From: Hyphomicrobiales bacterium | Lineage (GTDB): Bacteria > Pseudomonadota > Alphaproteobacteria > Rhizobiales > Rhodobiaceae | NCBI GenBank assembly: GCA_002869065.1 | Contig: PKTR01000001.1 | Location: 487,118 to 551,117 of the forward strand | Reading direction: 5' to 3' | DNA length: 64,000 nt | Part shown: positions 1 through 64,000 of the stretch, piece after piece | How positions within the stretch are numbered: the first letter of the stretch is position 1 | Layout: each line of letters starts with the position of its first letter | The notes under the pieces: generated by a model | Seen by the model: the letters and a program-made list of their open reading frames with translations, nothing else | The model's database searches: none | Told to the model about the DNA's origin: nothing | Translations under genes and position numbers: made by a program

Positions 1-131
1 CTCGCTTCACACGACTTGTCAGCTGGATAGCGGTGATCGGCGTCGCGGAACGCTGCGCCGGATAACGGGAATCCCGAAAGACGCGCACACGGTCGGCGCG
101 AAAATCGGATGTCGAATGTCGGGGAAAATTA

Positions 132-205
132 TGGAGGCCACGCCCGGAATCGAACCGGGGTATACGGATTTGCAGTCCGCTGCGTCACCACTCCGCCACG
201 TGGCC
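132..205 (-). tRNA. tRNA-Cys (anticodon GCA)
   Basis: Read on the minus strand it folds as a complete cloverleaf with acceptor arms GGCCACG and CGTGGCC, a GCA anticodon in the loop, a GGTTCGAATCC T-arm and a genome-encoded CCA end at 132-134. The anticodon assigns it to cysteine. It has its own promoter just upstream. Confidence 0.95.
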
Positions 206-215
206 TTCGCGGCGT

Positions 216-244
216 CATATCAACCAGTTACCCGACGTTGTCAA
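216..244 (-). promoter_or_regulatory. sigma-70 promoter of tRNA-Cys
   Basis: On the minus strand TTGACA (244-239) is followed by exactly 17 bases and then GATATG (221-216). This places the start point about 4 to 5 bases before the first base of the mature tRNA-Cys. It is a near-consensus housekeeping promoter, inferred from spacing and sequence only. Confidence 0.75.
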
Positions 245-741
245 CACCGTGTTCTACCGAGGGGCGGCAGTTCCGGTTTTTTTGCCGTTTACGGACTGTA
301 TTGGCAAAGAAAGGAAAAACCTCGGACCACAATGGTTTGCACGTTACAGCCGCATGTGACGACAAAACGCATCCTTTCATGAGTGAGCGTTTTTCGTCGT
401 GCGGGCCGCCGATTTCCGCGCGAAGATGTTGCGCTTCGGTGTCGGCATCGGTGTCATCATGGCAGCGCGGGCCGACGCGGCCGGACCGCGAATCCCCGAC
501 ACTCGCGGCGCGCCCTGGCGAGGATCCCGAGACAGGGAGAAACAAATGGCGCGCCATGGTCTGTGCTCGTGCCGTCGGGTCGCCGATGCCGTGTTCACGA
601 AGCGCTCCACAGCCCTTGCCACAGCCCGGCCCGGTCGTTAATGAACGGTTAAGGCTGCGCTGCGGCGAAGGTGGTACTGCACCGCACCGTGGTCTATCGC
701 GTGCCTTTAGTCCGCAAGCCTTCAAGCCGGTGAGGGAGAGA
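245..741. other. intergenic, no supported gene
   Basis: About 500 bases between the tRNA-Cys promoter and pcm. Short open frames occur on both strands, including one (399-641) with a hydrophobic stretch ending in Ala-Asp-Ala, but none has a convincing ribosome site or a recognisable domain. The last 20 bases carry the ribosome site of pcm. Confidence 0.5.
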
Positions 742-1407
742 ATGGTCGATTTTGCCACGGCTCGCACGAAGATGGTGGACAACCAGCTTCGCACTTTCGA
801 TGTCAACACACCCGAGGTGCTGGACGCCATGGGCGCGGTGCCGCGGGAATCCTTCGTGCCGGTCGGCAAGCGGCCGCTCGCCTACATCGATGAAGATCTC
901 GCTCTCAACGGCAATGGTGCGGCCGATCGCTTCCTGATGAAGCCGGCCCTGTTCGCCAAGATGGTGAAGACCGTTGAGGTGGCCCCCGACGACATCGTTC
1001 TCGTAATCGGTTGCGGCACCGGTTATTCGGCAGCCGTACTCGCCAAGATGGCAAGCTCGGTCGTGGCGCTGGAAAGCGATGCGGACCTCGCCGCGACGGC
1101 CAGCCAGGTCCTCGTCGATCTCGGCTTCGACAATGTCGCCGTTGTCGAGGGGCCGCTGCAGGACGGCTGGAAGCAGGAAGCGCCGTATGACGTCATTCTC
1201 GTCGAAGGCGCGGTCGAGGCCTTGCCGGCGGCTCTGCTGGAGCAGCTGAAAGACGGTGGCCGTCTGATCGCCGTCGAAGGGCATGGCAACGCGGCAACCG
1301 CGGTGCTCTACATCCGCAGCGGCGACGAAGCGCCCGGGCGCGCGGCGTTCAACGCGTCCGTCAAGCCCTTGCCGGGCTTCAGCAAAGAACCGGAATTCGT
1401 TTTCTAG
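742..1407 (+). CDS. pcm: protein-L-isoaspartate O-methyltransferase family protein
   Basis: A 221-residue class I SAM-dependent methyltransferase of the PIMT family. Family members use S-adenosylmethionine to methylate isoaspartyl residues in damaged proteins so that they can revert. The SAM-binding motif is visible as VLVIGCGTGYSAAVLAK about 90 residues in, and the N-terminal segment with the Asp-Asn-Gln-Leu-Arg motif is typical of the alphaproteobacterial group. The frame is open much further upstream, but the ATG at 742 has a GGGAGAG ribosome site and begins where homologues begin. The order pcm then tolC is common in Rhizobiales. This short variant may be divergent in substrate; family assignment is firm, exact substrate is not. 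Confidence 0.85.
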   Translation: MVDFATARTKMVDNQLRTFDVNTPEVLDAMGAVPRESFVPVGKRPLAYIDEDLALNGNGAADRFLMKPALFAKMVKTVEVAPDDIVLVIGCGTGYSAAVLAKMASSVVALESDADLAATASQVLVDLGFDNVAVVEGPLQDGWKQEAPYDVILVEGAVEALPAALLEQLKDGGRLIAVEGHGNAATAVLYIRSGDEAPGRAAFNASVKPLPGFSKEPEFVF

Positions 1408-1619
1408 GACGTGCCGGCGCCGGCGGTGGTTTCTCTGCCGGCGAACCAGATGGTGTTGCGGCGTTGTTGCATGGACGCCGCACCACACGGGCAAATGCGG
1501 TTTGTGCAGGGAACGTGTGTTCCGAAGTCTCCGGCGCTTCTCTATGATGCCGGCTTGTTTTTCAGGACCAGCACGGTCGTGCGTACCGGGCTGAGCCGAA
1601 TGAGGTGGGTGACGTTGTG

Positions 1620-2987
1620 ATGCGGTATGCTCGAGTTGCGATAGCGATCGGGATGGTCGTCGGGATGGCTATGCCTGCTTCGGCCTTTTCCCTGAAAGAC
1701 GCGCTTGAGGCGGCCTACAGCAACAATCCGACGTTGAATTCGGCCCGCGCGCAGTTGCGTTCGGTCGACGAGAACGTGCCGCTGGCGAAGTCCGCGGGAC
1801 GGCCGCAGATCTTCGGCTCGGTCGATACCTCCGCGCAGCGCTACTACTCGCCGCTTTCCGGCAACATCCACACCGAATCCTTCGGCATTGGCCTGACCCT
1901 GCAGCAAACGCTGTTCCGCGGCTATCGCACGCAGAACTCGATCAAGCAGGCGAAGTCGGCCGTTCAAGCCCAGCGCCAGTCGCTGCGCAGCACCGAGCAG
2001 GATGTCTTGCTCGACGCCGCTGCGGCGTTCATGAACGTCATTCGCGACACCGCGATCGTCAATCTTCGCCGCAGCGATCTGGAGTTCCTTGTTCAGCAGG
2101 TCCAGGCCGCGCGCGATCGTTTCGACGTGGGCGAGGGCACCCGAACCGACGTTTCGCAGGCCGAGGCCCGCCGCAGCGCCGCCCAGTCGGCGCTCAACCT
2201 CGCCATGGCCAATGTCAACGCCAGCCGCGCTATTTTCGAGCAGGTCGTCGGCGTCAAGCCGGCGTCGCTCGCGACCCGCCGCGCAATCAACGAAAACTGG
2301 CTGCCGCGGTCGCTGAACGGCGCGCTGGAATCCGGTCTTGGCGGTCATCCCGCCGTTCTGGCCGCCACCCACAACATCGATGCGGCGATCTACAACGCCA
2401 AGGTCATCGAGGGTGAGCTGCTGCCGACCGTCACGCTCGAAGCCGGCGTCGAACACCGCAACAACAACTCCAATTCGCTGTCGACCGCGAGCCGCATTCA
2501 AAGCGGTTCTATCACCGGCCGAGTGACCATTCCGCTGTATCAGGGCGGTGGCGTCTCGGCGCGGGTCCGTCAGGCGAAGGAAGACCTCGGCTATGCCCGC
2601 CTGCAGGCCGACGTCCTGCGCGATCAGGTGCGTGCCGCCGTCGTTGCCGCATGGGGTTCGCATCAGGCCGCCGAAGCCTCGATCATTGCAGCGCGCGCGC
2701 AGGTTGCCGCCTCGCAGATCGCCCTGAACGGCGTTCTGGAAGAACAGAAGGTCGGCCAGCGTACGACTCTCGATGTCCTCGATTCGCAGCGCGAGCTGGT
2801 TGATGCCCGCGTCTCGCTGGTGACGGCGGAACGCGACCGCATCGTCGCCGCGTACAATCTTCTGTCGGCGTCGGGCCGGCTGTCGGCCAACCATCTCGGC
2901 CTGTCGGTCAGGTACTACAATCCGAAAGAGCACTACGAGAAGGTCGAGGACAAATGGTTCGGCCTGCGTACGCCGGACGGTCGCTGA
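1620..2987 (+). CDS. tolC: TolC-family outer membrane channel protein
   Basis: A 455-residue outer-membrane efflux protein. Such proteins form a trimeric beta-barrel with a periplasmic alpha-helical tunnel that serves type I secretion and tripartite efflux pumps. A signal peptide is clear: positive MRYAR, a hydrophobic run and the cleavage site PASA before FSLKDALEAAYSNNPTL, which is the usual start of mature TolC. Two outer-membrane-efflux repeats follow, each with a long helical part. I chose the ATG at 1620, with AGGTGG 11 bases upstream; GTG codons at 1605 and 1617 are alternatives. No inner-membrane pump partner lies nearby, so the partner is encoded elsewhere. A terminator follows. Confidence 0.92.
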   Translation: MRYARVAIAIGMVVGMAMPASAFSLKDALEAAYSNNPTLNSARAQLRSVDENVPLAKSAGRPQIFGSVDTSAQRYYSPLSGNIHTESFGIGLTLQQTLFRGYRTQNSIKQAKSAVQAQRQSLRSTEQDVLLDAAAAFMNVIRDTAIVNLRRSDLEFLVQQVQAARDRFDVGEGTRTDVSQAEARRSAAQSALNLAMANVNASRAIFEQVVGVKPASLATRRAINENWLPRSLNGALESGLGGHPAVLAATHNIDAAIYNAKVIEGELLPTVTLEAGVEHRNNNSNSLSTASRIQSGSITGRVTIPLYQGGGVSARVRQAKEDLGYARLQADVLRDQVRAAVVAAWGSHQAAEASIIAARAQVAASQIALNGVLEEQKVGQRTTLDVLDSQRELVDARVSLVTAERDRIVAAYNLLSASGRLSANHLGLSVRYYNPKEHYEKVEDKWFGLRTPDGR

Positions 2988-3038
2988 GACCTGAACCCGT
3001 TGCAGCGATAGCGGCTGGCACTTGCCGCTGAAGAACAC

Positions 3039-3070
3039 GGCGCCACGGCATTGCCGGCGCCGTTTTGTTC
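3039..3070 (+). terminator. intrinsic terminator after tolC
   Basis: CGGCGCC (3039-3045) pairs with GGCGCCG (3057-3063) and is followed by TTTTGTT. It separates pcm-tolC from popZ. Confidence 0.75.
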
Positions 3071-3287
3071 GCCGGCTCTGGTTTTCTCGCCGTTTTACAA
3101 CGACGTTGCGTAATCACACGCCCGGTTTTCTCAGTATTTCCGTTCGTTGCCGCCTTGGTGCGCGAATACTGTGTACCAACGCCTTCGCGGGATTCCTTCA
3201 AGAGTTGGCGCGGTATAGTATTCCATGAAGCGAATCGTCTCCGCGTCCGGCGATTCCCCGTCATTTGACGCACGCACGAGGAAGGCA

Positions 3288-3980
3288 ATGGCCAACGTCA
3301 ACCAGGATCAAGAGCCATCGATGGAAGAGATCCTGGCTTCTATCCGCCGGATCATTTCCGATGATGATGCTGACGGTGGCGCGGCAAAGGCCGATGCCAA
3401 GGAGGAGATGTCCCAGGACGATCTCGACGCGCTTTTTGATGCGCCCGAGCCCGCGGCCGAAGAGCCGATGTCGCAAGACGATCTCGACGCGCTTTTTGAT
3501 GCTCCTGAGCCGGCCGCCGAAGAACCGATGTCGCAGGACGACCTCGACGCGCTGTTCGACGGCGACGGCGGTGACGATTCCGGTGGCGAGGATGTGCTCG
3601 ACCTGACCGAAGATCTGGCGGTTGAGGACGATCTCGACATGACGCCGGACGAATCCGATATTGCGTTCGCCGAGCCGGAACCCGAGCCCGAACCGGAGCC
3701 GGTTGTCGCGGAAGAGCCGATCATCGAAGCCGCGATGGATGCGGTTATCGACGAGGTCGTCGACGGCGAACAGCTGTTGTCCGCGCAGAGCGATGCTGCC
3801 GCTTCGGCCGCATTCGCCAACCTGGCCAATACCATCCTGTCGAACAACGCCCGCACACTCGAGGACCTCGTGCGCGAGATGCTGCGGCCGATGCTCAAGA
3901 CCTGGCTCGATGACAATTTGCCGACGCTCGTCGAGCGCTTGGTCCGTCAGGAAATCGAACGCGTCTCGCGCGGCCGCTGA
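3288..3980 (+). CDS. popZ: polar organizing protein PopZ (DUF2497)
   Basis: A 230-residue acidic protein with the PopZ layout. The N-terminal helix contains EPSMEEILASIRRIISDD (about residues 7-24). A long Glu/Asp/Pro-rich linker follows, then a C-terminal oligomerisation region (about 175-230) with LEDLVREMLRPMLKTWLDDN. In Caulobacter and Agrobacterium PopZ forms a polar matrix that holds the chromosome origin and recruits cell-cycle proteins. The start is at the ATG with GAGGAAGG just before it. Unusually, the linker holds two complete 20-residue repeats and one partial repeat, each beginning MSQDDLDALFD (residues 41-91). That motif resembles the N-terminal peptide of the flagellar proteins FliM and FliY. 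popZ before valS is conserved in Rhizobiales. Confidence 0.92.
   Translation: MANVNQDQEPSMEEILASIRRIISDDDADGGAAKADAKEEMSQDDLDALFDAPEPAAEEPMSQDDLDALFDAPEPAAEEPMSQDDLDALFDGDGGDDSGGEDVLDLTEDLAVEDDLDMTPDESDIAFAEPEPEPEPEPVVAEEPIIEAAMDAVIDEVVDGEQLLSAQSDAAASAAFANLANTILSNNARTLEDLVREMLRPMLKTWLDDNLPTLVERLVRQEIERVSRGR
3408..3560 (+). repeat. 60-bp in-frame tandem repeat inside popZ
   Basis: Two full 60-bp copies (3408-3467, 3468-3527) and a partial third (3528-3560) encode MSQDDLDALFDAPEPAAEEP-type units. The copies differ at several synonymous positions, so the duplication is not very recent and the protein sequence appears to be under selection. Confidence 0.95.
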
Positions 3981-4040
3981 TCGCACAGCGATCGCGGTGG
4001 ACCCTCGCAATACGCGGCTTTTCGTCCACGGCGCAGGCAA

Positions 4041-4074
4041 AAACGGCCTGTCTGCTCGGCATTTGGCCGTTTCC
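4041..4074 (+). terminator. possible terminator between popZ and valS
   Basis: AAACGGCC (4041-4048) and GGCCGTTT (4065-4072) can pair around a 16-base loop. The T tract is short, so termination may be weak. Confidence 0.35.
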
Positions 4075-4157
4075 TGCCCTTCCTCATGTTGACTTGTTCG
4101 CGGCCAAGCGCTTTACCAGCGCGACGGACGATCGACACGACTGCCGGAAGAAATTTC

Positions 4158-6938
4158 ATGCTCGACAAGACCTACGATGCAGCGGCCGTTGAGCCGCGGA
4201 TTTACGCCGAATGGGAAGACACGGCCGCGTTTCGCGCCGCCGCCGCCGCCAAGGAAGGCGAAGACGCCTACTGCATCGTCATTCCGCCGCCGAACGTAAC
4301 CGGCTCGCTGCATATGGGCCACGCGCTCAACAACACGCTGCAGGACATCCTGGTCCGCATGCAGCGCATGCGCGGCCGCGACGTGTTGTGGCAGCCCGGT
4401 ACCGATCACGCCGGCATCGCCACCCAGATGGTCGTCGAACGCCAGCTGATGGAGCGCCAGCTTCCCGGCCGCCGCGATATGGGCCGCAACGCCTTTGTCG
4501 ACCGTGTCTGGGAGTGGAAGGCCGAATCCGGCGGCACCATCATCAACCAGCTGAAACGCCTTGGCGCCTCCTGCGACTGGAGCCGCGAACGTTTCACCAT
4601 GGATGAGGGCCTGTCGCGGGCCGTGCTCGAAGTTTTCGTGACCCTGTTCCACGAGGGGCTGATTTACAAGGACAAGCGCCTCGTTAACTGGGATCCGAAA
4701 CTGCACACCGCGATTTCCGATCTCGAAGTGCAGCAGATCGAGACCAAGGGCCATCTCTGGCACTTCCGCTACCCGATCGAGGGCGAGGAGGGCCGCTACA
4801 TCATCGTTGCGACGACCCGCCCCGAGACCATGCTCGGCGACACCGCCGTCGCGGTTCACCCCGATGACGAGCGCTACAAGGACCTGATCGGCAAGCATGT
4901 CGTGCTGCCGCTGGTCGGCCGCCGCATCCCGATCGTCGGCGACGAGTACGCCGATCCCGAGACCGGCTCGGGCGCGGTGAAGATCACGCCGGCGCACGAC
5001 TTCAACGACTTCGAGGTCGGCAAGCGCCACGATCTGCCGATGATCAACGTGCTCGACGAGGAAGCCAACATGTTCCTCGCCGGCAACGAGGACATGCTGC
5101 GCGGCGTCACCCCGTCCGACGAGCTGAACGAGACGTTGACGCTCGACGGCATCGATCGTTTCACCGCCCGCAAGCGGATCGTCGAGATGATGGACGAGCG
5201 CGGCCTGCTCGATCAGATCGAGGATCACACCCACATGGTGCCGCATGGCGACCGTGGCGGCGTGCCGATCGAACCGTTCCTGACCGACCAGTGGTATGTC
5301 GACGCCAACACGCTCGCCAAGCCGGCGATCGCGTCGGTGCGCGAGGGCCGTACGACCTTCGTGCCGAAGAACTGGGAAAAGACCTATTTCGAGTGGATGG
5401 AGAACATCCAGCCCTGGTGCATCTCGCGCCAGCTCTGGTGGGGTCACCAGATCCCGGCCTGGTACGGCCCGGATGGCGCGGTGTTCGTCGAGCGTGCCGA
5501 GGAAGCGGCGCTGAAGGCTGCCGCCGAGCACTTCGGCAAGCCGGTTGCCGTCACCGACCGCGAAACCGCGCTCGCCGAATGGAAAGAGACCGACGGCAAG
5601 GGCGGCGACACCATCTCGCTCTACCGCGACGAGGACGTGCTCGACACCTGGTTATCGTCCGCGCTGTGGCCGTTTTCGACGCTCGGCTGGCCGGACAAGA
5701 CGCCGGAACTCGCGCGCTACTACCAGACAGACGTGCTGGTCACCGGCTTCGACATCATCTTCTTCTGGGTCGCCCGGATGATGATGATGGGCCTTCACTT
5801 CATGAAGGAAGAGCCGTTCCACACGGTCTACATCCACGCCCTCGTTCGCGACGAGAAGGGCGCCAAGATGTCGAAGTCGAAGGGCAACGTCATCGACCCG
5901 CTCGAACTGATCGACGAGTATGGCGCCGACGCGGTGCGTTTCACGCTCGCCGCCATGGCCGCACAAGGCCGCGATATCAAGCTCGCCGCTTCGCGCGTTG
6001 CAGGTTATCGCAATTTCGCGACCAAGCTGTGGAACGCGGCGCGCTTTGCCGAAATGAACGAGTGCGCGCGCACCGCCGACTTCGACCCGAAGGCCGTCAC
6101 CGGCACTGTCAATCGTTGGATCGTGGTCGAGACCGCGCGTACCGCAAAGGCCGTCACCGAAGCACTCGACACCTATCGCTTCAACGAGGCGGCCGGCGCG
6201 CTCTACCGCTTCGTCTGGAACACCTTCTGCGACTGGCACCTGGAACTCGCCAAGCCGATCTTCGGTGGCGAGGACGAGGCGGCGAAGGCCGAGACGCGGG
6301 CAACGACCGCCTGGGTGCTCGACCGCATCCTCGTCATGCTGCACCCGTTCATGCCGTTCATCACCGAAGAGCTGTGGCAGCGCACCGGCGAGAACGGTCC
6401 GGCGCGCGAGACCATGCTCATTCACGCGTCCTGGCCGGACTTCGATATCGAGGACACCGGCGCGGCGGACGAGATCAACTGGCTGGTCGACATGATTGGT
6501 GCGGTGCGCTCGGTTCGTGCCGAAATGAACGTGCCGCCGGGCGCCGAAGTGCCGCTGACCCTGGTCGGTGCCGATGACACCATCAGGGCGCGTCTGGAAA
6601 CCCACCGCGCGGCACTTGAGCGGCTCGCCCGCGTCAAGCCTATCGACCTCGCCGATGCCGCACCGAAGGGCACCGCGCAGATCGTCGTTGGCGACATGAC
6701 CGCCTGCCTGACGCTTGCCGGTGTCATCGACCTCGATGCCGAGCGCGGTCGCCTCGCCAAGGAGATCGACAAGATCGAGAAGGACGTCGCGCGCATCGAC
6801 AAGAAGCTGTCGAACGAGCAGTTTCTCGCCAAGGCGCCCGACGAGGTGGTCGAGGCCGAACGCGAGAAGCGCGATGAAGCCCTGCAGCGCAAGGAGAAGG
6901 TCGAGCAGGCCCTGAGCCGGCTCGCCGAACTCGGCTGA
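4158..6938 (+). CDS. valS: valyl-tRNA synthetase
   Basis: A 926-residue class Ia aminoacyl-tRNA synthetase that charges tRNA-Val with valine. The HIGH-type signature is visible as [15 protein letters not shown] near the N-terminus, the editing (CP1) domain follows, and the KMSKS loop is seen as [14 protein letters not shown]. The C-terminus ends in the ValRS coiled-coil arm, rich in Lys and Glu. Length agrees with the family. The open frame extends 24 codons upstream, but the ATG at 4158 (ribosome site CGGAAG) gives the usual N-terminus [17 protein letters not shown] strong terminator follows, and transcription converges with glnA. Confidence 0.97.
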
Positions 6939-6966
6939 CGCCGAAGCCGCAATACGCTGACTGATC

Positions 6967-6998
6967 AAAAAGGGCCGGGGACTTTCCCGGCCCTTTTT
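6967..6998 (+). terminator. intrinsic terminator of valS
   Basis: GGGCCGGG (6972-6979) and CCCGGCCC (6986-6993) form an 8-bp G+C-rich stem followed by TTTTT. The preceding A run could make it act on the other strand too. Confidence 0.9.
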
Positions 6999-7013
6999 CA
7001 TTGTCTGCACACC

Positions 7014-7048
7014 AAAAAGAAAAGCCGGGGCATCGCTGCCCCGGCTTT
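7014..7048 (-). terminator. intrinsic terminator of glnA
   Basis: On the minus strand AAAGCCGGGG and CCCCGGCTTT form a 10-bp stem with an 8-base loop, followed by TTTTCTTTTTGG. It lies 33 bases beyond the glnA stop codon. Confidence 0.9.
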
Positions 7049-7080
7049 CCGGTGTTTGAGGTCGGATCCGGTGAGACGGA

Positions 7081-8490
7081 TTAGACCGAGTAGTACATGT
7101 CGAACTCGACCGGGTGCGGCGTGTGATCGTAGCGGATGACTTCTTCCATCTTCAGCTCGATATACGCGTCGATCTGGTCGTCGTCGAAGACGCCGCCGGC
7201 CTTGAGGTACTCGCGGTCGGCATCGAGGCTCTCGAGGGCTTCACGCAGCGAGGCCGCAACCGTCGGGATCTCCTGCAGCTCTGCCGCCGGCAGGTCGTAG
7301 AGGTTCTTGTCCATCGGATCGCCCGGATGGATCTTGTTCTTGATGCCGTCGAGGCCGGCCATCAGCATGGCGGTGAAGGCCAGGTACGGGTTCGCCGCCG
7401 GATCCGGGAAGCGGATCTCGATGCGCTTGGCTTTCGGCGAGGTCGCGAACGGGATACGGCAGGAAGCCGAACGGTTGCGAGCCGAGTAGGCGAGGAGCAC
7501 CGGAGCCTCGTAGCCCGGGACGAGACGCTTGTAGGAGTTCGTCGACGGGTTGGTGAAGGCGTTGAGCGACTTGGCGTGCTTCAGGATGCCGCCGATGTAG
7601 TACAGGCAGTCTTCCGACAGGTCGGCGTACTGGTTACCGGCGAAGACCGGCTTGCCTTCCTTCCAGATCGACTGGTGGCAGTGCATGCCCGTGCCGTTGT
7701 CGCCATAGACCGGCTTCGGCATGAAGGTAGCGGACTTGCCATAGGCGTTGGCAACCTGATGGACGACGTACTTGTAGATCTGCATCTGGTCGGCCATGAA
7801 GGTCATGGTGTTGAACATCATGCCGAGTTCGTGCTGGGCAGCCGCCACTTCGTGGTGGTGCTTTTCGACCGTGACGCCCATCTCGGCCATCACCGAGAGC
7901 ATCTCGGAGCGCATGTCCTGTGCGGAGTCGATCGGCGGGACCGGGAAGTAGCCGCCCTTGGTGCGCGGACGGTGGCCGAGGTTGCCGCTGTCGTATTCCG
8001 AACCCATGTTCGACGGCAGTTCGATCGAGTCGAGCTGGAAGCCGGTGTCATACGGGTCGACCGAGAAGCGGACGTCGTCGAAGACGAAGAATTCGGCTTC
8101 CGGACCGAACGAGATGGTGTCGCCGATGCCGGTCGACTTCAGGTAGGCTTCAGCGCGCTTGGCGGTCATGCGCGGGTCGCGGTTGTAGCCCTCGCCGGTG
8201 CCCGGATCGAGAATGTCGCAGAAGATCGCCATGGTGGACTGGCCGAAGAACGGGTCCATGTGGGCCGATTCCGGATCCATCATCAGCGTCATGTCGGACT
8301 CGTTGATCGCCTTCCAGCCGGCGATCGAGGAGCCGTCGAACATGATGCCTTCGGCGAAGGCGTCTTCGTCGATCATGCCGGCATCCATGGTCAGATGCTG
8401 CATCTTGCCGCGCGGATCGGTGAAGCGGACGTCCACGTACTTGACGTCGTCGTCTTTGATTCTCTTCAGGACATCACTGGCAGTGGTCAT
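7081..8490 (-). CDS. glnA: glutamine synthetase type I
   Basis: A 469-residue glutamine synthetase I, which makes glutamine from glutamate, ammonia and ATP and forms a dodecamer. Visible signatures are [10 protein letters not shown] (51-60), the ATP-binding [12 protein letters not shown] region (about 259-270), [17 protein letters not shown] (314-330) and the adenylylation site Tyr398 in NLYDLP. That tyrosine indicates control by GlnE adenylyltransferase. The ATG at 8490 has AGGAT upstream and starts [14 protein letters not shown] as usual. It follows glnB by about 100 bases on the same strand and is probably co-transcribed from the sigma-54 promoter before glnB. Confidence 0.97.
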
Positions 8491-8593
8491 ATTGTGATCC
8501 TCTATCTTTAAGGGAGTTGTGTTGATCTGTTGGCCCGAACGGATCGCCGGCCGGAATGCCGACGCTTCGCCGTTCATTGGAGCTGTGTTCTGG

Positions 8594-8992
<399 letters not shown>

Positions 8993-8994
8993 CT

Positions 8995-9010
8995 AGCACG
9001 CTCCGTGCCA
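8995..9010 (-). promoter_or_regulatory. sigma-54 promoter of glnBA
   Basis: Minus-strand TGGCACGGAGCGTGCT has GG and GC exactly 10 bases apart and matches the -24/-12 consensus TGGCAC-N5-TTGCW at nearly every position. Nitrogen-limited control of glnBA by NtrC and sigma-54 is well known. I did not find a clear NtrC dyad upstream, so activator binding is inferred. Confidence 0.75.
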
Positions 9011-9391
9011 ACTCGCAGGGGGATTGTTTTTCGGCATTTCGCCGCAGTTTTTGCCGGAATAAATGCCGCTTTTCGTTTTGAATGCGGAAATCGAAGGCGA
9101 AAAAATAGGCAAATGAATAAAAAATAGACAATGATTGCCAGGGGCGCCGATGGAACCCTTTTCGACAGTCAGTTTGACCCCGAGCGTCGGTGATGAATTG
9201 CTAGGTGGTTTGTGGCGCGGTTTTCATCAATTCGCTTGTGTGCCCTGCGGCATGACGCGCGCAAATTTCCAAAACGTTCCGTCAAGGGGATGCGCGGAGT
9301 ATGGTTCCAGGCGCGGATCCGGAGTCGCGGCGTGGTCAGGCCATGTTAGGCGCCGCACCTCCGGTTTTCGGCAGTGAAGGACTTGCACGAA
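9011..9391. other. divergent intergenic region glnB / nnrD
   Basis: This region holds the upstream control zone of glnBA and the leader of the NAD(P)HX gene. The first 120 bases are A+T-rich (around 9060-9130), as expected for an activator or IHF site. Repeated GCCG/CGGC half-sites occur at 9030-9090, but I cannot assign a binding protein. No gene is seen. Confidence 0.5.
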
Positions 9392-10906
9392 ATGAACGAA
9401 CTTTTGACGTCGACGGAAATGGGCAAGGCGGATCGGCTGGCGATCGAAGGCGGTATTCCCGGAACCGAACTGATGGAAGCGGCAGGCCGCGCCGTTGCCG
9501 AGGGTTTCCTGCGCGCGTTCCCTGACGCAAGCCGCATCGTTGTTCTCGCGGGGCCGGGCAACAATGGTGGCGACGGATATGTCGCCGCGCGCTATCTGGC
9601 TGAAGCCGATCGCAGTGTCACGGTGGCTGTCCTTGGCGACCCTGCAAAGCTCACCGGCGACGCGGCCTGGGCACGCGACGGCTGGCGCGGCGACGTGGTG
9701 CCGGCGACGCCGTTGTGCCTGACCGGGGCAGGGGGCGTTATCGATGCCCTGTTCGGCGCCGGCCTGACGCGCCCGATCGAGGGGGAGGCCGCGGAACTGG
9801 TCGAGGCGGTAAATGCATCCGGTCTGCCAGTTCTGGCGGTCGATTTGCCGAGCGGAATCAGCGGTGAAACGGGCAAGGCGCAGGGCGTGGCGATCAGGGC
9901 CGAGGCCACAGTCACGTTCTTTCGCAAGAAGCCGGGCCACCTGCTGCTGCCGGGCCGGATCGCCTGCGGTGCGGTGAGCGTGCACGACATTGGAATTCCT
10001 GCCGCCGTGCTCTCTTCGATTGCCGTTCAAACATTCGAGAATGGACCCGCGCAGTGGCTGGACGACTGGCGGCCGCCGATGCTCGATGGCCACAAGTATG
10101 ACCGCGGCCATGCCGTTGTGGTCTCCGGGACGGCAACCGCGACCGGCGCGGCACGGCTTGCTGCCGGCGCCGCCTTGCGCGCGGGCGCAGGCCTGGTCAC
10201 CGTTGCCTCGCCGCCAGATGCGCTCGCCGTCAATGCGCACCATCTGACCGCGATCATGTTGCGTTCCTTTGTCGGCGCCGAAGGGCTCGCGGCGCTGCTG
10301 TCCGACAAGCGCTTGAACGCCGTCGCACTTGGGCCGGCACTCGGTGTCGGCGCAGAGACCCGCCGGCTTGTCGCCGCCGCCCTTGATGGCCGGCGCGACG
10401 TCGTGCTGGATGCCGATGCGCTGACCAGCTTTGCCGCCAAGCCGGCCGAGCTGTTTGCCCTCATCGCGGCGCAACCGGATCGCGCGGTGGTCATGACCCC
10501 GCATGACGGTGAGTTCGCCCGTCTCTTCCCGGATATCGCCGAGGCTGCCGGCTCAAAGATCGAAGGTGCGAGGGCGGCTGCCGCCCGCAGCGGCGCGACT
10601 GTCGTGCTGAAGGGCGCCGACACCGTCATCGCCAGCCCCGAGGGCGTGGCGCTCGTCAATGCCAATGCGCCGGCCTGGCTGGCAACGGCAGGCGCCGGCG
10701 ATGTCCTTGCCGGCATCGTCGCGGGCCTGTTGGCGCAGGGCATGCCGGGTCTGGCGGCGGCTGGCATGGCGGTCTGGCTGCACGGTGAAACTGCCAGCCA
10801 ATTCGGCTCCGGCATGATCGCGGAGGACCTCGCACCGGCATTGCCTGCCGTGCTCGGCGGGCTCGCCAGCCTGCGCACGGGCGCACCGGCCAATACGTCA
10901 GCTTGA
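9392..10906 (+). CDS. nnr: bifunctional NAD(P)HX epimerase/dehydratase
   Basis: A 504-residue fusion that repairs hydrated NADH and NADPH. The N-terminal YjeF_N epimerase domain (about 1-210) has the nucleotide loop VLAGPGNNGGDGYVAARYL and VDLPSGISGETG. The C-terminal ribokinase-like dehydratase domain (about 230-500) has VVSGTATATGAARLAAGAAL, the metal/ADP region VVMTPHDGEFARL and the GAGDVLAG motif near the end. The ATG at 9392 has AAGGA 10 bases upstream; a GTG at 9374 is possible. The gene commonly sits next to glnB in Rhizobiales but is transcribed divergently here. No terminator is obvious after it. Confidence 0.95.
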   Translation: MNELLTSTEMGKADRLAIEGGIPGTELMEAAGRAVAEGFLRAFPDASRIVVLAGPGNNGGDGYVAARYLAEADRSVTVAVLGDPAKLTGDAAWARDGWRGDVVPATPLCLTGAGGVIDALFGAGLTRPIEGEAAELVEAVNASGLPVLAVDLPSGISGETGKAQGVAIRAEATVTFFRKKPGHLLLPGRIACGAVSVHDIGIPAAVLSSIAVQTFENGPAQWLDDWRPPMLDGHKYDRGHAVVVSGTATATGAARLAAGAALRAGAGLVTVASPPDALAVNAHHLTAIMLRSFVGAEGLAALLSDKRLNAVALGPALGVGAETRRLVAAALDGRRDVVLDADALTSFAAKPAELFALIAAQPDRAVVMTPHDGEFARLFPDIAEAAGSKIEGARAAAARSGATVVLKGADTVIASPEGVALVNANAPAWLATAGAGDVLAGIVAGLLAQGMPGLAAAGMAVWLHGETASQFGSGMIAEDLAPALPAVLGGLASLRTGAPANTSA

Positions 10907-11026
10907 CAACACCCCTCACACAATGGTTCACGCAGGGCCGATCCGAACGGCTTGGCCGCTCCGTTGCCGCATCGCGTGCGGGGTGGCTGCAGATGAGGCA
11001 ATTGCGGCGGAAAGATTGGACTTTTT

Positions 11027-11047
11027 CCCTTTGAAGCGTTCAAAGGG
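11027..11047. other. perfect 9-bp inverted repeat before tRNA-Leu
   Basis: CCCTTTGAA and TTCAAAGGG are separated by GCG. It lies about 50 bases before the tRNA, in or just upstream of where the -35 element should be, with GATATAG following as a plausible -10. No T run follows, so it is more like an operator or a promoter-overlapping dyad than a terminator. Confidence 0.4.
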
Positions 11048-11095
11048 GGTGATATAGAGGCGTCGCCTCGGCTTCGGCTGGTTCGGCTGGTCGTT

Positions 11096-11180
11096 GCGGG
11101 CGTGGTGGAATTGGTAGACACGCTAGGTTTAGGTCCTAGTGGCGCAAGCCGTGGGGGTTCAAATCCCTCCGCCCGCACCA
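11096..11180 (+). tRNA. tRNA-Leu (anticodon UAG)
   Basis: An 85-base type II tRNA with acceptor arms GCGGGCG and CGCCCGC, a long variable arm, anticodon stem CTAGG/CCTAG and loop TTTAGGT, giving UAG. The CCA end is encoded. Trigger factor starts 94 bases downstream with no terminator between them, so some co-transcription is possible. Confidence 0.96.
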
Positions 11181-11274
11181 CGTCGTTCGAAGCAGCTTCT
11201 TCAGCCCGGAGAACCACCAGCTCCATCGGCTCCGACGAGACCGTCGCGCGCGAACAGCAAGGACGAATACGAGA

Positions 11275-12621
11275 ATGCAGGTCAACGAGACCCTCAATGA
11301 AGGCTTGAAGCGGGAACTTGAGATCACGGTCCCCGCCACGGACATGGACGCCCGCCAGGCGGCGTACCTCAACGAGATCAAGGACACCATCCGTCTGCCG
11401 GGCTTCCGCCCGGGCAAGGTGCCGATGGGCCACCTGAAGAAGGTGTATGGTCAAAAGGCGATGGCCGAGATTGTCGACCAGGTCGTCAACGAGACCGTTC
11501 GCTCGGCGGTTGAAGAGCGCGGCGAAAAGCCGGCGCTGCAGCCGAATGTCGATGTTCCCAACGAGGTGCTCGAAGCGATTCTGAACGGCGGCGTCGACCT
11601 GAAGTTCACGATGGCCTACGAAGTGCTGCCGGAGTTCGAGATCGGCGACATGAGCTCGATCGAGGTCGAGCGTCCGGTTGCCGACATCACCGACGAGGAA
11701 GTCGACGCGCAGATCAATCGGATTGCCGAGGGTAACCGCCCGTATGAGGCCAAGGACGCCAAGGCGAAGGCCGCCGACGGCGACCGCCTGTCGCTTTCCT
11801 ATCTCGGCAAGCTCGACGGCGAGCCGTTCGAAGGCGGCGCCGACGAGGACGCCCAGCTCGTGCTCGGCAGCGGCCAGTTCATCCCGGGTTTCGAGGAGCA
11901 GCTGATCGGCGTCAAGGCCGGTGATGAGAAGACCATCACCGTGACCTTCCCCGAGGAGTATCCGGCCGAGCATCTCGCTGGCAAGGAAGCCACCTTCGAC
12001 GTCGTCATCAAGGGCATCGAGGCACCGGGTGAGATCGTCATCGACGAGGAATTTGCCACCAAGCTCGGCCTTGAGTCCCTCGACAAGCTGAAAGAGATCA
12101 TCAAGCAGCAGATCGAGCATGAGTTCGGCTCGCAGACCCGTCAGAAGGTCAAGCGCCAGATCCTCGACAAGCTCGACGAGATGCACAAGTTCGAACTGCC
12201 GCCGACCCTGGTGGAGAGCGAATTCGAGCAGATCTGGAACCAGCTCATGGGTAACATGCAGCAGGCCGGCCGCACCTTCGAGGACGAAGAGACGACGGAA
12301 GACGAAGCGAAGGCCGAGTATCGCGCCATTGCCGAGCGTCGCGTCCGCCTCGGTCTGGTGCTCTCCGAAGTCGGCGAGAAGAACAACGTTCAGGTGACCG
12401 ACGAGGAAGTCCAGCGCGCGCTTTACGACAAGGTCCGCCAGTACCCGGGCCAGGAGCAGCAGGTCTTCGAATTCTACCAGAAGAACCAGATGGCTCTGGC
12501 CAGCCTTCGTGCCCCGATCTACGAGGACAAGGTGGTCGACTTCCTGATGGAGCTGGCCAAGGTCACCGACAAGACCGTCTCCCGCGAAGAGCTGTTCGAG
12601 GACGACGAAGACGAAGAGTAG
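11275..12621 (+). CDS. tig: trigger factor, ribosome-associated chaperone and prolyl isomerase
   Basis: A 448-residue trigger factor. The ribosome-binding loop is seen as GFRPGKVPM (about residues 43-51). The FKBP-type isomerase domain (about 160-245) contains [32 protein letters not shown]. The long helical C-terminal arms end in an acidic tail. It binds near the ribosome exit tunnel and shields new chains. The start has an AGGACG ribosome site. It heads the tig-clpP-clpX-lon-hupB cluster, which is a common bacterial order and links folding to proteolysis. Confidence 0.97.
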
Positions 12622-12662
12622 TCGTGCATCGTCGCGCCATAGGGCGCGGCGGGCGAGGTGTT

Positions 12663-12713
12663 GCGGGCGCGCGTTCCGGGAAGCGAGACGGCTTCCGGCG
12701 AACTGCGCGCCCG
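12663..12713 (+). other. long imperfect hairpin between tig and clpP
   Basis: GCGGGCGCGCGTTCCGGGAAGC can fold back on GCTTCCGGCGAACTGCGCGCCCG through about 20 base pairs with a GAGACG loop. A short TTGCTTTT follows. It could be a terminator with a poor U tract or an RNA processing or stability site in the tig-clpP transcript. Confidence 0.5.
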
Positions 12714-12878
12714 TTGCTTTTCGGGCACGCTGTTCACCTCGTTTTGCGGGATCGCTTTCGGTTCCCGCTTGAGTGCACTAAATAGGACCAGAGGACGCCG
12801 CGAATCGACGCGGCACACGCATCGTCAAGCGAGGGCCATTGCGCACCTCGTCGGATTTGCCGGGTACAGGGACTTGCC

Positions 12879-13514
12879 ATGAAGGATCACGCCGATTTTG
12901 CCGTAAACACGTTGGTGCCGATGGTCGTCGAACAGACCAATCGCGGCGAGCGTGCCTACGACATCTTCTCCAGGCTGCTGAAGGAACGAATCATCTTCAT
13001 CGCAGGGCCGATCGAAGACAGCATGGCGACCGTCGTTTGCGCCCAGCTGCTGTTCCTCGAAGCGGAAAATCCGAAGAAGGAAATCGCGCTCTATATCAAC
13101 TCGCCCGGCGGCATCGTCACCTCGGGCTTGGCGATCTACGACACGATGCAGTTCAGTCGCCCGCAGGTGTCGACTCTGTGCTTCGGCCAGGCCGCCTCGA
13201 TGGGCTCGCTGCTGCTCGCAGCCGGTGCCAAGGACATGCGCTTCGCGCTGCCGAACGCCCGCATCATGGTGCATCAGCCGTCCGGCGGTTTCCGTGGTCA
13301 GGCCAGCGACATCATGTTGCACGCGCAGGAAATCCTTAAGCTGAAGAAGCGCCTGAACGAGATTTACGTGAAGCACACCGGCCAGGGTCTCGAGACGATC
13401 GAGGGGGCCCTTGAGCGCGATAACTTCATGACCGCGGACACCGCGCAGGAGTTCGGCCTGATCGATCAGGTGATCCTGGATCGCAATGCTCTGGCGGCGG
13501 GCGAAGACGCCTGA
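12879..13514 (+). CDS. clpP: ATP-dependent Clp protease proteolytic subunit
   Basis: A 211-residue serine peptidase (family S14) that forms the double-heptamer barrel used by ClpX and ClpA. The catalytic triad is visible: Ser107 in GQAASMGS, His132 in MVHQPSGG and Asp181 in LERDNFM. The short N-terminal part before [25 protein letters not shown] is normal for the family. The next gene encodes its partner ClpX on the same strand, 283 bases downstream, with a hairpin (13531-13554) but no clear terminator between them. Confidence 0.97.
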
Positions 13515-13797
13515 ACCGCCAGCTTTAACGGGCGCTCTCCGGCTTTGGCCGGGAGCAGCTCGAAAACGGATCGAGAATAATGACCGGGCCGGAGCGTGCC
13601 TCTTTCGGCAGCGCCCCGCTATCGCCCAAATGGCCCGGCAATTAAGTTTATCTTGATCTTTAGCCGCGTAGCATGATTGCATGAATTGCGTCGTGCGCGG
13701 GTGAGTGGGCGGCCGACGGCAATTGCGTTTTCGTAATTGCGACATACATCTCAAGAGGAAGGCGGTTTTGCCTTTCCGGAGACGTGGGGATTGATGC

Positions 13798-15063
13798 ATG
13801 AGCAAGGCCAACAGCGATAGTAAAAACACTCTCTACTGCTCCTTCTGCGGAAAGAGTCAGCATGAGGTGCGTAAGCTGATCGCCGGGCCGACGGTGTTCA
13901 TCTGCGATGAGTGCGTCGAACTGTGCATGGATATCATTCGCGAGGAGAACAAGACCTCGCTGGTGAAATCGCGCGACGGCGTGCCGACGCCGGATGAGAT
14001 CGCGGGCGTTCTCGACGATTACGTGATCGGCCAGTCCTACGCGAAGAAGGTCCTCGCGGTCGCGGTTCACAACCACTACAAGCGCCTCAACCACGCTGCC
14101 AAGAACAACGACGTCGAACTCGCCAAGTCGAACATCCTGCTGATCGGTCCGACCGGCTGCGGCAAGACGCTGCTGGCTCAGACGCTCGCCCGCATTCTCG
14201 ACGTGCCGTTCACGATGGCCGATGCGACGACCCTGACCGAAGCCGGTTATGTCGGCGAGGACGTGGAAAACATCATTCTCAAGCTGCTGCAGGCTGCCGA
14301 CTACAATGTTGAGCGCGCACAGCGCGGCATCGTCTACATCGACGAGGTCGACAAGGTCAGCCGCAAGTCTGACAACCCTTCGATCACCCGCGACGTGTCG
14401 GGCGAGGGTGTCCAGCAGGCGCTTCTGAAGATCATGGAAGGCACGGTTGCCAGCGTTCCCCCGCAGGGTGGCCGCAAGCATCCGCAGCAGGAATTCCTGC
14501 AGGTCGACACGACCAACATCCTGTTTATCTGCGGCGGTGCCTTCGCCGGCCTCGAAAAGATCATCTCCGACCGCGGCCGTTCGACCTCGATCGGTTTCAA
14601 GGCGCAGGTTCTGGCACCGGAAGATCGCCGCACCGGTGAGCTGTTCCGCGAAGTCGAGCCGGAAGATCTGCTGAAGTTCGGTCTGATCCCTGAATTCGTC
14701 GGCCGTCTGCCGGTTCTGGCGACGCTCGAAGACCTAGACGTCGACGCGCTGGTCACCATTTTGACCGAGCCGAAGAACGCGCTGGTCAAGCAGTACCAGC
14801 GCCTGTTCGAGATGGAGAACGTCGAACTGACCTTCCAGAGCGAGGCGCTCGTCGCCATCGCCAAGAAGGCCATCGATCGCAAGACCGGCGCGCGCGGTCT
14901 GCGCTCGATCATGGAAGCGATCCTGCTCGACACCATGTTCGAACTGCCGGGTCTCGAGGGCGTCAAGGAAGTCGTGATCTCGGCCGAAGTGGTCGAGGGC
15001 AAGGCTCAGCCGCTCTACATCTACGAGGACCGCGCCGAAGCATCGTCTGCGACGTCTGCGTGA
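13798..15063 (+). CDS. clpX: ClpX, unfoldase subunit of the ClpXP protease
   Basis: A 421-residue AAA+ unfoldase. The N-terminal C4 zinc-binding domain is visible as [11 protein letters not shown] and CDECVELC. Walker A is GPTGCGKT, Walker [10 protein letters not shown], and the pore loop GYVGED is present. ClpX unfolds tagged substrates and feeds them into ClpP; in alphaproteobacteria ClpXP degrades cell-cycle regulators such as CtrA, sometimes with PopZ-localised adaptors. The ATG at 13798 gives the standard [20 protein letters not shown] start. An out-of-frame ATG four bases earlier is ignored. A terminator follows. Confidence 0.98.
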
Positions 15064-15104
15064 TCGGACATTCCCGCCAGGACGATCATGGCACCGAGGA
15101 TTTT

Positions 15105-15147
15105 ACGCCCGTCCGGCAAACCTGTCGGGCGGGCGTTTCATTTTTTG
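15105..15147 (+). terminator. intrinsic terminator after clpX
   Basis: ACGCCCG (15105-15111) pairs with CGGGCGT (15130-15136), and inner bases extend the stem. TTTCATTTTTTG follows. Confidence 0.8.
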
Positions 15148-15248
15148 TTGAAGGGCGCGCGTGTGGGCGCCGGCAGCACTGGCGGAACGGGGCTTTGCGG
15201 CCTCGCAACGCCGTCACGTATGGTCCGCAAGCCGTTTGCATTCCGCGC

Positions 15249-15279
15249 CTTGACGGGGTCTCACCGGTGACCCACCTAA
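15249..15279 (+). promoter_or_regulatory. possible heat-shock-type promoter of lon
   Basis: CTTGAC (15249-15254), a 17-base gap and CCACCTAA (15272-15279) resemble the alphaproteobacterial sigma-32 pattern CTTG-N17-CCCATnT only partly. lon is a classical heat-shock gene, which is the main reason to mention it. The other roughly 250 bases between the clpX terminator and lon show nothing further. Confidence 0.25.
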
Positions 15280-15436
15280 GTAAACGAAGCGGCAACGCGG
15301 AGCAGCCTCCGGCGCGCCACCCAAGAGGGCGCTGGGGGCTGGCCCATTAAGCGTGAATCATTTTCAATGTTGCCGCGGGTCTCGCGCCGCCGTAGCGATT
15401 CATCGCATATCGGGGCTCAAACGAAAGGAATGACCC

Positions 15437-17860
15437 ATGACTGATCCGACGCTGGTCCCCGAGGAGATGGAAAGCAGCCTCTATCCGGTGCTTCCCCTGC
15501 GCGACATCGTCGTGTTCCCGCACATGATCGTGCCGCTCTTCGTTGGCCGTGAGAAGTCGATCCGCGCGCTCGAAGACGTGATGCGCGACGACAAGCAGAT
15601 CCTGCTGGCGACCCAGATCAACGCCGGCGACGACGATCCGGCCACCGACCAGATTTACGAGGTCGGCACGCTGGCGACTGTGCTGCAGCTGCTGAAACTG
15701 CCGGACGGCACCGTCAAGGTGCTGGTCGAGGGCGGTGATCGCGCGCGCATCGTTCGCTTCAGCGACCGCACCGAGATGTTCGAGGCCGAGATCGAGGTGA
15801 TGCCCGAGGTTCTCGGCGACGAGGTCGAGGTCGAGGCGCTCGCCCGTTCGGTCATCACCGAGTTCGAGAATTACGTCAAGCTGAACAAGAAGGTCTCGCC
15901 GGAGGTGCTCGGCGCCGTCAGCCAGATCGAGGACTACTCGAAGCTTGCCGACACGGTTGCCTCGCATCTCGCCATCAAGATCCCCGAGAAGCAGGAAATT
16001 CTCGCCATCGTCGGTGTCACCGACCGGCTCGAGAAGGTGCTCGGCATCATGGAGAGCGAGATCTCCGTGCTGCAGGTGGAAAAGCGCATCCGCAGCCGCG
16101 TCAAGCGGCAGATGGAGAAGACCCAGCGCGAGTACTATCTCAACGAGCAGATGAAGGCGATCCAGAAGGAGCTCGGCGATTCCGAAGACGGGCGCGACGA
16201 GCTGGCCGAACTGGAAGAGCGCATCGGCAAGACCAAGCTGTCGAAGGAAGCGCGCGAAAAGGCCATGGGCGAGCTGAAGAAGCTGCGCCAGATGAGCCCG
16301 ATGTCGGCGGAAGCCACCGTCGTGCGCAACTATCTCGACTGGCTGCTCGGCATTCCGTGGGGCAAGCCCTCGAAGGTCAAGAACGACCTGTCCTTTGCCG
16401 AAAAGACCCTCGAGACCGATCATTACGGGCTTGAGAAGGTCAAGGAACGCATCGTCGAGTATCTCGCCGTGCAGAGCCGCGCCAACAAGCTGAAAGGCCC
16501 GATCCTGTGCCTCGTCGGCCCTCCGGGCGTCGGCAAGACCTCGCTCGGCAAGTCGATCGCCAAGGCGACCGGCCGTGAATTCGCCCGCATGTCGCTCGGC
16601 GGCGTGCGCGACGAGGCTGAGATCCGCGGTCACCGCCGCACCTATATCGGCTCGATGCCGGGCAAGGTGATCCAGTCGATGCGCAAGGCCAAGAAGAGCA
16701 ACCCGCTCTTCCTGCTCGACGAAATCGACAAGATGGGCATGGATTTCCGCGGCGATCCGTCGTCGGCGCTTCTCGAAGTGCTCGATCCCGAGCAGAACGC
16801 CACGTTCATGGATCACTATCTTGAGGTCGAATACGATCTCTCGAACGTGATGTTCGTGACCACGGCGAACACGCTCAACATCCCGCCGGCGCTGATGGAC
16901 CGTATGGAGATCATCCGCATCGCCGGTTACACCGAGGATGAAAAGGTCGAGATCGCCAAGCGCCATCTGATCCCGAAAGCGATCAAGGATCACGGCCTGG
17001 ACGCCAAGGAGTTCATCCTCGGCGAAGACGGGCTGCGCACCATCATCCGCCGTTACACGCGCGAAGCCGGTGTCCGTAACCTCGAGCGCGAGATCGCCAA
17101 TCTGGCGCGCAAGACCGTCAAGGAACTGCTGACCACGACCAAGAAGTCGGTCCGCATCACGCCAACCCGGCTTGAGAAGTTCCTCGGCGTTCCGCGTTTC
17201 CGCTACGGCGAGATCGAGGCCGAAGACCAGATCGGTGTCGTCACCGGGCTTGCCTGGACCGAGGTCGGCGGCGAGCTGCTGACCATCGAAGGCGTCATGA
17301 TGCCCGGCAAGGGCAAGATGACCGTCACGGGCAATCTGCGCGACGTGATGAAGGAGTCGATTTCCGCGGCCGCGTCCTATGTGCGCTCGCGGGCCGTCGA
17401 TTTCGGCATCGAGCCGCCGCTGTTCGACAAGCGCGATATCCACGTGCACGTGCCGGAAGGCGCGACGCCGAAGGATGGCCCGTCGGCCGGTGTTGCCATG
17501 GCGACCTGCATCGTCTCGATCATGACCGGCATTCCGGTCCGCAAGGAGGTCGCCATGACCGGCGAAATCACCCTGCGCGGACGGGTACTGCCGATCGGCG
17601 GCCTCAAGGAGAAGCTGCTCGCGGCGCTTCGCGGCGGTATCACCAAGGTGCTGATTCCGGAAGAGAACGCCAAGGATCTGGCCGATATTCCGGACAACGT
17701 GAAGAGCGGAATGGAAATCATTCCGGTCAGCCGTATGGACGAGGTCCTGAAGCACGCGCTGGTCCGCGAGCCCGAGGCGATCGAATGGGACGAACAGGCC
17801 CACGATTCCCAGGTTGGCGCCAACGGCGACGAGGATGCCAAGGCGCTGACGGCGCATTGA
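15437..17860 (+). CDS. lon: ATP-dependent protease Lon
   Basis: An 807-residue LonA protease. The N-terminal substrate-binding domain starts [23 protein letters not shown]. The AAA+ module has Walker [14 protein letters not shown]. The C-terminal peptidase domain holds the Ser-Lys dyad, Ser683 in [11 protein letters not shown] and Lys726 in [14 protein letters not shown]. Lon degrades misfolded proteins and regulators such as CcrM and DnaA in alphaproteobacteria. The start has an AAAGGAATGA ribosome site. Length and domain order are normal. It has its own leader behind the clpX terminator and a strong terminator of its own. Confidence 0.98.
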
Positions 17861-17917
17861 CGTCGGCTCGCTGAGCCGGCTCTGATACTGTCAGCCACGC
17901 GCTGAACGAAAAATGAT

Positions 17918-17959
17918 GCCCGCCCGAAGCTGCGTTTTCGGGCGGGCGTTGTCGTTTTT
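17918..17959 (+). terminator. intrinsic terminator of lon
   Basis: GCCCGCCCGAA pairs with TTCGGGCGGGC (11 bp) around a short loop, followed by GTTGTCGTTTTT. Confidence 0.9.
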
Positions 17960-18312
17960 CATCCGTTCGCGCGCCGCGCCCGGGCGATTTCGCGGCCGGT
18001 TCGGGGGACTCGGGCAGGCGCATGTTCGCTACGCAGGCCCAACGACTGTGCAAAGTTCGTGTTTTGTTAGGAAAAAACCCGCGAAACCGCAGAAAACTGC
18101 GAAATTCTGCCTTGCATTTCGTTTCGATTCACCGGATTTTGGCGCCGGTGCAAACGCGGCGAATCAGCCGGCGTTTCCAATAGCGTGTGCCGCTGATGTC
18201 CAAGCCTCGGACGACGCGAGCAACGCACAAGTCAATACGCTTGAGCAAACATGTTCCGCTCAAGTTGGTTCAGTCGAGCGCCCACTGCTCTGGCGATGAG
18301 AAAGGTAGACAG
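17960..18312 (+). other. hupB leader and promoter region
   Basis: About 350 bases between the lon terminator and hupB. It contains an A+T-richer part (18050-18130) likely to hold the promoter, although I cannot place a convincing -35/-10 pair. A strong inverted repeat lies at 18240-18264, about 50 bases before the hupB start. Confidence 0.4.
18240..18264. promoter_or_regulatory. inverted repeat in the hupB leader
   Basis: CTTGAGC and GCTCAAG flank AAACATGTTCC, which itself contains AACATGTT. The nested dyad could be a protein-binding site or an RNA hairpin in the 5' leader of hupB. Function unknown. Confidence 0.4.
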
Positions 18313-18588
18313 ATGAACAAGAACGAACTGATCGCGCAGGTTGCCGAGAAAACCGGTCTGACCAAGGCTGCTGCCGGCGAAGCCGTCGATGCCACGTTCG
18401 ACGCCGTTGCTGCTTCGCTCAAGGGCGGCGAAGAAGTTCGGATCATCGGTTTCGGTAACTTCGCGGTCACCGAGCGCGCGGCGTCTGAAGGTCGTAACCC
18501 GCGCACCGGCGAAACGATCCAGATCCCGGCGTCGAAGACGCCGAAGTTCAAGGCCGGCAAGGCCCTGAAGGACGCCGTCAACAGCTAA
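18313..18588 (+). CDS. hupB: DNA-binding protein HU
   Basis: A 91-residue HU/IHF-family protein that bends and compacts DNA as a dimer. The N-terminus [18 protein letters not shown] and the beta-arm signature [26 protein letters not shown] are diagnostic; the arm holds the Arg-Asn-Pro tip that intercalates into DNA. The ATG follows GAAAGGTAGAC. It sits after lon, as in many proteobacteria, with its own leader and terminator, so it is likely expressed as a single gene. Confidence 0.97.
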
Positions 18589-18613
18589 GCTGTTTTCGCG
18601 TTTTGAGACTTTC

Positions 18614-18645
18614 GGGCCGCCCCTTGGGGCGGCCCTTTCTTTTTG
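18614..18645 (+). terminator. intrinsic terminator of hupB
   Basis: GGGCCGCCCC and GGGGCGGCCC form a near-perfect 10-bp hairpin followed by TTTCTTTTT. Confidence 0.92.
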
Positions 18646-18684
18646 CGCGGTCCCCGATGTGGCGCGCGTCTCCCGACAAAACCC

Positions 18685-18717
18685 ACCTGCCATCGCAGTG
18701 CCGGAGAATTGGCAGGT
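18685..18717. other. inverted repeat in the asnO upstream region
   Basis: ACCTGCCA and TGGCAGGT (8 bp) are 17 bases apart. It lies between the hupB terminator and the A+T-rich region that probably contains the osmoprotectant promoter. It could be an operator. No binding protein can be assigned. Confidence 0.35.
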
Positions 18718-18916
18718 CGGGAAAGTATGCCTAAGTGTTCTCAAGGTCATAGATGCACAATAAATATGCGATAATAATAAAAGGACAGGATATATTACAT
18801 AGTTGGCAAAACGAGTGCGCAATTCTTGAAAAGCGTCAGAAGGCGTAGCTATTCAAACGTCTAACGACCACAAATTTGAAATTCCCGGCAGAGTCACCTA
18901 CATATGACGGAAATCG

Positions 18917-18947
18917 AGGCGCGGTCTGACCCGCGCCTTTTTGTTTT
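18917..18947 (+). terminator. intrinsic terminator in the leader of the osmoprotectant operon
   Basis: AGGCGCGG (18917-18924) and CCGCGCCT (18931-18938) form a perfect 8-bp stem followed by TTTTTGTTTT. It lies on the same strand as asnO and only about 60 bases before its ATG, while the hupB terminator is already 270 bases upstream. No gene lies between them, so it ends either an unannotated small RNA or a regulated leader. The A+T-rich stretch 18755-18800 is where a promoter would be expected. Confidence 0.85.
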
Positions 18948-19005
18948 CAAGAAGGTGTGCCATTGCGGAATCAATGGTGAGACACGAAAGGAATACTGGT
19001 CAGAT

Positions 19006-20781
19006 ATGTGTGGAATAGCCGGAGAAATCCGTTTTGATGGGTCTTTTGCCGACGCTGCGGCAGTGTCGAAAATGGCGGACGTGCTGGCGCCGCGCGGGCC
19101 GGACGGCAGTGGGATTTTCGCACGGGGGCCGATTGCCTTCGGTCACCGGCGGCTGAAGATCATCGATCTGTCGGAAAAGGCGGCCCAGCCGATGGTCGAT
19201 CCCGACCTCGGACTGACCATCGCGTTCAACGGCTGCATCTACAATTATCCCGAATTGCGCCGGGAACTCGAAAAGGCGGGCTACCGCTTCTTCTCGGACG
19301 GCGACACCGAAGTCATCCTCAAGGCGTTCCACCATTGGGGCGGTGCCTGCGTCGAGCATTTCCACGGCATGTTCGCCTTCGCGATTGCCGAACGCGACAG
19401 CGGTGCGGTGACCTTTGCGCGCGACCGCTTCGGCATCAAGCCGCTGTATTATTCGCAGAGCGGCAAGCGGCTTCGCTTCGCCTCGACATTGCCCGCCATT
19501 CTGGCTGCCGGCGATGTCGATACCGGCATCGATACCTTCGCTCTGCACAACTTCATGAGTTTCCACGCAGTGGTGCCGCCGCCGCGCACGATCCTTGCCG
19601 GCGTCCGCAAACTGCCGCCGGCGACCATCCGCCGGTACGAGCCGGACGGGACGTTCCGTGAGCGGCGCTACTGGACGGCGGTCTATGAACGGCGCGCGGA
19701 AGATCTGTCGCTGACCCGCGACGACTGGCGAGATCGTGTGCTCGAAGCCCTGCGGGTCGCGGTCAGGCGCCGCATGGTCGCCGACGTGCCGGTTGGCGTG
19801 CTGCTTTCCGGCGGCGTCGATTCAAGCCTGATCGTCGGTCTGCTGGCGGAAGAGGGCCAGAAGGATCTGATGACCTTTTCCATCGGTTTCGAGGAGGCGA
19901 ATGGCGAGAAGGGCGACGAGTTCGTCTATTCCGACCTGATCGCAAAGAGGTTCGCGACCGACCACCGCAAGATCTTCGTGCCTGCCGCCGATCTGCTCAG
20001 CCATCTGCCTGATACGATCCGCGCCCAGTCAGAACCGATGGTGTCCTACGACAATATCGGCTTCTACCTGCTGAGCCGTGAAGTCTCGAAGCACATCAAG
20101 GTGGTGCAGTCGGGGCAGGGCGCCGATGAAGTCTTCGGCGGCTATCACTGGTATCCGCCGCTCGCCGGTTCCAACGACGTGGTCGGCGACTACGCCAAGG
20201 TCTTCTTCGACCGCTCGCACGCGACGCTCGCCGGCCAGTTGGCGCCGGAATGGCTGCATCCCGACGATGCGAGCCTTGACCTCGTGCGCGAGCATCTGAT
20301 GGCGGGAGGGGCGGAAACGCCGGTCGACCGCGCGCTGCGCCTCGATTCCGAGGTCATGCTGGTCGACGATCCGGTCAAGCGCGTCGACAACATGACGATG
20401 GCCTGGGGACTGGAGGCCCGCGTGCCGTTCCTCGATCACGAACTCGTCGAGCTTGCCGCGCGCATCCCGCCCGAGTTCAAGCTCAACGATGGCGGCAAGG
20501 GCGTCCTGAAGGATGCGGCGCGGCTCGTCGTGCCGAGCGAGGTAATCGACCGCAAGAAGGGCTACTTCCCGGTCCCGCAGCTCAAATACATCCAGGGCGA
20601 GTTCCTCGACATGGTGCGCGACGCGCTGACCAGCCAGAAGGCACGCGAGCGCGGTCTGTTCCAGAAACCGTGGCTCGACCAGCTCTTTGCCGATCCGGCG
20701 GCCCACATCACGCCGCTGCGTGGTTCCGAGCTGTGGCAGGCCGCTCTGCTCGAATTGTGGCTGCAAACGCACGAGGTGTGA
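19006..20781 (+). CDS. asnO: N-acetylglutaminylglutamine amidotransferase (asparagine synthase-like)
   Basis: A 591-residue asparagine-synthetase-like enzyme. The N-terminal glutamine amidotransferase domain starts MCGIAGE, with Cys2 as the nucleophile once Met is removed. The C-terminal synthetase domain has the ATP pyrophosphatase loop LLSGGVDSSLIVG. With the next gene it makes N-acetylglutaminylglutamine amide (NAGGN), a dipeptide osmolyte known from Sinorhizobium and Pseudomonas; this enzyme amidates the dipeptide's C-terminus. An in-frame ATG exists at 18904, but Cys must be residue 2, so 19006 (ribosome site AAAGGA) is right. The NAGGN role rests on the neighbours, which match the known three-gene set; alone it could be taken for AsnB. 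Confidence 0.93.
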   Translation: MCGIAGEIRFDGSFADAAAVSKMADVLAPRGPDGSGIFARGPIAFGHRRLKIIDLSEKAAQPMVDPDLGLTIAFNGCIYNYPELRRELEKAGYRFFSDGDTEVILKAFHHWGGACVEHFHGMFAFAIAERDSGAVTFARDRFGIKPLYYSQSGKRLRFASTLPAILAAGDVDTGIDTFALHNFMSFHAVVPPPRTILAGVRKLPPATIRRYEPDGTFRERRYWTAVYERRAEDLSLTRDDWRDRVLEALRVAVRRRMVADVPVGVLLSGGVDSSLIVGLLAEEGQKDLMTFSIGFEEANGEKGDEFVYSDLIAKRFATDHRKIFVPAADLLSHLPDTIRAQSEPMVSYDNIGFYLLSREVSKHIKVVQSGQGADEVFGGYHWYPPLAGSNDVVGDYAKVFFDRSHATLAGQLAPEWLHPDDASLDLVREHLMAGGAETPVDRALRLDSEVMLVDDPVKRVDNMTMAWGLEARVPFLDHELVELAARIPPEFKLNDGGKGVLKDAARLVVPSEVIDRKKGYFPVPQLKYIQGEFLDMVRDALTSQKARERGLFQKPWLDQLFADPAAHITPLRGSELWQAALLELWLQTHEV

Positions 20782-20792
20782 GGAGGACAGGC

Positions 20793-22643
20793 ATGTCTGA
20801 GTCCAGGAAACCTCCCGGCGGCGAAGGTCGCCAAGGGCGCGACCAGCGGGGACGCGATCAGTACAGCCATCGCCTGAAGCGCATGCGCGCCCAGGGGCTG
20901 AAACCGCCGATCGCCCATACCGACGAAGAGAAAACGCCGCAGCGTCCCGATTTCGCGCTCGACTGCGGTTGGGGCCGGCTGGTGTTCACCCAGACCTTCG
21001 CCGACAACGATGTGCTCGTCGGGGCGTTGCGCGAGGAGCTGCCGGATCGGCGCGACATCGCGATCTATGTGCGCGACCCGCATGTGCTGCTCGCCAACGC
21101 GCCGCAGGAGATCTTCCTCGATCCCTCGCACACCTATCGGCTCGATCTGAGCTCCTACCGCGCCTCCAAGCGGTCGCCGAAGGGGTTCTTCGTTCGCCGG
21201 CTGACCTCCCAGGAAGACGCCATGGCGATCAACCGCATCTATGCCGCGCGCGGCATGGTGACGGTGCCGCCGGAATTCTTTTGGGAGAAACGTGACGCGC
21301 GCTCGATCTGCTATTTCGTCGCCGAGGACGATACCACCGGCGAGGTGCTGGGAACGGTGACCGGCGTTGACCATCATCGCGCCTTCAATGACCCCGAACA
21401 CGGCTCGTCGCTATGGTGTCTGGCCGTCGATCCACAGGCCCGCCGGCCGGGTGTCGGCGAAGCGCTGGTGCGTCGCCTGGCCGAGTATTTTGTCGCCCGT
21501 GGCGCCGCCTATCTCGACCTTTCCGTGCTGCACGACAACGACCAGGCGATCGCGCTCTACGAGAAGCTGAACTTCAAGCGCGTGTCGTTCTTCAGCGTAA
21601 AGCGGAAGAACTCGATCAACGAGACGCTGTTTACCGGTCCCGCAGCGGATGTTGCGGTCAATCCCTATGCCGCGATCATCATCAAGGAAGCCCGCCGCCG
21701 CGGCATCCATGTCGACGTCATCGACGCCGGTGGCGGGTTCTTCCGCCTGACACATGGCGGGCGATCGATCCGTTGCCGCGAGAGCCTGTCGGAGTTCACC
21801 TCCGCCGTCGCCATGTCGATCTGCGACGACAAGGCGGTGACGCGGCGCATTGTCGAGGCCGCCGGCCTGACCGTTCCCGCGCAGATACCCGCGACAGCCG
21901 AGCGTAGCGAACTAGAGGCCTTCATCGCCGAACAGGGTTCGGTCGTCGTCAAGCCGGCGCGCGGAGAGCAGGGGCGCGGCATCTCGATCGGCCTGAAAAG
22001 CCTTGACGAAGTGGACGCGGCGATTGGCCAGGCGAACCAGGTTTCCGACGATGTGCTCATCGAGCAGTGCTTCTCGGGTGTGGATCTGCGCCTCGTGGTG
22101 ATCAATTTCCGGCTGGTCGCGGCGGCGATCCGCCGCCCGCCGCGCGTGGTGGGAGACGGCCGCCGAACCATTCGCGCGTTGATCGAGTCGCAAAGCCGGC
22201 GGCGCCAGGCGGCGACGGGTGGCGAGTCCTCGATCCCGATCGATGAGGAAGCAATCCGCACCATCGCCGAAGCGGGATACGAACTCGAGAGTGTCCCGGC
22301 CGAGGACGAGGAACTGATTGTTAGCAAGACCGCCAATCTGCACACCGGCGGGACCATTCACGACGTGACCGGTGAAGTTCATCCGACACTGGTGGAGGCC
22401 GCCGTCAACGCCGCGCGTGCCATCGATATCCCCGTCGTCGGGATCGACTTCATGGTCAAGTCGCCGCGCCTTGCCGACTATGTCGTCATCGAAGCCAACG
22501 AACGGCCGGGGCTTGCCAATCACGAGCCGCAGCCGACGGCTGAACGTTTCATCGACCTGCTTTTCCCGCTTTCGCTGCCGGCGCCCGTTCGCCGGGCGAT
22601 CCAGGATGCCGCGACCATCGGAGCTACCGAATGCCTCGACTGA
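20793..22643 (+). CDS. ngg: N-acetylglutaminylglutamine synthetase (GNAT plus ATP-grasp)
   Basis: A 616-residue two-domain enzyme. An N-terminal basic segment is followed by a GNAT acetyltransferase domain (about 130-280) with WCLAVDPQARRPGVGEALVRRL as the acetyl-CoA loop. The C-terminal ATP-grasp ligase (about 320-610) has VVKPARGEQGRGISIGL and VVGIDFMVKSP. It is expected to acetylate glutamine and join a second glutamine, making the precursor of NAGGN. The ATG has a perfect AGGAGG site 11 bases after the asnO stop. It overlaps the next gene by 13 bases, so the three genes are one operon. Confidence 0.93.
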   Translation: MSESRKPPGGEGRQGRDQRGRDQYSHRLKRMRAQGLKPPIAHTDEEKTPQRPDFALDCGWGRLVFTQTFADNDVLVGALREELPDRRDIAIYVRDPHVLLANAPQEIFLDPSHTYRLDLSSYRASKRSPKGFFVRRLTSQEDAMAINRIYAARGMVTVPPEFFWEKRDARSICYFVAEDDTTGEVLGTVTGVDHHRAFNDPEHGSSLWCLAVDPQARRPGVGEALVRRLAEYFVARGAAYLDLSVLHDNDQAIALYEKLNFKRVSFFSVKRKNSINETLFTGPAADVAVNPYAAIIIKEARRRGIHVDVIDAGGGFFRLTHGGRSIRCRESLSEFTSAVAMSICDDKAVTRRIVEAAGLTVPAQIPATAERSELEAFIAEQGSVVVKPARGEQGRGISIGLKSLDEVDAAIGQANQVSDDVLIEQCFSGVDLRLVVINFRLVAAAIRRPPRVVGDGRRTIRALIESQSRRRQAATGGESSIPIDEEAIRTIAEAGYELESVPAEDEELIVSKTANLHTGGTIHDVTGEVHPTLVEAAVNAARAIDIPVVGIDFMVKSPRLADYVVIEANERPGLANHEPQPTAERFIDLLFPLSLPAPVRRAIQDAATIGATECLD

Positions 22644-23800
22644 CGATCGATCACGACTACCTGCAAGACATCCTCGCCGAACTGCTCGAGATTCCGAGTC
22701 CGACCGGCTACACCGACACGATCGTTCGTTTCGTCGTTGGCGAGCTGGAGAAACTGGGCCTGTCCGTTGAACTGACCCGCCGCGGCGCCATACGTGCCGT
22801 CCGGGCCGGCCAGCAGCGCGACAGGGGCGCCCGCGCAATCGTCTCCCACCTCGACACGCTCGGTGCTCAGGTGAAGTCGCTCAATGACAACGGCCGGGTT
22901 TCGGTCGTGCCGATCGGCACCTGGTCGGCGCGTTTTGCGGAGGGTGCGCGGGTGACGATCTTCACCGAGAATGGCAGCTATCGCGGAACGATCCTGCCAC
23001 TGAAGGCGTCTGGCCATACCTTCAACGACGAAATCGACACCCACCCGGTCGGCTGGGAGCATGTCGAACTGCGCGTCGATGCGCTCGCCCGCAACAAGGC
23101 GGATCTTGAGCGCGTCGGTATAGAGATCGGCGATATCGTCTCGATTGACCCGCAGGCCGAATTCATGGACAACGGCTTCATCGTCTCGCGCCACCTCGAC
23201 AACAAGGCCGGCGTCGCGGTGATGCTCGCCGCGCTCAAGGCCTTGCAGGATGCAAGCGTCGAAACGCCCGTCGATATCCACTTCCTTTTCACTATCGCCG
23301 AGGAGGTTGGCGTCGGGGCATCTTCAGTGCTGACCCCGCAGGTCGCCTCGATGGTCACCATCGACAACGGCACCACCGCGCCGGGACAGAATTCGGACGA
23401 GTTCGGGGTCACGATTGCCATGGCCGATCAGACCGGGCCGTTCGACTATCACCTGACCAAGAAGCTCGTCGATCTCTGCAAGACGAACGATATCCGCTAT
23501 CAGAAGGATATCTTCCGCTACTACCGTTCCGACACCGCGAGTGCCCTCGAAGCGGGGGCCGATGTTCGCACCTCGCTGATCACCTTCGGTGTCGATGCGT
23601 CGCATGGCTACGAACGCATCCACATGCACGCCCTGCGTTCGCTGGCGGAACTGATCACGGCCTATGTGGCGAGCCCGGTCCGTATCCAGCGCGACTTCGA
23701 AAAGACAACGGACGTCCACGGCTTCACGCGGCAAAACACGACGGAGGCCGAGCAGGATCTGTCGCCCGATGTCGAGTCGCCCGAAGTCGAGCCGGCCTGA
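22631..23800 (+). CDS. M42-family peptidase of the osmoprotectant NAGGN system
   Basis: A 389-residue metal-dependent aminopeptidase-like protein. Metal ligands are visible in VSHLDTLG (His, Asp), SRHLDNKAGVAVM (Asp) and FTIAEEVGVGASS (the Glu pair); a further ligand is in TIDNGT and His in GVDASHGYERIHM. A protein of this type accompanies asnO-ngg in many genomes; its substrate is not proven and could be the NAGGN dipeptide or an intermediate, which would make it a recycling enzyme. It starts inside the end of ngg, so translation is probably coupled. The C-terminus has an acidic tail rich in Ser-Pro. No terminator follows. Confidence 0.9.
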   Translation: MPRLTIDHDYLQDILAELLEIPSPTGYTDTIVRFVVGELEKLGLSVELTRRGAIRAVRAGQQRDRGARAIVSHLDTLGAQVKSLNDNGRVSVVPIGTWSARFAEGARVTIFTENGSYRGTILPLKASGHTFNDEIDTHPVGWEHVELRVDALARNKADLERVGIEIGDIVSIDPQAEFMDNGFIVSRHLDNKAGVAVMLAALKALQDASVETPVDIHFLFTIAEEVGVGASSVLTPQVASMVTIDNGTTAPGQNSDEFGVTIAMADQTGPFDYHLTKKLVDLCKTNDIRYQKDIFRYYRSDTASALEAGADVRTSLITFGVDASHGYERIHMHALRSLAELITAYVASPVRIQRDFEKTTDVHGFTRQNTTEAEQDLSPDVESPEVEPA

Positions 23801-24098
23801 TGCGGCAGTCGTCCGACGCTGGAAATCGGGAAATCATGCCTGCTGGGACGGAGAGTTGGGACTATGGTCCTTCGCGCGGAAGTATATGTAAAGATGCAGA
23901 AAAAATAGATAAGCATACTTATCGCAATATACGAAATTAGAACAACGTTAACCCTGTTTTGTTTAGCTGGCTTTTGCAAAGGTGGGGGCCGGCAGAACTG
24001 AAACGGCCAGGAGTTTTTGTTCGGGCCCCCCGTTCGAATCTGTTTTGCTGATGCCCGCGCGGCATCCGGCAACTCAGCTAACGGCAGCGGGTGCCCAT
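23801..24098 (+). other. intergenic, A+T-rich, before the chemoreceptor gene
   Basis: About 300 bases with a strongly A+T-rich core (23878-23970) that probably contains the promoter of the chemoreceptor gene. I cannot place the elements with confidence, and no gene is supported. Confidence 0.4.
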
Positions 24099-26093
24099 AT
24101 GTTCAAGAAACTCTCCATACGCGCGATGATCTCACTGGCAATCGCGGCGATCAGCGTTCTCACTCTGGCTTTCATCATCGTTTCAGAATGGCTATCGGCG
24201 GGTGTCGAAGACGCCACGGACTTCGCTTTGAAGGAAGCCATGACCATGTCCGGCCCGGCGGTGGAACTCACCGATACGGTTCGCCAGATCCAGCTCGACG
24301 TGGTTCAGGTTCAGCAATGGCTCACCGACATTTCCGCCACGCGCGGCCGTGACGGGTTGAACGACGGCTTTGACGAAGCCAAGGCCAATGCCGAGAAATT
24401 CGTCGCCGACGTCGCCATGGCAAAGACCCTTGCGGCCGAGTTTGGCCTTGATGACCTCGCAGGCAAGCTTGACGCCGCCGCGAAGAGTTTTCCCCCGTTC
24501 TACGAGACCGGCCAGAAAATGGCGCGGGCCTATATCGACGGCGGCCCCGCCGCCGGCAATGCCATGATGGGCTCGTTCGACGCGGTCGCCGAAAAGATCC
24601 AGAGCGACATCGAGGCGATACTGGACGCCAAGAACGCGGCGATCACCGTGCAGCAGTCGAAACTCGAGGCCGAGATCGTCCACGCAAAAGCCATCGCGAC
24701 CGAGCGCAACTACGTTGTCTACGCGTTCATCGTGCTCTTCGTTCTGGGCATGGCAGGCGTGCACCTGTTCCTCAACCGGCGTGTGATCGCGCCCCTGAAA
24801 AAGGCGACCGGTCTGATGAGCGCCATGGCGGCCGGCAAATACACCCAGTCGGTGGATTTTGCCGAACGTCGCGATGAGATCGGCGCAATCGGGCAAGCGT
24901 TGGTCATTTTCCAGGAAAATGCGCGCGAGCGGGAGCGTCTGGAAGCCAAGAGCCGTCACGATTTCGAACATGAACGCGCGCGCCAGGAGAACATGGAACG
25001 CGTGATCGCGACCTTCCAGCGCGAGGTCAGTGCGGTCCTGCAGATGGTCGACGAGGAGAACGAGCGCATGCTGCAGAGCGCCACGATCCTCGCCCAGATC
25101 GCTGGCGTGGCATCTGCCGAGGCGGACGCGGCGAACGCGGCGACCTCCAACGCCTCCAACGACGTTCAGACGGTCGCCTCCGCGGCCGAGGAACTGAGCG
25201 CGTCTATTCGCGAGATCTCGTCGCAATCGGCGCACGCCAATCAGCTTTCGCACGAGACGACGGAGACAGCCCAGCGCACCAATGCCGAGGTCTCCGCGCT
25301 TGCCGACGCGGCCGAACGGATCGGCCAGGTCATCGGGTTGATCAAGGATATCGCCGAACAGACGAACCTGCTGGCGTTGAATGCCACCATCGAGGCGGCG
25401 CGGGCCGGTGAAGCGGGCAAGGGATTCGCTGTGGTCGCGGCCGAGGTGAAAAACCTGTCGACCCAGACCGCGAAGGCAACCGAGGAAATCGCGCAGCAGG
25501 TGAATGCCGTGCAGGCGTCGACACGCAGCGCCGTCGAAGCGATCGAGACCATCTCGAATGCAATCGACAGCATGGGGCAGGTGACGGCGGCGATTGCAGC
25601 GTCAGTCGAAGAACAGGATGCGGCGACCGGCGAAATCAGCGAGGCGATTGCCCGTGCATCTGCCCAGAGTATGGAAGCCTCGAGCGGGGTCGCCAATGTG
25701 GCCCAGCAGATCGACGAGACGAGCCACGAGTCGGCCAATGTCCAGTCTGTCTCGGAACGGCTGCGCGAAGTTTCCGAACGTCTGTCGGGCAGTGTTGAGC
25801 GGTTCCTGAGCGACGTGTCCGAGGACGGTGGGGAGCGGCGCACCAAGGCACGCAACCTCGTCGGAGACGAGGCGGTGATCGCGTTTGCCGATCAGCTCCA
25901 TGAGGTGACCGTGCACGACCGCAACGATGACGGGGGATTCGGCATCACGGTGTTCCCCGGCATCCGCGAAGGATTGGACGTGGAACTGATGCTCGCGGGC
26001 GAAGAGGCCGTCCCGGCTAAAGTCGTGTGGGTGCACGACGGCATGGCCGGTATCGCTATGGTCGAGCAGGCCCGCAACGCCGCGGCCGCCTGA
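24099..26093 (+). CDS. methyl-accepting chemotaxis protein with C-terminal PilZ-like domain
   Basis: A 664-residue chemoreceptor. TM1 lies near residues 10-30, then a periplasmic helical domain of about 170 residues, TM2 (about 205-225), a HAMP domain, and a long coiled-coil signalling domain whose tip is visible as [35 protein letters not shown] (from about residue 420). After the signalling domain, about residues 570-660 contain RRTKARN, then [12 protein letters not shown] and [12 protein letters not shown], a pattern like a degenerate PilZ domain, the family that binds cyclic di-GMP. The key D/NxSxxG motif is imperfect (Asp-Gly-Gly), so ligand binding is uncertain. No che genes are nearby. 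The ATG at 24099 was chosen because it precedes the positively charged start of TM1. Confidence 0.9.
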
Positions 26094-26118
26094 CCATCAG
26101 CTATCCGATATCAAGAAA

Positions 26119-26148
26119 ACGCCGCGGCGATGACCGCGGCGTTTTTGT
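26119..26148 (+). terminator. intrinsic terminator after the chemoreceptor gene
   Basis: ACGCCGCGG and CCGCGGCGT form a 9-bp stem followed by TTTTTGT. The preceding AAGAAAA could let it act for the convergent gene too. Confidence 0.9.
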
Positions 26149-26207
26149 ATCGCCTGTGACTTCCGGACGGCCTGGTCGCCATGCGCGTTGCGCCATGACG
26201 TTGCGCG

Positions 26208-26525
26208 TCAGGCGTTCGCCGCGACCAGCCGGACCACGTCGGGCGGGCAAAGGTGTTTGCTTCCGCAAACCTGTCCCGCCTCGATTGACGCGATCAGCGC
26301 CCGCGCGCGCCTCACGACGTCTTCGCGGGCGGGCCGTCCGTGTTCTGTGATGGATGTCAATTCAAGCGTATGAGCATTTTTCGTAATGGTGCAGCGAAAC
26401 CGGGCCGAAATCGGTTCACCCGACGAGGTCTCCCGGAACGGTACCGTTATTTCGAAATTGTCAGCGCCATTCGCGCCGAACAGCTCACACTCCCGGCAAC
26501 AGCATTCCAATCCGTTTTTTCTCAT
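26208..26525 (-). CDS. small cysteine-rich hypothetical protein
   Basis: A 105-residue protein I do not recognise. The start at 26525 is supported by AGGGG eight bases upstream. Near the N-terminus is a dense cysteine cluster, LECCCRECELFG, and two more cysteines lie near the end in CGSKHLCPP, so a metal site (zinc or iron-sulphur) is plausible. The middle looks like a small alpha/beta domain, with ITVPFRETSSG and CTITKNAHTLELTSI as probable strands. It converges with the chemoreceptor gene and has no operon partner. Frame quality and codon use look genuine; function unknown. Confidence 0.65.
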   Translation of the reverse strand: MRKNGLECCCRECELFGANGADNFEITVPFRETSSGEPISARFRCTITKNAHTLELTSITEHGRPAREDVVRRARALIASIEAGQVCGSKHLCPPDVVRLVAANA

Positions 26526-26734
26526 TGACCGCCCCTGGTTTGCGATCCTCCCGATAGATCCGGCGATCTTACGCGTTTTTGGGGGCGGCGTCTTTACGGG
26601 TTCGGGCGGATGGTCGCATCCCGTGCGTGTTGTGGGTGCTGCCACAGATGCGCCGGCTCCGTTGGGGTGATCCGCTCGGACAAACGCGCTGCTGGGAAGA
26701 GGTTGCGGAGAGGCGTGCGAAATTGGAGGGGAGC

Positions 26735-26811
26735 TGGTGGGCGGTGAGAGATTCGAACTCCCGACCCCCTGGGTGTAAACCAGGTGCTCTAACCAGCTGA
26801 GCTAACCGCCC
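26735..26811 (-). tRNA. tRNA-Val (anticodon UAC)
   Basis: A 77-base cloverleaf on the minus strand with acceptor arms GGGCGGT/ACCGCCC, anticodon stem CCTGG/CCAGG, loop TTTACAC giving UAC, and an encoded CCA end. A loose promoter (TTGCGT, 17 bases, TAAACC) lies upstream. Confidence 0.96.
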
Positions 26812-26936
26812 GGAACTGCAAAATTCCGCAGAACGGTTTAGGCGGTTCGCCAGTCTGACGCAAGCCGCCTCTTTGCCCCGCCACATGGCTTCCTGCGGCA
26901 ATCGAAATTTTCTTTGACGGTTTCGTTCCACCAGCC

Positions 26937-26965
26937 TTGACAGGGGGGTGGGACTAGCATAGATC
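26937..26965 (+). promoter_or_regulatory. promoter of tRNA-Asp
   Basis: TTGACA (26937-26942) is followed 16 to 17 bases later by ATAGAT/TAGATC. The distance to the tRNA (about 30 bases) fits a short 5' leader. Confidence 0.6.
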
Positions 26966-26995
26966 GGGCTCCGCGCCGCCACGATGCGTCGTTGC

Positions 26996-27072
26996 GGGGG
27001 TGTAGCTCAGTTGGTTAGAGCGCTGGCCTGTCACGCCAGAGGCCGCGGGTTCGAGTCCCGTCACTCCCGCCA
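26996..27072 (+). tRNA. tRNA-Asp (anticodon GUC)
   Basis: A 77-base cloverleaf with acceptor arms GGGGGTG/CACTCCC, anticodon stem CTGGC/GCCAG, loop CTGTCAC giving GUC, discriminator G and an encoded CCA end. A terminator follows. Confidence 0.96.
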
Positions 27073-27099
27073 CTTTCTTTTGAATATTCTAATGTTTGC

Positions 27100-27131
27100 A
27101 AGCGCTCCGGCCCGGCCCGAGCGCTTTTTTG
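27100..27131 (+). terminator. intrinsic terminator after tRNA-Asp
   Basis: AAGCGCTC and GAGCGCTT form an 8-bp stem around an 11-base loop, followed by TTTTTG. It isolates the tRNA from the nuo operon. Confidence 0.88.
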
Positions 27132-27348
27132 TTGTTTTTGTGCGCCGCGAAAAATAAATGCGCAAAACACCCGGCCTTGATTGTCTCGTGCTCTTGCTTC
27201 ACGCAATTGGGTGGGCTAAGCCCAAGAAACCGAATGCGGCCGGGTTTATACCGGTTGACAGGGGCGGGGGCCTCCCCGTTCATTCCCGTCGACGGGCAGC
27301 CTGGCAGATGCGGCCTCCTCAGCCGCCACCCCAAAGGGGTCCTGGACC

Positions 27349-27714
27349 ATGGAAGACCTGCTAAGCGAATACCTACCGATCATTATCTTTATCGGCATTT
27401 CGTTGGTCATCGGTCTGGCCTTGTTGGTTGCGCCTTTCTTGCTCGCCTTCAAGCAGCCGGACTCGGAAAAACTCTCGGCCTATGAATGCGGCTTCAACGC
27501 GTTCGACGATGCCCGCATGAAGTTCGATGCCCGATTCTATCTGGTCTCGATCCTGTTCATTATCTTCGACCTCGAAGTGGCCTTCCTGTTTCCCTGGGCG
27601 GTCGCGTTCAAGGAAGTCGGTCTGCTCGGCTTCTGGTCGATGATGGTGTTCCTCGGGGTGCTGACGATCGGCTTCGCCTATGAATGGAAGAAGGGGGCGC
27701 TGGAATGGGATTGA
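27349..27714 (+). CDS. nuoA: NADH dehydrogenase subunit A
   Basis: A 121-residue complex I membrane subunit with three predicted spans (about 9-31, 65-85, 92-112). The conserved loop [32 protein letters not shown] carries the family cysteine and lies near the quinone site. It is the first gene of the nuo operon, preceded by AAAGGGG. The last ten bases overlap nuoB. The operon promoter must lie in 27132-27348 but is not obvious. Confidence 0.97.
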
Positions 27715-28286
27715 CGTCGCAGTCGGGCCCGTTGGTGGCGCCGGAACCCAAGGGCCTGATCGATCCCAAGACCGGCAAGCCGATCGGGTCGAACGATCCG
27801 TTCTTCACTGAGGTCAATAACGAACTCGCCGACAAGGGTTTCCTCGTCACCTCGACCGACGAGCTGATCCAGTGGGCCCGCACCGGCTCGCTGATGTGGA
27901 TGACCTTCGGCCTTGCCTGCTGCGCCGTCGAGATGATGCAGATGTCGATGCCGCGCTACGACGCCGAGCGCTATGGCATTGCGCCGCGCGCCAGTCCGCG
28001 CCAGTCCGACGTCATCATCGTTGCCGGTACGCTGACCAACAAGATGGCGCCCGCGATCCGCAAGGTCTACGACCAGATGCCGGAGCCGCGTTACGTCATC
28101 TCCATGGGCTCGTGCGCCAATGGCGGCGGCTACTATCACTATTCCTATTCGGTGGTCCGTGGCTGCGACCGGGTGCTTCCGGTCGACGTGTACGTGCCGG
28201 GCTGTCCTCCGACGGCCGAGGCGCTGCTCTACGGGTTCCTGCTTCTGCAGAAGAAAATTCGCCGTACCGGCACGATCGAGCGCTAG
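27705..28286 (+). CDS. nuoB: NADH dehydrogenase subunit B
   Basis: A 193-residue complex I subunit that carries cluster N2, the last iron-sulphur cluster before quinone. Ligands are visible in [22 protein letters not shown] and [12 protein letters not shown]. The start is the ATG inside the end of nuoA, with AAGGGGG upstream; a slightly longer frame exists but lacks support. The N-terminal 35-residue extension rich in Pro and Gly is usual in alphaproteobacteria. Confidence 0.97.
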
Positions 28287-28304
28287 GCGGGGAGCGAGAA
28301 GACG

Positions 28305-28910
28305 ATGGACGAGACGCTGCACGAGCTTGGGGAGTTTCTGGCCCATGCGCTCGGCGATTCGGTGGAGGAATGGCAGATCAGCCACGGCGAGCTGACGGTC
28401 CGGGTCGGTGTTGCCCAGATCGTCTCCGTCGTACGCTTCCTGCGCGATGACGCACGCTGCCAGTTCGTCAACATCATCGACATTTGTGGCGTTGACTGGC
28501 CGGGCCGGGACAAGCGTTTCGACGTGGTCTATCACCTCCTGTCGCCGAAGCAGAATCAGCGTATCCGCCTCAAGGTGCATACCGACGAGACGACGCCGGT
28601 GCCTTCGGTCACCTGTGTGTTCCCGGGCGCCGAGTGGTACGAGCGTGAGGCCTACGACCTGTATGGCATCCTGTTCACCGGGCACCCGGACCTGCGCCGG
28701 CTGCTGACCGATTACGGCTTCGAGGGCCATCCGCTTCGCAAGGATTTTCCGCTCACCGGCTTCGTCGAGGTTCGCTACGACGACGAGCTGAAGCGGGTCG
28801 TCTACGAACCGGTCAAACTGACCCAGGAATTCCGCAACTTCGACTTCATGTCGCCGTGGGAGGGCACCGACTATGTGCTCCCGGGCGATGAGAAGGCAGA
28901 GACGAACTGA
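28305..28910 (+). CDS. nuoC: NADH dehydrogenase subunit C
   Basis: A 201-residue peripheral-arm subunit (30-kDa family). The signature [38 protein letters not shown] is intact. It is separate from NuoD, as in alphaproteobacteria and mitochondria and unlike the E. coli NuoCD fusion. It starts 18 bases after nuoB with a GGGGAG site. Confidence 0.97.
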
Positions 28911-28917
28911 GGCGGCA

Positions 28918-30108
28918 ATGGCTGAGGCGCAGCTTCGAAATTTCAACATCAACTTCGGCCCGCAGCATCCCGCGGCCCACGGCGTGTTGCGCCTGGTGCT
29001 GGAGCTCGACGGCGAAGTGGTGACCCGCGTCGATCCGCATGTCGGGCTGCTTCATCGCGGCACCGAAAAGCTGATCGAACACAAGACCTATCTGCAGTCG
29101 ACGCCGTATTTCGATCGCCTCGACTACGTCGCGCCGATGAACCAGGAGCACGCCTTCTGTCTGGCGACGGAAAAGCTGCTCGGTATCACGGTGCCGCGCC
29201 GCGGCCAGCTCATCCGGGTGCTGTTCTCCGAAATCGGCCGTCTGCTCTCGCATCTTCTCAACGTCACCACTCAGGCGATGGACGTCGGCGCGCTGACCCC
29301 GCCGCTGTGGGGCTTCGAGGAACGCGAAAAACTGATGGTGTTCTACGAGCGCGCCTCCGGCGCCCGTCTTCACGCCAACTATTTCCGCCCCGGTGGCGTC
29401 CATCAGGACCTGCCGCAGGAGCTGATCGAGGACATCTACGAGTTCTGCGATCCGTTCCTCGTGGTTCTCGACGAGATCGAGGGACTGCTGACCGACAACC
29501 GCATCTTCAAGCAGCGCAACGTCGATATCGGCATCGTATCGCTCGAGGATGCCTGGGCGTGGGGCTTCTCCGGCGTCATGGTGCGCGGCTCAGGCGCTGC
29601 CTGGGACCTGCGCAAGAGCCAGCCCTACGAGTGCTATCCGGAAATGGAATTCGATATTCCGGTCGGCAAGAACTGCGACTGCTACGACCGCTATCTCATC
29701 CGCATGGAAGAGATGCGCCAGTCGGTGCGCATCATGAAGCAGTGCATCGACAAGCTCGGCGAAGCGGACGGGCAAGGGCCCGTTCTTGCTGTCGACGGCA
29801 AGGTCGCACCGCCCAAGCGCGGCACGATGAAGCGCTCCATGGAAGCGCTCATCCAGCATTTCAAGCTTTACACCGAGGGTTTCCACGTGCCGGCCGGCGA
29901 GGCCTATGCAGCCGTCGAGGCGCCGAAGGGCGAGTTCGGCGTCTATCTGGTCTCCGATGGCGGCAACAAGCCGTATCGCTGCAAGATTCGCGCGCCGGGT
30001 TATGCGCACCTCTCGGCAATGGATTTCCTCGGCCGCGGGCACATGCTGGCCGATATTTCGGCGATCATCGGCTCGCTCGATATCGTCTTCGGGGAGGTCG
30101 ACCGGTGA
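28918..30108 (+). CDS. nuoD: NADH dehydrogenase subunit D
   Basis: A 396-residue peripheral-arm subunit (49-kDa family, related to NiFe hydrogenase large subunits) that forms the quinone pocket with NuoB. The start [33 protein letters not shown] is diagnostic and gives the ATG at 28918. The C-terminus [15 protein letters not shown] is the usual one. The stop overlaps a GTG of a very short downstream frame. Confidence 0.97.
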
Positions 30109-30188
30109 TCAGCATCGTCGCAACCTCCGGCAAGACCTTTGATGTTCAAGACGTTCCGTCGCCGCTCGTCAGCGGCACGACGGAATAA
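30105..30188 (+). CDS. candidate 27-residue ORF between nuoD and nuoE
   Basis: A GTG at 30105 overlaps the nuoD stop (GTGA) and is preceded, 7 bases away, by GGGGAGG, one of the best ribosome sites in the operon. The frame encodes 27 residues starting [17 protein letters not shown] and stops 12 bases before nuoE. No function is known. It may serve only to couple translation across the gap. Confidence 0.45.
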
Positions 30189-30200
30189 GTGGAGAGTGGA

Positions 30201-31265
30201 ATGGCTGTCCGACGCCTCCATCACGAGCAACCGGCGAGTTTCGCCTTCACGCCCGAAAACGCGGCGTGGGCGGATGAGCGCATTGCCCTCTATCCGGCTG
30301 AGCGCAAGCAGAGCGCGGTCATTCCGCTGCTGATGCGGGCACAGGAGCAGGAAGGCTGGGTGTCGAAGCCGGCGATCGAGACGATTGCCGGGATGCTCGA
30401 CATGGCCGAGATCCGCGTGCTCGAAGTCGCCACTTTCTACACCCAGTTCCAGCTAGCACCGGTCGGCGCCAAGGCCCACATTCAGGTCTGCGGCACCACG
30501 CCGTGCATGCTTCGCGGCTCCGAAGAGATCATCAAGGTTTGCAAGCGGCGCATCGCCGAGCACGCCCATGAGCTTTCGGCCGACGGTTCGTTCTCGTGGG
30601 AAGAGGTCGAGTGCCTCGGCGCCTGCGTCAACGCGCCGATGGTCGCCGTCGATCGCGACACCTACGAGGATCTGACGCCGGAGACCTTCGAAGCGCTGCT
30701 CGATGCCTTCGAGCGCGGCGAGACGCCGACGCCGGGTCCGCAGAACGGTCGCCAGCATTCCTGTCCGGAAGGTGGCCCGACCTCTCTCACCGATCCCGCG
30801 CTTTATGGCGGCGAGGCTGCTGCGGCGCCCGCGCCCGAAACCAAGGCCGCACCGGCCGCGCCGGCTGCTGAAGTCAGCGCCGAAACTGCTGCCGAAGAAG
30901 CCGAAATGGCCGCCAAGCTCGCCGAATTGCCGAGCGATGCGAGCGCCGAAGACAAGGCCAACGCCGTTGGCGAGCGTCCGCAGGGGCTCGACGCACCGCA
31001 GGGTGGCGCGGCCGACGACCTGAAGCGCATCAAGGGCATCGGCAAGGTCAACGAAGGCAAGTTGAACGATCTCGGCATCTTCCATTTCGCGCAGATCGCG
31101 GCGTGGACGCGGCCGGAGATCCGCTGGGTCGGAACCTATCTGGCGTTCCCGGGCCGGATCGATCGTGAGGACTGGGTCAACCAGGCAGAAGCCCTGGCCG
31201 CCGGCGGCGAGACCGCGTTCTCGAAACGTGTCGATGCGGGCGACGTCCCCACGAGCCAGGAATAA
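30201..31265 (+). CDS. nuoE: NADH dehydrogenase subunit E with C-terminal helix-hairpin-helix extension
   Basis: A 354-residue protein, about 150 residues longer than E. coli NuoE. The N-terminal part (1-165) is the 24-kDa thioredoxin-like subunit with cluster N1a ligands in [11 protein letters not shown] and [12 protein letters not shown] low-complexity Ala/Glu/Pro linker follows (about 190-265), and then a small domain (271-335) starting [21 protein letters not shown] and ending [16 protein letters not shown]. The same domain ends ribosomal protein S2 in this window. The domain's role in complex I is unknown. The start at 30201 has GGAGAGTGGA before it. Confidence 0.95.
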
Positions 31266-31280
31266 GAGGCGAAGGTACCG

Positions 31281-32585
31281 ATGTTGCAGGACAAGGATCG
31301 CATCTTCACCAACATCTACGGCTTCCATGACTGGGGGCTGAAGGGTGCGCAGGCGCGCGGCCAGTGGGATGGCACCAAGGGCTTCATCGAGCGCGGCAGT
31401 TCGTGGATCATCGAGCAGGTCAAGGCATCGGGCCTGCGCGGTCGCGGCGGCGCGGGCTTCCCGACCGGCCTCAAATGGTCGTTCATGCCCAAGGAATCCG
31501 ATGGCCGCCCGAGCTACCTCGTCGTCAATGCCGACGAGTCCGAGCCGGGCACCTGCAAGGACCGCGAAATCCTGCGCCACGATCCGCATCACCTCGTCGA
31601 GGGCTGTCTGATCGCCGGCTTCGCGATGAACGCGCACACCGCCTACATCTATGTGCGCGGCGAATTCATCCGCGAGCGCGAGCATCTGCAGGCGGCGATC
31701 GATCAGGCCTACGAAGCCCGGCTGATCGGCAAGAACAACATTCACGGTTGGGACTTCGACATCATCGTCCACCACGGCGCGGGTGCCTACATCTGCGGCG
31801 AGGAATCGGCGCTGATCGAGTCGATCGAGGGCAAGAAGGGCCAGCCGCGCCTGAAGCCGCCGTTCCCGGCCGCTGTCGGCCTCTATGGCTGCCCGACGAC
31901 GGTCAACAACGTGGAATCGATTGCCGTCGTGCCGACGATCCTGCGCCGCGGCGCCGACTGGTTCGGCGGCCTCGGCAAGCCGAACAACACCGGCACCAAG
32001 CTCTTTTGCATCTCGGGCCACGTCGAACGGCCGTGCACGGTGGAAGAAGAGATGGGCATCCCGCTGCGCGAACTGCTCGAAAAGCATTGCGGCGGCGTGC
32101 GCGGCGGCTGGGACAATCTGCTCGCGGTCATCCCGGGCGGCTCGTCGGTTCCCTGCGTTCCCGCCGATCAGTGCGACGAACTCGGCATGGACTTCGACTC
32201 CTTGCGCGAAGTGCGCTCCGGTCTCGGCACCGCCGCCGTGATCGTGATGGACAAGTCGACCGACATCATCAAGGCGATTGCGCGCCTCAGCTACTTCTAC
32301 AAGCACGAATCCTGCGGCCAGTGCACGCCGTGCCGCGAAGGCACCGGCTGGATGTGGCGGGTGATGGAGCGGATGGTGCGCGGCGAAGCCGAGAAGCGCG
32401 AAATCGACATGCTCATCGAGGTTTCCAAGCAGATCGAGGGACATACGATCTGCGCGCTTGGCGACGCGGCTGCCTGGCCGGTTCAGGGTCTGGTGCGCCA
32501 CTTCCGCCATGTCATCGAAGAGCGCATCGACCAGTACACGGCCCGGGCCACCAAAGAAGGCTCGGTGCTGGCAGCGGCGGAGTGA
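31281..32585 (+). CDS. nuoF: NADH dehydrogenase subunit F
   Basis: A 434-residue subunit (51-kDa family) holding FMN, the NADH site and cluster N3. The FMN/NADH loop is [16 protein letters not shown], and the 4Fe-4S ligands are in [13 protein letters not shown] with a further Cys in [11 protein letters not shown]. It oxidises NADH and passes electrons to NuoE and NuoG. It starts 15 bases after nuoE. Confidence 0.98.
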
Positions 32586-32624
32586 GAGGGCGCGCGAGCG
32601 CCGGATCGATAGGATAACGGACGA

Positions 32625-34718
32625 ATGCCGAAGATCATCGTCGACGGAACCGAAATGGAAGTACCGGCCGATTACACGCTGATGCAGGCGTGTGAGGAGG
32701 CTGGTGCCGAGATTCCCCGCTTCTGTTTCCATGAGCGGCTGTCGGTTGCCGGCAACTGCCGTATGTGTCTGGTCGAGCTGAAAGGCGCGCCGAAGCCGCT
32801 GGCGTCCTGCTCGGCGCTGGTTCGCGATTGTCGCCCGGGCCCGAACGGCGAACCGCCGGAAGTCTCGACCCGCTCCGAGACCGTCCGCAAGGCGCGTCAG
32901 GGCGTCATGGAATTCCTGCTGATCAACCATCCGCTCGACTGCCCGATCTGCGATCAGGGCGGCGAATGCGACCTGCAGGATCAGGCCATGGCCTATGGCG
33001 TCGATGGTTCGCGCTATGCCGAGAACAAGCGCGCCGTCGAAGACAAATATATCGGTCCGCTGGTCAAGACGACGATGACCCGCTGCATTCACTGCACGCG
33101 CTGCGTCCGTTTCACCACCGAGGTCGCCGGCATCACCGAGATGGGCCTGATCAGCCGCGGCGAGGATGCCGAGATCACCACCTATCTCGAACAGGCGCTG
33201 ACGTCGGAGCTGCAGGGCAACGTCATCGACCTCTGCCCGGTCGGCGCGCTGACCTCGCGTCCCTACGCCTATCACGCCCGTCCGTGGGAACTGCAGAAGA
33301 CCGAATCCGTCGACGTCATGGACGCGCTCGGCTCGGCCATCCGCGTCGATACCCGCGGCCGCGAGGTGATGCGCATCGTGCCCCGTCTCAACGAGGCGGT
33401 GAACGAGGAATGGATCTCCGACAAGACCCGCTTCATCTGGGACGGCCTGCGCACGCAGCGCCTCGACAAGCCCTATGTGAAGCGTGACGGCCGCCTGACG
33501 CCGGCGTCCTGGAGCGAAGCCTTCGCCGCCATCGCCGCAAAGGCCAAAGGCCTCGACGGTGCCAAGATCGGCGCCATTGCCGGCGACATGGCAAGCGTCG
33601 AGGAAATGTTCGCCCTGAAGGCGCTGTTGGGCGCGCTCGGCTCGGCCAATGCCGACTGCCGCCAGGACGGCACCAAACTGGATCAGGCGCACGGCCGCGC
33701 GAGCTACATCTTCAACACCACGGTTGCCGGTATCGAAGACGCCGACGCGGTGCTGATGATCGGCTCCAATCCGCGTTGGGAAGCGCCGGTGTTGAACGCG
33801 CGTATCCGCAAGCGCTGGCGCAAGGGCGGCTTGCCGGTCGCTCTGATCGGCGAAAACGTCGACCTGACCTACACTTACGACTATCTCGGCGCCGGTGCCG
33901 ATACACTCAATGAACTTGCCGACGGCAAGGGTGCGTTCGCCGACGTGCTGAAGAACGCCGAACGTCCGCTGATCACCGTCGGGCAGGGCGCCCTGTCGCG
34001 CGCAGACGGTTTGGCGATCCTGTCGGCGGCTGCGAAGCTCGCCGATGCGGTCGGCGCTGTTACCGAAGGCTGGAACGGCTTCTCCGTACTGCACACCGCG
34101 GCGTCGCGCGTTGGCGGCCTCGACATCGGTTTCGTGCCGGGCGAGGGCGGTCTCGATGCGGCCGGCATTGTCTCCGCCGCCGGCAACGGCGACCTCGAGC
34201 TCCTGTTCCTGCTCGGTGCCGACGAGATCGACACGATGGCGCTCGGTTCTGCCTTCGTCGTCTATATCGGCAGCCACGGCGACGCCGGCGCTCACCGCGC
34301 CGACGTCATCCTGCCGGGCGCGACCTACACCGAGAAGTCGGGCACCTACGTCAACACCGAGGGCCGCGTCCAGATGGGCGCGCGCGCTGCCTTCCCGCCG
34401 GGCGACGCCCGCGAGGACTGGGCGGTCCTTCGCGCGCTGTCGGCCGAACTCGGCGCCAAGCTGCCCTATGACTCGCTGGCCGCGCTGCGCGCCGCGCTTT
34501 ACGAGGCGCACCCGCACATGGCTGCGCTCGATGAGATCGAGGCCGGTGATCCGGCGGCCATTTCCGCGCTCGCCGGCATCGGCGGCGCGCTCGAGGCGGG
34601 CGGGTTCGGCCCGGCCATCGGCGATTTCTACATGACCAACCCGATTGCCCGCGCAAGTGCGGTCATGGCCGAATGTTCGGCCCTGGCGCGCAACAGCGCG
34701 AGCGCGGCGGCGGAATAA
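32625..34718 (+). CDS. nuoG: NADH dehydrogenase subunit G
   Basis: A 697-residue iron-sulphur subunit (75-kDa family). The N-terminal 2Fe-2S domain has [19 protein letters not shown], then [15 protein letters not shown], and a 4Fe-4S site in [10 protein letters not shown]. The rest is a molybdopterin-oxidoreductase-like fold that no longer binds molybdenum. Its length fits the alphaproteobacterial and mitochondrial type, shorter than E. coli NuoG. Confidence 0.97.
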
Positions 34719-34730
34719 GGGGGGCGAGCG

Positions 34731-35801
34731 GTGACCTTCATGGACGCGCTCTATTATCTGTTCGGTGTCGGGATTTCGCCGATCTACCTCGGCGTCGTCT
34801 GGCAGGCGGTAATCCTGCTGGTCGTGCTGCTGGTGGCGGTCGCCTACGTGCTCTATGCCGACCGCAAGATCTGGGCGGCGGTGCAGATGCGGCGCGGCCC
34901 GAACATCGTCGGCCCCTGGGGACTGTTCCAGTCCTTCGCCGACATGCTGAAATTCGTCTTCAAGGAAGTCGTCATTCCGTCCGGCGCCAACAAGGGCATC
35001 TTTCTTCTGGCCCCGTTGGTCACCGTGACGCTGTCGCTCGCGGCCTGGGCCGTGGTGCCGGTTGCCGAAGGCTGGGCGATCGCCGACATCAATGTCGGCA
35101 TCCTCTACATCTTCGCGATTTCCTCGCTCGGCGTGTACGGCGTCATCATGGGAGGCTGGGCGTCGAACTCGAAATATCCGCTGCTCGCCTCGCTGCGCTC
35201 CGCCGCGCAGATGGTGTCCTACGAAGTCTCCATCGGCTTCGTCATCATCACCGTTCTTTTGTGCGCCGGTTCGCTGAACCTGACCGAGATCGTCAAGTCA
35301 CAGGAAACCGGTCTCGCGACTGCAGTGGGCTTGCCGTGGGTGTCGTTCCTCGACTGGTACTGGCTGCCGCTGTTCCCGATGTTCGTGGTGTTCTTCATTT
35401 CGGCGCTCGCCGAGACCAACCGCCCGCCGTTCGACCTGGTCGAAGCGGAATCGGAGCTGGTTGCCGGCTTCATGGTCGAATATGGCTCCACGCCCTACAT
35501 GATGTTCATGCTCGGGGAATACGTGGCGATCGTGCTGATGTGCTCGATGGCGACCATTCTGTTCCTCGGCGGGTGGCTGCCGCCGTTCGACTTTGCGCCG
35601 TTCACCTGGGTTCCGGGCGTTGTCTGGTTCTCGCTGAAGACGCTGATGATGTTCTTCTTCATCGCAATGGCGAAGGCCATGGTGCCGCGCTATCGCTACG
35701 ACCAGCTGATGCGTCTGGGTTGGAAGGTCTTCCTTCCGCTGTCGCTGGCCATGGTGTTTGTCGTTGCGGGTGTTTTGCAGATCACGGGCTGGGCACCGTG
35801 A
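34731..35801 (+). CDS. nuoH: NADH dehydrogenase subunit H
   Basis: A 356-residue membrane subunit with eight or more spans that joins the peripheral and membrane arms and forms part of the quinone channel. Diagnostic loops are [22 protein letters not shown] and [29 protein letters not shown] at 34731 lies six bases after AGGGGGG; the ATG at 34740 is an alternative. Confidence 0.97.
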
Positions 35802-35813
35802 GCGGAGGGCGGC

Positions 35814-36059
35814 ATGACGATTTCGCTGGCCGGCGCGATCGGCGGACTTCTGGGCTTCGTTCTGGCGTGGCTCGACTGGAAGGCCGTCTCGGGCATCTTG
35901 CGCAACAAGCATCAGGCAAAGGCCCTGACGCTTCACGATGCGCAGGCGCGAAAGAGCGCGGAGCAGAAGCTCAACGCGCTGCTGGCGGTGATCTTCGTCG
36001 TGTTTTTCATCGGGTTTCCGGTGATCGGATATCTAACGGGAGCACAGATCGCGGGATGA
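35814..36059 (+). CDS. small two-span membrane protein in the nuo operon
   Basis: An 81-residue protein I do not recognise, placed between nuoH and nuoI. It has two hydrophobic segments, about residues 3-22 (SLAGAIGGLLGFVLAWLDW) and 56-75 (LLAVIFVVFFIGFPVIGYL), joined by a basic, helical loop of about 30 residues. It starts 12 bases after nuoH with GGAGGG upstream, and its stop overlaps an ATG (ATGA). Such packing implies co-expression with complex I. It could be a lineage-specific accessory subunit or assembly factor; this is inference from position only. Confidence 0.75.
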   Translation: MTISLAGAIGGLLGFVLAWLDWKAVSGILRNKHQAKALTLHDAQARKSAEQKLNALLAVIFVVFFIGFPVIGYLTGAQIAG

Positions 36060-36106
36060 ACGAGCGATTGACCGTTGTGACAGGTAAGGGAGCGCTTGGG
36101 CGATGA
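36056..36106 (+). CDS. candidate 16-residue coupling ORF before nuoI
   Basis: An ATG overlaps the stop of the 81-residue gene (ATGA at 36056), and the frame ends in a TGA that overlaps the nuoI ATG (ATGA at 36103). It encodes 16 residues. The double overlap is what a translational coupler would look like, but chance cannot be excluded at this length. Confidence 0.3.
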
Positions 36107-36591
36107 GACTTGATCAGGTCGCAAAGCAGCTGTTTCTGAAGGAATTCGTGTCGGCATTCTTTCTGTCGATGCGCTATTTCTTCAGGCCGAAATCGACCCT
36201 CAACTACCCGTTCGAGAAGGGCCCCGTGTCGCCGCGCTTCCGTGGCGAACACGCGCTGCGCCGCTATCCGAACGGCGAGGAACGCTGCATCGCGTGCAAG
36301 CTGTGCGAAGCGGTTTGCCCGGCGCAGGCGATCACCATCGAAGCCGGCCCGCGCCGCAACGACGGCAGCCGGCGCACGACCCGCTACGACATCGACATGG
36401 TGAAATGCATCTACTGCGGCTTCTGCCAGGAAGCCTGCCCGGTGGAGGCCATCGTCGAGGGACCGAATTTCGAGTTCGCCACCGAAACCCGGGAAGAACT
36501 CTACTACGACAAGGACAGACTCCTGGCCAACGGCGACCGTTGGGAGCGGGAGATTGCCCGGAACATCAAGATGGATGCGCCTTACCGCTAA
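36103..36591 (+). CDS. nuoI: NADH dehydrogenase subunit I
   Basis: A 162-residue ferredoxin-like subunit (TYKY family) with two 4Fe-4S sites, visible as [12 protein letters not shown] and [12 protein letters not shown]. It carries clusters N6a and N6b between NuoG and NuoB. The N-terminal amphipathic helix ([18 protein letters not shown]) lies on the membrane, as usual. Confidence 0.98.
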
Positions 36592-36668
36592 GCGGCGCGT
36601 CTGGAATACATGCCGGCCGGACGCGGGATGCGACGGCCACGGGACTCGGCAACGGGGGAGCCTGAGGA

Positions 36669-37283
36669 ATGATTTTGCAGGCGGTCTTTTTCTACATCTT
36701 TGCAGCGGTGTGCGTCGCATCCGCCGTGATGGTGATATCCGCGCGCAATCCGGTGCATTCGGTGCTGTTCCTGATCCTGGCGTTCTTCAACGCTGCGGGC
36801 CTGTTCCTGCTGGTCGGGGCGGAATTCCTGGCGATGATCCTGGTCGTCGTCTATGTCGGTGCCGTCGCGGTTCTCTTCCTCTTCGTGGTGATGATGCTGG
36901 ACATCGACTTCGTCGAGATGCGCCAGGGCTTTCTGCAGTACCTGCCGATCGGCGCGCTGATCGGGCTCATCCTGCTGGTCGAGCTGATCGCGGTTGCCGG
37001 CACCTGGCTGATCGCGCCCGATATCGCCGCATCGCCGACCGTACCGATCCCGCCGATTGCCGAGACGAGCAACATCGAGGCGATCGGCCAGCTTCTCTAC
37101 ACCCGCTACATCTACTTCTTTCAGGCTGCCGGCCTGATCCTTCTGGTCGCGATGATCGGCGCCATCGTGCTGACGCTGCGCCACAAGGAAAACGTCAAGC
37201 GGCAGGACATCAACGAGCAGGTTGCCCGCGATCCCAAGACCGCTATCGAGGTTCGCAAGGTCGAATCGGGCAAAGGTATCTGA
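36669..37283 (+). CDS. nuoJ: NADH dehydrogenase subunit J
   Basis: A 204-residue membrane subunit (ND6 type) with five predicted spans. SARNPVHSVLFLILAFFNAAGLFLLVGAEFLA and LVVVYVGAVAVLFLFVVMMLD are characteristic. The start has GAGG upstream. Confidence 0.96.
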   Translation: MILQAVFFYIFAAVCVASAVMVISARNPVHSVLFLILAFFNAAGLFLLVGAEFLAMILVVVYVGAVAVLFLFVVMMLDIDFVEMRQGFLQYLPIGALIGLILLVELIAVAGTWLIAPDIAASPTVPIPPIAETSNIEAIGQLLYTRYIYFFQAAGLILLVAMIGAIVLTLRHKENVKRQDINEQVARDPKTAIEVRKVESGKGI

Positions 37284-37341
37284 CCGGCTGAGGTTTCGGT
37301 CCGTTCGGGCCGTGCAACAATAGGGACGACGAGACGGAACA

Positions 37342-37650
37342 ATGGAAATCGGGCTGTCGCACTACCTCTCGCTCGCGGCGATCCTGTTCACGGTCGGTGT
37401 CTTCGGCATCTTCCTGAACCGGAAGAACGTGATCGTCATTTTGATGTCGGTCGAACTCGTCCTGCTTGCGGTCAACATCAACTTCGTCGCCTTTTCCGCC
37501 TTCCTCGGCGATCTCGTCGGGCAAATCTTCGCCCTGCTGATCCTCACGGTCGCCGCCGCGGAGGCGGCCATCGGGCTCGCAATTCTCGTCGTCTTCTATC
37601 GCAACCGGGGCTCGATCGCGGTTGAAGACATCAACATGATGAAGGGCTGA
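37342..37650 (+). CDS. nuoK: NADH dehydrogenase subunit K
   Basis: A 102-residue membrane subunit (ND4L type) with three spans. The two buried glutamates important for proton transfer are present, in [17 protein letters not shown] and [13 protein letters not shown]. It lies five bases before nuoL. Confidence 0.97.
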
Positions 37651-37655
37651 GGCTT

Positions 37656-39599
37656 ATGTATTCGGCCATTGTCTTCCTGCCGCTCATCGGCTTCCTGATC
37701 GCCGGCCTTTTTGGCCGCGTGATCGGATCCAAGGCGAGCGAATACATCACCTCGACGCTGGTGGTCATCGCCGCCGTGCTCTCCTGGGTCGCCTTCTTCT
37801 CGGTCGGCATGGGCGAGGGGGAAACCGCCACCAAGATCGCCATCGCGCCATGGATCGTTTCCGGCGACCTGACCATCGACTGGGCGCTGCGCATCGACAC
37901 GCTGACCGTCGTCATGCTGGTGGTGGTCAACACCGTTTCCGCGCTGGTGCACGTCTACTCGATCGGCTACATGCACCACGATCCGCATCGGCCGCGTTTC
38001 TTCGCATATCTGTCGCTGTTCACCTTCGCCATGCTGACGCTGGTGACCGCCGACAATCTGCTGCAGATGTTCTTCGGCTGGGAAGGCGTCGGTCTCGCGT
38101 CCTATCTGCTGATCGGTTTCTGGTATCAGAAGCCGTCGGCCAACGCGGCCGCCATGAAGGCCTTCATCGTCAACCGCGTCGGTGACTTCGGCTTTGCGCT
38201 CGGTATCTTCGCGCTGTTCGCGCTGACCGGCTCGATCGCGCTCGATACCGTGTTTGCAGAAGCCAAGGGGCTGCAGGAACAGACCTTCCACTTCCTGTCG
38301 TGGGACGTCGACATCCTGACCACCGTGTCGCTGCTCTTGTTCCTCGGCGCCATGGGCAAGTCGGCGCAGTTCCTGCTGCACACCTGGCTGCCGGACGCCA
38401 TGGAAGGCCCGACGCCGGTCTCCGCGCTCATTCACGCCGCCACCATGGTCACCGCCGGTGTCTTCATGGTGGCGCGCCTGTCGCCGCTGTTCGAGCTGTC
38501 GCACACCGCGCTGACCGTCGTGACCTTCATTGGCGCGACGACCGCCTTCTTCGCCGCGACCGTTGGTCTGGTGCAGAACGACATCAAGCGCGTCATCGCC
38601 TATTCGACCTGCTCGCAGCTCGGCTACATGTTTGCAGCACTCGGCGTCGGTGCCTATTCGGCCGGCGTGTTCCACCTGTTCACGCATGCCTTCTTCAAGG
38701 CGCTGCTGTTCCTTGGTGCCGGTGCGGTGATCCACGCCGTTGCCGACGAGCAGGACATGCGCAAGATGGGCGGCCTGCGCCGTCACATCCCGATCACCTA
38801 CTGGATGATGGTCATCGGTACGCTGGCTCTGACCGGCTTCCCGCTGACTGCCGGCTTCTTCTCCAAGGACGCCATCATCGAAGCGACCTTCGTCGGCCAT
38901 AACGCCTTCGCCGAATATGCCTTCTGGCTGACGGTGGCGGCCGCGCTGATGACCTCGTTCTACTCCTGGCGGCTGATCTTCATGACCTTCCACGGCAAGC
39001 CGCGCGCGTCCGCCGAAGTCATGAACCACGTACACGAGTCGCCCGCCGTGATGACCGTTCCGCTGGCGATCCTGGCGATCGGCGCGCTCGGTGCCGGTCT
39101 CCTCTTTGCCGGCAACTTCATCGGCGAGGGCTATGGCGAGTTCTGGAAGGGCGCGCTGTTCACCTCGGAAGAGAACCACATCCTGCACGACATCCACAGC
39201 GTGCCGATGTGGGTGAAGGCCGCGCCGTTCGTCATGATGCTGCTCGGCTTCGTCACCGCCTACATCTTCTACATTCGCTCGCCGGATATCCCGAAACGGC
39301 TCGCCGCGCGTCACGACGCGCTGTACCAGTTCCTCTTGAACAAGTGGTACTTCGACGAGCTTTACGATCTCATCTTCGTTCGCCCGGCCAAGTGGCTCGG
39401 CCGCTTCCTGTGGAAGAAGGGCGACGGCTGGCTGATCGACGGCTTCGGTCCGGACGGCATCTCGGCGCGCGTGCTTGATATCACGCAGCGTGTCGTGCGG
39501 CTGCAGACCGGCTATCTCTATCATTACGCGTTCGCCATGCTGATCGGCCTTGCGGCGCTCATTACCTGGGTCATGTTCTCCGGTGGAGGGGCAAACTGA
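37656..39599 (+). CDS. nuoL: NADH dehydrogenase subunit L
   Basis: A 647-residue antiporter-like proton-pumping subunit (ND5 type). The proton_antipo_M region has [48 protein letters not shown] and [14 protein letters not shown]. The C-terminus includes the long lateral helix and a final span. Its stop overlaps the nuoM start (TGATG). Confidence 0.98.
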
Positions 39600-41110
39600 T
39601 GAGCGACTGGCCGCTCCTTTCAATCGTCACCTTCATGCCGGCTGTCGGCGTCCTGTTCATCCTGCTGGTGCGGGGTGACGACGAGACGGCAAAGCTCAAC
39701 ATTCGCCGCGTGGCGCTGTTGACCACCGGTCTGACCTTCCTGATTTCGCTGTTCGTGCTGGGTGCGTACGACCCGAGCAATCCGGGCTTCCAGATGCTGG
39801 AGCGCAAGGAATGGCTCGGCGGCGCGATCACCTATCACATGGGCGTCGACGGCATTTCGGTGCTGTTCGTCATCCTCACCACCTTCCTGATGCCGTTCTG
39901 CATTCTCGCGAGCTGGGAATCCGTCCAGAACCGCGTCAAGGAATACATGATCGCCTTCCTGATCCTGGAAACCCTGATGATCGGCGTCTTCTGCGCGCTC
40001 GATCTGCTCGTATTCTACGTCTTCTTCGAAGGCGGTCTGATCCCGATGTTCCTGATCATCGGCATCTGGGGCGGCAAGCGGCGCATCTATGCGAGCTTCA
40101 AGTTCTTCCTCTACACGTTGCTCGGCTCGGTGTTGATGCTCCTCGCCATCATGGCGATGTACTGGCAGGCCGGCACGACCGACATCGTCGCGCTGATGGA
40201 TCATTCCTTCCCGGCTGGCATGCAGACATGGCTATGGCTGGCGTTCTTTGCCTCCTTCGCCGTCAAGATGCCGATGTGGCCGGTGCACACCTGGCTTCCC
40301 GACGCGCACGTCGAGGCGCCGACGGCGGGTTCGGTCATCCTGGCCGGCATCCTCCTGAAGATGGGCGGCTACGGCTTCCTGCGCTTCTCGCTGCCGATGT
40401 TCCCGATTGCCAGCGACATGTTCGCGCCGTTCGTCTTCACGCTCTCCGTCGTCGCGATCATCTACACCTCGCTCGTCGCGCTGATGCAGGAAGACATCAA
40501 GAAGCTGATCGCCTATTCATCCGTCGCCCATATGGGCTTCGTGACCATGGGCATCTTCACCATGAACGCGCAGGGCATCCAGGGCTCGATCTTCCAGATG
40601 CTCTCGCATGGCATCGTGTCGGGCGCGCTGTTCCTGTGCGTCGGCGTCATCTATGACCGCATGCATACCCGCGAGATCTCCGCCTATGGCGGCCTCGTGA
40701 ACCGCATGCCGTGGTACGCCGTTGCGCTGATGGTGTTCACGCTGGCCAATGTCGGCCTGCCGGGCACCAGCGGCTTCGTCGGCGAGTTCCTGACACTGGT
40801 CGCCACCTTCAAGGTCAACACCTGGGTCGCGTTCTTCGCCACCACCGGTGTTATTCTGTCGGCGGCTTACGCGTTGTGGCTCTATCGCCGCGTCGTCTAC
40901 GGCGCCATCGAGAAGGAAGGCCTCAAGATGATCGCCGACCTGACGATGCGCGAAAAGGTTATCCTGGTTCCGCTGATCATCCTGACCATCCTTTTCGGCG
41001 TCTATCCGCTGCCGGTGCTCGACGTCACCGCGGCTTCCGTCGACAGTCTGGTCAACAAGATGCAGGCCGCGGCGGCCGCCGCCCAGCATACCGCGATGAT
41101 CATCAACTGA
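39599..41110 (+). CDS. nuoM: NADH dehydrogenase subunit M
   Basis: A 503-residue antiporter-like subunit (ND4 type). Key parts are [24 protein letters not shown] with the conserved Glu, [30 protein letters not shown], and [14 protein letters not shown]. Translation is probably coupled to nuoL through the TGATG overlap. Confidence 0.98.
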
Positions 41111-41134
41111 TTTGGCACCAAGCAGAGAAAATCG

Positions 41135-42577
41135 ATGCAGCCCGAGGTTACAATGCTCCCCGACCTGATGCCGGCCTTGCCGGAGCTGCTCCTTGCAATC
41201 GGCGCACTCGTGCTGATCTTGCTCGGTGCCTTTGGCGGCAGCCGCACGACGCCCTATGCGACGGGCGTCGCGCTCGCGCTGCTGGTGATCGCCGGCGCGC
41301 TGCAGATCTTCGCAACTGCTGACGGCGGTACCTTCAACGGCGCCTTCGTGGTCGATCCTTTTGCCCGCTTCATGAAGGTCATCACCCTGATTGGCTCGAC
41401 ACTGGCGATTGCCATGTCGGTGAGCTACGCCCGGCGTGAAAACTTCGAGAAATTCGAATACCCGGTCCTCATCTTGCTGGCGACGCTCGGCATGATGATG
41501 ATGATCTCGGCCAACGATCTGATCGCGCTCTATCTCGGCCTCGAGCTGCAGAGCCTGTCGCTCTACGTCGTTGCCGCGATCAACCGCGACTCCTCGCGCG
41601 CCACCGAAGCCGGCCTGAAATATTTCGTTCTCGGCGCGCTGTCGTCGGGCATGCTGCTTTACGGTGCGTCGCTGGTCTACGGCTTCACCGGCGAAACCGG
41701 CTTCCCGGCGATCGCCAACGCCATCGTCGGTCAGGAGCGCCCGATCGGCCTCGTTTTCGGTCTCGTCTTCGTCATCACCGGTCTTGCCTTCAAGATTTCC
41801 GCCGTGCCGTTCCATATGTGGACGCCGGACGTCTATGAGGGCGCGCCGACTCCGGTCACCGCGTTCTTCGCGGCCGCACCGAAGATCGCCGCCATGGCAA
41901 TGTTCGTGCGGATCGTTTTCGAGGCGTTCGAGCCGGTTGCCCGCGACTGGCAGCAGATCGTCGTCTTCATTTCGATCGCCTCGATGGTGCTCGGTGCCTT
42001 TGCCGCCATCGGCCAGCGCAACATCAAGCGACTGATGGCCTATTCCTCGATCGGCCATATGGGCTTCGCGCTCGTCGGTCTGGCCGCTGGCTCGAAAGCC
42101 GGCGTGCAGGGCGTCATCATTTATCTGACCATCTATCTGGCCATGACCGTAGGCGCCTTTGCCTGCATCCTTGCGATGCGTCGCCGTGAGGGCATGGTCG
42201 AAGACATCAACGATCTCGCCGGCCTGGGACGCACCCATCCGATGATTGCCGCGATGTTCGCGATCCTGTTGTTCTCGCTTGCCGGAATTCCGCCGCTCGC
42301 CGGGTTCTTCGCCAAGTTCTACGTGTTCCTCGCGGCAATCGAGGCCAAGCTCTATGTGCTGGCCGTCATCGGCGTGCTCGCCAGCGTGGTCGGCGCCTTC
42401 TACTATCTGCGCGTCATCAAGATCATGTACTTCGACGAACCGGTTGCGGGATTCGAGCCGATGCCGAGCGAACTGCGCGTGATCCTCGGTGCGAGCGGCC
42501 TGTTCGTGCTGCTGTTCTTCCTCTTTGCCGGCCCGATCGTCGGCATCGCCGAAACGGCGGCAGCGACGTTCTTCTAA
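41135..42577 (+). CDS. nuoN: NADH dehydrogenase subunit N
   Basis: A 480-residue antiporter-like subunit (ND2 type) with [42 protein letters not shown] and [15 protein letters not shown]. The first ATG (41135) has AGAGA upstream; an ATG at 41153 has a better-spaced CCGAGG and gives the commoner start [15 protein letters not shown], so the true protein may be 474 residues. It is the last gene of the nuo operon and is followed by a palindromic repeat. Confidence 0.97.
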
Positions 42578-42578
42578 A

Positions 42579-42701
42579 GCGTATTCCCGAACCAAAGGTC
42601 CGCGTGAGCGAAAAGTGGGAACCGGTTTTCGGGCAAGAATACGCGTCGAAAAATGGCGCTAGAGGATATCGAGTGTTTCAAAAACAATCGGGGATGCTCT
42701 A
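42579..42701. repeat. intergenic palindromic repeat of rhizobial type
   Basis: GCGTATTC (42579-42586) and GAATACGC (42637-42644) enclose an imperfect palindrome whose core, AAAAGTGGGAACCGGTTTTCG, resembles the GGGAACCGGTTTT palindromes I recall from Rhizobiales intergenic regions. The region ends in ATGCTCTA (42694-42701), an octamer that recurs, inverted, at 45225 and 47998. It may serve as the nuo terminator or be an old mobile repeat. Confidence 0.6.
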
Positions 42702-42705
42702 GTCC

Positions 42706-43461
42706 ATGGCGGGTTCGTATCCGATCGCCCCGGGCTTTCGGCGCAAGCACTTCGAAACGGTCGCTTCGACCAATACGACCGCGCTTGAACTGGCGCGCGC
42801 GGGCGAGGCGGACCGCCTGTGGGTGACCGCCGACCGCCAAACCGGGGGCAGGGGCCGGCGCGGCCGATACTGGTTTTCCGAGCCCGGCAATCTCTACAGC
42901 TCTCTCTATCTGGCAGATCCCGCTCCCGCCGAGCGCCTCGGCGAGTTGCCGTTGGTGGCAGCGGTCTCGCTTGCGCGCGCTATCGAGGCTGCGTGCGATG
43001 CCGCCGGCAAGGTCGCGCTCAAATGGCCGAACGATCTGCTGATCGAGGGAAAGAAGCTCTCGGGCATTCTCGCCGAGGCCCATCCACTCCCCGATGGCCG
43101 CCGTGCGGTATTGATCGGCATCGGCGTCAATGTCGGCCACCACCCGGACATCCCGGACTATGCAACGACCAGCCTTGCCGCGCTTGGCTGGACCGACGAC
43201 GTTGAAAAGGTGTTCGCGTTCCTCGCCGCGGAAATGGCCGAACAGCTCGCGATCTGGAACGCCGGACGCGGCTTCGCGATGATCCGCGATGCCTGGCTCG
43301 TACGCGCCGCGGCGCTCGGCAAGACCATCGAGGTCAAGCAGGGTGATACCGTTCGCCGGGGTCGCTTCGTAACCCTAGATGGAGAAGGCCGGCTGGTTCT
43401 CGATGACGAATCCGGGAATCGGGTTACGGTGTCGGCTGGCGACGTGTTCTTTTCGTCGTGA
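42706..43461 (+). CDS. birA: biotin--[acetyl-CoA-carboxylase] ligase
   Basis: A 251-residue biotin protein ligase, which attaches biotin to the carrier protein of acetyl-CoA carboxylase through biotinyl-AMP. The biotin and ATP loop is seen as TGGRGRRGRYWFSEPGNLYSSLYL, and KWPNDLLIEGKKLSGIL is the second signature. There is no N-terminal helix-turn-helix, so it is an enzyme only and not a biotin-operon repressor. It overlaps or nearly abuts RNase J. Confidence 0.95.
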   Translation: MAGSYPIAPGFRRKHFETVASTNTTALELARAGEADRLWVTADRQTGGRGRRGRYWFSEPGNLYSSLYLADPAPAERLGELPLVAAVSLARAIEAACDAAGKVALKWPNDLLIEGKKLSGILAEAHPLPDGRRAVLIGIGVNVGHHPDIPDYATTSLAALGWTDDVEKVFAFLAAEMAEQLAIWNAGRGFAMIRDAWLVRAAALGKTIEVKQGDTVRRGRFVTLDGEGRLVLDDESGNRVTVSAGDVFFSS

Positions 43462-43484
43462 CAGCGAACAAACGGGAACAGTCC

Positions 43485-45158
43485 ATGGCGCGTAAAGGAA
43501 CCGATGAATTCGTCTTCGTCCCACTCGGCGGCGTCGGCGAAATCGGTATGAATATGGCGCTCTATGGCTTCGGCCCCGCCGACGACCGCTACTGGATCAT
43601 GGTCGATTGCGGCGTTTCCTTTGCCGACGAAACCGCGCCCGGCGTCGATATCCTGATGGCTGATACGCGCTTCATCGAGGAAGAGCGCAAGAACCTCATC
43701 GCCATCGTCCTGACGCACGCCCACGAAGACCACTACGGCGCGGTGCTGGACCTCTGGCCGCGCCTGAAGGTGCCGGTCTATGCGACGCCGTTCACCGCCG
43801 GCATGCTGCAGGCCAAGGCGGCGGGGCAGGCGAATGCACCGAAGATCCCGCTCAACGTGCTGGGGCAGGGCAGCACGGTGAAGATCGGCCCCTTCGAGGT
43901 CGAATTCCTGACCATGTCGCATTCAATTCCCGAGCCGAACGCGCTCGCGATCCGCACGCCGCTCGGTACTGCGATCCACACGGGCGACTGGAAGATCGAT
44001 CATGAGCCGGGCGTCGGCGTGCCGATCGATATCGACCGGCTGGCAGCCGTCGGGCGCGAGGGGGTGAGGGCGCTGATCTGCGACTCCACCAACGCCATCC
44101 GCGAGGGCCGCAGCCCGAGCGAGGGCGAGGTGGCGAAGGGCCTCACCGAGGTGATCGCGGCGGCAAAAAAGCGCGTCGCCGTCACGCTGTTTTCGTCGAA
44201 CGTCGCGCGCATCCGCGCCGTGGCGCTTGCCGCCAAGGCCGCCGGCCGCGACGTCGTCGTGCTCGGTCGATCCATCAAGCGCGTTGCCGACGTCGCCCGC
44301 GAACTCGGCTATCTCGACGACCTGCCGCCTTTCCTCGACGAGGAGGCCTATGGCTACCTTCCGCCGGAGAATGTCGTCGCGTTGTGTACCGGTAGTCAGG
44401 GGGAGCCGCGCGCCGCGCTTGCCCGCATCGCCGCCGGCGATCATCGCCACGTGACGCTCAACAAGGGCGACCTCGTCATCTTCTCCTCGCGCACGATCCC
44501 CGGCAACGAGAAGGCGGTGAACGCCGTCGTCAACGCGCTGTCGACGCGCGGCGTCGAGATCATGACAGACCGTGACGCGCTCATTCATACCTCCGGGCAT
44601 CCGCGCCGCGACGAGTTGCGCGAACTCTACGGCCTGCTGAAGCCGGAACTTGCCGTGCCCGTTCACGGCGAGGCGCTGCATCTCGCCGCCCACGCTGATC
44701 TTGCCCGCGAACTCGGCGTTCCCGAAGTGGTCGAAACCCGCAACGGCCGCATGGTGCGCCTCGCGCCGGGCCGTGGCGAGATCATCGACGAAGTTCCGGT
44801 CGGGCTTCTGTACCGCGAAGGCAATCTGATCGCCGAGCCGGAAGTCAGCGGTGTCCGCGAGCGCCGCCGCATTGCCTATGCCGGCCACATCGTCATTGCG
44901 CTGGTGCAGGATACCAAAGGCAACATGCTCGCTGACCCCGAAATCGTGCTCGCCGGTCTCCCGGAGACTGACGCCGACGGCGATGTCTTCGAAGATGTCA
45001 TCTACGATGCGGTGGAAGGGGCAATCCGCAGCATACCGAAATCACGCCGCAAGGATCCGAACGTGGTCGCCGAAGCGGCTCGCCGCGCCGCGCGCGCCGC
45101 CGTTCTCGCAGCCTGGGGCAAGAAACCGCTCTGCCAGGCTATCGTCAGCGTGGTCTGA
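43485..45158 (+). CDS. rnj: ribonuclease J
   Basis: A 557-residue metallo-beta-lactamase/beta-CASP ribonuclease with 5'-3' exonuclease and endonuclease activity in RNA decay and rRNA maturation. The zinc motif THAHEDHYGAV, SHSIPEPNAL and HTGDWKID are visible, and SGHPRRDELRELYGLLKPELAVPVHGE belongs to the beta-CASP/MBL core. Alphaproteobacteria commonly have RNase J as well as RNase E. The ATG at 43485 is chosen; a GTG at 43458 inside birA is an alternative that would add nine residues. Confidence 0.96.
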   Translation: MARKGTDEFVFVPLGGVGEIGMNMALYGFGPADDRYWIMVDCGVSFADETAPGVDILMADTRFIEEERKNLIAIVLTHAHEDHYGAVLDLWPRLKVPVYATPFTAGMLQAKAAGQANAPKIPLNVLGQGSTVKIGPFEVEFLTMSHSIPEPNALAIRTPLGTAIHTGDWKIDHEPGVGVPIDIDRLAAVGREGVRALICDSTNAIREGRSPSEGEVAKGLTEVIAAAKKRVAVTLFSSNVARIRAVALAAKAAGRDVVVLGRSIKRVADVARELGYLDDLPPFLDEEAYGYLPPENVVALCTGSQGEPRAALARIAAGDHRHVTLNKGDLVIFSSRTIPGNEKAVNAVVNALSTRGVEIMTDRDALIHTSGHPRRDELRELYGLLKPELAVPVHGEALHLAAHADLARELGVPEVVETRNGRMVRLAPGRGEIIDEVPVGLLYREGNLIAEPEVSGVRERRRIAYAGHIVIALVQDTKGNMLADPEIVLAGLPETDADGDVFEDVIYDAVEGAIRSIPKSRRKDPNVVAEAARRAARAAVLAAWGKKPLCQAIVSVV

Positions 45159-45224
45159 GGGCGGTTCGAGCCGCTCGCTCAACGACAGTCGTATTGCCGG
45201 ATTGCCGCTGCGCCCGATATTGCC

Positions 45225-45232
45225 TAGAGCAT
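45225..45232. repeat. TAGAGCAT octamer, end of an intergenic repeat
   Basis: The octamer TAGAGCAT in the rnj-mce gap matches the ends of the repeats after nuoN and proS. Here I see only this end and no matching partner before mce, so the element is probably degenerate. Confidence 0.35.
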
Positions 45233-45303
45233 TCAATAACAGACAGAACGCGTTGCCGAGCGGAAAGCCGCTTGAGCAGGTGAGCGAACAAGGAGCGAGA
45301 AAC

Positions 45304-45708
45304 ATGATCGGACGTTTGAACCATGTGGCGATTGCGGTGCCCGATATCGACGCGGCAACGGCGGTCTATCGCGACACGCTCGGCGGCAACGTTTCCGAGA
45401 AGGTCGAGCAGCCGGCGCACGGCGTGACGACCGTTTTCGTCGAACTGCCGAACACCAAGATCGAGCTCCTAGAGCCGCTCGGTGAGGACTCGCCGATCGC
45501 GAAGTTCCTTGAGAAGAACCCGTCGGGCGGCATGCATCATGTCTGCTACGAAGTCGATGATATCTACGCCGCCCGCGACAAGCTGAAGGCCGAAGGCGCG
45601 CGCGTGATCGGCAATGGCGAACCGAAGATCGGCGCCCATGACAAGCCGGTTCTTTTCCTGCATCCGAAGGACTTCTGCGGTACGCTGGTGGAACTCGAAC
45701 AGGCCTGA
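45304..45708 (+). CDS. mce: methylmalonyl-CoA epimerase
   Basis: A 134-residue VOC-superfamily enzyme that interconverts the (R) and (S) forms of methylmalonyl-CoA in propionate breakdown. Metal ligands are seen as His in LNHVAIAVPD, His in MHHVCYEV and Glu in LVELEQA near the C-terminus. The start has AAGGAGCG seven bases upstream. The neighbours (RNase J before, DUF1467 after) are the usual ones in Rhizobiales; the methylmalonyl-CoA mutase genes are not in this window. Confidence 0.95.
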   Translation: MIGRLNHVAIAVPDIDAATAVYRDTLGGNVSEKVEQPAHGVTTVFVELPNTKIELLEPLGEDSPIAKFLEKNPSGGMHHVCYEVDDIYAARDKLKAEGARVIGNGEPKIGAHDKPVLFLHPKDFCGTLVELEQA

Positions 45709-45731
45709 CACCGGCGAACGGAACCTGACAT

Positions 45732-45992
45732 ATGTCGATCGGCAGCTCTCTCGCGCTCTATTTCATCATCTGGTGGCTGACGTTGTTCGCCGTGCTGCCA
45801 TGGGGCGTGAAGACGCAAGCTGAAGACGGCGCCGTGACGCCGGGCAGTGTGCCGAGCGCACCCGCCCGGCCGCATCTGCTGAAAAAGATCCTGTGGACGA
45901 CGCTGATTGCCGGCCTTCTCTTCGCCGCCATCTATCACATCCTGACCGTCGGTTATTCGCTCGACGACCTTCCGGCCTACGGACCGAAATAG
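45732..45992 (+). CDS. DUF1467 small membrane protein
   Basis: An 86-residue protein with two spans (about 7-23 and 50-68) and the family signature FIIWWLTLFAVLPWGVKTQ. Its function is not established. It lies 23 bases after mce and is normally found between mce and proS in Rhizobiales, so it is part of the conserved neighbourhood. Confidence 0.9.
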   Translation: MSIGSSLALYFIIWWLTLFAVLPWGVKTQAEDGAVTPGSVPSAPARPHLLKKILWTTLIAGLLFAAIYHILTVGYSLDDLPAYGPK

Positions 45993-46244
45993 GCCGGCGG
46001 TTCTCGGGTCCTTTTCCAACCGCGCCTCCGGCTATTCGGGACATCAGCGAACGCGACCTGACCGGCCTATCGGTGAGGGCATGTCCAACGCGTTTTCTGC
46101 CGGATCGCGCCGGGGAAAAGTCCGCAAACTTCCGTCACGTCAGAGGCCGGCATTCCCCTGCGGCAACTTGAAGAGCGACGAACTCGCGCGTTCTCGAGAA
46201 TCCGAAAGCGCCGCACTCCGGAGTCGCTGCGAAATCAGGCCCAG
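45993..46244. other. intergenic, no supported gene
   Basis: About 250 bases between DUF1467 and the end of the candidate ncRNA. No ribosome site with a plausible frame and no clear terminator for the mce operon is visible. Confidence 0.5.
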
Positions 46245-46276
46245 AAAAAAGAAAAGCAAGGCTAAAAAGCCTTGCT
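46245..46276 (-). terminator. intrinsic terminator of the candidate ncRNA
   Basis: Minus-strand AGCAAGGC and GCCTTGCT form an 8-bp stem with a TTTTTA loop, followed by TTTTCTTTTTT. In the plus direction the T run is poor, which fixes the orientation. Confidence 0.88.
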
Positions 46277-46424
46277 GTTTAAAGAGTTGCGCGTCTCGAT
46301 GCCGTTGTCCGGGTCCACTTATGTGGTGATCCGGCGGCAGCACCCTTGCGGGGCGCCTAGGCATCTATCCTCCCAAGACTCAGACCGCGATGCCTCTCGA
46401 GTCCTTCCCCTTGCGAGGAGGACC
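46245..46424 (-). ncRNA. candidate structured small RNA, about 180 nt
   Basis: On the minus strand a TATAAA -10 element (46436-46431) is followed about 180 bases later by a perfect intrinsic terminator with a long T run. Between them there is no frame with a ribosome site, but several hairpins: GTCC...GGAC (46423-46401) with a CCTC-GCAA-GGGG tip, CCAC-ATAA-GTGG inside CCGG/CCGG, and GATGCC that can pair with either of two GGCATC segments. The size fits 6S RNA, but I could not match its sequence to 6S, SRP RNA, tmRNA or RNase P RNA. The -35 element is not clear. Confidence 0.6.
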
Positions 46425-46671
46425 TTCGTGTTTATAAGTCGACTGTAGCCAATCGTTATTGGTTTGTCACCTGTTTGTGCATCCGTCGCCCATAATTTCA
46501 GCAAAAAACTTCCCCGAAGAGGGATATTCGTTAGAAACTTCGCGAAAAAAATTTGCCCGCGACACCGCTACGACCGGCGAAACGGGTGCATGGGCTTGTG
46601 TTTTGCCGGGTCTTGCGGTTTCACTGCCCCAACCATCGTGCAAACGAGATTCTCCAGTTGCGGGTCCACCG

Positions 46672-48000
46672 ATGCTGCTTTCCCGATACTTCCTTCCGAT
46701 TCTCAAGGAAACGCCGAAAGAGGCGGAAATCGTCTCTCACCGTCTGATGCTGCGCTCCGGCATGATCCGCCAGCAGGCCGCCGGCATTTACTCCTGGCTG
46801 CCGCTCGGTCTTCGGGTGTTGAAGAACATCGAAAAGGTGGTGCGCGAGGAGCAGAACCGCGCCGGTGCCATCGAGGTTCTGATGCCGACCGTGCAGCCGG
46901 CCGATCTGTGGCGTGAAAGCGGCCGCTATGACGACTACGGCAAGGAAATGCTGCGCATCGTCGACCGCCACGAGCGCGACATGCTCTACGGTCCGACCAA
47001 CGAGGAAATGATCACCGAGATCTTCCGTTCCTATGTGCGCTCGTATCGCGACCTGCCGATGAACCTCTATCACATCCAGTGGAAGTTCCGCGACGAGGTG
47101 CGCCCTCGCTTCGGCGTCATGCGCGGCCGCGAATTTCTGATGAAGGACGCCTATTCGTTCGACGTCGACAAGGAGTCGGCGCGCCATGCCTATAACCGTA
47201 TGTTCGTCGCCTATCTGCGCACCTTCGCGCGCCTCGGTCTGCAGGCGATCCCGATGCGTGCCGAGTCGGGTCCCATCGGCGGCGACATGAGCCATGAGTT
47301 CATCATTCTGGCATCGACCGGCGAAAGCGCCGTGTTCTGCGACAAGACGCTGCTCGAAATGCCGATCCCGGGTGAGGACACGGACTTCGCGTCCGACCTG
47401 ACGCCGGTCGTCGAATCCTGGACGTCGCACTATGCGGCCACCGAGGAAATGCACGACGAGGCGGCCTATGACACGATCCCCGAGGAGCGCAAGCTCGCCG
47501 CGCGCGGCATCGAGGTCGGCCACATTTTCTATTTCGGCACCAAATATTCCGACCCAATGGGCGCCAAGGTGATGGGCCCGGAAGGCACCGAAGCGCCGGT
47601 CCATATGGGATCCTACGGCGTCGGTGTTTCGCGGCTGCTCGGCGGCATCATCGAGGCGAGCCACGACGACGCTGGCATCATCTGGCCGGACTCGGTTGCG
47701 CCGTTCTCGGTCGGCCTGATCAACCTGAAGCCCGGCGACGCGGCAACCGACCCGGCCTGCGCGACCTTGTACGAAGGCCTTAAAAATGCCGGGGTCGAGG
47801 TGCTTTACGACGATGTCGACGCCCGCGCGGGCGCGAAGTTCGCCACCATGGACCTGATCGGCCTGCCGTGGCAGCTCATTGTCGGGCCGAAGGGCCTCGG
47901 CCAGGGCGAAGTGGAAATCAAGCGCCGGGCGACCGGCGAACGCGAGACCATGTCGCCGGAGGCGGCGCTCGCCAAACTGGTCGCGGCGGTCAAGGGCTAG
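46672..48000 (+). CDS. proS: prolyl-tRNA synthetase, short alphaproteobacterial type
   Basis: A 442-residue class II synthetase that charges tRNA-Pro. Motif 2 is visible in [32 protein letters not shown], and motif 3 in [17 protein letters not shown]. It is about 130 residues shorter than the E. coli enzyme because the editing insertion domain is nearly absent, as usual in alphaproteobacteria. The open frame extends far upstream over the intergenic region; the ATG at 46672 gives the family start [20 protein letters not shown]. The start has only a weak ribosome site. Confidence 0.97.
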
Positions 48001-48101
48001 AGCATCGTGCAGCCGATTGGAACAATTGGCGTCGACAAAGATACGGCGAGAATGGGGTAGGGCATTTTAGCGATTCAGACTGAACGCAAAATGCTCTGAC
48101 C
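47998..48101. repeat. intergenic palindromic repeat after proS
   Basis: TAGAGCAT at 47998 overlaps the proS stop codon, and the matching ATGCTCT lies at 48091-48097. The right half is itself an imperfect palindrome, GGCATTTTAGCGATTCAG against CTGAACGCAAAATGCTCT, a type seen between genes in Rhizobiales. It may stabilise or end the proS transcript. Confidence 0.6.
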
Positions 48102-48135
48102 CGCCCGACCGCTAGCGGCAGCGAAGGACGCGGCA

Positions 48136-49437
48136 ATGGCCAAGGAACCTGAAACGGCGGCAACGGCGTCGGAAGACCCGACCGGTACGCGGCCGTTTTC
48201 GGCCTTCGAATGGATGCTGGCCGGCCGCTATCTGCGCGCCCGCCGCCGTGAAGCCTTCATCTCGATCATCGCCGGCTTTTCCTTCACCGGCATCATGCTC
48301 GGCGTCGCGACGCTGATCATCGTCATGGCCGTCATGAACGGCTTTCGCGGACAGTTGCTCGACAAGATCCTCGGTATCAACGGTCACCTTCTGGTGCAGC
48401 CGATCGAGCGCGACCTGACCGACTACGAAGAGGTGGCGACCCGTATCGGCGCGGTCGATGGCGTGCGCTTCGCCATGCCCTATGTCGAGGGCCAGGCGTT
48501 GGTTTCCGGTTCGGCTGGCGCGTTCGGTGCGCTGGTGCGCGGCGTGCGCAAGGCCGACCTCGACGAACTTCCGCTGATTGCCGGAACGGTGCTGGCCGGC
48601 TCCCTGGAGGGCTTCGATACGGGCAACGGCATCGCGATCGGCTCGCGGCTCGCGCGCAGCCTCGGCGTGGCTGTCGGAGATCCCGTCACCATCGTCACGC
48701 CGAAGGGCAACGTCACGCCGCTCGGTGTCACGCCGCGCGTAAAGGCGTATCCCGTCGCCGCCGTCTTCGAGATCGGCATGTCGGAATATGACGGCACCAT
48801 CGTTTTCATGCCGCTCGAACAGAGCCAGCTCTACTTCAATCAGGAAGGCCGGGTGACCGGCATCGACGTCTATCTTGACGACCCCGATACGGTTGGCGCA
48901 TTGCGCACACCGGTCGAGGAGGCGGCCGACCGGCCGCTGTTCCTCACTGACTGGCGGCAGCGCAACACGACTTTCTTTTCCGCGCTTGAGGTCGAGCGCA
49001 ACGTGATGTTTGTCATCCTGACGCTGATCGTGCTGGTTGCCGCACTCAACATCGTTTCCGGCCTCATCATGTTGGTGAAGGACAAGGGCAGCGACATCGC
49101 CATCCTGCGCACGATGGGCGCAACGCGTGGCGCGATCATGCGGGTGTTCTTCATCACCGGAGCGGCGATCGGCACCGTCGGCACGCTCGCCGGTGTCGCG
49201 CTCGGCACGCTGGTGTGCATCTATATCGAGCCGATCCGCCAGTTCATTGCCTGGATCACCAACACCGAGCTGTTTTCGCCCGAACTCTACTTCCTGACCC
49301 AGATGCCCGCCGACATGGATACCGGCGAGACCGTCGCCGTCGTCCTCATGGCGCTGGGCCTGTCCTATCTGGCGACGCTTTACCCGTCGTGGCGCGCCGC
49401 GCGCCTCGATCCGGTCGAAGCGCTGCGCTACGAGTAG
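48136..49437 (+). CDS. lolC: lipoprotein-releasing system permease LolC/E
   Basis: A 433-residue ABC permease of the LolC/E family. It has an N-terminal span ([43 protein letters not shown]), a large periplasmic MacB-like domain (about 70-280) and three C-terminal spans. Together with LolD it releases lipoproteins from the inner membrane to LolA. Only one LolC/E gene is present, so the transporter is probably a homodimer (LolF-like), as is common in alphaproteobacteria. lolD follows by eight bases. Confidence 0.95.
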
Positions 49438-49445
49438 GGGGCATC

Positions 49446-50135
49446 ATGGCGGACAAAAACACTCCGGTCCTCAAGCTCGACAACGTCACTCGTGCCTACT
49501 CCGAAGGGGCAGGGCGGCTCGACGTCCTGCGCGGCGGCAATTTGGTGATCGGGCCTGGCGAACTGGTGGCGCTTGTCGCCCCATCGGGCGCCGGCAAATC
49601 GACGCTGCTGCATATCGCCGGTCTACTCGAGCGGCCGGATGCCGGCGAGGTCTACATCAAGGGTATGGCATGCGGCCCGCTCGGTGACGCCGAGCGCACG
49701 CGCATCCGCCGCCTCGACATCGGCTTCGTCTATCAGTTCCATCATTTGTTACCCGAGTTCACGGCGGTCGAGAACGTTGCCGTGCCGCAGATGATCCGCG
49801 GCCTGAACCGGGCTGAGGCTGTCGATAGAGCACACCAGCTGCTCACCTATATGCGGCTTGGCGCACGCGCAGAACACCGTCCCTCGGAACTGTCGGGCGG
49901 CGAGCGCCAGCGTGTCGCGATCGCCCGCGCGGTTGCCAATGCACCGCGTCTGATCCTCGCAGACGAGCCGACCGGAAACCTCGACCCAAAGACGTCGTCC
50001 TACGTCTTTGACGCGCTCGAAGCGCTCGTGCGCGCGACGGGCCTGGCTGCCGTAATCGCGACCCACAACCTCGAACTCGCCTCGCGGATGGATCGCCGAA
50101 TCACGCTTCAGGACGGCCTCATCGCTGAGATGTAG
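49446..50135 (+). CDS. lolD: lipoprotein-releasing system ATP-binding protein
   Basis: A 229-residue ABC ATPase. Walker A is APSGAGKST, the signature is LSGGERQR, Walker B is [12 protein letters not shown], and the H-loop is ATHNLE. The start is the ATG at 49446, giving [18 protein letters not shown]; longer readings run back into lolC in another frame. It powers lipoprotein release with LolC. In related genomes dnaE usually follows directly; here 1.3 kb of accessory sequence intervenes. Confidence 0.96.
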
Positions 50136-50136
50136 G

Positions 50137-50155
50137 CGGAGCATCTCCGTGTTTT
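50137..50155 (+). terminator. short terminator after lolD
   Basis: CGGAG and CTCCG around CAT, followed by TGTTTT. The stem is only 5 bp, so efficiency is uncertain. Confidence 0.45.
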
Positions 50156-50280
50156 CCGCCGTTGCCTTTCGGCTTGGTGCTAGCTTGAACCAGGCGTCAC
50201 GTCGCCTGTTGATTGGCGACAACGGATAGCGCGATAGCGTTCGCAAACTAGCAACGACGAGGTTCACGGCCTTCTCGTAT

Positions 50281-50330
50281 ACGGAGGGTACGAGCGTACG
50301 GAGGGTACGAGCGTACGGAGGGTACGAGCG
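50281..50330. repeat. 17-bp tandem repeat, three copies
   Basis: ACGGAGGGTACGAGCGT occurs three times head to tail (50281-50297, 50298-50314, 50315-50330, the last lacking its final T). The copies are otherwise identical, which suggests recent expansion. It marks the left side of the accessory region, between lolD and the toxin-antitoxin-like genes. No function known. Confidence 0.9.
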
Positions 50331-50365
50331 CTGAACGTGGTCGAGGTTTTGCGCCACACTTTTTG

Positions 50366-50397
50366 TGTATATTATGTGTATGTCCATAACGTATACA
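50366..50397. promoter_or_regulatory. A+T-rich imperfect dyad, possible operator
   Basis: TGTATATTATG (50366-50376) faces CATAACGTATACA (50385-50397), matching at most positions with a two-base offset. It lies 57 bases before the start of the first gene of the two-gene unit, where a promoter and an autoregulatory site of a toxin-antitoxin operon are expected. TATA-like sequences inside it could serve as the -10. Confidence 0.4.
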
Positions 50398-50453
50398 TAT
50401 TACGGTGTACCGACGAAGCGGTATGGCGAGTGCGCAGCTTAGCGGAGAGTGCA

Positions 50454-50630
50454 ATGACAAACCGGGAACTCGACGAGTTTCGCGACGCTCTAAGAATATT
50501 CGATGAGGAGCATGCGAACACACGGGCGAAGGCCCGTCATATTCTGCACCAAGAAGGCGTGGTGACCAGGGACGGGAAGCTGAAAAAGGAATTCGCCCCT
50601 AGAACCAAGAAGACCGCATTAGCATCGTAA
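50454..50630 (+). CDS. 58-residue protein, putative antitoxin
   Basis: A small, charged, mostly helical protein that I do not recognise; it starts MTNRELDEFRDALRIFDEEH and ends in a basic tail. The ATG follows GCGGAGAGTGCA. The stop codon is joined directly to the ATG of the next gene (TAAATG), so the two are translated together. A small helical protein just before an ADP-ribosyltransferase-like protein is the usual layout of an antitoxin, but there is no recognisable DNA-binding domain. Local base composition is more A+T-rich than the neighbouring core genes. Confidence 0.65.
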   Translation: MTNRELDEFRDALRIFDEEHANTRAKARHILHQEGVVTRDGKLKKEFAPRTKKTALAS

Positions 50631-51221
50631 ATGCACCACCTAACGACGACATTTGTACTCGGCTACCACGGATGCGACGAGTCTGTGGCTGAAAGCCTTA
50701 TAGCTGGGAAGAATTTCCAGAACAGCGCGAACGAGTACGATTGGTTGGGAGCAGGTGTATATTTTTGGGAGTCGAATCCACGACGGGGGCTCGAATTTGC
50801 CAATGAAGCCGCTAAAAGAAATGGTAGTAAGATTAAAAAGCCGGCCGTAATCGGAGCGGTGATCGATCTCGGATATTGCTTAGATCTGCTGTCTTCGGCT
50901 GGCGTGGACGCAGTCGCCGCAGCGTATGAAAGTTTTTTGAAACTTTGTGAAAAGAACGAAAATCGCCTGCCTCGAAATGAGGTGGGCGAGGACCTTTTGT
51001 TGCGTAAGCTGGATTGCGCGGTGATAAATCACTTGCACTATGTTCGTGAGATATCAGATCTCGCTCCGTTTGATGCAGTTCGAGGCGTTTTCTTGGAAGG
51101 CCAACGGATATACGAGAACTCCGGGTTCCGTTCGAAAACCCATATTCAATTGTGTGTACGCAATCACGAAAGCATCAAAGGTGTTTTTCGGGTTCCAGAT
51201 GAACATCTGAACGCGCGATAG
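50631..51221 (+). CDS. putative ADP-ribosyltransferase-fold protein, candidate toxin
   Basis: A 196-residue protein. Its N-terminal part, LGYHGCDES (residues 10-18) and YDWLGAGVYFWES (36-48), resembles the PARP/ART fold, in which His binds NAD and Tyr stacks on nicotinamide; Glu156 in FLEGQRIY could complete an H-Y-E triad (His13, Tyr44, Glu156). The end, about residues 163-188 (NSGFRSKTHIQLCVRNHESIKGVFRV), looks strongly conserved in the family I remember, which is annotated only as hypothetical. It follows the 58-residue gene without a gap. No signal peptide or membrane span is present, so a cytoplasmic target is expected. Codon use and composition suggest acquisition by transfer. Catalysis is inferred from motifs, not shown. 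Confidence 0.7.
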   Translation: MHHLTTTFVLGYHGCDESVAESLIAGKNFQNSANEYDWLGAGVYFWESNPRRGLEFANEAAKRNGSKIKKPAVIGAVIDLGYCLDLLSSAGVDAVAAAYESFLKLCEKNENRLPRNEVGEDLLLRKLDCAVINHLHYVREISDLAPFDAVRGVFLEGQRIYENSGFRSKTHIQLCVRNHESIKGVFRVPDEHLNAR

Positions 51222-51262
51222 GCGGTGACCCACAATCGCTTAGGTCCGTAGATCAGGAAGGC

Positions 51263-51291
51263 TTGACAAAAGAACAAAACAAGAACATAAT
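51263..51291 (+). promoter_or_regulatory. sigma-70 promoter overlapped by a LexA box
   Basis: TTGACA (51263-51268), a 17-base spacer and CATAAT (51286-51291) make a near-consensus promoter. Within it, GAAC-AAAACAA-GAAC (51272-51286) is a perfect match to the alphaproteobacterial LexA site (GTTC-N7-GTTC on the other strand). Bound LexA would cover the spacer and -10, so the downstream unit should be induced by DNA damage. Confidence 0.82.
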
Positions 51292-51323
51292 GCGGGAAAT
51301 CGCGAAGAGAGAGGATGTTAGTG

Positions 51324-51446
51324 ATGATCGTCAAACAGCTCCCCACGATGCGCGCCTGGGCTCAGGATATCGCCGCCGGCACCGCCCTCATTCTTTTCAT
51401 GGCCACCATCACGATGTGGGCCGATCTAATCGCCCGCTTCGGCTGA
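51324..51446 (+). CDS. 40-residue single-span membrane peptide, predicted SOS-induced
   Basis: A short frame about 33 bases downstream of the LexA-boxed -10 element, with GAGAGG as ribosome site. It starts MIVKQLPTMRAWAQDIAAG and has one hydrophobic segment (about residues 16-34) ending in a short WADLIARFG tail. The size, topology and LexA control recall SidA, the SOS-induced division inhibitor of Caulobacter, but I see no sequence match. dnaE begins 112 bases later without a terminator, so the promoter may also feed dnaE. Confidence 0.65.
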   Translation: MIVKQLPTMRAWAQDIAAGTALILFMATITMWADLIARFG

Positions 51447-51558
51447 CGGTTTATCCCAAGGAGATCGACGCTGGGCGGTTGCCGTGCCGCCCCGTTGTGA
51501 GGCACGGTGCGTGACGCGGACGAAAGCGCCGCATCCACCAGACGGGCAGGTCTTTTCG

Positions 51559-54500
51559 ATGAGCGGTGTCGGCTTCGTTCATTTGCGCGTGCATACCGCG
51601 TTCTCGCTTCTTGAAGGCGCGTTGCAGATGAAGCGCGTGCTCGACCTTGCCAAGAAGGACGAGCAGCCGGCGCTCGCAATCACCGATAGCGGCAATCTGT
51701 TCGGCGCACTGGAGTTCTCCGAAAAGGCCGCCGGCGCCGGCATCCAGCCGATCATCGGCTGCCAGTTGGCGGTTGCCTTCGACGACGAGCCGGAGCGCCG
51801 CGGCAACCGCATCGAGGAACTCCCGTCGCTGGTCCTGATCGCGGCCAATGAGGAGGGCTACCGCAATCTCGTGCGGCTGGTGTCGCGCTCCTTCCTCGAA
51901 ACCGATTCGAGCATGAAGGCGCACATGCCGATTGCCGAGGTGCAGAAGGCGGCGGGCGGCCTGATCGCGCTGACCGGTGGCCCGGGCGGCCCGGTCGACC
52001 GGATGCTCGCCGAGGGCTTCGCCGACATTGCCGCCAATCGGTTGACGCTTCTTTCGCAGACTTTTGGCGACCGGCTCTATGTCGAGCTGCAGCGTCACGG
52101 GCTCGAGAGCGAAAGGCGCGTCGAGCCGCTGCTGGTCGACCTGGCGTACGAGAACGAACTGCCGCTGGTCGCCACCAACGAGGTGTTCTTCCCGACCCGT
52201 GATGATTTCGAGGCCCACGACGCCCTGATCTGCATCGCGGAAAGCCGAATGGTCGCCGAGGAGGATCGGCGGCGCCTGACCGCGGAGCACTATTTCAAAT
52301 CGCGCAAGGAGATGATCGAGCTCTTCGAGGATCTCCCCGAAGCGGTTGAGAACACCGTCGAGATTGCCGAGCGTTGTTCGTTCCGGCCGCACACCAGCCG
52401 GCCGATCCTGCCGCGCTTCACCGGAACCGACGGCGAAGAGGGCGAGAAGGCGGAAGCCGAGGAACTGCGCCGTCAGGCGATTGCCGGGTTGGAGCGCCGC
52501 ATCGCAGCGCATGGCACCGCGCCCGGTGTCAGCGAACAGGACTATCGCGAGCGGCTCGACTTCGAACTCGGCGTCATCGAGCGCATGAAGTTCCCCGGCT
52601 ACTTCCTGATCGTTGCCGACTTCATCAAATGGGCAAAGCGTCACGACATTCCCGTCGGTCCGGGCCGCGGTTCGGGCGCCGGTTCACTGGTCGCTTATTC
52701 GCTCACCATCACCGACCTCGATCCGTTGCGCTTCAAGCTGCTGTTCGAACGTTTCCTCAATCCTGAACGCGTCTCGATGCCGGACTTCGACATCGACTTC
52801 TGCCAGGACCGCCGCGACGAGGTGATCCACTACGTTCAGGACAAATACGGACGTGATCAGGTCGCGCAGATCATCACGTTCGGTACACTGCAGGCCCGCG
52901 CCGTCATGCGCGACGTCGGCCGTGTGCTGCAGATGCCCTACGGCCAGGTCGACAAGCTTGCCAAGCTCGTGCCGTCGAACCCGGCCAACCCGACGCCGCT
53001 CGCAAAGGCGATCGAGGATGAGCCTCGCCTGCAGGAAGCCGCCCGCGAGGAAGAGATCGTCGAACGGCTGTTCTCGATCGCGACCCGCCTCGAAGGCCTG
53101 TTCCGTCATGCCTCGACCCACGCCGCCGGTATCGTTATTGGCGACCGGCCGCTGCAGGAGCTGGTGCCGCTCTATCGCGATCCGCGCTCCGACATGCCGG
53201 TCACCCAGTTCAACATGAAATGGGTCGAGCCGGCAGGATTGGTGAAATTCGACTTCCTCGGCCTGAAAACGCTGACGGTGCTTGAGACCGCGGTGAAGCT
53301 GATCCGGCGCAAGGGCATCGAGATCGATCTCTCGCAGGTCCCGCTTGACGATCCCGCGACCTACGAACTGCTCGCCCGTGGCGAAACGCTCGGCGTGTTC
53401 CAGCTTGAAAGTCAGGGCATGCGCAAGGCGCTTGCGGGCATGAAGCCTGACCGCTTCGAGGACATCATCGCCCTTGTCGCGCTCTACCGTCCGGGCCCGA
53501 TGGACAACATCCCGACCTACAACCGGCGCAAGCACGGGTTGGAGGAGCCGGAATACCCGCATCCGCGTCTCGAACCGATCCTGTCGGAGACTTACGGCGT
53601 CATCATCTACCAGGAACAGGTGATGCAGGTGGCCCAGGAGCTCTCCGGCTATTCGCTCGGTGAAGCCGACCTCCTGCGCCGCGCCATGGGCAAGAAGATC
53701 AAGGCGGAAATGGCCAAGCAGCGCGTGCGCTTCGTCGATGGCGCCGTCAAGGGCGGGGTGCCGAAGGCCCAGGCCGACACGATTTTCGATCTGCTGGCGA
53801 AATTCGCCGACTACGGCTTCAACAAATCGCACGCCGCGGCTTACGCGCTCGTCGCTTATCACACCGCCTATCTGAAGGCGAACCACCCCGTCGAGTTCCT
53901 CGCCGCCACCATGACCCTCGACATGGGCAACACCGACAAGCTGAACGATTTCCGCCGCGAGGCCATTCGCCTCGATATCGAGGTTCTGCCGCCGTCGGTG
54001 AACCGCTCCTATGTGCCGTTCGAAGTGGATGAGGGGCGTATCGTCTATTCGCTCGCCGCTTTGAAGGGCGTCGGGCAGGGGGTGGTCGAGCACCTTGTCG
54101 AGGTGAGAGGCGATCGGCCCTTCAAGGATGTCGGCGATTTCGCCGAGCGCATCAATCCGCGCCAGGTCAACAAGCGCACGCTGGAAAGCATCATCGCCGC
54201 CGGCGGATTCGATGAGCTGGAGCCGAACCGCACGCGGCTGACGGAAGGGCTCGACCGGGTGCTGGCTGAAGCCGCGCGCGCCCGGGAGTCCGAATCTCTT
54301 GGCCAGAACGAGTTGTTCGGCGGGCCCAGCAGCGGCGGCGGCATCGAGTTGCGCCTGCCGGAGGTCCAGGACTGGACGACGGAGGAAAAGCTGCGGCGGG
54401 AGATGAACGCGGTCGGCTTCTATCTGTCCGCCCATCCTCTCGACAGCTATCGGCCGATGTTCGAGAAATTGCGGGTCCAGCTTTGGAGCGACTTCTCGGA

Positions 54501-54999
54501 GTCGGTCAAGCGCGGCGCTGCCGTCGGCCGATTGATCGGAACGATCACCCAGCGACAGGAACGCCGAACCCGCACCGGCAACAAGATGGGTATCCTCAAC
54601 ATCTCCGACCCGTCGGGCCAGTACGAGGCGGTGGTCTTTTCCGAAACGCTCAACGAATACCGCGACCTGCTCGAACCGGGCCAATCGGTGATCCTGCTGG
54701 TTGGCGCCGAGGAGCGTGAAGAGACGATCAGCGTCCGTATCCAGTCGGTCGAACCGCTGGAGCGCGCCGCCAACGGCCTGCACAAGACGCTGCAGGTCTT
54801 CGTCAAGGATGCCGGCCCCGTCGAGAGCATCGCGCGGCAACTGAGGAAGGGCGGCGACGGCGATGTCAGCCTCGTCATGATGCTGGAGGACAGTCAGCGC
54901 GAGGTCGAGGTTAAGCTTGCGGGCGGCTATCAGGTTTCGCCGCCGGTGGCGAGCGCCTTGCGGGCGATCCCCGGCGTGGTCCAGGTCGAGCTGAGCTGA
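51559..54999 (+). CDS. dnaE: DNA polymerase III subunit alpha
   Basis: A 1146-residue replicative polymerase. The N-terminal PHP domain begins FVHLRVHTAFSLLEGAL. The polymerase core has GPGRGSGAGSLVAYSL and the catalytic aspartates in PDFDIDFCQDRRDEV (Asp409 to Asp413). HhH and OB domains follow, the latter near residues 990-1070 (GRLIGTITQRQERRTRTGNKMGILNI). Length matches DnaE1, the essential enzyme, not the shorter error-prone DnaE2. The ATG at 51559 is chosen because the PHP domain starts immediately; an earlier in-frame start would add 25 unrelated residues. Confidence 0.97.
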   Translation: MSGVGFVHLRVHTAFSLLEGALQMKRVLDLAKKDEQPALAITDSGNLFGALEFSEKAAGAGIQPIIGCQLAVAFDDEPERRGNRIEELPSLVLIAANEEGYRNLVRLVSRSFLETDSSMKAHMPIAEVQKAAGGLIALTGGPGGPVDRMLAEGFADIAANRLTLLSQTFGDRLYVELQRHGLESERRVEPLLVDLAYENELPLVATNEVFFPTRDDFEAHDALICIAESRMVAEEDRRRLTAEHYFKSRKEMIELFEDLPEAVENTVEIAERCSFRPHTSRPILPRFTGTDGEEGEKAEAEELRRQAIAGLERRIAAHGTAPGVSEQDYRERLDFELGVIERMKFPGYFLIVADFIKWAKRHDIPVGPGRGSGAGSLVAYSLTITDLDPLRFKLLFERFLNPERVSMPDFDIDFCQDRRDEVIHYVQDKYGRDQVAQIITFGTLQARAVMRDVGRVLQMPYGQVDKLAKLVPSNPANPTPLAKAIEDEPRLQEAAREEEIVERLFSIATRLEGLFRHASTHAAGIVIGDRPLQELVPLYRDPRSDMPVTQFNMKWVEPAGLVKFDFLGLKTLTVLETAVKLIRRKGIEIDLSQVPLDDPATYELLARGETLGVFQLESQGMRKALAGMKPDRFEDIIALVALYRPGPMDNIPTYNRRKHGLEEPEYPHPRLEPILSETYGVIIYQEQVMQVAQELSGYSLGEADLLRRAMGKKIKAEMAKQRVRFVDGAVKGGVPKAQADTIFDLLAKFADYGFNKSHAAAYALVAYHTAYLKANHPVEFLAATMTLDMGNTDKLNDFRREAIRLDIEVLPPSVNRSYVPFEVDEGRIVYSLAALKGVGQGVVEHLVEVRGDRPFKDVGDFAERINPRQVNKRTLESIIAAGGFDELEPNRTRLTEGLDRVLAEAARARESESLGQNELFGGPSSGGGIELRLPEVQDWTTEEKLRREMNAVGFYLSAHPLDSYRPMFEKLRVQLWSDFSESVKRGAAVGRLIGTITQRQERRTRTGNKMGILNISDPSGQYEAVVFSETLNEYRDLLEPGQSVILLVGAEEREETISVRIQSVEPLERAANGLHKTLQVFVKDAGPVESIARQLRKGGDGDVSLVMMLEDSQREVEVKLAGGYQVSPPVASALRAIPGVVQVELS

Positions 55000-55235
55000 T
55001 CGTTCGAGCCGTGCGGCGCTGCCGCTTGTTCCCGGCGCCGTTCAAACGGCCGGGGCGACGGCGGTTTGCCGGCGATTGCAGCTTGCATGTTTCGAGAACC
55101 CAGCCTATAAGGCGCGCATTCCACACGCGGAGTGTCGAGGGCGCCGGTCTCTGACCGACGTCCTTCCGGTGCTTACATAGCTCTGATTGAGCAAGGCTCC
55201 GCGGAGGTCCAACCGGAAAAGGAGATGCAAGAGTC

Positions 55236-56291
55236 ATGGCTATGCCCGATTTCACTATGCGCCAGCTTCTCGAAGCCGGCATTCACTTTGGTCACCAGAA
55301 GCATCGCTGGAACCCGAAAATGGCTCCGTTCATTTTCGGCACCCGCAACAATATCCACATCATCGACCTCGCGCAGACCGTGCCGCTGATGCACCAGGCG
55401 CTGAAGGCGGTGAGCGACACCGTTGCCGGTGGCGGTCGCGTGCTGCTCGTTGGCACCAAGCGCCAGGCCCAGAACGCGGTTGCCGATTCGGCCCGTCGTT
55501 CGGCCCAGTACTTCGTCAACGCCCGTTGGCTCGGCGGCATGTTGACCAACTGGAAGACCATCTCGAACTCGATCCAGCGTCTGCGCACGCTTGAGGAAAT
55601 GCTCTCGGGCGAAGCCCAGCGGTTGACCAAGAAAGAGCGTCTCAACCTCGACCGCGAGCGCGAGAAGCTCGAGCGCAACCTCGGCGGCATCAAGGACATG
55701 GGCGGCATTCCCGACCTCCTGTTCGTGATCGACACCAACCGTGAGGGGATTGCCATTCAGGAAGCCCGCCGGCTCGGTATTCCGGTCGCCGCCGTGCTCG
55801 ACTCCAACTGCGATCCCGACGGCATCACCTATCCGGTTCCGGGTAACGATGACGCCGCCCGCGCCATCGACCTCTATTGCGACCTGATCGCGCGTGCCGC
55901 CATCGATGGCCTGTCGCGCAGCCAGGGTGCGCTCGGCTATGACGTCGGCGAGGCCGAGGAAGTCATGGAAGAGGTCGTGCTGACCGAGACCGTCGAAGCT
56001 CCGGTCGAGGAAGCCGCTCCGGCTGAAGAGGCCGCTCCGGCTGAAGAAGAGGGCGCCGTTGCGCCGCTGTTCGAAGCGCCGGCCGGCGACGCCGACGACC
56101 TCAAGAAGATTTCCGGTGTCGGACCGGTTCTCGAAGGCAAGCTGAACAGCCTCGGCATCACGCAGTATGCGCAGATCGCCGGTTTCTCGGCCGATGACAT
56201 CGAGCGTGTCGATGCCGTTCTCAACTTCAAGGGCCGCATCGCCCGTGAAGACTGGGTCGGCCAGGCCAAGGCGCTCGCAGGCGCCGAATAA
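55236..56291 (+). CDS. rpsB: 30S ribosomal protein S2 with C-terminal helix-hairpin-helix extension
   Basis: A 351-residue S2, about 110 longer than the E. coli protein. The normal S2 domain (1-230) has [22 protein letters not shown] and [28 protein letters not shown]. An acidic Glu/Ala/Pro linker with a repeated EEAAPAEE unit follows (about 245-275), then a small domain (286-348) beginning [18 protein letters not shown] and ending [16 protein letters not shown]. The same domain ends NuoE here. A run of ribosomal or respiratory proteins with this tail is a Rhizobiales trait; its function is not known. AAAAGGAGATG precedes the start. Confidence 0.97.
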
Positions 56292-56301
56292 TTTTGCGAG
56301 G

Positions 56302-56323
56302 GCCGGCGCTTGACGCCGGCTTT
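56302..56323 (+). terminator. hairpin between rpsB and tsf
   Basis: GCCGGCG and CGCCGGC (7 bp) around CTTGA, followed by only TTT. It probably attenuates or stabilises rather than ends the rpsB-tsf transcript. Confidence 0.45.
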
Positions 56324-56413
56324 GCCCCCGATAATGCCGCCGGCGGATCGAGGTCTGCCGTGCGGCCTTGTCATTCATATGGTTCTTAACGTTAGTCACG
56401 TACGAGGCGAAAG

Positions 56414-57343
56414 ATGAGCATCTCAGCCGCACAGGTGAAGGATCTGCGCGAAAAGACCGGCGCAGGCATGATGGACTGCAAGAAGGCCCTGATCGAAAAC
56501 GACGGCGACATGGAAGCCGCGATCGACTGGCTGCGCACCAAGGGCCTCGCGAAGGCCGCCAAGAAGTCGGGCCGCGTCGCCGCCGAAGGGCTGGTTGCGG
56601 TTGCCACCGGTGACGGCACCGCCGCTGTCGTCGAGGTCAACTCCGAAACCGACTTCGTTGCCCGCAACGACAACTTCCAGAAGCTGGTTCGCGATATCGC
56701 CGATGTCGCGCTTTCGACCGGCGGTGACGTCGCAGCGATTGCCGCGGCCGATTATCCGGGCGCCGGCAAGAGCGTTGCCGATCAGCTCAACGAAGCGATT
56801 GCCACCATCGGCGAAAACATGACGCTGCGCCGCGCCGCCGACCTCAAGGTCGAGAACGGTGTCGTCGCCAGCTACATCCACAATTCGGTCTCCGATGGTC
56901 TCGGCAAGATCGGCGTTCTGGTTGCCGTCGAGTCGACCGGCGACAAGGATGCGCTGACCGCGTTCGGCCGTCAGGTCGCGATGCACGTCGCCGCCTCGAA
57001 CCCGCTGGCGCTGACCGAAGCCGACATCGACCCGGTAGTTGCCGAGCGCGAGCGCGCTGTCTACGCCGAACAGGCCCGTGAATCCGGCAAGCCGGAAAAC
57101 ATCATCGAAAAGATGGTCGAAGGCCGGATGCGCAAGTTCTTCGAAGAGTCGACGCTTCTCAAGCAGCCCTTCGTCATGAACCCGGACAACACCGTCGAAG
57201 AGGCTGCCAAGGCTGCCGCCGGCGATGCCGGTGCCGACGTCAAGGTCACCGGCTTCATCCGCTTTGCTCTCGGTGAGGGCGTCGAAAAGGCGGAAGAGGG
57301 CGACTTCGCGTCGGAAGTCGCGGCCATGGCCGGCAAGAACTAA
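56414..57343 (+). CDS. tsf: elongation factor Ts
   Basis: A 309-residue guanine-nucleotide exchange factor for EF-Tu. The N-terminal module has [34 protein letters not shown], and the TDFVARND motif that inserts into EF-Tu is visible as [11 protein letters not shown]. Two core subdomains follow. It pairs with rpsB, as almost everywhere in bacteria. A terminator follows the stop. Confidence 0.98.
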
Positions 57344-57369
57344 TTCCGACCACACATCGGAACGGGATC

Positions 57370-57396
57370 AAGGGCGCCCTTGCGGCGCCCTTTTTC
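57370..57396 (+). terminator. intrinsic terminator after tsf
   Basis: AAGGGCGCC and GGCGCCCTT form a 9-bp stem with a 5-base loop, followed by TTTTC. Confidence 0.9.
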
Positions 57397-57626
57397 TTTG
57401 CCGGTAACGATAGCCGGCCGCTGTCACGTCGATTGGGTGGTTTTTCGGGGCAAATCGGGGGTCGCCACTGGAACATCGGCGTGAAATGCTCTATCCGACC
57501 AACGGTATTTGGTTATTGACGAAACCCGGTTGTCATCCCGACTTTGAAGGTGACACCGGACGGGCGCTCATCAGGCCGTTGCATGCGGAGATGCCAGCGC
57601 CACTGGTCTGACAGGGAAGAGGTACG

Positions 57627-58349
57627 ATGTCCACGGCGCTGAAATATCGCAGGGTGCTGCTCAAACTCTCCGGCGAGGCACTCATGGGCGAGCGCGGCTT
57701 CGGGATCGACCCGGACTTCGTGCAGCGCATTGCCGAGGACATTCGCGAAGCCGTCGCGCTCGGTGCCAAGGTCGGCATCGTGATTGGCGGCGGCAACATC
57801 TTTCGCGGCGTTTCCGTTGTCGCGGAGGGCGGCGAACGGGTAGTCGGCGATCACATGGGCATGCTGGCGACCGTCATCAACAGCATCGCGATTTCGAGCG
57901 CCTTGCGCCAGAACGGTGTTCCGTCGCGTGTGCTTTCGGCGCTGCCCGTGCCGACCGTTTGTGATACCTTCAGCCAGCGCGCGGCCGACGCCGCGTTTGA
58001 TGCCGGTGAGGTCGTGGTGTTCGCAGGCGGCACCGGAAACCCGTTCTTCACAACCGATTCGGGTGCCGCGCTGCGCGCATCCGAAATGGGCTGCGACGCG
58101 CTGCTCAAGGGCACCCAGGTCGACGGGATCTACACGGCGGACCCGAAAAAGGACCCGACCGCGACCCGCTACGAGCGCGTTTCCTATCAGGAGGCTCTGG
58201 CAAAAGGTCTCGGTGTGATGGATACCGCCGCCTTTGCTCTTGCCCGCGACAACGCGATCCCGATAATCGTCTTCTCGATCCATCAGCCCGGCAGCATCGT
58301 CGATGCGGTGTGCGGGCAGGGGCGCTCGACCCTTGTCGAAAGCGACTGA
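57627..58349 (+). CDS. pyrH: uridylate kinase (UMP kinase)
   Basis: A 240-residue hexameric UMP kinase of the amino-acid-kinase fold that makes UDP from UMP. RVLLKLSGEALMG, GGGNIFRG and GTGNPFFTTDSGAALRASE are the family signatures. It has a separate leader of about 230 bases after the tsf terminator, so it probably starts a new transcript that runs through frr, uppS, cdsA and dxr. Confidence 0.98.
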   Translation: MSTALKYRRVLLKLSGEALMGERGFGIDPDFVQRIAEDIREAVALGAKVGIVIGGGNIFRGVSVVAEGGERVVGDHMGMLATVINSIAISSALRQNGVPSRVLSALPVPTVCDTFSQRAADAAFDAGEVVVFAGGTGNPFFTTDSGAALRASEMGCDALLKGTQVDGIYTADPKKDPTATRYERVSYQEALAKGLGVMDTAAFALARDNAIPIIVFSIHQPGSIVDAVCGQGRSTLVESD

Positions 58350-58436
58350 ACACAAGAGCGACGCCGACACGGGTAGCCCGCACGGCGCCCGAGCAAGATA
58401 CGACCGCCGGCCAAACGGCGACCATGCGAGGAAAAA

Positions 58437-59000
58437 ATGGAACACGAAATTCTCGACATCAACGATCTCAAGCGGCGCATGGAAGGTGCCGTGTCGGTGC
58501 TCAAGACCGAGCTTTCGGGTCTGCGGACCGGCCGCGCCAGCATCGCCCTGCTGGATCCGATCGTGGTCGAAGCCTATGGCCAGACGATGCCGATCAACCA
58601 GGTCGGCACTGTCAGCGTTCCCGAGTCGCGCATGCTCTCGGTTCAGGTCTGGGACAAGGGCATGGTCAACGCGGTTGACAAGGCGATCCGCGAATCGAGC
58701 CTCGGCCTGAACCCGGTCGTCGACGGTCAGACCCTGCGCCTGCCGATCCCCGAGCTCAACGCGGAGCGCCGTCAGGAATTGGTCAAGATTGCGCACAAAT
58801 ATGCCGAACAGGCGCGTGTCGCCGTGCGTCAGGTGCGTCGCGACGGCATGGACACGCTGAAGAATATGGAAAAGGAAGGCCATATGAGCAAGGATGAACA
58901 CCATGCTCAGGCCGATGTGGTTCAGAAGCTGACCGATAAGGAAATCGCCTCGATCGACGAGATCCTGGCGCACAAGGAAGAGGAAATCACCCAGGTCTGA
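58437..59000 (+). CDS. frr: ribosome recycling factor
   Basis: A 187-residue tRNA-shaped factor that, with EF-G, splits ribosomes after termination. [22 protein letters not shown] and [19 protein letters not shown] are diagnostic. Length is normal. It follows pyrH as in most bacteria. Confidence 0.98.
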
Positions 59001-59032
59001 CCGGGAGGTTTCGATCCGGTACGGGATCCGCG

Positions 59033-59800
59033 ATGCCATTGTCTCTGGACGCTCCATCTACACCGGATCCGGTTGCCGACAGGGCCGGGATGCCTCGCCA
59101 TGTCGCCGTCATCATGGATGGCAACGGTCGCTGGGCGAAGGCGCGCGGCCTGCCGCGCACCGAAGGCCACCGTCGTGGCGTCGAAGCGGTACGGCGCGCG
59201 ATCCGCCATGCGGCGGCGCGCGGTATCGCCTACCTGACCCTGTTCAGCTTCAGTTCTGAGAACTGGTCGCGGCCGGCGAGCGAGGTCAACGACCTGCTCA
59301 ATCTGCTGCGGCTGTTCATCCGCAGCGATCTCGCCGATCTCAACGCCAAAAACGTCCGGGTGCGCATCATCGGTGAGCGCGACGCGCTGAAGCCCGATCT
59401 GCGCAAGCTGCTCGAAGACGCGGAAGACTGCACCCGCGAAAACACCGGCCTGACGCTCGTCGTCGCCTTCAACTACGGGGGGCGGGACGAAATCGTCCGC
59501 TCCATGAAGCGGATAGCGACCGCGGTTGCCGCGGGCGAACTGACGCCGGACGAGATCGGTGCCGCCACGGTTGCCGAGATGCTGGATACCGGTGGCATTC
59601 CCGATCCCGATCTCATCATCCGCACCAGCGGCGAACAGCGCCTGTCGAACTTCCTTTTGTGGCAGGCCGCCTATGCGGAGCTCGTCTTCGTGCCGATTCT
59701 GTGGCCTGATTTCGATGATGCCGCTTTCGACGCGGCGCTCGCCGAGTTCCATGGTCGCGACCGCCGTTTCGGCAGCATCGACACGCGGGCGCGGGTCTGA
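59033..59800 (+). CDS. uppS: undecaprenyl diphosphate synthase
   Basis: A 255-residue cis-prenyltransferase that makes the C55 lipid carrier for cell-wall synthesis. [22 protein letters not shown] holds the catalytic Asp, FSSENWSRP the substrate site, and [23 protein letters not shown] the C-terminal signature. The stop overlaps the cdsA start (TGATG). Confidence 0.98.
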
Positions 59801-60642
59801 TGTCGGCTGGTTCCGACACTGCGGCTGCCAAATCGCGCGAATTGCGGCTCAGGATAGCGTCTGCCGTTGTGCTCGCGCCGATAGTGCTCGGGCTCACCTG
59901 GTACGGCGGCACTCCCTATGCGGCGATGATCCTCGTCGGCGCCGTGCTCGTTCTCTACGAATGGGTGGGGATTACCGGACGCAGCAAGCTGCCGATTGTC
60001 GATTGGGCGGGCGGAGCAGTCGTTACGGCCGCCATGGTCGCGACCTATCTGGCCCGGCCCGATATTGCTGTCGTTCTCGTGCTTGCCGGTGCGCTCGCCG
60101 CCTTGCTGTGGTCTGCCGTCGACCGGCAGGGAAGGTGGCTCGCGCTGGGGATCGCCTATGCGGGATTCAGCGGCATCGGCATGCTGATGCTGCGCGGCGG
60201 CGATTACGGGCTTGTCGCCATCATCTTCCTTTTCGCCGTGACCTGGGCGACCGACATCGCTGCCTATTTCGTTGGCCGTGCGGTCGGTGGTCCGAAACTT
60301 TGGCCGGCCGTGTCGCCGAAAAAGACCTGGTCGGGCGCCATCGGCGGCCTGACCGGCGGCGTCATCGCCGGCATCGCGACCGTGCTCGTTGCGGGCTTTC
60401 CCGTCGCTGTCGGCCTTGTCCTTGCGACCGCGCTCATTTCTGCGTCGGGACAACTCGGTGATCTCGGCGAGTCGGCAATCAAGCGCCGCTTCGGCAAGAA
60501 GGATTCGAGCAATCTGATTCCCGGTCATGGCGGCATCATGGATCGCGTCGATGCGCTGGTCGTCGGCGCAGCCGTTGCGTCCGTGATCGGCGCCGCCCGG
60601 GCAGGGTGGAACGACCCGGCCGCAGGCCTGTTTATTTGGTGA
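59800..60642 (+). CDS. cdsA: phosphatidate cytidylyltransferase
   Basis: A 280-residue inner-membrane enzyme with about seven spans that makes CDP-diacylglycerol from phosphatidate and CTP. The family signature near the C-terminus is seen as SAIKRRFGKKDSSNLIPGHGGIMDRVDAL, and SPKKTWSGAIGGLTGG lies before it. It is translationally coupled to uppS. Confidence 0.96.
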   Translation: MSAGSDTAAAKSRELRLRIASAVVLAPIVLGLTWYGGTPYAAMILVGAVLVLYEWVGITGRSKLPIVDWAGGAVVTAAMVATYLARPDIAVVLVLAGALAALLWSAVDRQGRWLALGIAYAGFSGIGMLMLRGGDYGLVAIIFLFAVTWATDIAAYFVGRAVGGPKLWPAVSPKKTWSGAIGGLTGGVIAGIATVLVAGFPVAVGLVLATALISASGQLGDLGESAIKRRFGKKDSSNLIPGHGGIMDRVDALVVGAAVASVIGAARAGWNDPAAGLFIW

Positions 60643-60646
60643 GAAC

Positions 60647-61873
60647 GTGAACGTCGTCGAACAGGAAAAACCGCAAGCCGCGCACCGCGCCAACGTTCAG
60701 GGTGACCGTCCGATGCGGTTGTCCGTGCTGGGCGCCACCGGCTCGATCGGTACCTCGACGCTTGATCTCGTTGCCCGCGACCCCGAACGCTTCGAGCTGG
60801 AGGCGGTGACGGCGTTCAGCAATGCCGAAGCGTTGATTGAAATGGCGCTGCGCCTGCGTCCGCGTATGGCGGTCATCGGTGATGAAGGCAAACGTCAGGT
60901 CGTCGCCGAGGCGCTTGCAGGCTCGGGCATCGAAGTCGGCGCCGGCAAAACGGCGATGGTCGAAGCCGCGACCCGGCCGACCGATCTCGTCGTCGCCGCG
61001 ATCACCGGCGCGGCCGGCCTTGAGCCGACCATTGCGGCGATCCGGTCCGGCACCTCGATCGCACTTGCCAACAAGGAATGTCTTGTCTGTGCAGGTTCGG
61101 TCTTCCTGCGCGAGGCGACGGCGGCGGGCGTGACAATTCTGCCCGTCGATTCCGAGCACAACGCGATCTTCCAGGTGTTCGAACAGGACAATGTCGAGCG
61201 CATTGAAAAGATTATCCTGACGGCGTCCGGCGGACCGTTCCGCACCTGGGCCCGCGACGACATGGTCACGGTGACGCGCGAGCAGGCGCTCAAGCATCCC
61301 AACTGGTCGATGGGCGCGAAGATCACCATCGACAGCGCGACGCTGATGAACAAGGGCCTCGAGGTCATCGAGGCGTTTCATCTGTTCCCGCTGGCGCTCG
61401 AGCAGATAGACGTGCTGGTGCATCCCCAATCCGTCATTCACGGCATGGTGCAATATGCCGACGGCTCGCTGCTCGCCCAGCTCGGGTCACCCGACATGCG
61501 CACGCCGATTTCGCACTGTCTGTCATGGCCGCGCCGCGGTGTCGCGCCGTCCCGCCGGCTCGACCTCGCCGAGGTTGCGACACTGACCTTCGAGCGGCCC
61601 GATCTCGAACGGTTCCCGGCGCTTGGTCTGGCTCGCGCCGCGCTCGCGCGCGGCGAGGGGACGACAACGGTGTTGAACGGCGCCAACGAAATCGCCGTCC
61701 ACGCCTTTCTCGAGGGCCGGATCGGATTCCTCGATATTGCCGCGTCGGTCGAGGCGACCATCGAGGCGGCCGATCGCCATGGGTTGCTTCGCGAACCGGC
61801 AACGGTCGAGGCCGCGCTCGAACTGGACGGGGAATCGCGCAAGCTCGCGACAAGCCTGATGAAGGCGCGCTAG
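60647..61873 (+). CDS. dxr: 1-deoxy-D-xylulose 5-phosphate reductoisomerase
   Basis: A 408-residue enzyme of the non-mevalonate pathway that makes MEP from DXP with NADPH. The NADPH loop is LSVLGATGSIGTSTLDL. The metal and substrate sites appear as SIALANKECLVCAG, LPVDSEHNAIFQ and SMGAKITIDSATLMNKGLEVIEA. The GTG at 60647 begins five bases after cdsA; an ATG at 60713 with AGGGTGACC upstream would give 386 residues and is a real alternative, because the conserved fold starts just after it. Confidence 0.95.
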   Translation: MNVVEQEKPQAAHRANVQGDRPMRLSVLGATGSIGTSTLDLVARDPERFELEAVTAFSNAEALIEMALRLRPRMAVIGDEGKRQVVAEALAGSGIEVGAGKTAMVEAATRPTDLVVAAITGAAGLEPTIAAIRSGTSIALANKECLVCAGSVFLREATAAGVTILPVDSEHNAIFQVFEQDNVERIEKIILTASGGPFRTWARDDMVTVTREQALKHPNWSMGAKITIDSATLMNKGLEVIEAFHLFPLALEQIDVLVHPQSVIHGMVQYADGSLLAQLGSPDMRTPISHCLSWPRRGVAPSRRLDLAEVATLTFERPDLERFPALGLARAALARGEGTTTVLNGANEIAVHAFLEGRIGFLDIAASVEATIEAADRHGLLREPATVEAALELDGESRKLATSLMKAR

Positions 61874-62031
61874 ACGCACGATCCGGCGGGGCCGAAGGGC
61901 GGCGAAAAGGCGCATGGCCTCTGGGTTTTTTGTGCCGCTGCACCATTTTCCCGCCAGAAACGATTTATAGGCATTTTTGCAGATAGGATCAGGCGCAAGA
62001 AACGCGTTTGCAGGCAGAAAAGGATGAGGCG

Positions 62032-63168
62032 ATGGAGTTCATAACCGGGTTTGGGTCGACGCTGATCGGCTATGTCGTCCCCTTTCTCTGCGTCTTGACG
62101 ATCGTTGTCTTCTTCCACGAGCTCGGGCATTTCCTTGTCGGCCGCTGGTGCGGCGTGAAGGTCAATGTCTTCTCCATCGGATTCGGTCCCGAGCTGTTCG
62201 GGCGCAATGATCGCCACGGCACCCGCTGGCGGGTCGCCGCGATTCCGCTTGGCGGCTACGTCAAGTTCGAGGGCGATGAGTCCGCCGCGAGCAATCCCGA
62301 TACCGAGGCGCTCAGCCGCATGACGCCGGAACAGCGCTCGGTCAGCTTTCCGGGCAAGAGCGTTGGTCAGCGGGCCGCAATCGTTGCCGCCGGGCCAATC
62401 GCCAATTTCATCCTCGCTATCGTCATTTTCGCTGTTCTGTTCGGAGCTTATGGCAAGCAGGTAGTGGCGCCGCGCATCGACTCGGTGGTCGCGGGGTCGG
62501 CCGCCGAGGAAGTCGGACTGCAGCCGGGCGACCTCATCCTCTCCATGGACGGAAACACGGTCGAGAGCTTCTCGGATATTCAGCGCATCGTGACGGTCAA
62601 CGCCGGTGTGCCGATGGAAGTCGTGATCGATCGTGGCGGCGAAACGCTTGAACGCACCGTTACGCCGAAACTGCGTGTTGTCGAAGACCGCTTCGGCAAC
62701 AAGAACACCGTCGGCATGCTTGGCATCCAGCGCAGCACCAAGCGTGAAGACATCATCGTCCAGCACTATGCGCCGCACAAGGCGATCTGGCTCGGCATCG
62801 AGGAAACCTGGGATATCGTGGTGCGCACCGGACAATATATTTCCGGCGTGATTGCTGGTCGCCAGCCGGCGGACCAGCTTGGCGGACCGATCCGGGTGGC
62901 GCAGATTTCCGGTCAGGTGGCGTCGCTCGGGATTATGCCGTTGATCCACATGATGGCGTTCCTGTCGGTCAGCATCGGTTTGATCAACCTGGTGCCGGTG
63001 CCGATGCTTGATGGCGGCCACCTGCTGTTTTATGCAATCGAGGCGGTGCGCGGCCGTCCGCTGAGCGACAGGGCGCTTGAATTGAGCTTCCGTGTCGGTG
63101 TCGCAATTGTGTTGTCGTTGATGGTTTTGGTAACCTGGAACGATATTATGCATCTGGCGTCTTTATGA
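62032..63168 (+). CDS. rseP: site-2 intramembrane zinc protease RseP
   Basis: A 378-residue intramembrane metalloprotease that cuts membrane-anchored regulators such as anti-sigma factors (MmpA in Caulobacter, which acts on PodJ). The zinc motif is His29-Glu30-x-x-His33 in FFHELGHFLVGRWCGVKV, and the third ligand region is NLVPVPMLDGGHLLFYAIEA. One PDZ domain (about 150-215) contains GSAAEEVGLQPGDLILSMDG. The ATG at 62032 has AGGATGAGG upstream. It lies before bamA, as usual. Confidence 0.97.
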   Translation: MEFITGFGSTLIGYVVPFLCVLTIVVFFHELGHFLVGRWCGVKVNVFSIGFGPELFGRNDRHGTRWRVAAIPLGGYVKFEGDESAASNPDTEALSRMTPEQRSVSFPGKSVGQRAAIVAAGPIANFILAIVIFAVLFGAYGKQVVAPRIDSVVAGSAAEEVGLQPGDLILSMDGNTVESFSDIQRIVTVNAGVPMEVVIDRGGETLERTVTPKLRVVEDRFGNKNTVGMLGIQRSTKREDIIVQHYAPHKAIWLGIEETWDIVVRTGQYISGVIAGRQPADQLGGPIRVAQISGQVASLGIMPLIHMMAFLSVSIGLINLVPVPMLDGGHLLFYAIEAVRGRPLSDRALELSFRVGVAIVLSLMVLVTWNDIMHLASL

Positions 63169-63359
63169 CGTCACCGTCCCGGTAGAAGAAGGGGACCGTG
63201 TCTGCCGGGCAACGGTTGAAGAGAAAATTTCGGTTCGCGGCGGTGCATCACCTTGCAACCCATTCCAAACCTTGTAAGAAGAGGTGTGAGGAATCGGGAT
63301 GGTGGTGGATCTCGGCTCCGCCGGGGAACTTTTGGAAATACAAAGGGCAGTGATACCCG

Positions 63360-64000
63360 ATGCGAGCTAAATTGAGAGCGCTTGTTACGGCGGCTTCGGT
63401 CGCACTTTTTGTTGCCGTGGCGCCGGTGATGGGGGCGGGGCTGTCCGTGATCGGCGCACAGCCGGCGGAAGCCGCAGTCGTGAGCCGCATCGACGTGGTC
63501 GGTGTGCAGCGTGTCGATGCTGAAACCGTTCGCACTTATCTGACCATCTCTCCCCGGCGGTCTTTCGGTGCCGACGATGTCGACGCATCCCTCAAGGCGC
63601 TGTTTGCAACCGGCCTGTTCTCCGACGTGAACATTTCCCAGCGGGGCTCGGCGCTGGTCGTGACCGTCGTTGAGAACCCGGTGATCAATCGCGTCTCGAT
63701 CGAGGGCAACAAGAAGCAGAAGGACGAGATCCTTCTCACCCAGATCCAGTCGAAGCCGCGCAGTGTGCTCACTCGCGCCAAGGTGCAGTCGGACGTTCAG
63801 CGCATTCTCGAGATCTATCGTCGCACCGGTCGCTTCCGCGCGTCCGTCGAGCCGAAGATCATTTCGCTGGCACAGAATCGCGTCGATCTCGTTTTCGAAG
63901 TCGACGAGGGCGACAAGACCGGTATCGCGCGCATCACCTTCATCGGCAACAAGGCTTTCAGCGACGGGCGCCTGCGCGACGTCATCAAGACGCGCGAGAC
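63360..64000 (+). CDS. bamA: outer membrane protein assembly factor BamA (5' part)
   Basis: The first 213 codons of BamA, cut by the window edge. A signal peptide (MRAKLRALVTAASVALFVAV) ends near AQPAEAA. Then POTRA domain 1 begins VVSRIDVVGVQRVDAETVRTYL, POTRA 2 INRVSIEGNKKQKDEILLTQI, and POTRA 3 starts at IARITFIGNKAFSDGRLRDVI. BamA inserts beta-barrel proteins into the outer membrane. The rseP-bamA order is standard. The barrel domain lies beyond the window. Confidence 0.96.
   Translation, partial: MRAKLRALVTAASVALFVAVAPVMGAGLSVIGAQPAEAAVVSRIDVVGVQRVDAETVRTYLTISPRRSFGADDVDASLKALFATGLFSDVNISQRGSALVVTVVENPVINRVSIEGNKKQKDEILLTQIQSKPRSVLTRAKVQSDVQRILEIYRRTGRFRASVEPKIISLAQNRVDLVFEVDEGDKTGIARITFIGNKAFSDGRLRDVIKTRE

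Follow-up and report, generated by a model that had tools for sequence, protein, structure and literature searches.

A LexA-boxed, SidA-like peptide gene upstream of dnaE in a Rhodobiaceae genome, probably orthologous to sidA of Caulobacter

Small proteins that arrest division after DNA damage

SidA of Caulobacter crescentus is an inner-membrane peptide of 29 amino acids, controlled by LexA, that binds to FtsW (PMC4211646). It has been proposed, for the Caulobacter protein only, that SidA holds the FtsW/FtsI/FtsN complex in an inactive state (PMC4211646), and AlphaFold 3 models of low confidence place it on TM7 of FtsW (PMC13396833). Caulobacter produces a second small one-helix division inhibitor after DNA damage, DidA, which differs in its length (71 amino acids), its independence from the SOS response, and its partner, FtsN (PMC4211646). 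YneA of B. subtilis, SosA of S. aureus, ChiZ of M. tuberculosis, and SulA of E. coli are likewise damage-induced division inhibitors but are other proteins. YneA binds to FtsW (PMC13396833). It carries a LysM domain, however, and SulA targets FtsZ. TisB and DinQ of E. coli are also SOS-induced tiny hydrophobic peptides, but their locus and role differ; in toxins of this type the toxin mRNA is under antisense RNA control.

The Caulobacter LexA consensus is GTTCN7GTTC (PMC4211646). Searching named genomes with a PopZ sequence yielded 80 loci of Caulobacterales type, 20 of which were taken further. dnaE was found in 19 of these 20 Caulobacter and Phenylobacterium genomes, and it is preceded in all 19 by an ORF of 29-30 codons belonging to one family, with a LexA box ahead of it that is perfect in 11 cases and has one mismatch in the other 8. 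In C. vibrioides OR37 (L220), the 29-residue ORF is flanked by dnaE on one side and an IU_nuc_hydro gene on the other. The published locus tags fit this gene order: sidA is CCNA_02004 (PMC10769358), CCNA_02005 is a nucleoside hydrolase (PMC3667746), and CC1926 is dnaE (PMC1839093). By its length, its LexA control and box, its locus-tag neighbours, and the IU_nuc_hydro gene, this ORF is taken to be SidA.

Promoter and LexA box of the Rhodobiaceae locus

The window analysed here is a stretch of 64,000 nucleotides from a Hyphomicrobiales bacterium; all features of the locus are on its forward strand. A promoter-like sequence, TTGACA-N17-CATAAT, is found at 51263-51291. It matches 11 of 12 positions and is the sole one of its kind in the segment 50500-52000, where 0.5 would be expected. 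From 5' to 3', it is formed by a -35 hexamer (TTGACA, 51263..51268, motif scan), a perfect GAAC-N7-GAAC LexA box located by pattern match (GAACAAAACAAGAAC, 51272..51286), and a -10 hexamer (CATAAT, 51286..51291) that shares one base with the box. The near-consensus promoter with a perfect LexA site in its spacer, as described by the initial annotation, is therefore present. The box is exactly the majority box across 45 members of the family, and 32 of 45 relatives have TTGAC no more than 14 bp ahead of theirs (a count made by eye).

The rarity of the box was dropped as evidence, as the bare pattern occurs at chance frequency: three copies are present in the window against a mean of 2.40 in shuffles, and at least three were obtained in 43 of 100 shuffles. 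The case depends on conservation, as what exceeds chance is that relatives repeatedly have the box and a one-helix ORF together at this position.

Elsewhere in the genome, the minus-strand segment C1:563669-563857 codes for a LexA DNA-binding domain and has a box of its own 66 bp upstream. Genome-wide, there are 34 copies of GAAC-N7-GAACA as compared to 11 of the reversed pattern; other boxes are found before an SSB gene, near a gene with a ChlI domain (Pfam), and 27 nt before a putative imuA ORF, itself 2.8 kb ahead of a second dnaE-type gene. The ORFs read as imuA and parE had no Pfam match, so that these two names were given by eye. Elsewhere in the order, in a genome of small size, a perfect LexA box (L014, 2621-2635) precedes an ORF that by eye resembles the polymerase DinB.

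The region upstream of the promoter holds an ABC transporter ATPase gene, presumably lolD (lolD-like ORF, 49446..50135), which several relatives likewise keep ahead of the box. In three of them (L032, L034, L052), it ends only ~110 bp ahead of the box. In the window, lolD and the sidA-like gene are separated by two adjoining ORFs, of 58 (50454-50630) and 196 (50631-51221) amino acids. The longer one gives a weak PADLOC match to PD-T4-9_A (E 1.1e-4 over 44 residues) and the shorter a weaker match to AbiEi (E 0.014). For the 196-residue ORF, Pfam returned nothing at E <= 1, NCBIfam nothing over its cut-off, and the best PDB match had an E-value of 0.99; a defence or toxin reading of this ORF was set aside, the matches being all weak. 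Together, the pair (50454-51221) could be an insert of the toxin-antitoxin or defence type. To note, a 17-bp unit, TACGGAGGGTACGAGCG, is present as three perfect tandem copies (50280-50330) between lolD and this pair.

The 40-residue ORF

The first frame downstream of the promoter, at 51324-51446 (sidA-like ORF), encodes the 40-residue peptide MIVKQLPTMRAWAQDIAAGTALILFMATITMWADLIARFG. A ribosome-binding site read from the sequence (AGAGAGAGG, 51305..51314) includes the purine-rich AGAGAGG, ~9 nt ahead of the ATG at 51324. There are alternative in-frame starts: the ATG at 51315 would yield a peptide of 43 residues, while relatives align with the last 32 residues only, from 51348. A single helix is predicted for residues 9-39, with a mean pLDDT of 89.8. 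The earlier description of a one-span ORF of 40 residues with a good ribosome site is confirmed by the ORF and the sequence. Neither Pfam, searched with one peptide, nor NCBIfam, searched with eight, has a model matching it, and the earlier view that a tiny LexA-boxed membrane gene is easily missed by gene finders is supported.

Comparison of related genomes indicates that the ORF is under selection at the protein level and is presumably translated. Computed on exact ORFs, pN/pS is 0.12 among eight sequences of one genus, 0.07 among five of another genus, and 0.21 among ten that include those five. Two sequence pairs give 0.18, from just six changes, and 0.04. The changes between related genomes fall mostly at third codon positions, and identity is 0.78-0.94 within the ORF as compared to 0.29-0.70 in the 90 bp past its stop.

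The length of the peptide, its one hydrophobic helix, and its LexA control would fit equally well a membrane-depolarising toxin of the TisB/DinQ type, which would slow metabolism instead of inhibiting the divisome; DinQ is an SOS-regulated toxic peptide with a single transmembrane segment (PMC3567139). Such a toxin is nevertheless improbable here. The peptide sits at the sidA locus and not at that of a toxin, and three of its residues, A17, F25, and W32, are invariant across 23 aligned members; together with conserved charged residues before the helix, this A-F-W set suggests a specific partner.

Conservation in the order and in the class

A peptide search of 61 genomes (the window's own and 60 relatives) gave weak matches. 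In seven loci of other genomes (L002, L003, L005, L007, L012, L019, L022), a frame of 30-47 codons lies within ~90 bp past a perfect box. A profile of eight peptides (A1) was then searched against 297 genomes of the order and matched in 117 of them at E <= 0.01. This figure was not used as a member count, as some matches fall inside long frames (e.g. 646 amino acids) and are likely false. Among the 30 best loci examined, a perfect box precedes the ORF in 28 (not in L046 and L049) and dnaE lies downstream in 29, the exception being L041, in which 1.5 kb downstream was covered.

A second test in the order was anchored on dnaE and not on the peptide. dnaE was located in 120 genomes and the upstream DNA of 60 was sampled, namely those with the most similar dnaE; 14 better-ranked genomes already found by the peptide searches were skipped, so that the sample errs on the conservative side. 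A perfect box is present within 500 bp upstream of dnaE in 35 of the 60, against 0.88 expected from shuffles, in forward orientation in 34 and in reverse only in one. After 32 of the 34 forward boxes (not in L300 and L308) comes a short ORF that encodes a hydrophobic span, although one of these ORFs, in L266, is unlike the family and doubtful. Such an ORF also follows a one-mismatch box in L258 and L298, and a box more than 500 bp away in L262. Twenty-six of the 60 genomes lack a forward perfect box in the 500 bp before dnaE.

The arrangement of boxes varies in the order. In the sampled genomes of families f30 and f5, the 500 bp preceding dnaE hold no box (L261, L280, L283, L287, L291, L276, L284, L293, L314), possibly through loss or movement of the gene; in L261 and L262, a box lies farther upstream than 500 bp. 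In several genomes (L035-L039, L050-L058), the sidA-like box is accompanied by another, oppositely oriented LexA box, 31 bp before it or ~18 bp after it, and four loci (L263, L265, L266, L292) carry a pair of direct boxes at a spacing of 21-27 bp. These additional boxes suggest stronger or divergent LexA control.

Of 193 genomes of the class, 189 yielded a dnaE gene, and the 60 most similar dnaE genes were used, leaving out the window's own. A box on either strand lies within 500 bp before dnaE in 17 of the 60 (0.58 expected). Fourteen of the 60 have a forward box, one of them (L082) from the window's own order, and all 14 boxes are followed by a one-helix ORF whose start is 44-59 bp from the box. 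Applied at random places in regions devoid of a forward box, the same criterion gave an ORF in 155 of 1440 trials. The initial annotation had proposed to check whether the frame and the GAAC-N7-GAAC box are conserved together upstream of dnaE, and would have been refuted by their lack of conservation; in silico, relatives do exhibit both (32/34 in the order, 14/14 in the class). Of the 60 class genomes, 46 lack a forward perfect box in the 500 bp before dnaE; given this number and the 26 such genomes of the order, the arrangement is widespread yet far from universal. A class-wide profile search matched in only 6 of 387 genomes, including the window's own; four (the window's own, G036, G024, G305) have the box and dnaE, and two do not. 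Sequence search alone thus fails outside the order.

The box-peptide-dnaE unit appears in more than one order of the class, several in all, and it is this extent that is new. No report of SidA relatives in Rhizobiales was recognised in the literature searched, and a prior one is possible.

Relationship to SidA

The window peptide and SidA are both tiny one-helix membrane peptides with a LexA box in their promoter, located just upstream of dnaE and first in line. They differ in length, 40 residues (conserved core of 32) against 29, and their direct sequence similarity is below detection. Comparison by hhalign of a Rhizobiales-type profile (A2) with the Caulobacter set gave an E-value of 0.03, but 14 of 100 permutations were as good; a direct sequence match to SidA is consequently not claimed.

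Sequences from other orders appear to bridge the two peptide types. The other-order set matches the Rhizobiales-type profile with 96.2% probability, none of 100 permutations keeping the hydropathy pattern being as good, and the Caulobacter profile with 75.3%, again with none of 100 as good. When the letters were left unedited, near-duplicates and one odd member were kept, and the member from the window's own order was dropped, these probabilities became 95.7% and 27.2%, with none of 100 permutations as good for each. The bridge is clear on the Rhizobiales side and weak on the Caulobacter side, and the homology claim is carried by the shared address and promoter, to which the sequences lend support.

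Alternatively, the resemblance to SidA might have arisen by convergence, another small membrane protein having come under the same LexA promoter in this order; the lack of a direct sequence match with the Caulobacter peptide speaks for it. Such convergence is unlikely, as the locus and the promoter design are common to Caulobacterales and other orders, and the bridging sequences add to this. Orthology is preferred on the grounds of the same locus before dnaE in Caulobacter and Phenylobacterium and of these bridging sequences: the ORF is quite probably the ortholog of Caulobacter sidA, which encodes the FtsW-binding SOS division inhibitor. The earlier proposal of a SidA-like, LexA-boxed tiny membrane protein is hence upheld by the frame and box conserved in relatives. 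Its suggestion that the peptide would be an unrelated counterpart of SidA is not, given the same LexA-boxed locus before dnaE in 19 of 19 genomes and the bridging sequences.

By orthology and by the position of the box, a mechanism may be proposed. In undamaged cells, LexA bound between the -35 and the -10 would block transcription. Upon DNA damage, RecA-driven cleavage of LexA would free the promoter, and the single-helix inner-membrane peptide would be made. It would then bind to FtsW and keep FtsW/FtsI/FtsN inactive, halting septum synthesis during repair. An FtsW-family gene is present in the genome (PF01098 match). The sites of SidA suppressors in Caulobacter FtsW, A31, F145, and A246, correspond to G, F, and S in this FtsW, so that one of the three is kept.

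The downstream dnaE gene

dnaE, encoding the DNA polymerase III alpha subunit (51559..54999; TIGR00594 match, 1235 bits), starts at the ATG 51559 according to alignment with relatives, 112 nt beyond the sidA-like stop. The spacer (51447..51558) has no terminator-like site, and its predicted RNA fold is no more stable than that of shuffles (z-score +1.32). No terminator-like site was seen in 50500-52000, which bears out the earlier statement that none precedes dnaE. In relatives, such sites between the ORF and dnaE are at chance level, with 0 of 14 in the class (0.4 expected) and 1 of 32 in the order (0.6 expected).

The absence of terminator-like sites above chance level, and the presence of dnaE downstream in nearly all top loci (29/30), raise the question of whether the ORF is a leader peptide, or the promoter an SOS promoter, really serving the regulation of dnaE. 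As the sole role of the locus, this is very unlikely: selection acts on the peptide sequence at the protein level, the window spacer is devoid of unusual structure, the distance from the ORF to dnaE varies from 26 to 307 nt, and the Caulobacter peptide is itself known to act. Regulation of dnaE may nonetheless come in addition to the role of the peptide, and SOS control of dnaE via the same LexA box is possible. The main text of a paper on the Caulobacter SOS response does not mention dnaE (PMC12700426).

Implications for the Alphaproteobacteria

Genes of ~30 codons that escape sequence search can be found by combining synteny with a promoter motif. To our knowledge, there is no clear account of post-damage division arrest in most Alphaproteobacteria outside Caulobacter, such as rhizobia and methylobacteria, and a LexA-boxed peptide conserved at a constant genomic position is a ready candidate for this function. 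More tentatively, the sidA checkpoint might be ancestral to much of the Alphaproteobacteria, with fast-evolving and mostly unnamed FtsW inhibitors of ~32 amino acids encoded before dnaE under LexA in many orders, and transcription from that promoter continuing into dnaE. If true, a single LexA box would stop division and raise the replicative polymerase together.
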